Shown: in pieces, positions 1 through 23,234 of the stretch | How positions within the stretch are numbered: the stretch's first letter is position 1 | Layout: the number at the start of each line of letters is the position of its first letter | Source: a virus | Length of the DNA stretch: 23,234 bases | Direction: 5' to 3' (one strand) | IMG/VR virus record: IMGVR_UViG_3300025120_000584 | Coordinates: 1-23,234 of that record | Notes under the pieces: generated by a model | Seen by the model: only the letters and a program-made list of their open reading frames with translations | Database searches by the model: none | Told to the model about the DNA's origin: nothing | Translations under genes and position numbers: made by a program

Positions 1-3000
1 TAGCCGTGCATCTAATGCCGATATTATATCGTCGTAAGTGTCTTGGAAGTAGTTTCGCATCTGACGGTAGAAAGCCTTACCCTCATTGTCTAACTTATCA
101 TACTCTGCTTTTAACTGATCGTATTCAGCAGAACGTTCTTTGTCGTCTCGTATAGTTTTCATATACTTTGCATCACTACGAGACGGATCAACTTTTAAGA
201 ATGTAGATCGTGGGATTATATTGTTTAGTACTTTTGCAAGGTCTTTGTTCTTGCGCTGCCACGCATGTAGATTATTCAGTATAGAGTCTAAGACTTCAGA
301 CTTTTGACGTAGTGCACCACTTTGCTTGTTAATAAGCATGTTCAATTGCTTGGCGAATGGTATTTTCTTTGACGCTATGTCTGTCAAGATGTTTACAGGC
401 AATGTATTAAGTGTCCAGCTCTTAGCTGTTCTTCCTACACCCTCGTCAAATACAACGCTACTGAGTTCAGCTATTTTTTCTTTACCGCTTTCAGGTACTA
501 CGTTTGCTATATTTTGAACTAGCCCTGCGGCTCCTTTTTTATTGTCTGCTGCCATGAGCATATTCGGTGCAGCACGTGTAGCAGGTGACGGAGATAGTAA
601 TCCTTCTATAAGGCGATCAACTTCTGACAGTGCAGTCGGTGACGGCGATAGACCTAATATCTTACGCACGACACGTTTGATAGCACCTGTAAACTTCTCC
701 CAGCCTGACATCTTACCGCCATCCACCCGGGTGAGAGCTAGTGCGCTTTGGAACTCAGGGTTGCTAAATGCTTCAGCGACAAACTCATCAAGACTAGCTG
801 TGCCATAAACTTCCCCAAATTGCTCGCGTATATTTTCAAGAATAGTCTGTAGCTGCTTCACTTCTGGTAAAGATGGGTTTGCCGCAATCGATGCCGAGGT
901 AGCTGCGTGGGTCATCTCATGCAGTATAGTATGCACGTTCATCCCGTTGTTAGCATCGATGTAAATTGTATTCTGTTCAGGCGAAAACAAACCAGCAGCT
1001 TTGCGCCCCGCTAGTGGAGATATGTCATCAACCACTTGTACTTGTGTACCGCCGACAACACTGCCTAGCTTGGCTGCAATCTCGCGGATACGTTTTACTT
1101 GGCTCGTTGTAGCAATAGCATCTACCGCAAACTGTAAATCACCACGCTGCAAAGCGTTTTTTATACTTGGAAGTAGCTTTTGGTCTAGTCCATGCACAGG
1201 ATCAATAAGTAGGAAACCTAACTCACTTTTAGTGTAGGCAAGCCCGTCGTAGTATTCTTGTACTTCTTCTGGTGTAAGAGGTTTATTTTTATTCTCTGGA
1301 TCAAGATAAACGTACTCATCTTTTTTAGGAACTTTACGCTTTTTAAACCCAAGCCCTGCCATATAAGAATCAAACGCGGTTTGCCCTTTGACTGGCTTAA
1401 TTGCGCCAACTGCGCCTTCCCCGCGTTGAGCCTGATCTAATTCCGCAGGTGAACGAGTCTGTGCTTCTAGTTTAAGTGCATCAAGTTCACGATCCATCTG
1501 TTTTTGAAGTGCTTCGTTATCTTTGCGTTGAATACTTTTAGCTGCTTTAGTTACAGCAATATACGCATCAGAGGGGTTAAACTTAGATGTATCTCTACGT
1601 GCGGTTACACTTGCGTTGCGCGTTTCTACGAACGCTTGGCGCGATAAGTTATCAAACACCCACTTCCGTGCATCCATAGCGACTTTTTGAGTCATACCTT
1701 TGTAGAAAGCAAACTCTACAGGTGTGTAATCTTTTTCAATGTTTTGAGTCGGGCCTGCCACACTGACTGCACCCATTTCGGCAAGGGCATCAACAGGTCT
1801 ACGGAATCGTTTAAAGAATAATTTTGCGGCTTTAGCTTGTGGATTAAGTTCTTTGTCAGATGTTTCAAGTAGTTCCGCAACACCTTCTTTATCCACAGCA
1901 GTTGTGACTTCTGGTGCAGACTGTGGGTCTACTTGCGTATCGTGATATTCTCTAACTTGTGGTTGCTTGCCCCGATTGCTATCAAACACTTGCTCAATAC
2001 GTGCTTGCGCTGCTGCATCTTGCTGCGCTTCCATAGCTTGCAATTGTTCTTGCGGTACGGGTGCGGCTTGCACTTGCGGAGCATCGGGTACTTGCACAGG
2101 TGCAGGGATGTTCTGTTGTGCTACGCCAGTAACCTGACCCGGTATAGCCGCTTGCTGCATAGCAGGTGTAGCTTCTGTTTGTGGTGTGACTTGTACTGGC
2201 GTAGCCGTCGCCTGTTCAGCAAGCTGTTGTACTGCCGCTATGCCTTGCTCGTCAGGGGTTGTTTCTAATGTATCGGGCTGTTCTCTTGTTGCCACAACAG
2301 GTGGCACAGTAGTTGACATATCTGTTCCCACTGGTCTTGGCTCAAGTGGTGTAGGCTGGACGGCACTCTCAACTCCACTTCCATCCCCTCTTTCTCCATC
2401 CACGCTAGGTTTACTATCTGAAACGCTTGTTCCAACTGCTTCTGGCTCAGGTCTAACTCCTGCATTTTCGACCTCCAATCCGTCTAAGAAGCCTTGCACT
2501 CCTTCTTTAGCTTCTGGTACAGAACTTATATTTGCATAGTTTCTAAGTTCGTCAAGAACTCCTTCGTCAGATACTTTTTTACCAACTAAACTCTTTTTAG
2601 TACCCTCACGACGGATTAGTGCCTGCTTCGGCACACTAAGACTGGCTAAAAAGTCGTCATCGATTACTTGTTCTTGTGGCGTAACTGCCATACCTTCTAC
2701 AGGTTTTTTACCTACTTCAATCTGCTGACCAGTCTGTTCGCTCTCGATTGCAGCGGTGCCGCTTTCTTGTGGCTCAAGCCCAGGTAAGTAGTCTTGAGTC
2801 TTAGCTACAGCTTTTGCATCAGCCTTTTTTTGTTTTCGGGTTTGCTCGTTAACAAGGTTAGCTTCTTCTTTAACCACTGCCGCACTTGGTGTAGCAGTTT
2901 CTCCTGCCACCACAGCCGATTCTGCTGCACGTTGTTCGTCTGTTTGTTGTGCTTTACCTTTCGGTGATGTCGGGTCTGCTGCATTTTTAGCTTCTGTAGC

Positions 3001-4212
3001 TATTGCCGCGTTAGCTGCTAACCTACGCTCTGCTATAATCTGCTCTATAACGGCAGGGGAATAGTCTTGATCTAGTTCTTCTCTTATAAAATCTTCGTCT
3101 ACATTTGGGTCTGTTAACCGTGCATCTGTAGCTATCGCCGTCCTAGCAACAGAAATAGCGTCTTCAGTCGGCTCAACCGCAAATAACTCGCCCTGTTCTT
3201 GCCCTTTTTGTAACTGAGGAGTTGTTTGTGTGTCTTGTTCAACCTGCCCCTCCGGCCCAGGAGTAGTATCGTCTATTTCTGGACTACGCTCACCGAATGC
3301 TCCAAGTGTAGCTCGTGTGCCACCACCGACGAGACCACCTGCAATAGCTGCTTCACGATACTCTGCAATGGCATCTTCGCTGTCAATCGGTAGTCCTGCC
3401 TGTGCTCGTTCCATCATCTGTTGACCAACTTCGGTCAAACTTTCAGTTGTAGCACCACTACCTGCACGAGTAGCTGCGCGGGTAAAAATAGATTTTCCTA
3501 AAGAACGGAACGCTCCACCTAACAACACCTTGTCAGCAATACCTTCAAGAGCAGCTTGACCAAACGTAGCTACAAGAGCATCGCTAACATCGACTGACGC
3601 TTTTTTACCTGCGGCTACTTCATCCTCTTGACGTTGGATGTTGTTACCAAACAAAATCGGCGCGGTTGCAACTGCTGCGGCACCTGCACCTACGGCAAAA
3701 GAACCAAGTGCGGTTGCGGTTGCGGCGGCAGGGGCTACGATAGGGGCGGCTATGGCTGCACCTAAACCAAGACCAAGCTGTGGTATTTGTTCGCCAGCAA
3801 TTTCTCCTGCGTATGTCAACCCTGACATAATACCTTCTACATCTGTAGACTGCATGCGTTCTGGCTGCTCAAGCATTAACTCGCCTAACTCTTGTTGAGC
3901 GCGTCCCTCTAGTCCTTGTCCATATTCTGCAAGGAACTCAAGTCCAGACTTCTCACCGATAGTGCCAAGTGTCTCGCCAAATGCTTGTTTGATTTGTTTT
4001 TTACCACGAGCAAAACCACGACCTATCGCTGTGCCGTCATCAGGTTCTTCATACTCTCCAAAAGTTTCTTCATACTCAGTAGCAAAACTAGCCCTATCCT
4101 GGCTAAGAACTTCTCTTATCTTAGCAAATTCAGTGTTTGAAGGCGCGTCTCCAGCAATAGTGAAGTTGTATCCCTGCCCTGTTTGTGAGTCGATATACTG
4201 ATAAACACCCAT
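1..4212 (-). CDS. Giant polyvalent virion/ejection protein with HEMTH metallopeptidase domain (3'-partial)
   Basis: I read this frame codon by codon from the ATG at 4212 to the left edge and found no stop, so at least 1404 residues are encoded and the C-terminus lies outside the window. AAGGCG precedes the ATG by 7 nt. Visible parts: a short N-terminal region (MGVYQYIDSQTG); an Ala/Gly-rich hydrophobic stretch around residues 143-188 that could insert in or cross a membrane; a conserved-looking segment at ~258-310 (TEVGQQMMERAQAGLP); a long Pro/Gln/Thr-rich, probably disordered linker, densest at ~605-760; then HEMTH at residues 1098-1102 preceded by TIYIDANNGMNVHTIL. EFVAEAF at ~1143-1149 offers Glu1143 or Glu1147 as third zinc ligand, as in gluzincins. 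Charged helical sequence follows. Large multi-domain proteins of this kind occur in marine phages and are usually taken as internal virion proteins. Last gene of the GNAT/514/794 block, 11 bp after the 794-aa gene. Protease activity is inferred, not shown. Confidence 0.88.
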   Translation of the reverse strand, partial: MGVYQYIDSQTGQGYNFTIAGDAPSNTEFAKIREVLSQDRASFATEYEETFGEYEEPDDGTAIGRGFARGKKQIKQAFGETLGTIGEKSGLEFLAEYGQGLEGRAQQELGELMLEQPERMQSTDVEGIMSGLTYAGEIAGEQIPQLGLGLGAAIAAPIVAPAAATATALGSFAVGAGAAAVATAPILFGNNIQRQEDEVAAGKKASVDVSDALVATFGQAALEGIADKVLLGGAFRSLGKSIFTRAATRAGSGATTESLTEVGQQMMERAQAGLPIDSEDAIAEYREAAIAGGLVGGGTRATLGAFGERSPEIDDTTPGPEGQVEQDTQTTPQLQKGQEQGELFAVEPTEDAISVARTAIATDARLTDPNVDEDFIREELDQDYSPAVIEQIIAERRLAANAAIATEAKNAADPTSPKGKAQQTDEQRAAESAVVAGETATPSAAVVKEEANLVNEQTRKQKKADAKAVAKTQDYLPGLEPQESGTAAIESEQTGQQIEVGKKPVEGMAVTPQEQVIDDDFLASLSVPKQALIRREGTKKSLVGKKVSDEGVLDELRNYANISSVPEAKEGVQGFLDGLEVENAGVRPEPEAVGTSVSDSKPSVDGERGDGSGVESAVQPTPLEPRPVGTDMSTTVPPVVATREQPDTLETTPDEQGIAAVQQLAEQATATPVQVTPQTEATPAMQQAAIPGQVTGVAQQNIPAPVQVPDAPQVQAAPVPQEQLQAMEAQQDAAAQARIEQVFDSNRGKQPQVREYHDTQVDPQSAPEVTTAVDKEGVAELLETSDKELNPQAKAAKLFFKRFRRPVDALAEMGAVSVAGPTQNIEKDYTPVEFAFYKGMTQKVAMDARKWVFDNLSRQAFVETRNASVTARRDTSKFNPSDAYIAVTKAAKSIQRKDNEALQKQMDRELDALKLEAQTRSPAELDQAQRGEGAVGAIKPVKGQTAFDSYMAGLGFKKRKVPKKDEYVYLDPENKNKPLTPEEVQEYYDGLAYTKSELGFLLIDPVHGLDQKLLPSIKNALQRGDLQFAVDAIATTSQVKRIREIAAKLGSVVGGTQVQVVDDISPLAGRKAAGLFSPEQNTIYIDANNGMNVHTILHEMTHAATSASIAANPSLPEVKQLQTILENIREQFGEVYGTASLDEFVAEAFSNPEFQSALALTRVDGGKMSGWEKFTGAIKRVVRKILGLSPSPTALSEVDRLIEGLLSPSPATRAAPNMLMAADNKKGAAGLVQNIANVVPESGKEKIAELSSVVFDEGVGRTAKSWTLNTLPVNILTDIASKKIPFAKQLNMLINKQSGALRQKSEVLDSILNNLHAWQRKNKDLAKVLNNIIPRSTFLKVDPSRSDAKYMKTIRDDKERSAEYDQLKAEYDKLDNEGKAFYRQMRNYFQDTYDDIISALDARL

Positions 4213-4223
4213 TTATACACGCC

Positions 4224-6608
4224 TTACGATGTTACATTGATGTCTTTAAATCCACCTGCGTTATCTGCACTAGCAGGATTAACATTAAAAGAAGCATCGA
4301 ATACTCGTTTTAATTCATCATAACGTGTTGCGGCTGCATCAAAAACTTTCTTTGCTGCTAGTTTAGCAGGGCCAGGTTTTGCTTGCATGTACTTCTCTTC
4401 TGCATCTGTCAGTTCAGTGTATGCGCTTGAAAGTGCAGTGGCAGGTATATTTTTACCCGCACGTTGTGATCTAATGTTTGCAATGTCTAGTTGTGTCTGT
4501 AGCTTGAGCATGTCAGCGTCAAAAGCTTGCTTACCCTTCTTAGATGCGCTCAAAGCTTTCAGCCCTGCCTGTCCACCTTCGCCGACTGCTCCTAACAACG
4601 TAGGAGATTTAGAACCCATTATCTGGAACCCAGCTTGTGCAAGTGCCATCCACTTATCTGATTCAGATTGCTTCTGACGTTCTGACAACATCTTAGCAAT
4701 GCGAGAATCTGTAGAGCCAAATCCTGCGGAATCGGGATCGGTCACAGGTAATCTTTTGTTGGGGTCATCGTCTGTAGTTACCTTTGGTGCAGGAGTGGTA
4801 GGATCACCAATATTTGGATTTTCCATTTCTAAGTCAGGAAAAAAGCCAGAAACTTCAGTACTAATTCCTGGAACGACTTCAGTAGCCCCACCACGTAGAG
4901 CGTCTATACGTGCTTCTCGTTCTGCTTCTGACTCAATACCAGCTTCATTTTCTAATTCTCTATCAGCTACAGCATCTTGTGAGGCTTTTATATTTGCGGC
5001 TGCTAACCGTGGATCAACTCCTGCTAATACTTGCTCATTAAAAGTTTGATATATAGAAGAACCCACATTTTGTAACGCGCTTGGTATGTTACGAAGAGCT
5101 TCTGCTGCGTCTTCTCCCGTTTCCATAGTATCTATACGGCGCATCAATACATTTTTACGTTTTGCTAATGCATTTGCAAGTATTTCATCATTTGCCTGTT
5201 CCGCATCAAGAATTTGTTGGTTTATATCAGCAATTTGACCTTCTAAAACTTCTCTTTTATTTGGCACTGCGCCTACCTCTAACAACGACTCTGGCTTTAG
5301 GGTACTATCATAAAGACTTTTACCTGCTGCTGCTGCCGCACGGCCAAGAAACGGTACTACATCTCCCATAAAGGTAGGTTTGTCTGTTTCAGCTTTCGCT
5401 AATGCCCTTTGCTCTGCATCGTTAGAAACAGACGATAGGTAAGGTATAGGATTAAACCCACCCGATTCATCCCCAAAACCTGCATTTCGTTTTTGAAGAA
5501 ACTCTTGTGTAGCTGTGCCTATACCTTCAGGGTAGAGTGTATTTGCTACATCTTTAAACTCATCGCTAGCCAGATCCATGCCTCCAAATTCTGTAGCGCC
5601 TAGTCTTGGGTCTACGTCTGACATAGAAGATATTGATGGAAGCTCACCTGAATCAACATTTTTAAGGGCGTCGGGAGCGTCATCTAAGAAGGGAGAATAT
5701 ACTTTTGGATTTGATGTTGGCCCTCTTTCATTCATATAGTTTTTATACTTAATAAACATTTCTTGGGCTTGAGGCACGTCGTTAAAACCATTTTCCTCTA
5801 AGAATGTTTCATATGTGTACGCAGGATTTGACCCAAAGCCTGTTCTTGGTCTTAACGGATCTTCTGGCAATTCTGGATCATCATCTCTACGCTCATCTGC
5901 TAACGGAGCTAGTGTGAAGTCTTCTATATTTTTAGACACGCTTCCGATACCTTCGCCGCCTAGATAAGTGCTTTGTGAAGGATCACGAAAAGACTTATTA
6001 CCGAAGATACCTTGATCTTCCATTCTTTGTAGGTCACGCCGTTTAAAACCGTCCATGCCAAGCGGTATTCGCCCTATATCTGCTTTATTTAAAAGCATGG
6101 ACTCTGCTTCACGAACAGCATCTACACCATAATTAGAGATAAGTGATTCTTTATCTCTTCCACTTTGTAATTCGGCTGCAATTTTCATTAAATCAACTTG
6201 TTCAAGACCGCTTAATGAGGTGTATTGTGTCATGGGGTTTAGGCCACCATTAGCCATCCTAACAATACCGCCTTCTGCCATCATTTGTGGTTGAGGTGCA
6301 CGTGTAGCAGGAATTGGTGTGGCTGTGTCCATGCCCGTATTCTGAGCCATGTTTGTATTCGGTGCCATTGCTCGTGCTGCGCCCATAATACCTTCTTGTG
6401 GCATACCTGCGGCTGTGACAACTTCTTCTGCTACGGTAGGCATATCGGCGTTTTGTTGGCGTTGGAAGTCATCCCGCATGCGTTTACGGCGTTTTAGCTC
6501 ACTCAAGACAAGAAACTGTGGTGCAGATCCCGTAGGAGCCTGCATCTCTTGCATTAGTGCGTTATCTGGTAAGTCTTTAAGGCTGTCCTGAAGTTTTAAA
6601 ATGTTCAT
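4224..6608 (-). CDS. Putative internal virion (ejection) protein, 794 aa
   Basis: The start ATG overlaps the stop of the 514-aa gene by four bases (ATGA, 6605-6608), which implies translational coupling. The N-terminus (residues 1-60, with LPDNALMQEM and LVLSELKRRKRMR) resembles an opening seen in many marine phage structural proteins. Residues 111-122 carry AEGGIVRMANGG, a motif almost repeated in the 359-aa protein at 8564-9643. The middle (~230-440) is acidic, Pro/Gly-rich and probably extended. Residues ~450-575 are helical and charged, and likely form a coiled coil. The C-terminal part (~635-770, with DKWMALAQAGFQIMGSKSPT) is a hydrophobic/Gly segment followed by a long helix. No enzymatic motif was seen. 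Length and position match T7 gp15 (747 aa) by order only; I see no sequence similarity. The ejection role is inferred from context. Confidence 0.85.
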   Translation of the reverse strand: MNILKLQDSLKDLPDNALMQEMQAPTGSAPQFLVLSELKRRKRMRDDFQRQQNADMPTVAEEVVTAAGMPQEGIMGAARAMAPNTNMAQNTGMDTATPIPATRAPQPQMMAEGGIVRMANGGLNPMTQYTSLSGLEQVDLMKIAAELQSGRDKESLISNYGVDAVREAESMLLNKADIGRIPLGMDGFKRRDLQRMEDQGIFGNKSFRDPSQSTYLGGEGIGSVSKNIEDFTLAPLADERRDDDPELPEDPLRPRTGFGSNPAYTYETFLEENGFNDVPQAQEMFIKYKNYMNERGPTSNPKVYSPFLDDAPDALKNVDSGELPSISSMSDVDPRLGATEFGGMDLASDEFKDVANTLYPEGIGTATQEFLQKRNAGFGDESGGFNPIPYLSSVSNDAEQRALAKAETDKPTFMGDVVPFLGRAAAAAGKSLYDSTLKPESLLEVGAVPNKREVLEGQIADINQQILDAEQANDEILANALAKRKNVLMRRIDTMETGEDAAEALRNIPSALQNVGSSIYQTFNEQVLAGVDPRLAAANIKASQDAVADRELENEAGIESEAEREARIDALRGGATEVVPGISTEVSGFFPDLEMENPNIGDPTTPAPKVTTDDDPNKRLPVTDPDSAGFGSTDSRIAKMLSERQKQSESDKWMALAQAGFQIMGSKSPTLLGAVGEGGQAGLKALSASKKGKQAFDADMLKLQTQLDIANIRSQRAGKNIPATALSSAYTELTDAEEKYMQAKPGPAKLAAKKVFDAAATRYDELKRVFDASFNVNPASADNAGGFKDINVTS

Positions 6609-8149
6609 GCTGATAGACCTTTATACAGTCCAAGTGCCGAAATACCTGCGCCAAGTGCTTGTTGCACTGGATTATAATTTGCAAACCTTGTTTGCTCCAC
6701 ATCAGGCGTGACTGGTACACCACGTAAAATACCTGCCATACGCTCATATTGTGAGATCGGGTAATCACGTTGTCTAATAAAATCTTCGTAAGCAAGGTCA
6801 AGCCTACCCTGATCTTCTGCACGAACATCCCTACCAATCGATTCAAGTAGCTGTGCGCCTTGAATATCTGCTGCACGTTGTCGCTCACCCAAACCTGCAA
6901 GACCTGCGCCCAAGCCTGCGAGATTGCTAGCTCCAGATCCTATGGCACCGTATGCTGAAAGACCCTGACCTGCACCGAACTGACGAGACTGTTCTGTAGC
7001 TGCTTGTACACGAGCAGCTTCTTGCTGCATAATTTGATCCATACGAGCATTTTCTGCTGCTTCTGCTGCTTGCACTCTGCCCATTTCTGATGCTTTACCT
7101 GCCTCAATACGGGCCAAGTCTTGGTACTTAGAAGCCTGAACACGAGCGCGTTCCGCTGCTTCTTGATTACCTGCACGAGCAAACTCAGCCGCTTGTGCTT
7201 GTTCTCTAGATGCAAGCTCTGTGTATCTAGCTTGATCTACACGAGCTTGTTCACCAGCTTGACCTGTTTGAACTCTTGCCATTTCAGCAGCACGTCTTGC
7301 ATCTGATTCCATTCTTGCTGCACGATCAAGTCCGAACTGCTGTGCTGCCTGTTCAAACGCAGACTGTGTGCCACCAGCCTGTATATCACCTAGCTGTCTA
7401 CCCAATGATTCTTCAGCTAATGCCTCTTGTACTGCCTGACGCGATCCACCAAACGCTCCTGCCTGTACTGCTCTTGCTGATCTTCCCGATCTTTGTCGTT
7501 CAAAGTCTAACTCAGCTTGCTGCTTCTGCTCATCAACAACTGCTTGCATATACGGAGACATGTACCTTTGAGCTGCTGCTGCGGTAAAATCTTCAGGTTC
7601 TCTAAACTGATACTGTTGAAATTGGTAGTCAGGTCTAAAACCAAACTGGCTAAACTGTGTTGGGTCACGAAATTGATACTCATTAAATTCTCCGAACGGT
7701 GTGAACTCTGCCTCTTTAAACCCCTCGTACCGTGTTGGATCGAAAGCGCTAAACTCACCAGTGTCGTAGTTTGCTAGACCACGCAAACCACCTAGAGCCT
7801 CTGCCTGTATATCCATACCTGCTTGTGCTGCGCCTTGGGCTTGAGGCATGCCTGAAATACCAGACTGCGCTATGCCGCGTGTCATGGCACGAGAGCCTTG
7901 GATGTCACCATACATAGAAGATGGTGCGATGCGCTCACCTTGATACGGCATATAAGTGGACTTCTGACCAAAGCCTGTGATGTTGCCTTCTGCGTCGTAA
8001 GTTGGATTGCTCAGATCATCTTGAAACGGCATAAGGGCTTCTTCTGCACCCTGCAACATCCGACGAAAATACGGATCAGCGTATTCAGGTAAGTTTGTTT
8101 GACGTTGTGTTACGTCAGTGGGTGTTTGTCTTGAACTGCCCTTGCCCAT
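6605..8149 (-). CDS. Putative internal virion protein with hendecad coiled coil, 514 aa
   Basis: The ATG at 8149 has GGAG upstream (in GGAGTTATAAA) and lies 1 bp after the GNAT-like gene. Layout: polar N-terminus (1-50); Gly/Ala segment (~85-125); a strikingly aromatic stretch (133-188) with YQFRDPTQF and YQFREPEDF; a segment with AVQAGAFGGSRQAVQEA (227-243) of a type common in marine phage structural proteins; nine consecutive 11-residue repeats (288-386, consensus xExARVQAxxA); a Gly/Ala hydrophobic patch (~393-421); and a C-terminal helical region ending in a small Gly-rich tail. Hendecads form long, nearly untwisted helical bundles. A protein with a long helical rod, aromatic stickers and short hydrophobic patches would fit a core or ejection component, but that is inferred. 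Next to the GNAT-like gene and the 794-aa and giant genes. Confidence 0.86.
   Translation of the reverse strand: MGKGSSRQTPTDVTQRQTNLPEYADPYFRRMLQGAEEALMPFQDDLSNPTYDAEGNITGFGQKSTYMPYQGERIAPSSMYGDIQGSRAMTRGIAQSGISGMPQAQGAAQAGMDIQAEALGGLRGLANYDTGEFSAFDPTRYEGFKEAEFTPFGEFNEYQFRDPTQFSQFGFRPDYQFQQYQFREPEDFTAAAAQRYMSPYMQAVVDEQKQQAELDFERQRSGRSARAVQAGAFGGSRQAVQEALAEESLGRQLGDIQAGGTQSAFEQAAQQFGLDRAARMESDARRAAEMARVQTGQAGEQARVDQARYTELASREQAQAAEFARAGNQEAAERARVQASKYQDLARIEAGKASEMGRVQAAEAAENARMDQIMQQEAARVQAATEQSRQFGAGQGLSAYGAIGSGASNLAGLGAGLAGLGERQRAADIQGAQLLESIGRDVRAEDQGRLDLAYEDFIRQRDYPISQYERMAGILRGVPVTPDVEQTRFANYNPVQQALGAGISALGLYKGLSA
6992..7288 (-). repeat. Nine 33-bp units encoding hendecad repeats
   Basis: Residues 288-386 of the 514-aa protein divide without gaps into nine 11-mers, such as AEMARVQTGQA, GEQARVDQARY, AERARVQASKY, QDLARIEAGKA, SEMGRVQAAEA and QEAARVQAATE. 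Ala4, Arg5 and a hydrophobic residue at 6 recur in most units. The DNA is diverged, so the period is clearest in protein. Confidence 0.8.
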
Positions 8150-8150
8150 T

Positions 8151-8564
8151 TTATAACTCCATTCGGTAAGCTATATATTCAGGATAGAATCCATGTTTTT
8201 TCAAAGCTCTACCCCATCCTTTCCGTCCATAGCCCTCTAGATGACTACATCCTAACTCATTTCCGTAGCGGCGCATAGTGTCGATCAGTTGATCTTCCCA
8301 TTCTTTCATACGTTCTCCGCCTACCCAATCTAATGCCAAGGCTTTCCGTTGAGGGTATATTAAAAGTCGTGTGGTAAATGCAGCTATTATGCTATCATCT
8401 TTATCCATTACAACCCAAAGAACGTAAGTGTCGTTATATATGCCATCTAATACATCTATCAGTTCGGCTTTGTCTTTAACTGTCGCTACGCTCTTCTTTA
8501 ATACTCTCTCAACTTCCTTCCATATCTGGCCTACCGCCTCTGGCGGCACCAAGCTTACCCTCAC
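8151..8564 (-). CDS. GNAT-fold-like protein, possible T7 gp13-like internal virion protein A analogue
   Basis: 137 aa from a GTG at 8564 that shares one base with the TAG of the upstream gene (TAGTG); AAGGAG lies about 12 nt upstream. The pattern is GNAT-like: a strand LWVVMDKDDSIIAAFTTRL (~49-67), a strand LALDWVGG (~76-83), a helix rich in W, M and R, then a C-terminal GCSHLEGYGRKGWGRALKKH (~104-123) and a final aromatic strand. The canonical acetyl-CoA loop (R/Q-x-x-G-x-G/A) is not evident, so it may be non-catalytic. T7 gp13, a small (138 aa) GNAT-like internal virion protein, has nearly the same length and precedes the other core genes, as this gene does. Alternatives are a true acetyltransferase modifying a host or virion protein. 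Fold call moderate; role inferred from order. Confidence 0.78.
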   Translation of the reverse strand: MRVSLVPPEAVGQIWKEVERVLKKSVATVKDKAELIDVLDGIYNDTYVLWVVMDKDDSIIAAFTTRLLIYPQRKALALDWVGGERMKEWEDQLIDTMRRYGNELGCSHLEGYGRKGWGRALKKHGFYPEYIAYRMEL

Positions 8565-9643
8565 TACCCCACCATTCTCCTTAACATAGCTGGTGCATCG
8601 TCTTCAGCCTCGTTGATTTTGTCTAGAAAACCGCCTCCAAACGCTTTTTCAATTGCTTTAGTTGTTGGTTGTCTTAGTACAAACTCGTCTTCAGTTAGAA
8701 GTACATCTTGTTGCCCATCAAGTGTGGCAGGAACCATATCGTCTTTACCTGATCCATCTCCTGGGCCTTTAACCATCCCTTTTTCACCCGCAGCAAATCT
8801 AGCTACTGTGTCATCTAACTCTCCTGACTGCACCTTTGTGACAAGATCGCGTAGTGCGTCCTCGCCGTACTTCTGAACAAACATAGCTAACGCTATTTCT
8901 GGCTGCTCAGACATCCCTTTAACTGCTTCGATAGCTTCGACAATAACATCTTTCTCGTTCATGCCTGCTTCTTCCATCATTGCATCGGCCTCGGCCTCGC
9001 CACCTTTAGCTAGAGCCATTATGCCACCATCTGCATACATGTATGGGTATTGTGGTGTATATCCCGGAGGTGCTGGCGGACGTTGATACTGAAAATAGAG
9101 ACCCTCGCTACCACCTGATGCAAATGGATCAGGGTTGTAACTCACCTGCATAGGACGTGGCATTGGTGGCCTTGTGTCTTCGTCATCATCCCTTTGTTTC
9201 TTGGCTTGCTGCTCCATCATTTGAGCATCAGTCATAGCCTGACCCATAAACGCGGCAGGCATTACCCCCGGAAGCATAGCTCCTGCTGCTGCGCCTTGGA
9301 TACCACCTGAAAACAAGCTGCCTTCAGTTCCTGTAGGGAGCGCATTTAAAAACTTGCTGCCTTCTATTGAGCCTTGCGCGGCTTGTTGTGCGCCTGTCAT
9401 AGCTGTACTGTTTTTAAGACCCCCACCACCTGTGAGACTACCCATAACCTTGCCACTTAAACCTGCAAGAAGACCTGTTTTTATACCATCTCCAAGATCT
9501 CCAGTTTGTAAAAAAGATCCAAGACCTGCACCAATACCAGATAAAACAGGAGCAGACATGCCCGCCAAGAAAGGTATGCCAGCCAATGCGCCAGAACCAG
9601 CTAAAGCAGGTAGACCTATACTCATTAACAGGGGTAGAACCAT
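8564..9643 (-). CDS. Gly-rich virion-associated protein with GGI and GDGxxxDDMVPA motifs, 359 aa
   Basis: The ATG at 9643 has GGAG in GGAGATGTAA. The N-terminal ~130 residues are strongly hydrophobic and Gly/Ala/Met-rich (for example LPLLMSIGLPALAGSG), suggesting membrane interaction or collapsed packing. Then come QQAKKQRDDDEDTRPPMPRP (145-164), a Pro/Tyr-rich spacer, ADGGIMALAKGG (204-215), an Ala/Glu helical region, and a C-terminal conserved-looking block with KGPGDGSGKDDMVPATLDGQ (292-311) leading to LLTEDEFVLRQPTTKA. This last block recurs in many marine phage proteins of unknown function. First gene after the widest intergenic gap and first of the putative ejection block. No catalytic motif was recognised. 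A membrane-active or scaffold role is speculation. Confidence 0.85.
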   Translation of the reverse strand: MVLPLLMSIGLPALAGSGALAGIPFLAGMSAPVLSGIGAGLGSFLQTGDLGDGIKTGLLAGLSGKVMGSLTGGGGLKNSTAMTGAQQAAQGSIEGSKFLNALPTGTEGSLFSGGIQGAAAGAMLPGVMPAAFMGQAMTDAQMMEQQAKKQRDDDEDTRPPMPRPMQVSYNPDPFASGGSEGLYFQYQRPPAPPGYTPQYPYMYADGGIMALAKGGEAEADAMMEEAGMNEKDVIVEAIEAVKGMSEQPEIALAMFVQKYGEDALRDLVTKVQSGELDDTVARFAAGEKGMVKGPGDGSGKDDMVPATLDGQQDVLLTEDEFVLRQPTTKAIEKAFGGGFLDKINEAEDDAPAMLRRMVG

Positions 9644-9666
9644 TTACATCTCCAAAACTTACATAA

Positions 9667-9695
9667 ACTCTAGCATTAAAAGTTTAAACTGGCAA
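9667..9695 (-). promoter_or_regulatory. Possible sigma70-type promoter before the 359-aa gene
   Basis: The only gap above 30 bp (9644-9695) contains, on the minus strand, TTGCCA (9695-9690), a 17-nt spacer and TAGAGT (9672-9667), giving 5/6 and 4/6 matches to the -35 and -10 consensus. It would start a transcript for the ejection block. The -10 is weak and such matches are common in AT-rich gaps. Confidence 0.22.
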
Positions 9696-10304
9696 TTACG
9701 TTAACCATCCATATATCTTATTTGTTTCTTCTTTGCGGTGCTTCAACCCGTTGTAGCCACCGTTTACTCTTTTTGTGACTGTTTTTATAACTTCGTCGTT
9801 AACGCCTTCGTCACATATTTCCCATAGTTTATTCCTATGAAAGAACCAGATAGCTGACTCCATAGGGTATTTTGTAGCCACAAGATCAGGATCTTTTAAT
9901 ACTTCAGGCAAATCCATGTCCGTTGCGAACTGAGAATAGTTATTTTTTCCAGTGCATTGTAAGAATCCGCGCCCTCGCCACAGATAACCCTGTCCAGAAT
10001 TACCCATCCTGTCACCGTATACACGATCAGCTAGAGCCTGCGGGTTACGAGCACAGCTTTCGGCATCACTCTCCGACTTAAAATATTTGCCAAATACCCC
10101 TAATATAGATTCTTTGCTGTAGTTTAAGTTCTCTTCTGTATAGCGAAACGTACCACTCTCATGAACAAGTTGTCCTAAGAAGTGCGACCCACGCTCTGGA
10201 TTTAAAGCGTAGTGGTCACAGATTTTCTTTGCAGTGTTAGGGCCGAACGAGCCATCAGGTGCAGATCCTATCTTTTCCTGCAATGTTTTTAATGCTTCAC
10301 TCAT
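9696..10304 (-). CDS. Endolysin, glycoside hydrolase family 19 (chitinase-like muramidase)
   Basis: 202 aa; AAAGGAG precedes the ATG by 9 nt. Residues ~5-35 resemble a short peptidoglycan-binding domain (APDGSFGPNTAKKI). The remainder is a GH19 domain: VHESGTFRYTEENLNYS (47-63) holds Glu49, the likely general acid, with Glu57 or Glu58 as the likely second carboxylate; GRGFLQCTGKNNYSQF (111-126) is the GH19 substrate-cleft signature; VNGGYNGL (180-187) is the C-terminal signature. GH19 endolysins cleave the beta-1,4 glycan backbone of peptidoglycan. There is no signal peptide, so it should need a holin, in keeping with the four small membrane proteins upstream. The 5' end overlaps the preceding gene by 8 bp. 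Last gene of the lysis cassette. Confidence 0.95.
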   Translation of the reverse strand: MSEALKTLQEKIGSAPDGSFGPNTAKKICDHYALNPERGSHFLGQLVHESGTFRYTEENLNYSKESILGVFGKYFKSESDAESCARNPQALADRVYGDRMGNSGQGYLWRGRGFLQCTGKNNYSQFATDMDLPEVLKDPDLVATKYPMESAIWFFHRNKLWEICDEGVNDEVIKTVTKRVNGGYNGLKHRKEETNKIYGWLT

Positions 10305-10566
10305 CTACAAACTCCTTTGACCCGCAAACTCGCTCATACACCATGTCTGATGTGTAACCCTCTGCCCATTTGTTTTCAGTAAAAGTGCAGAACTCCCACA
10401 GATCGTTTACATCTGCACTGAGTAGATCAATAATGTCTTGCTGTGCAGATACTGTTCCCTCAAGATGTTCAATATCATGAACCATCCCAGAGATATACCA
10501 GACCAACGCAACTAACTGCACAGCCATGGCAAAGACAAGAGCAACAGGTATCTTCATATCAGCCAT
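10297..10566 (-). CDS. Small single-TM protein of the lysis cassette (possible spanin-like)
   Basis: From the ATG at 10566 the product is 89 aa (MADMKIPVALVF). I prefer this start because AGGTGG lies 8 nt upstream. The alternatives are GTG at 10578, inside that same ribosome site, and ATG at 10557, directly after the upstream stop. One N-terminal transmembrane helix (IPVALVFAMAVQLVALVWYI) is followed by a ~60-residue acidic domain that begins as a short coiled coil and carries two Cys. A type II membrane protein overlapping the endolysin gene fits an accessory lysis role such as an i-spanin, though it is shorter than most spanins and I see no partner lipoprotein. Function not established. Confidence 0.75.
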   Translation of the reverse strand: MADMKIPVALVFAMAVQLVALVWYISGMVHDIEHLEGTVSAQQDIIDLLSADVNDLWEFCTFTENKWAEGYTSDMVYERVCGSKEFVDE

Positions 10567-10762
10567 TTGACTTGCCACCTATATAACCACCAACAACTCC
10601 GATTACACCAGTCATTGACATTTGTAGTAAGCCTATAATGTTCTCGTCTAATTCACCACCATGTTCATTAGCCATTTTAAATTCATCGTAGATAATCAAG
10701 CCAAGTATTCCCATAAGTCCTACGGCAAGTACTAATACCACGATGTCTTTCATATACTTCAT
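10559..10762 (-). CDS. Small two-TM protein, possible holin/antiholin
   Basis: 67 aa; GAGG is positioned 5 nt before the ATG, and the start lies 2 bp after the stop of the 3TM-holin-like gene. Two hydrophobic helices (~5-25, KDIVVLVLAVGLMGILGLII; ~42-63, IIGLLQMSMTGVIGVVGGYI) are joined by an acidic loop with DEFKMANEHGGELDEN; the tail is short and polar. Size and topology fit class II holins, and the location between a 3TM holin-like gene and the endolysin supports a lysis role. No family-level match recognised, so the function remains inferred. Confidence 0.75.
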   Translation of the reverse strand: MKYMKDIVVLVLAVGLMGILGLIIYDEFKMANEHGGELDENIIGLLQMSMTGVIGVVGGYIGGKSNG

Positions 10763-10764
10763 CG

Positions 10765-11145
10765 CTACCTCTTAAAGAACTTCTGTACGCCACGCACACC
10801 AAAGGACGCTGATATGGCGATACCTAAACTGTAAAAATACCAGTCAGGTGCTTTGGAAAGCTGTTCAAAGCCTTTATCCACCCAACCATCAGTTCCTGGA
10901 ACAAACGCCAAAACAAGCGGTATAGACAGGACAATTACAAACCACTCGTCTTTCCAACTTGATTGAGAACCTTGCGCCATTATGCGCTCCCAGTCTGCGA
11001 CTGATGTCTCTTTTGAGAGCATGATTTTTGCTTTTGCTTCCGCTTCTGTTAGCTTGAGTTTTGCACTTGCAGCTTGAGCTTGTGACTTCGCATCAAACCA
11101 ACTCCCTGCTAAATTAGCTATCGGCGCTATCAGTTGAGCAATCAT
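10765..11145 (-). CDS. Holin, GTA_holin_3TM-like
   Basis: 126 aa with a strong GAGGAGGAA ribosome site. It resembles the gene-transfer-agent holin family (3TM): an Ala/Lys-rich amphipathic N-terminal helix (18-45), the conserved-looking ADWERIMAQGSQSSWKDEW (50-68), then transmembrane helices at ~67-83 (WFVIVLSIPLVLAFVPG) and ~101-119 (DWYFYSLGIAISASFGVRGV), ending with a basic KFFKR tail. A weaker N-terminal hydrophobic helix (IAQLIAPIANLAG) would be the third. Such holins permeabilise the inner membrane to release endolysin. The ATG overlaps the upstream stop by 4 bp (ATGA). Best supported of the four membrane genes. Confidence 0.85.
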   Translation of the reverse strand: MIAQLIAPIANLAGSWFDAKSQAQAASAKLKLTEAEAKAKIMLSKETSVADWERIMAQGSQSSWKDEWFVIVLSIPLVLAFVPGTDGWVDKGFEQLSKAPDWYFYSLGIAISASFGVRGVQKFFKR

Positions 11146-11375
11146 AGCTCTTCCTCCTCAACAACTTTTTTCTTTGCAGACGTGGACTCTTTGCCCATCC
11201 ATATGCCAAAGCAACCAGTAAGAGCACCCATGCAAACAGATACGAGACCACTCTGTGCAACAGATGGATCAGGCAATCCCATAAACCAATGCACTGCTTG
11301 ATATGTAAGAATAGTAACTGCCAGCATCATAAGACGTGGAAGAACTTTCCAATCATCCAATACTGTTGCTGGCAT
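11142..11375 (-). CDS. Small two-TM membrane protein, lysis-cassette member
   Basis: 77 aa. GGAGG lies 9 nt upstream, and the ATG shares a base with the TAA of the previous gene (TAATG). Two transmembrane helices (~15-34, LMMLAVTILTYQAVHWFMGL; ~42-61, SGLVSVCMGALTGCFGIWMG) are followed by a charged tail with KKK then EEEE, which should stay cytoplasmic. This topology suits a second holin, an antiholin, or a pinholin-like partner of the downstream 3TM holin. The stop overlaps the downstream start by ATGA. Similar small proteins are widespread in marine phages without a proven function. Confidence 0.78.
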   Translation of the reverse strand: MPATVLDDWKVLPRLMMLAVTILTYQAVHWFMGLPDPSVAQSGLVSVCMGALTGCFGIWMGKESTSAKKKVVEEEEL

Positions 11376-12208
11376 TATCTCATCCCTCCAAACCTAGAAG
11401 CTAACATGTTTATAAAAGGAGAAAATCTTGACGGAGGCTGCTGTGGTCTGCCACCATAATCTGGTGTACGAGGCAAGCCTACCATGCCCGGTGGCAGTTG
11501 AGGGCCAGTACGAGGGCCACCTTTACCGCCGCCACCCATAACCATGTCCATGCCTTGTTGATAGTCAGCTTGATCTGCCATGCCCTGTGCCATGTTATTA
11601 ATCTGCTGCCGTTCTGCTACACTCATCATTTCCATAGGGCGAGGGGCAAGACGCTGTGCGCCACCAAGAGTTGCGTAGTTTTGTGCCGCGTAATTAAACG
11701 CTGGGCTTGCATTCGGGCCTTGACGAGCTGCTGCCATATAATATGGCATTTGACCTGCACCTTGTTGAGACTCAAAAATGTTCAACGCCTCACGACGCAT
11801 ATCAGGTGTGACTCTAGGTTGCTGTGGCTGTTGTTGACTCTGCATGTATTCGTTGTACCTACGAAGGTTTTCAGCGTACTGATCTGTCATGTCTGGAGCT
11901 TGATCAGCGGTCTGTTGAGATGAAGAGCCGCCGCCTCTATTTCTATTTCTGTTCCTAAATTGTTCATTAGCTTCAAATGATCTCTGTGAACGTGTATTGT
12001 AGTTATCTAAATCTGAGCCAGTATATCTTTGCTGCCCAGTTGCGTGTCTAAAATCATCTCTAATTTGCCGCCCAGCACTTCTAATGCCACCCATTGCTCT
12101 ATCCACTATAGACCTTTCTGGTCTTGAACGAGGTCTTGGACTTGATGATGGTCTTGGATTTGCTGATGCGCTAACTCCTTGAGAACCAAATTTATCTACA
12201 CTAGGCAT
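11375..12208 (-). CDS. Disordered Gln/Arg/Pro-rich virion-associated protein, 277 aa
   Basis: GGAGGG precedes the ATG by 8 nt. The composition is low-complexity: a Ser/Pro/Arg-rich start (SSSPRPRSRPERS, ~21-33), an Asn/Arg-rich tract (FRNRNRNRGGG), a Gln-rich stretch (~118-130), Tyr/Met/Ala segments, a Gly cluster (MVMGGGGKGGP) and a C-terminus SRFSPFINMLASRFGGM that could be a short amphipathic helix. No fold or enzyme was recognised. The basic composition would permit contact with packaged DNA. It sits between tail genes and the lysis cassette, overlapping both neighbours by one base. Real gene on ribosome site, size and packing; function unknown. Confidence 0.75.
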   Translation of the reverse strand: MPSVDKFGSQGVSASANPRPSSSPRPRSRPERSIVDRAMGGIRSAGRQIRDDFRHATGQQRYTGSDLDNYNTRSQRSFEANEQFRNRNRNRGGGSSSQQTADQAPDMTDQYAENLRRYNEYMQSQQQPQQPRVTPDMRREALNIFESQQGAGQMPYYMAAARQGPNASPAFNYAAQNYATLGGAQRLAPRPMEMMSVAERQQINNMAQGMADQADYQQGMDMVMGGGGKGGPRTGPQLPPGMVGLPRTPDYGGRPQQPPSRFSPFINMLASRFGGMR

Positions 12209-12441
12209 TATAAAGTCCCTCCGTCTGCTGCTTGCGGCATTGTCACTGTAATCTTAGTGTGCCGTTTGGTTTCTCCTGTCCATGCTTTTCCACAATCAGG
12301 GCAGTTACCATCAGGATATGAAGCAACTTCTTCTGGTGTGTCCACTAAGTTATCGCAGTGATGGCACTGTAACTTGTCTTCAGATGTGGAAGGCTTCCAC
12401 TTTGAACCATCCATTAATGTAATAATTGTTTCGTCACTCAT
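12208..12441 (-). CDS. Small zinc-ribbon protein, 77 aa
   Basis: AAGGA lies 7 nt before the ATG; the start overlaps the upstream stop by ATGA and the stop shares a base with the next start. Four cysteines form two CxxC knuckles, Cys26/Cys29 (CHHC) and Cys47/Cys50 (CPDC), 17 residues apart, the spacing of a rubredoxin-like zinc ribbon. The N-terminus (ETIITLMDGSKWKPS) and C-terminus (HTKITVTMPQ) look like beta strands. It might bind zinc as a structural module, contact nucleic acid, or be a minor virion component; the sequence does not decide. Confidence 0.8.
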   Translation of the reverse strand: MSDETIITLMDGSKWKPSTSEDKLQCHHCDNLVDTPEEVASYPDGNCPDCGKAWTGETKRHTKITVTMPQAADGGTL

Positions 12442-12692
12442 ACTACTATCCTTAATTCACCAGTTGAAGTTTTATATACATCATTTACCGACAATCCTCC
12501 AGTGACCGCCGCAGCGTTGTTTGCGTATGTTGGTAAGTTTAACAGATTTAAAGTGTTAAATACAGCAGTTCCTGGATTCTGTGCTTGAGTAAGATAAACA
12601 GAAAACGCTCGAACTACTTCTGAAAAATATCGCTGATCGTATGCTTGAGGCGCAAGTGGAAAATACGGGACTGGTGCTTCTTTAGTAGCCAT
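12438..12692 (-). CDS. Small conserved phage protein, 84 aa
   Basis: The ATG overlaps the TAA of the tail hub gene by one base and GGAAGAAG lies upstream. The N-terminal half has a Tyr/Phe/Pro-rich start (VPYFPLAPQAYDQRYF) and an amphipathic helix (FSEVVRAFSVYLTQAQNPG). The C-terminal half (LPTYANNAAAVTGGLSVNDV then TSTGELRIVV) matches a motif of the form GGLxxxDVYxTxTGxLRIV, often seen at the C-terminus of small proteins next to tail genes in marine phages. Likely a minor virion or tail protein; function unknown. Confidence 0.78.
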   Translation of the reverse strand: MATKEAPVPYFPLAPQAYDQRYFSEVVRAFSVYLTQAQNPGTAVFNTLNLLNLPTYANNAAAVTGGLSVNDVYKTSTGELRIVV

Positions 12693-14611
12693 TATCTTCT
12701 TCCATCCTGTCTAATGTCTACACGAGGTGAGCCAAGTCTCCAACCAACACCTGTCTCACTAGACTCCACTCTTAATGCCATTGACCGACCACGAAGCCTT
12801 ACATAAACTTGGTTCGTAAACTGCTCTACAGGAGCAGTGGCTGTTCTAGTTACTGTCTCGTCATCAGTTTGTAGGTAGTTACCACCCGGAAAGTTTCTTG
12901 CCTTCATGGTGAGTGTCACACTTGGATTTAATGAAGTGGAGTTTCTAAAAGTAACATCAGGTATTACTTTACTTACAAAAGAAAAGTTGTTTCCATCTCC
13001 GATGTCAAACTGACTAGATTCTATATACGCACTAATAGCTGTAGCAGGTGCTGTGCTTCCGTCGTCAAAACCATTTTCATGATAATATAAATATCCATCA
13101 AGACCCGCTGCAATTGGATAATCCACAACCCCACGATCTGTCCATGCCCCACGATCTAATGTTCCGTAGTACCAGATGTTCTGCATATAATTGTAAACAG
13201 CATATCGATCTACTGTAGAGCTACCTGATGAACAATAAAACCACCAAACTTCTGAATACGCAGTATTTGACGCAGCAAATATTTTTTCTACCTGTCCTTC
13301 GTTAAAATCACTAAACACATAATCTTTTACACTACATGGTATCTTTTGAACTGAACCAGTATACACATAAAACTCATTAGCACCCATCCAATATACATTG
13401 TCTTCGATGGCTATTGCGGCATTCGGACTTGCTATGGTTATATTTTCAGAAACCATATTGATGCCGAATGTAAACGGTGGCCCTAAATACTGCATTGCGT
13501 GAAGAGATATATCGGTAAACACTAGAATTTGCTGCCGTGTTTCTGTTGCCGTAACAATCCTAGAACCAGATCCCACAAGCAAATCACCTGCTGTATTTGT
13601 AGTAGTCGGTGTCCAATCAGCAGCGTCTTCTTGATCGGAGAACCTTATCAATAACGGGTCTTGTGTAGCACTTCCTAACGGATTACAGCCAAAAGCTATA
13701 ACATGCCTATCTACGTCAGAAACAAGAACTTTTGCTGCTATAGTGGGAGTGTTGCTTGCTCCTGACAAAGAAGACAGAGGCACGGCTCTTTGCGATAGAG
13801 GAGTAGATGCAGACGCATCCCAATAGTAAACACCACCGTTGTACACGTTGATAATTAAGTCTTCACCAAAGTTATCATGTGACCACAAGCGAAGCGTATC
13901 TGTTTGAGCGTTAATAGTAGCTGCTGAGCCCCAAGCTCCTCGTGACCAAGTCCCTGCACCCCAGCCATTTCCAAATACAGATGTCTCTAATCCTGTATTG
14001 ATTTGATATGCACCAACGACAGATGAGCCTCCGTTACCTGTATCTGAAGAGTTTGCTGCTACAGCGACGGGAGTGTAGTTTCCAGCAGATGTGATATCGG
14101 CTACTGTATTAACTTCACGAGCAATAATTGTGTAGCTGTTACTATTAACAACGGCAGCTATTTTATATTCTTGATTTAAAACATTAGCGGTAATATTACC
14201 ACCAAGAGTAGCCGCGCCACTAAAAGTTACAAAATCACCTTCAACAGCTTCATGGTTTGTATCAGTGACTGTAATGGTAGAAGATGTATTTGTTGCCGCA
14301 AAGGTTACATCTCCAGCGGATGTCGTGACTCGTATTGGGGTTATGTCGTAGTAACCTTGACCACTTTCAATATAGTATTTGTCACTTGTACCGACACCTA
14401 AATAATTATCTAAAGCAATCGTTCTCCAAGGGTGCAATGCACGGCAAGAACCAAGAAAAGATTTAAGACCAAGCCTTGTCCAACCGCCGATCTTTTCTGG
14501 ATAACCCGCTCGAAAACGAACTTTATCCATGTCAAACCAACCACCCTCATTACTATACGAGGTAGTTTCTTTATTGATCCCTGGTTGAAACTGAAGTTTG
14601 GTTAGAGGCAT
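12692..14611 (-). CDS. Tail hub / packaged-DNA stabilisation protein (P22 gp10-like)
   Basis: 639 aa; AAGGA precedes the ATG. The opening (LQFQPGINKETTSYSNEGGW, then FRAGYPEKIGGWTRL) is characteristic of a marine podovirus tail-hub family that I relate to P22 gp10 (Phage_stabilise). Residues ~95-165 (VTDTNHEAVEGDFVTFSGAA and following) form an inserted beta domain; then come a WGAGTWSRGAWGSA segment (~217-230) and a series of beta repeats that fit a propeller-like body. The C-terminus (VRLRGRSMALRVESS through SPRVDIRQDGRR) parallels the final strands of gp10. In P22 this protein lies between gp4 and the tail needle and closes the portal channel. Follows the fibre-chaperone gene with a 28-bp gap. 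Family relation is from memory, not a search. Confidence 0.8.
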   Translation of the reverse strand: MPLTKLQFQPGINKETTSYSNEGGWFDMDKVRFRAGYPEKIGGWTRLGLKSFLGSCRALHPWRTIALDNYLGVGTSDKYYIESGQGYYDITPIRVTTSAGDVTFAATNTSSTITVTDTNHEAVEGDFVTFSGAATLGGNITANVLNQEYKIAAVVNSNSYTIIAREVNTVADITSAGNYTPVAVAANSSDTGNGGSSVVGAYQINTGLETSVFGNGWGAGTWSRGAWGSAATINAQTDTLRLWSHDNFGEDLIINVYNGGVYYWDASASTPLSQRAVPLSSLSGASNTPTIAAKVLVSDVDRHVIAFGCNPLGSATQDPLLIRFSDQEDAADWTPTTTNTAGDLLVGSGSRIVTATETRQQILVFTDISLHAMQYLGPPFTFGINMVSENITIASPNAAIAIEDNVYWMGANEFYVYTGSVQKIPCSVKDYVFSDFNEGQVEKIFAASNTAYSEVWWFYCSSGSSTVDRYAVYNYMQNIWYYGTLDRGAWTDRGVVDYPIAAGLDGYLYYHENGFDDGSTAPATAISAYIESSQFDIGDGNNFSFVSKVIPDVTFRNSTSLNPSVTLTMKARNFPGGNYLQTDDETVTRTATAPVEQFTNQVYVRLRGRSMALRVESSETGVGWRLGSPRVDIRQDGRR

Positions 14612-14626
14612 TATGCGTCCTTAATT

Positions 14627-14640
14627 AGTTCAATTGAACT
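14627..14640. promoter_or_regulatory. Inverted repeat AGTTCA-N2-TGAACT at a gene junction
   Basis: A perfect 14-bp palindrome, agttcaattgaact, in the 28-bp gap between the 164-aa gene and the tail hub gene. On the coding strand it directly follows the TA of the upstream TAA stop. The same arms with another 2-nt centre occur at 22462-22475. Could be an operator or a small RNA hairpin; no T-run for a terminator. Confidence 0.3.
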
Positions 14641-15134
14641 TATGGTTTAGTAGGCCAATCATCTGATTCTAGATGAGGCCAGTTGGAATGTGTAGTTATA
14701 TCACGTAACGCTTGACGATAAGCTGTTTTATCAGATGACATAGTTAGATCAGAACTTGCCCACCAATCTGTTTCAGCAATAAGGCTATCTCGTGTTCTAC
14801 GATTTTGATCTGCTGCACTACTGTCTAATTGAGCCTGATATGCAGTTTCTTGCTCCGCTTTAGTTTGCCCACCTTCAATATCAGCAAACATATCAACAAT
14901 TTGCCATGCGTAGACCCAATCGCCATTTGAGTTCTGCTCAACACCATTTCTTACTGCATGTTGATATTGGCCTATTCCCTCTGTTGGGGCAGCGGCAATC
15001 ATAACTGGATCAATATCTAATGCGTCACAAACATCGCTGTTCCAGACTTTTGGGAAAGAGATATTAGGATTATCACGCCTTAACTCGCCTTGAGTTTTAA
15101 TTTCACCTGTAGTTTTTTTGCGATATTCAGTCAT
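14640..15134 (-). CDS. Tail fibre assembly chaperone-like protein (Phage_tail_APC-type C-terminus)
   Basis: 164 aa with AAGGAG 9 nt before the ATG. The C-terminal ~50 residues (RDSLIAETDWWASSDL, AYRQALRDITTHSNWP, DDWPTKP; 115-164) match the short domain of phage tail assembly chaperones: an R-D-x-L-I-A-E-T-D-W start, a Y-R-Q-A-L-R-D helix and a W-P terminus. The N-terminus (MTEYRKKTTGEIKTQGELRR, NPNISFPKVW) is an accessory domain common beside fibre genes; the middle is Glu/Gln-rich. Members of this group lie just after fibre genes and help fold or attach fibres, in accord with the four fibre genes upstream. Whether it is a chaperone or stays on the virion is not decidable here. Confidence 0.83.
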   Translation of the reverse strand: MTEYRKKTTGEIKTQGELRRDNPNISFPKVWNSDVCDALDIDPVMIAAAPTEGIGQYQHAVRNGVEQNSNGDWVYAWQIVDMFADIEGGQTKAEQETAYQAQLDSSAADQNRRTRDSLIAETDWWASSDLTMSSDKTAYRQALRDITTHSNWPHLESDDWPTKP

Positions 15135-15161
15135 CAGTTGTTACTCCTTTTTGACCTTGAG

Positions 15162-17129
15162 TTATGCCGCAACTGCATAAAATAAGTATGTGTCTCCATT
15201 AGTATTGATGGATTGATTAGTGTTAAATTTTACATTGAATCCTGCGCTATAAGCATCAATCGTATCTTGATTAAAAATTAAACCTGCTTGGTTTTTGATA
15301 TACCAAAACGGATCGCCAGAAGCTCCTAAATTTGCCTCATCCCACCAATACCACTCTCCTGAAGAGTTAGTTTTCTTTATCATAAGTAGACGTATGCCGT
15401 TGCTAAAACCGCAATCGACGTTTTGATTAGTTCCATTTCCTGTGAATGTTCCTACTTTTGAAACGCCATCTAAATTCCCGAACAGCATGACCATATATTC
15501 GCCTCCACTAACTGAATAATCTGCACTTACATAAAAATTTGACGTTGTAGGAGTTGTAGAGTTCCAAGTAGTTTCACCTGTTTGTAATTGATAACCATCA
15601 TTTAAACGCAGTCTGCCTTGATTACCAAATGGCTTGGCATAAACAAAAGTCAGCATGATTGAATCCATCCTAGTAAGCCACATCATGCCTACGTCACCTG
15701 CTAAATTATGAGGTACTGTAAGATTACTGCCTGTGCCACGATATGTAGCAACATCAAAGCCACCTGCTTTTCTTTGCCACATGTAGCCTAAATCACCAGT
15801 GCCATTTGAGCTATCCAGAAACCCATTTTGGTGATCATAGTTTTGACCATCCCATGAATACCAAAAATTCCCTGAATCGTTGTCTATTTGGTCAGTGTAT
15901 CTATTTTGAACAAGCCTAGCGCCCCAAGTTATGTCATCGGTTGCACCACCACCAAAATTCATATCAAAAGAAGCATCAACAACAAATCCTGTTGGAGAAG
16001 ACCAGCCCGGTGGTTGATTACTACCTGCATTTCCATACGTTGCTTTAAATACTTCTGCACCTGTTTCTGCTTCAGCCATTGGTCTGCGTATAGCCATGTA
16101 TACATAGCCAACGCCAGATCCATTAGCTTCGTAATTATCTGTCTGTAGCTGAAATCCATCTGATCTGAAAGCAATGAAAGATTGTGGGTTGCCTTCAGCA
16201 GAATTATACATCGGATACAAAACCTGATCCTGTTCTGCTGATGAAACACCTCTCATGCTGTCAAACATTACCCCTGCTTGACTGCTGCTATAAGCTTTAA
16301 TTAACACAAATTGCGGCTCAAACCCTAAATTTACTACTGTTCCATTACTTTCGCTGCCGTTTCCGGTGTAGGTTCCGCACTTAATTATATCCTGATCTGC
16401 TGTTTTTCCAAATGTTCCACTGTTGTTATGGTTTGCAAAAATATACGCCACATAAGTCCCATTGTTTTCATTAACGTCTGCAAAGCTACTAACTGTAAAT
16501 GTAGTAGCAGTGGGATTTATAGCAGTTGAGTAATCACCAAACCTGTACTGTCCATCTGACTCACCTTGGCTAAGATTTAACTGAAGATAATCATCAGGCC
16601 TACCACTGTGGTAATAAGGCCAATTGCCAGTTGAGTCCGTCCTCTTAATTAGAACCATGCCCGGACTCGACCCTAGTGAATGCGAAATTGCTCTACCATT
16701 AGTTCCATTTCCGGTGTAGGTAACTATGTCAAAAAAATTTGAGTGCTTGGCAAAACTCCAAGCTACATACTCGGCATTACTTGCGCCATTTGAGCCTGTG
16801 TTACCTGTGCCATAAGTAAATCCATTTGTCTGTACACTGTCGCAAACCCTACGCCCCTGACTATCACCATTTGTATCTAATGCGTCAGTACGATTAGGTA
16901 TTAGGTTACTTTGAATACCTGTTACTGTATCACACAGAGCATGATTGAAAGCTGATGAACGGCACTTAAACCAAATCATTCCCCCATTTGTAGATAAATC
17001 CGTACCACTTTGAACAAATGTTGCATTTCCGTTATCTGTGGCTCTATATAACGTACTGCTAAATATACTTTCTACATTTACCCCGTCACCTGCGGCAGGT
17101 GCAGCCGCTAATTTCTTAAACGCTGACAT
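15162..17129 (-). CDS. Receptor-binding tail fibre-like protein with four YTGNG modules, 655 aa
   Basis: I place the start at the ATG at 17129 (TAATG overlap with the previous stop, GGGAG 9 nt upstream) rather than at the in-frame TTG at 17150. The protein has four ~100-residue modules at about 132-233, 249-350, 458-552 and 558-655. Each opens with a YTGNG-type strand (YTGNGTNG, YTGNGSES, YRGTGSNL, FTGNGTNQ), continues through a hydrophobic strand such as GMVLIKRTDSTGNW, and ends in a strand like YVAYIFA or YLFYAVA. A degenerate module precedes them (~51-127). The folds look like beta sandwiches; repeats of this kind occur in marine phage adhesins, so carbohydrate or receptor binding is likely but inferred. 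Last and probably most distal of four fibre genes, followed by the chaperone-like gene. Confidence 0.83.
   Translation of the reverse strand: MSAFKKLAAAPAAGDGVNVESIFSSTLYRATDNGNATFVQSGTDLSTNGGMIWFKCRSSAFNHALCDTVTGIQSNLIPNRTDALDTNGDSQGRRVCDSVQTNGFTYGTGNTGSNGASNAEYVAWSFAKHSNFFDIVTYTGNGTNGRAISHSLGSSPGMVLIKRTDSTGNWPYYHSGRPDDYLQLNLSQGESDGQYRFGDYSTAINPTATTFTVSSFADVNENNGTYVAYIFANHNNSGTFGKTADQDIIKCGTYTGNGSESNGTVVNLGFEPQFVLIKAYSSSQAGVMFDSMRGVSSAEQDQVLYPMYNSAEGNPQSFIAFRSDGFQLQTDNYEANGSGVGYVYMAIRRPMAEAETGAEVFKATYGNAGSNQPPGWSSPTGFVVDASFDMNFGGGATDDITWGARLVQNRYTDQIDNDSGNFWYSWDGQNYDHQNGFLDSSNGTGDLGYMWQRKAGGFDVATYRGTGSNLTVPHNLAGDVGMMWLTRMDSIMLTFVYAKPFGNQGRLRLNDGYQLQTGETTWNSTTPTTSNFYVSADYSVSGGEYMVMLFGNLDGVSKVGTFTGNGTNQNVDCGFSNGIRLLMIKKTNSSGEWYWWDEANLGASGDPFWYIKNQAGLIFNQDTIDAYSAGFNVKFNTNQSINTNGDTYLFYAVAA
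15165..16736 (-). repeat. Four ~100-residue beta modules in the 655-aa fibre
   Basis: Modules begin near residues 132, 249, 458 and 558 and share the YTGNG opening and a Y-h-x-h-h-F closing strand. A non-repeat insert occupies ~351-457. DNA identity is low, so this is old duplication. Confidence 0.7.
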
Positions 17130-18193
17130 TAAGCTGAACTCCCAATCCAAACGCCATAAAGCGTTGAGCTAATTTTAAACAAAATCACAGTGTCGGACGC
17201 AGTAAGTGTTGGTGCAACATTTCCTGTGCGAGAAATCCAATAGATCGTAGGCCATGTGATTGTGTAAGATGACGCGCTTGTCAAATGAAGAGACATACTC
17301 TCACCAGAAGATAAGCCGTCAGTGAATGTTGTGTTGGCGCTTATTGTTTTAGTTTGCATTGTGCCGTTGTTTGGGTCTAAGGCTGTGCCTGTTAAAGCAT
17401 ACACCGTTTCAATAATCGCATTGGCAAACTTAACGTCTCCAAGTGCGTTGGCAGTGACAACCTTGCTTGCCTGTGATGTGCCTAACGTTGTAATATCGTT
17501 ATAATTCAACTCTGCGGCTGAAGCTGTTACTCCGTCTAAAATGTTTAGTTCTGCTGCTGTAGATGTAATAGAAGACCCAGCAATTTGTAATGTTGTAGCA
17601 TTGACTTCCCCAGAGGAGCCATAAATCACACCCTTGCTGTTTGCGACTGTACCTGCGCTTGAACCATCTAAAAGGTTTAATTCCGCCGCTGTAGAAGTTA
17701 TCCCTAAATTAGTTAATGCTGTTGCAGCACTTGCTAGATCAGACAAGTTATTAGTTGAAGTTAGTAGATTAGATAGGTCTTCTGCTACGGCTGTAACTGC
17801 GGCACCTGATCCCGCGCCATCACAAAATATAATTCCTGTATCACCGTTGTTTATAGTTACATTTGCACCTGAACCTTGAGAAAAGACACAATTATGACCC
17901 GAAGAATTTTTTACAAAATATAACTTTTGAGCATCGTTTGGTGCTATCGTAATAGTGCAAGCTTGTGATGCGCTACTTAAAACAAGAACCTTATACATAC
18001 CATCTGACAATGTTCCGTCAGTTGTAGTTAGTGTATGCGTTGCGCCAGAACTAGATAAATTAATCGTGCCTACGCCGCTTGTAATTCTGTCTATAATATC
18101 AAAGTTTAAATTAGTGGTATCGCCCCATGTTCCAGACTGTTCGCCTGTTGCGACTTTCTCAATACCTCCGTTTGTTGTATATGTACTTGGCAT
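17129..18193 (-). CDS. Tail fibre protein with TSTAAELN repeats, 354 aa
   Basis: AAGGTGA lies before the ATG. The N-terminus (STYTTNGGIEKVATGEQSGT, WGDTTNLNFDIID) is the attachment-type opening shared by many marine phage fibres, followed by a beta domain (~45-135). Three copies of the fibre repeat follow: TSTAAELNLLDG (166-177), TSTAAELNILDG (210-221) and TASAAELNYND (223-233), which in other phages form a trimeric shaft. The C-terminal ~70 residues (ANTTFTDGLSSGESMSLHL, YTITWPTIYW, GVWIGSSA) resemble the C-terminus of the 664-aa fibre. Acts as a trimeric fibre or baseplate spike; receptor unknown. Its stop overlaps the start of the 655-aa gene. Confidence 0.85.
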   Translation of the reverse strand: MPSTYTTNGGIEKVATGEQSGTWGDTTNLNFDIIDRITSGVGTINLSSSGATHTLTTTDGTLSDGMYKVLVLSSASQACTITIAPNDAQKLYFVKNSSGHNCVFSQGSGANVTINNGDTGIIFCDGAGSGAAVTAVAEDLSNLLTSTNNLSDLASAATALTNLGITSTAAELNLLDGSSAGTVANSKGVIYGSSGEVNATTLQIAGSSITSTAAELNILDGVTASAAELNYNDITTLGTSQASKVVTANALGDVKFANAIIETVYALTGTALDPNNGTMQTKTISANTTFTDGLSSGESMSLHLTSASSYTITWPTIYWISRTGNVAPTLTASDTVILFKISSTLYGVWIGSSA

Positions 18194-18204
18194 CTATATC
18201 ACCT

Positions 18205-19032
18205 TTATGCTGCGATTTCTGTCCACGTTGTCCCCGGTTCAGGGACTATTCTACCCCAAATTAATGGCGATGTCACCTCACCAGTTGCTGAAATTCCCGT
18301 TGGCGAGACAACCGCTCCGCCAGTAATAGTTACACTACCTACACCACCTGTGGCTTGAAGACCAGTCGGTATTGTCGTAGCCCCACCAGTTGCCACGGCT
18401 GATCCTACTTGTCCTGTTCCACTAACTCCTGTCGGGGAAACTATTGCATCCGCAGCAATTGTCACTGATCCTACGCCACCCGTAGCAGATAAACCTGTTG
18501 GCGGTACATTTGCTGTTCCTGTGATTGTTGGGCTTCCTATGCCACCCGTGGCAGCTACACCTGTTGGTTGAACAACAATACGTGGAGTTACTGTAACTGA
18601 TCCTACTTGACCTGTACCAGCTACTCCTGTAGGAGATACCACTGCTCCAGCAGCGGGTGTCGGAGATCCTATTTGTCCTGTACCAGATATTCCAGTTGGA
18701 ATGACTGTAACATTAGATACATGAGAGGCAGATCCTACTTCACCTATACCAGCTACACCTGTTGGTTGAACAAAAGAATTACCACCAGTAGACATACTGC
18801 CTACAAAACCTTGTCCCTCAGATCCTGTAACACTAACAACAATTCTAGGAGTGGCAACAGCAGTGCCAACCTGACCTGTACCTGCAACACCCGTAACGGA
18901 AAAGTTTGCTTCACCTGTAACAGTGACAGATCCTACACCACTTGCGCCTACTAGACCCGTTATCGGGGGAGAGATGTCTACAACACCGCTATCCCCGTAG
19001 GTAGTTTCAGAAAAGGGTGTAAAGCCAAACAT
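18205..19032 (-). CDS. Fibre-like protein of eleven exact 22-residue repeats, 275 aa
   Basis: AAGGA precedes the ATG. The whole protein is 23 residues of leader (MFGFTPFSETTYGDSG...), eleven gap-free units of exactly 22 residues (24-265), and a 10-residue tail (PGTTWTEIAA). Consensus: P-T-G-[VIL]-[SA]-[GA]-T-G-x-[VI]-G-S-x-x-x-x-x-x-x-V-x. Gly and small residues alternate with beta-branched ones, suggesting a beta-solenoid or cross-beta shaft with two turns per unit. Proteins with this repeat occur next to fibre genes in marine phages without a known function. A flexible or rigid shaft joining two fibre systems is inferred. Confidence 0.83.
   Translation of the reverse strand: MFGFTPFSETTYGDSGVVDISPPITGLVGASGVGSVTVTGEANFSVTGVAGTGQVGTAVATPRIVVSVTGSEGQGFVGSMSTGGNSFVQPTGVAGIGEVGSASHVSNVTVIPTGISGTGQIGSPTPAAGAVVSPTGVAGTGQVGSVTVTPRIVVQPTGVAATGGIGSPTITGTANVPPTGLSATGGVGSVTIAADAIVSPTGVSGTGQVGSAVATGGATTIPTGLQATGGVGSVTITGGAVVSPTGISATGEVTSPLIWGRIVPEPGTTWTEIAA
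18238..18963 (-). repeat. Eleven tandem 66-bp units (22-residue repeats)
   Basis: The region divides exactly as 11 x 66 = 726 bp in frame. Units differ at the DNA level (for example ggtgttg versus ggtgtag) while the PTG...TGxVGS frame is preserved, so selection acts on the protein pattern. Copy number could change by recombination. Confidence 0.85.
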
Positions 19033-19042
19033 TAGCTATTCC

Positions 19043-21037
19043 TTACGCGTATGCAGCAGCAGATAATACGCCTATCCAATTGCTACCGCCATCTCTTGTA
19101 TAGAAGACATATAGATTACTTGCCCCACTCGCAGGAGCGTCAGGCGCACTGCCACCTGCCCAATCCACAGTACCAGGCCATGTGAGTGTATGAGTACCAC
19201 CTGCCGTCACCTGTAAAACGAAGCCTTGGCTGTAGCCGCTAGATGCACCAGTGAATGTAAAGGTCGTGTTACCACTCGTTGTAATACTAAATGCACCGCC
19301 ATTATCTACGTCACATGTTGGACTTGTTCCTGATAGTGCATCATAATCTTCAGCTAATGAGCCGTCTCTTATAAACACACCTTGAGTGTTAATATAAGTA
19401 GACACACCACCAGCTTGAAACTCTATTTCGTTAGTACCAAAACCTATTTTCGTATCTGTGTCACCAGTGTGGTAAATTTCAGATGCAAGATATATGTCAT
19501 TTATACCTGTTATATTATTGTTGCTTAGTTCTAATGCTCCACCAGTAGTAATACCTGCATTAAACGTAGCTGCACCTGCTGCTGACATGTCTAGGGTAAG
19601 GGCAGTTATTACAGAACCACCATCGTTACCTTTAAATAATAAATCGGCATCTCCAACCATAGAACGGACAGTGAGATCGTTGCTTTCATTTCGCAACATG
19701 CCAATGTCGCCACCATTATCTCTTATACGAATAATACCACTATCAGCATCTAAATAAATTTCCCCTGCAACGTCTAAATTTAAATTACCATTTTGCGTAT
19801 CAATAGTTCCATTTGTGCCATCACTACTAAGCCTTAAATCTGACCCTGCTCCTGCAACAAAAAAACCATTGTCAGGAACTTTTACATCATGGTTAAAATA
19901 AGCAGACCCTGCATCTGAAAAGTCTAGGGTAAGGCCAGTTATTACAGAACCACCGTCATTACCTTTAAAGATCATGTCTCTATCACTGGCTCTTGACCAA
20001 ATTACAGCATCTGTACTACTATTTTGAAAAGTTAGAATTGCCGTGCCGTCATCAAAAAAGTTTATATAACCACCGTTTGCATCAAGCTTAATATCAGCAG
20101 CAGCATCTATTATGAAATCATCTGTTGCTGTAATAGTATCAGCATTAATGGTAATTTCATCCACAGTTAGGGCAGTAGCAGTGACTGATGAATTAAACGT
20201 AGCTGCTCCTGCTGCTGACATATCAAGGGTGAGGGCGGTTATCCCAGAGCCACCGTCAGTACCATTAAATTTCATATCTTTATCAGAAATTTGTGAGGCA
20301 ATAACTACATCACCACTAGATTGAAATATTTTAAGATGCTCTGTTCCTGCATCCCTAAATCTAACATCAGCACCGTCTGCATCAAGAACAATGTCACCAC
20401 CACTATCAATAGTAAGATCCCCTGCATCAGATATAGTTGAGCCATTAATTGTAATGTCATCTACAGTAAGAGTTGTTAATGTACCTAAAGATGTGATGTT
20501 AGTCTGTGCAGCCGTTGTAACTGTACCTGCTGTTGTTGCAGTGGCTGCGTTACCAGAGGTATCCTGATTACCTGATGTATTAACACCGGGTAGATTTATA
20601 CTAGCAGAGCCATTAAAAGATACACCGCCTATATCCCTAGCCGTTGCTAAAGTAGCCGCTGTAGATGCAGCGACATTAGTCACATTGCGCCCGTCTGCGG
20701 TGTCTATATGTCCACTCGCATCAAGGTATACAGCTTTTTCGGCAGGTTGCGTAATAAATACATCCGCAGCACCTGCCGTTAAGTTTATGGCGTTTCCTGA
20801 ATTAGAACTTTCAAGAATAGTTGTTCTGGCAAGCGTTGTTCCAGATGAAGTAAACGTACCAAGCCCAACCTCAAATTGCCCTGTACTACTTTCAAATATA
20901 GCGTAGTAAGTTGTATCGCTATTAGAAAGAACAGAGGTAAAGGTTTGGAATCCTGTTACGGCCCCGCCTAATGTCAGAGTACCTGTCCCCGTGGTTGACG
21001 TAGTTTCTTTTACTCGATCTTTAACAACAAGTGCCAT
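19043..21037 (-). CDS. Tail fibre protein with ~100-residue shaft repeats, 664 aa
   Basis: AGGAGA lies upstream. The N-terminus (MALVVKDRVKETTSTTGTGT and the following beta domain to ~110) is the virion-attachment opening common in marine podovirus fibres. A linker (~120-190; GVNTSGNQDTSGNAATATTA) leads to three repeats: 190-289, 290-389 and ~390-493, each running LTVDxITIN... through DMxFKGNDGGSxITxLT to LDxSxAGxAxFN. The first two are exactly 100 residues apart. The C-terminal domain (588-664; THTLTWPGTVDW, SNWIGVLSAAAYA) is related to the C-terminus of the 354-aa fibre and may be a trimerisation or receptor tip. First of the four fibre genes. Receptor unknown. Confidence 0.87.
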   Translation of the reverse strand: MALVVKDRVKETTSTTGTGTLTLGGAVTGFQTFTSVLSNSDTTYYAIFESSTGQFEVGLGTFTSSGTTLARTTILESSNSGNAINLTAGAADVFITQPAEKAVYLDASGHIDTADGRNVTNVAASTAATLATARDIGGVSFNGSASINLPGVNTSGNQDTSGNAATATTAGTVTTAAQTNITSLGTLTTLTVDDITINGSTISDAGDLTIDSGGDIVLDADGADVRFRDAGTEHLKIFQSSGDVVIASQISDKDMKFNGTDGGSGITALTLDMSAAGAATFNSSVTATALTVDEITINADTITATDDFIIDAAADIKLDANGGYINFFDDGTAILTFQNSSTDAVIWSRASDRDMIFKGNDGGSVITGLTLDFSDAGSAYFNHDVKVPDNGFFVAGAGSDLRLSSDGTNGTIDTQNGNLNLDVAGEIYLDADSGIIRIRDNGGDIGMLRNESNDLTVRSMVGDADLLFKGNDGGSVITALTLDMSAAGAATFNAGITTGGALELSNNNITGINDIYLASEIYHTGDTDTKIGFGTNEIEFQAGGVSTYINTQGVFIRDGSLAEDYDALSGTSPTCDVDNGGAFSITTSGNTTFTFTGASSGYSQGFVLQVTAGGTHTLTWPGTVDWAGGSAPDAPASGASNLYVFYTRDGGSNWIGVLSAAAYA
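19559..20470 (-). repeat. Three ~300-bp repeat units in the 664-aa fibre gene
   Basis: Units end in LDMSAAGAATFN (271-282), LDFSDAGSAYFN (371-382) and LDMSAAGAATFN (482-493). The DNA around these endpoints is still similar (compare 19566-19625 and 20189-20248), suggesting recent or homogenised duplication. Confidence 0.75.
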
Positions 21038-21063
21038 CGCAACAATCTCCTATCTAGTACCGT

Positions 21064-21513
21064 TTAGGCGATTCTTATAATTGCGTTTGAAGCATCCGCT
21101 GTTGGAAAAGCAATTTGAAAGTCACCCGCCGTAGATGTTTTATCTCCACCAAAGTCCAAAACAACTATACTATTAGCCGTACCTGATCCACCACCTTCAG
21201 TAGTATTGTAAACTAATGCACCACGAGCCGTAATAGTTGCAGATGTAAACGTAATGTCTGCAAAGTCTGTAAGCGCAGTTGTACCTGAAGTAGTTGGATC
21301 AACACGGGTTAATGTGCCACCGCCTGCGGCATAAGAACCAGAGTTACTTACTTCGTTTGAAGTTGTGTAAGCTGTGGTTGCCGCATTAAATGAAGCACTG
21401 TTAGTGTAAAGCGCGATTTTGAAAGTATCTCCACCGCTGTTTTTAAAATCGTGACCACCCTCAAGAAGCTCTTTCTTAAAAGATGTACACATAAAGTTTC
21501 CAGAAAAGGCCAT
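21064..21513 (-). CDS. Putative structural/decoration protein, 149 aa
   Basis: AAGGAGA lies 9 nt before the ATG, and the start is 1 bp after the previous stop. After a short start (MAFSGNFMCTSFKKELLEGG) the sequence is Thr/Ser/Gly-rich with alternating strands (FKIALYTNSASFNAATTAY, TLTRVDPTTSG, ADITFTSATITARGALVY, IVVLDFGGDKTS, FQIAFPTADASNAIIRI), fitting a compact beta-sandwich. Proteins of this size and pattern sit between adaptor and fibre genes in many marine phages and are taken as minor virion or tail proteins. No catalytic motif. Function inferred from position only. Confidence 0.8.
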   Translation of the reverse strand: MAFSGNFMCTSFKKELLEGGHDFKNSGGDTFKIALYTNSASFNAATTAYTTSNEVSNSGSYAAGGGTLTRVDPTTSGTTALTDFADITFTSATITARGALVYNTTEGGGSGTANSIVVLDFGGDKTSTAGDFQIAFPTADASNAIIRIA

Positions 21514-21514
21514 G

Positions 21515-21811
21515 TTAAAGTCTCCTTATAAGTTCAGCCAGTTGGGGGTGACCTGCATCAACAAGCGCATTACACACAGTTGTTCGGTCACTACGAATAG
21601 CCTGTCGCATGTAACTCGCAACAAGCGTCTCAATGTGCTTTGAAAAAGCACGAGCTTGATCTCTAACACCGGGATGGGTGCTATCGGAGACCGATATGAT
21701 CTTTTGGACACACTGTTCCGCAAGTTCATCTGGGGTAAAGCCACGATTTTCTGTAGTATTAACACCTACTACACTGTCATATCGTGGTACACTTACATCT
21801 ATTTTAAACAT
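21515..21811 (-). CDS. Conserved small helical phage protein, 98 aa
   Basis: The start lies at the end of the adaptor gene with no spacer, and GGTGG is upstream. The N-terminus is short and strand-like (FKIDVSVPRYDSVVGV). The rest is helical: FTPDELAEQCVQKIIS (25-40), HPGVRDQARAFSKHIETLVA (46-65), and a C-terminal AIRSDRTTVCNALVDAG followed by HPQLAELIRRL. The last segment is a motif that I recognise from marine podovirus proteins of unknown function. It could be a tail completion or head-tail protein. No enzymatic motif. Confidence 0.8.
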   Translation of the reverse strand: MFKIDVSVPRYDSVVGVNTTENRGFTPDELAEQCVQKIISVSDSTHPGVRDQARAFSKHIETLVASYMRQAIRSDRTTVCNALVDAGHPQLAELIRRL

Positions 21812-22468
21812 CTACATTTCCACCCTTGGCTGACCATCACGGTAATCATCACGTTTTAATCTGCCTTCACCTAACATCATTAATCTCTGCATTGCTTCGT
21901 TATATCTCTCCCTATAAACAGCAAGGACATCAGCCTCACCCTTCATATAAATGTACGCCTCGACTAAGGAGCCATATAATAAAGCTTCTTCTGAATTGTC
22001 ACCAAGCCATGATGTGCTTGACGTAACGATTGAAGGAGGATCAAAATAATAGTGCAATTGAACTTCATAAGTAGAGTCTGGAGTCGGACCAAGAATAAAA
22101 TGCCCCGGAGAATTGGTTGACTGAACGTCTCCATCAAACTCTGCATAATACTTTGGAAGTCCAGTTGTGGTTTTGTTTGGGTACGCTTCACGGATAAAGT
22201 TTACATCTTTAGGAAGCATAAAAGAATAGTCGCCAGATCCGTCAATTACAGCAATGGAAAACGGTGCCAAGAAGTCTGAAGGTCTAGCAAGGAACCTATT
22301 TGACGCTGCCATATTCGCAGTTACGTTTTTGCGAAGTTCTGGAATCAATACAGTGCGATGTATTTTTTCTTCTGTCTGGCGCACAAAAGTAGGTATCTGA
22401 GAAACAAAAGATGTTTCCAAGTTTTCAGTGTAGTCTTTAATCGCCTGTATTAATTCAGAATAGTTCAT
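21812..22468 (-). CDS. Head-tail adaptor (P22 gp4 / SU10-type)
   Basis: 218 aa. The opening (MNYSELIQAIKDYTEN, then FVSQIPTFVRQTEEKIHRTV) and the helix LRKNVTANMAASNRFLARPS (45-64) are typical of podovirus adaptors that dock under the portal ring. A beta region follows (GDYSFMLPKDVNFIREAYPN; HFILGPTPDSTYEVQLHYYF), and the C-terminal helices (EALLYGSLVEAYIYMKGEAD, YRERYNEAMQRLMMLGEGRL) are the classic ending. The ribosome site is weak (GGA 9 nt upstream) and the start lies inside an inverted repeat shared with the upstream stop. This supports a podovirus and places portal and capsid genes to the right of the window. Confidence 0.82.
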   Translation of the reverse strand: MNYSELIQAIKDYTENLETSFVSQIPTFVRQTEEKIHRTVLIPELRKNVTANMAASNRFLARPSDFLAPFSIAVIDGSGDYSFMLPKDVNFIREAYPNKTTTGLPKYYAEFDGDVQSTNSPGHFILGPTPDSTYEVQLHYYFDPPSIVTSSTSWLGDNSEEALLYGSLVEAYIYMKGEADVLAVYRERYNEAMQRLMMLGEGRLKRDDYRDGQPRVEM

Positions 22469-22475
22469 TTGAACT
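22462..22475. promoter_or_regulatory. Inverted repeat AGTTCA-TT-TGAACT over the adaptor start codon
   Basis: Arms identical to the palindrome at 14627-14640. Here it covers the last base of the upstream TAA-side junction and the ATG of the adaptor (22468-22466). As RNA it would be a 6-bp hairpin holding the start codon, so it may affect initiation. The function is speculative. Confidence 0.28.
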
Positions 22476-22663
22476 TATCCATTCCTTGTAAAATTTCCAC
22501 CACGGGCTGCTGCACCCATACCACGGCACTTGCCACCCATGCCCATCTTACTAACTTTACCGCCACTAGCCTGAAATCCTATTCTATTGCGAACTTTTGT
22601 GGGTAACTTACCAAGACTTGTCTTCTTCTCTTCTGGGACTGGTTTAAGGTTCTTTTTATCCAT
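22475..22663 (-). CDS. Small basic Gly-rich protein, 62 aa
   Basis: GAGG lies 10 nt before the ATG. It starts Lys-rich (MDKKNLKPVPEEKK) and ends with a Gly/Met/Arg tail (SKMGMGGKCRGMGAAARGGN). The GGKCRGMGAAxxGGN tail is a recurrent motif at the C-terminus of small marine phage proteins near head genes; no activity is known. High basic content suggests contact with DNA or RNA, or a scaffold or packaging role, but that is a guess. There is a 6-bp gap to the adaptor gene. Confidence 0.72.
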   Translation of the reverse strand: MDKKNLKPVPEEKKTSLGKLPTKVRNRIGFQASGGKVSKMGMGGKCRGMGAAARGGNFTRNG

Positions 22664-22665
22664 GG

Positions 22666-23223
22666 TTACTTATCCTCATTATAAAGGTTATCAAATACTC
22701 TATTTACATCCAGTGTATAGTCTAAATCGCTTTTTGAATAGTGTATATGTTGTGAAGGTCTAAAATCAGGTGCGCCTTGTCCAGTTTCAAACCAAGCAGG
22801 ATGTGTTACTCGAACACGATTATTAGGGAGTGCAACAACGTTGCCTGTCCATTTACCTGCATCTAGTAGTTGCATGACATGACTTTGCTTATGTTGTGCA
22901 GGGTCGTCAGCTATTTCGTTTTCTGAATAGTCAACGGTAAACAAGTATTTTGCAGGATACATATCACCGTCTATTTTAGCTAACCAAGGGCATGGTGTAG
23001 CTCTGTCAAGAACATACACAGCGTGTGTATGGGATGAACAATCCCAAGGTTGTGCATCGTGTACTTCCATAGGTTCAGGCCACTCTTCAAGTGGTTCATC
23101 TGCAACCAATGCAGTTATAGGCATTCTAGCCCACATTGCACCGCCATGTACGTTTTCATCGCCCTCATCATCAGCTTCGCAACCTGTAAAGATGATTTGA
23201 AAGCTTAAACATCTGTTTGGCAT
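22666..23223 (-). CDS. Conserved phage protein of unknown function, 185 aa (start near window edge)
   Basis: The ATG at 23223 is the only start in the window, and no stop precedes it in the remaining 11 bases, so a longer N-terminus beyond the edge cannot be excluded; I see no ribosome site in those bases. Features: HGGAMWARMPITALVADEPL (26-45), AQPWDCSSHTHAVYVLDRAT (57-76), IDGDMYPAKYLFTVDYSEN (83-101), then QHKQSHVMQLLDAGKWTGN (108-126) and ALPNNRVRVTHPAWF. These conserved-looking blocks with many Trp, Pro and His suggest a globular beta-rich virion or assembly protein of a type found beside head genes in marine phages. Not identified further. Confidence 0.75.
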   Translation of the reverse strand: MPNRCLSFQIIFTGCEADDEGDENVHGGAMWARMPITALVADEPLEEWPEPMEVHDAQPWDCSSHTHAVYVLDRATPCPWLAKIDGDMYPAKYLFTVDYSENEIADDPAQHKQSHVMQLLDAGKWTGNVVALPNNRVRVTHPAWFETGQGAPDFRPSQHIHYSKSDLDYTLDVNRVFDNLYNEDK

Positions 23224-23234
23224 AGTTGTTACGG

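Follow-up and report, generated by a model that had tools for sequence, protein, structure and literature searches.

A truncated giant gene from a short-tailed phage probably encodes a polyvalent ejection protein whose zincin-like domain is homologous to a domain of PhiM1 gp48

Introduction

Phage polyvalent proteins are giant, multidomain late proteins that carry HExxH domains and are encoded next to virion genes; LPD39 (PF18858) was defined as one of the domains of this class (Iyer 2017, PMC5512222). The same study favoured self-processing for the class, discussing the processing of P1 DdrB as a precedent, and left host targets open (PMC5512222). A protein of similar description is the virion RNA polymerase gp50 of phage N4, a giant last ejection protein whose N-terminal part binds lipid and which has an HExxH C1 domain (PMC12633501). 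This gp50 shares its kind of domain with the polyvalent proteins and is packaged unprocessed (PMC5512222).

Structural data are available for phage PhiM1, whose tetrameric ejection protein gp48 has been visualised by cryo-EM within the capsid ejectosome (PMC11440229). Residues 268-528 of gp48 were described by the authors as endolysin/exotransglycosidase-like, on the basis of BLASTP and DALI (PMC11440229), and phrog_342, the family to which gp48 belongs, is named 'internal virion protein with endolysin domain'.

Here we analyse a virus record from IMG/VR, 23,234 bases long and referred to in full as the window, which ends inside a giant open reading frame. Comparison with its relatives and with the systems above makes it very probable that this frame covers the N-terminal ~1,400 of about 2,200 residues in a polyvalent ejection protein from a short-tailed phage.

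Results

The giant frame is real, truncated and mosaic

The truncated gene occupies positions 1..4212 on the minus strand (residues 1-1404 of an estimated ~2,200). As an earlier note on this DNA had described, it starts at an ATG at 4212, runs for 1404 codons with zero stops and leaves the record at base 1. An AAGG lies ~9 bases 5' of the ATG. The other five frames contain between 36 and 132 stops over the same positions, and the chance of 1404 codons free of stops at the base composition of the window is ~2e-36. In comparison with two relatives, L008 and L003, the leader, HExxH and LPD39 parts give a dN/dS of 0.05-0.20, the middle part (residues 760-990) one of 0.17-0.41 and the linker one of 0.39-0.55; with L028 and L013 the value for the linker goes up to 0.59-0.73. 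Judged by these ratios, the giant frame is under selection, and this, together with the low chance of such an open frame, led us to reject a spurious ORF.

Scanning viral contigs, we found 39 loci of the giant-protein family. The complete relatives in IMG/VR are about 2,000-2,340 amino acids long, which means that ~780 residues are missing from the window protein and that its C-terminal third is known from relatives only. Different stretches of the window gene are closest to different relatives: nucleotide identity to L028 is 96-99% over residues 1-300 and that to L002 is 93-98% over residues 301-500, both dropping to 43-79% beyond, L019 is 96% identical at residues 701-800, and L003 and L008 are 88-92% identical at residues 1001-1400. 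By these sequence comparisons, the gene is a recombinant mosaic, with stretches of 92-99% identity to L028, L002, L019 or L003 and values of 43-80% for these relatives in the rest of the gene. In one relative (L082, ~4500-4800) the frame is broken inside the peptidase domain and the downstream part is open in another frame, which could be either an assembly error or genuine.

Domain order of the giant protein

The order of domains is a leader of ~310 residues, a linker, the HExxH domain, LPD39 and, last in the relatives, a tail-700/PLxRFG region. The N-terminal leader (3283..4212, minus strand; residues 1-310) is conserved across the family and is also present ahead of other payloads; no PHROG or Pfam model matches it, and its predicted structure had confidence too low for use. 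Within the leader lies the Ala/Gly-rich hydrophobic stretch that the earlier note had pointed out (3649..3786, minus strand; residues 143-188), with 19-residue hydrophobic windows at 146-164 and 169-189, and this stretch may act at the membrane. The low-complexity linker that follows (1933..3282, minus strand; residues 311-760) evolves fast, with dN/dS of 0.39-0.73 overall. The earlier note had also seen this long linker but called it Pro/Gln/Thr-rich, while Gln/Ala/Pro/Val/Glu-rich is a better description. Pfam matches to UbiA, YscX, DUF5010 and PreAtp-grasp were weak, under their cut-offs, and were rejected.

Overlooked in the earlier note, LPD39 was found by a Pfam scan of the window protein at 10..429 on the minus strand (residues 1262-1401, running past the edge; E=1.1e-15, score 58.2 against a cut-off of 27). 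In complete relatives, NCBIfam recognises the tail-700/PLxRFG region (NF032893), for example at residues 1462-2172 of L008 (E=3e-87). Concerning enzymatic domains, the chain has the peptidase-like one, LPD39 is only suspected to be enzymatic and an ADP-ribosyltransferase occurs just in distant relatives of the leader; Pfam, PHROG and NCBIfam scans recognised no second well-characterised enzyme domain in the close family of the window protein.

The relatives also match phrog_10089, the DarB-like antirestriction proteins, mainly in the tail, that is, in their C-terminal ~375 residues. The shared tail alone accounts for this match, and Pfam scans of the window protein and relatives found no methylase/helicase domain, the other part of the DarB-like proteins. 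We have thus rejected the antirestriction label.

A zincin-like domain homologous to a domain of PhiM1 gp48

The zincin-like HExxH domain spans 613..1095 on the minus strand (about residues 1040-1200). Its motif, HEMTH, lies at 907..921 on the minus strand (residues 1098-1102) and is followed by EFVAEAF at residues 1143-1149, both where the earlier note had placed them. Shuffling the window protein produces HExxH in 0.28% of cases, and in 0.015% an ExxxE stands at a suitable place as well, but conservation in the family is better evidence than these frequencies: HEMxH is kept in all the family members spanning the site (38 sequences including that of the window), and E1143 and E1147 are invariant in the family.

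A structure was modelled for residues 995-2187 of L008 (1,193 residues), which is 90% identical to the window protein over the shared part. In this model HEMTH lies in a helix (129-147) after three strands (93-97, 110-113 and 118-122), and the conserved Glu pair lies in a later helix (177-186, window residues 1141-1150). The resulting order of helix, three strands, HExxH helix and Glu helix is the zincin core order reported for the peptidases of polyvalent proteins (Iyer 2017, PMC5512222). Confidence is higher at HEMTH (block mean 85) than at the Glu helix, where a pLDDT of about 60-63 is modest. Thus, the model supports the placement of the motif in a zincin-like domain, with HEMTH on a helix and the Glu pair on a following one. 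A Foldseek search of the whole 1,193-residue model against the PDB returned nothing significant, a single-sequence PDB search with L008 returned no match, and the most similar predicted viral structures were those of polyvalent proteins and internal core proteins.

When a profile of the HExxH domain was searched against PDB sequences, PhiM1 gp48 came first (8vb2, E=0.001), followed by an internal virion protein (9sfn, E=0.0016), and later matches were non-significant. Among these, a match to anthrax lethal factor (E=0.34) was not used as evidence. A profile-profile comparison was made against a PhiM1-type profile of seven homologs taken from annotated phages, and it indicated homology at 97.7% over 117 columns (E=2e-12), compared with 13% or less for column-shuffled and unrelated control profiles. 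The homologous part of gp48, residues 350-501 of 8vb2 (L120:4001-4456), has a conserved HExxH, which reads HEAAH in 8vb2, and a downstream Glu. At the position of E1147, all seven PhiM1-type homologs have Q and 9sfn has W, while HExxH and the first Glu are kept. Because the first Glu is kept and the second is not, Glu1143 (784..786, minus strand) is most likely the third zinc ligand; on this reading the domain would bind zinc and may cleave peptides.

The HExxH signature is also the reason to re-read the 'endolysin' domain of PhiM1: its sequence suggests that the PhiM1-type domain is a zinc peptidase, akin to the peptidases of polyvalent proteins. A limited search of the open-access literature found no statement of this re-reading.

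The gene closes an ejection set

Upstream of the giant gene, on the same strand, are ejection, lysis and tail genes. In the window's family the giant gene is the largest and last of a three-gene ejection set. The second gene of the set, directly upstream (4224..6608, minus strand), encodes 794 amino acids with conserved ends and a hypervariable, low-complexity centre; conservation is confined to the first ~115 residues and a patch near 630-715, homologs vary from about 580 to 1,155 amino acids, and a single-sequence search against phages gave no match. It is preceded by a 514-amino-acid gene of the 'DNA ejection protein' family (6605..8149, minus strand; phrog_4287, E=8e-7). PhiM1 has three internal-protein genes in the same order, of 204, 904 and 1,263 amino acids, again with the largest last.

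Further upstream are a separate lysis gene, an endolysin of phrog_181 (9696-10304), and a structural protein of phrog_3287 (12692..14611, minus strand), which is shared with the podophages DSL-LC04, HTVC023P and CRP-901 and annotated as a stabilization protein in podophage relatives. A head-tail connector, an SU10-type adaptor (PF24175, E=1e-23), lies at 21812-22468. Near the far edge, a 185-amino-acid ORF (22666-23223) matches phrog_3704, named ferredoxin (E=5e-15), and has no Pfam match; it is weakly similar to an HTVC023P gene annotated as phosphoribosylaminoimidazole synthetase. In the relatives, the giant gene is faced by a gene on the opposite strand, of 780-960 amino acids in most. DSL-LC04, HTVC023P and CRP-901 each have a last ejection gene at a position similar to that of the giant gene; neither the leader nor the middle, HExxH, LPD39 and tail-700 parts showed homology to these genes.

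One leader, several payloads

A search with the leader alone found 88 viral loci, of which 80 were kept, plus one contig in a Porticoccaceae MAG. In all 23 divergent loci that were examined, an ejection-family gene precedes that of the leader protein, either immediately or separated from it by one gene. What lies downstream of the leader varies: HEMxH with LPD39 and tail-700, HEAxH or HEGxH types with LPD39 and tail-700, or HExxxH types. Scans of 13 divergent members found LPD38 in eight, ART-PolyVal in two and GP88 in one. In the distant relatives L111, L113 and L115, HExxxH replaces HExxH, a variant known among polyvalent peptidases (PMC5512222).

Discussion

That the window protein is a further member of the known polyvalent class is well supported. 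It shares with the class the giant multidomain late protein, the HExxH domain, LPD39 and the adjoining virion genes, as well as tail-700 in complete relatives, and differs in having a leader that no Pfam or PHROG model recognises. The only match in an isolated phage is EVB41_084 of Rhizobium phage RHph_TM3_14A (QIG67549.1, 2,307 amino acids), with 25% identity over residues 1094-1389; it is preceded by genes of 362 and 963 amino acids on the same strand, and its leader has no detectable similarity to that of the window protein. The likeness to the PhiM1 gp48 (phrog_342)/T7 gp16 group lies in the order of the three internal-protein genes and in sequence homology over the HExxH domain only: in gp48, with 1,263 amino acids, neither LPD39 nor tail-700 nor a matching leader can be detected, and the domain carries its authors' endolysin label. 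The likeness to N4 gp50 is one of description, and no RNA polymerase domain was found in the window protein.

The earlier note had proposed an ejected protein with a protease domain acting on the cell envelope or on host proteins. The former part is well founded because of the homology to the PhiM1 ejection protein and the position of the gene, whereas the latter was over-specific; the note also did not recognise the polyvalent class. From packaging and ejection to membrane insertion, catalysis and the cleavage target, we infer the following course. The giant protein would be made late and packaged into the capsid together with the 514- and 794-amino-acid proteins of the ejection set, in which it comes last, and would be ejected before the DNA. 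The leader, with the hydrophobic segment inside it, would attach the protein to the ejection channel and the inner membrane; by analogy with N4 gp50 (PMC12633501) and T7 gp16 (PMC8954989), the leader is most likely the part that engages the channel or membrane. The LPD39/tail-700 part would then enter the cell, and the zincin-like domain would cut its own polypeptide, either in the capsid or after entry, releasing the domains. That the peptidase serves mainly for self-processing is the reading we lean towards, at slightly below an even chance; we prefer it to a fixed target in the host, since the payloads change whereas the peptidase is retained. Since N4 gp50 is packaged whole, cutting may come after entry or never.

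Two other targets are each improbable, to a similar degree, though worth weighing. The HExxH domain of the ejected protein could act on the envelope, on peptidoglycan cross-links or envelope proteins, opening a path for the channel, as suggested by the endolysin labels on the homologous PhiM1 domain (PMC11440229) and on phrog_342, and by the muralytic domain in T7 gp16 (PMC8954989). However, HExxH with a downstream Glu is a zincin peptidase signature, not that of a glycosidase or transglycosylase, and the window has its own phrog_181 endolysin gene at 9696-10304. It could also cleave a host cytoplasmic protein after entry, such as a defence component: polyvalent proteins are thought to be active in early phage-host conflict, with host targets listed as possible (PMC5512222), and relatives with the same leader have an ADP-ribosyltransferase domain. 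Yet a peptidase that stays constant while payloads vary fits general processing better than one fixed target.

We consider it rather less likely still that the HExxH domain is non-catalytic, having lost activity or never had it, and serves packaging or folding in the capsid. The peptidase-containing region of the N4 protein is required for encapsidation and that protein is packaged whole (PMC5512222), but His1098, Glu1099, His1102 and Glu1143 are invariant amid varying neighbours, and structural use alone needs no such invariance. An early-expressed intracellular protein, instead of a virion protein, is very improbable; the gene stands last in a run of tail, lysis and ejection genes on one strand and is opposed, in relatives, by a gene set on the other strand.

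With a chance well below even, the leader could be a portable module for packaging and ejection. Phages would retain it, each time behind the ejection-protein gene, and exchange the payload that comes next (different HExxH/HExxxH peptidases, LPD38, LPD39/tail-700 or ADP-ribosyltransferase), with the neighbouring peptidase freeing each payload in the cell.

Our results place polyvalent ejection proteins in a further group of phages, short-tailed and uncultivated, that has many relatives among viral metagenomes. Moreover, PhiM1 offers a structurally characterised, culturable phage in which to ask what the peptidases of polyvalent proteins cut.
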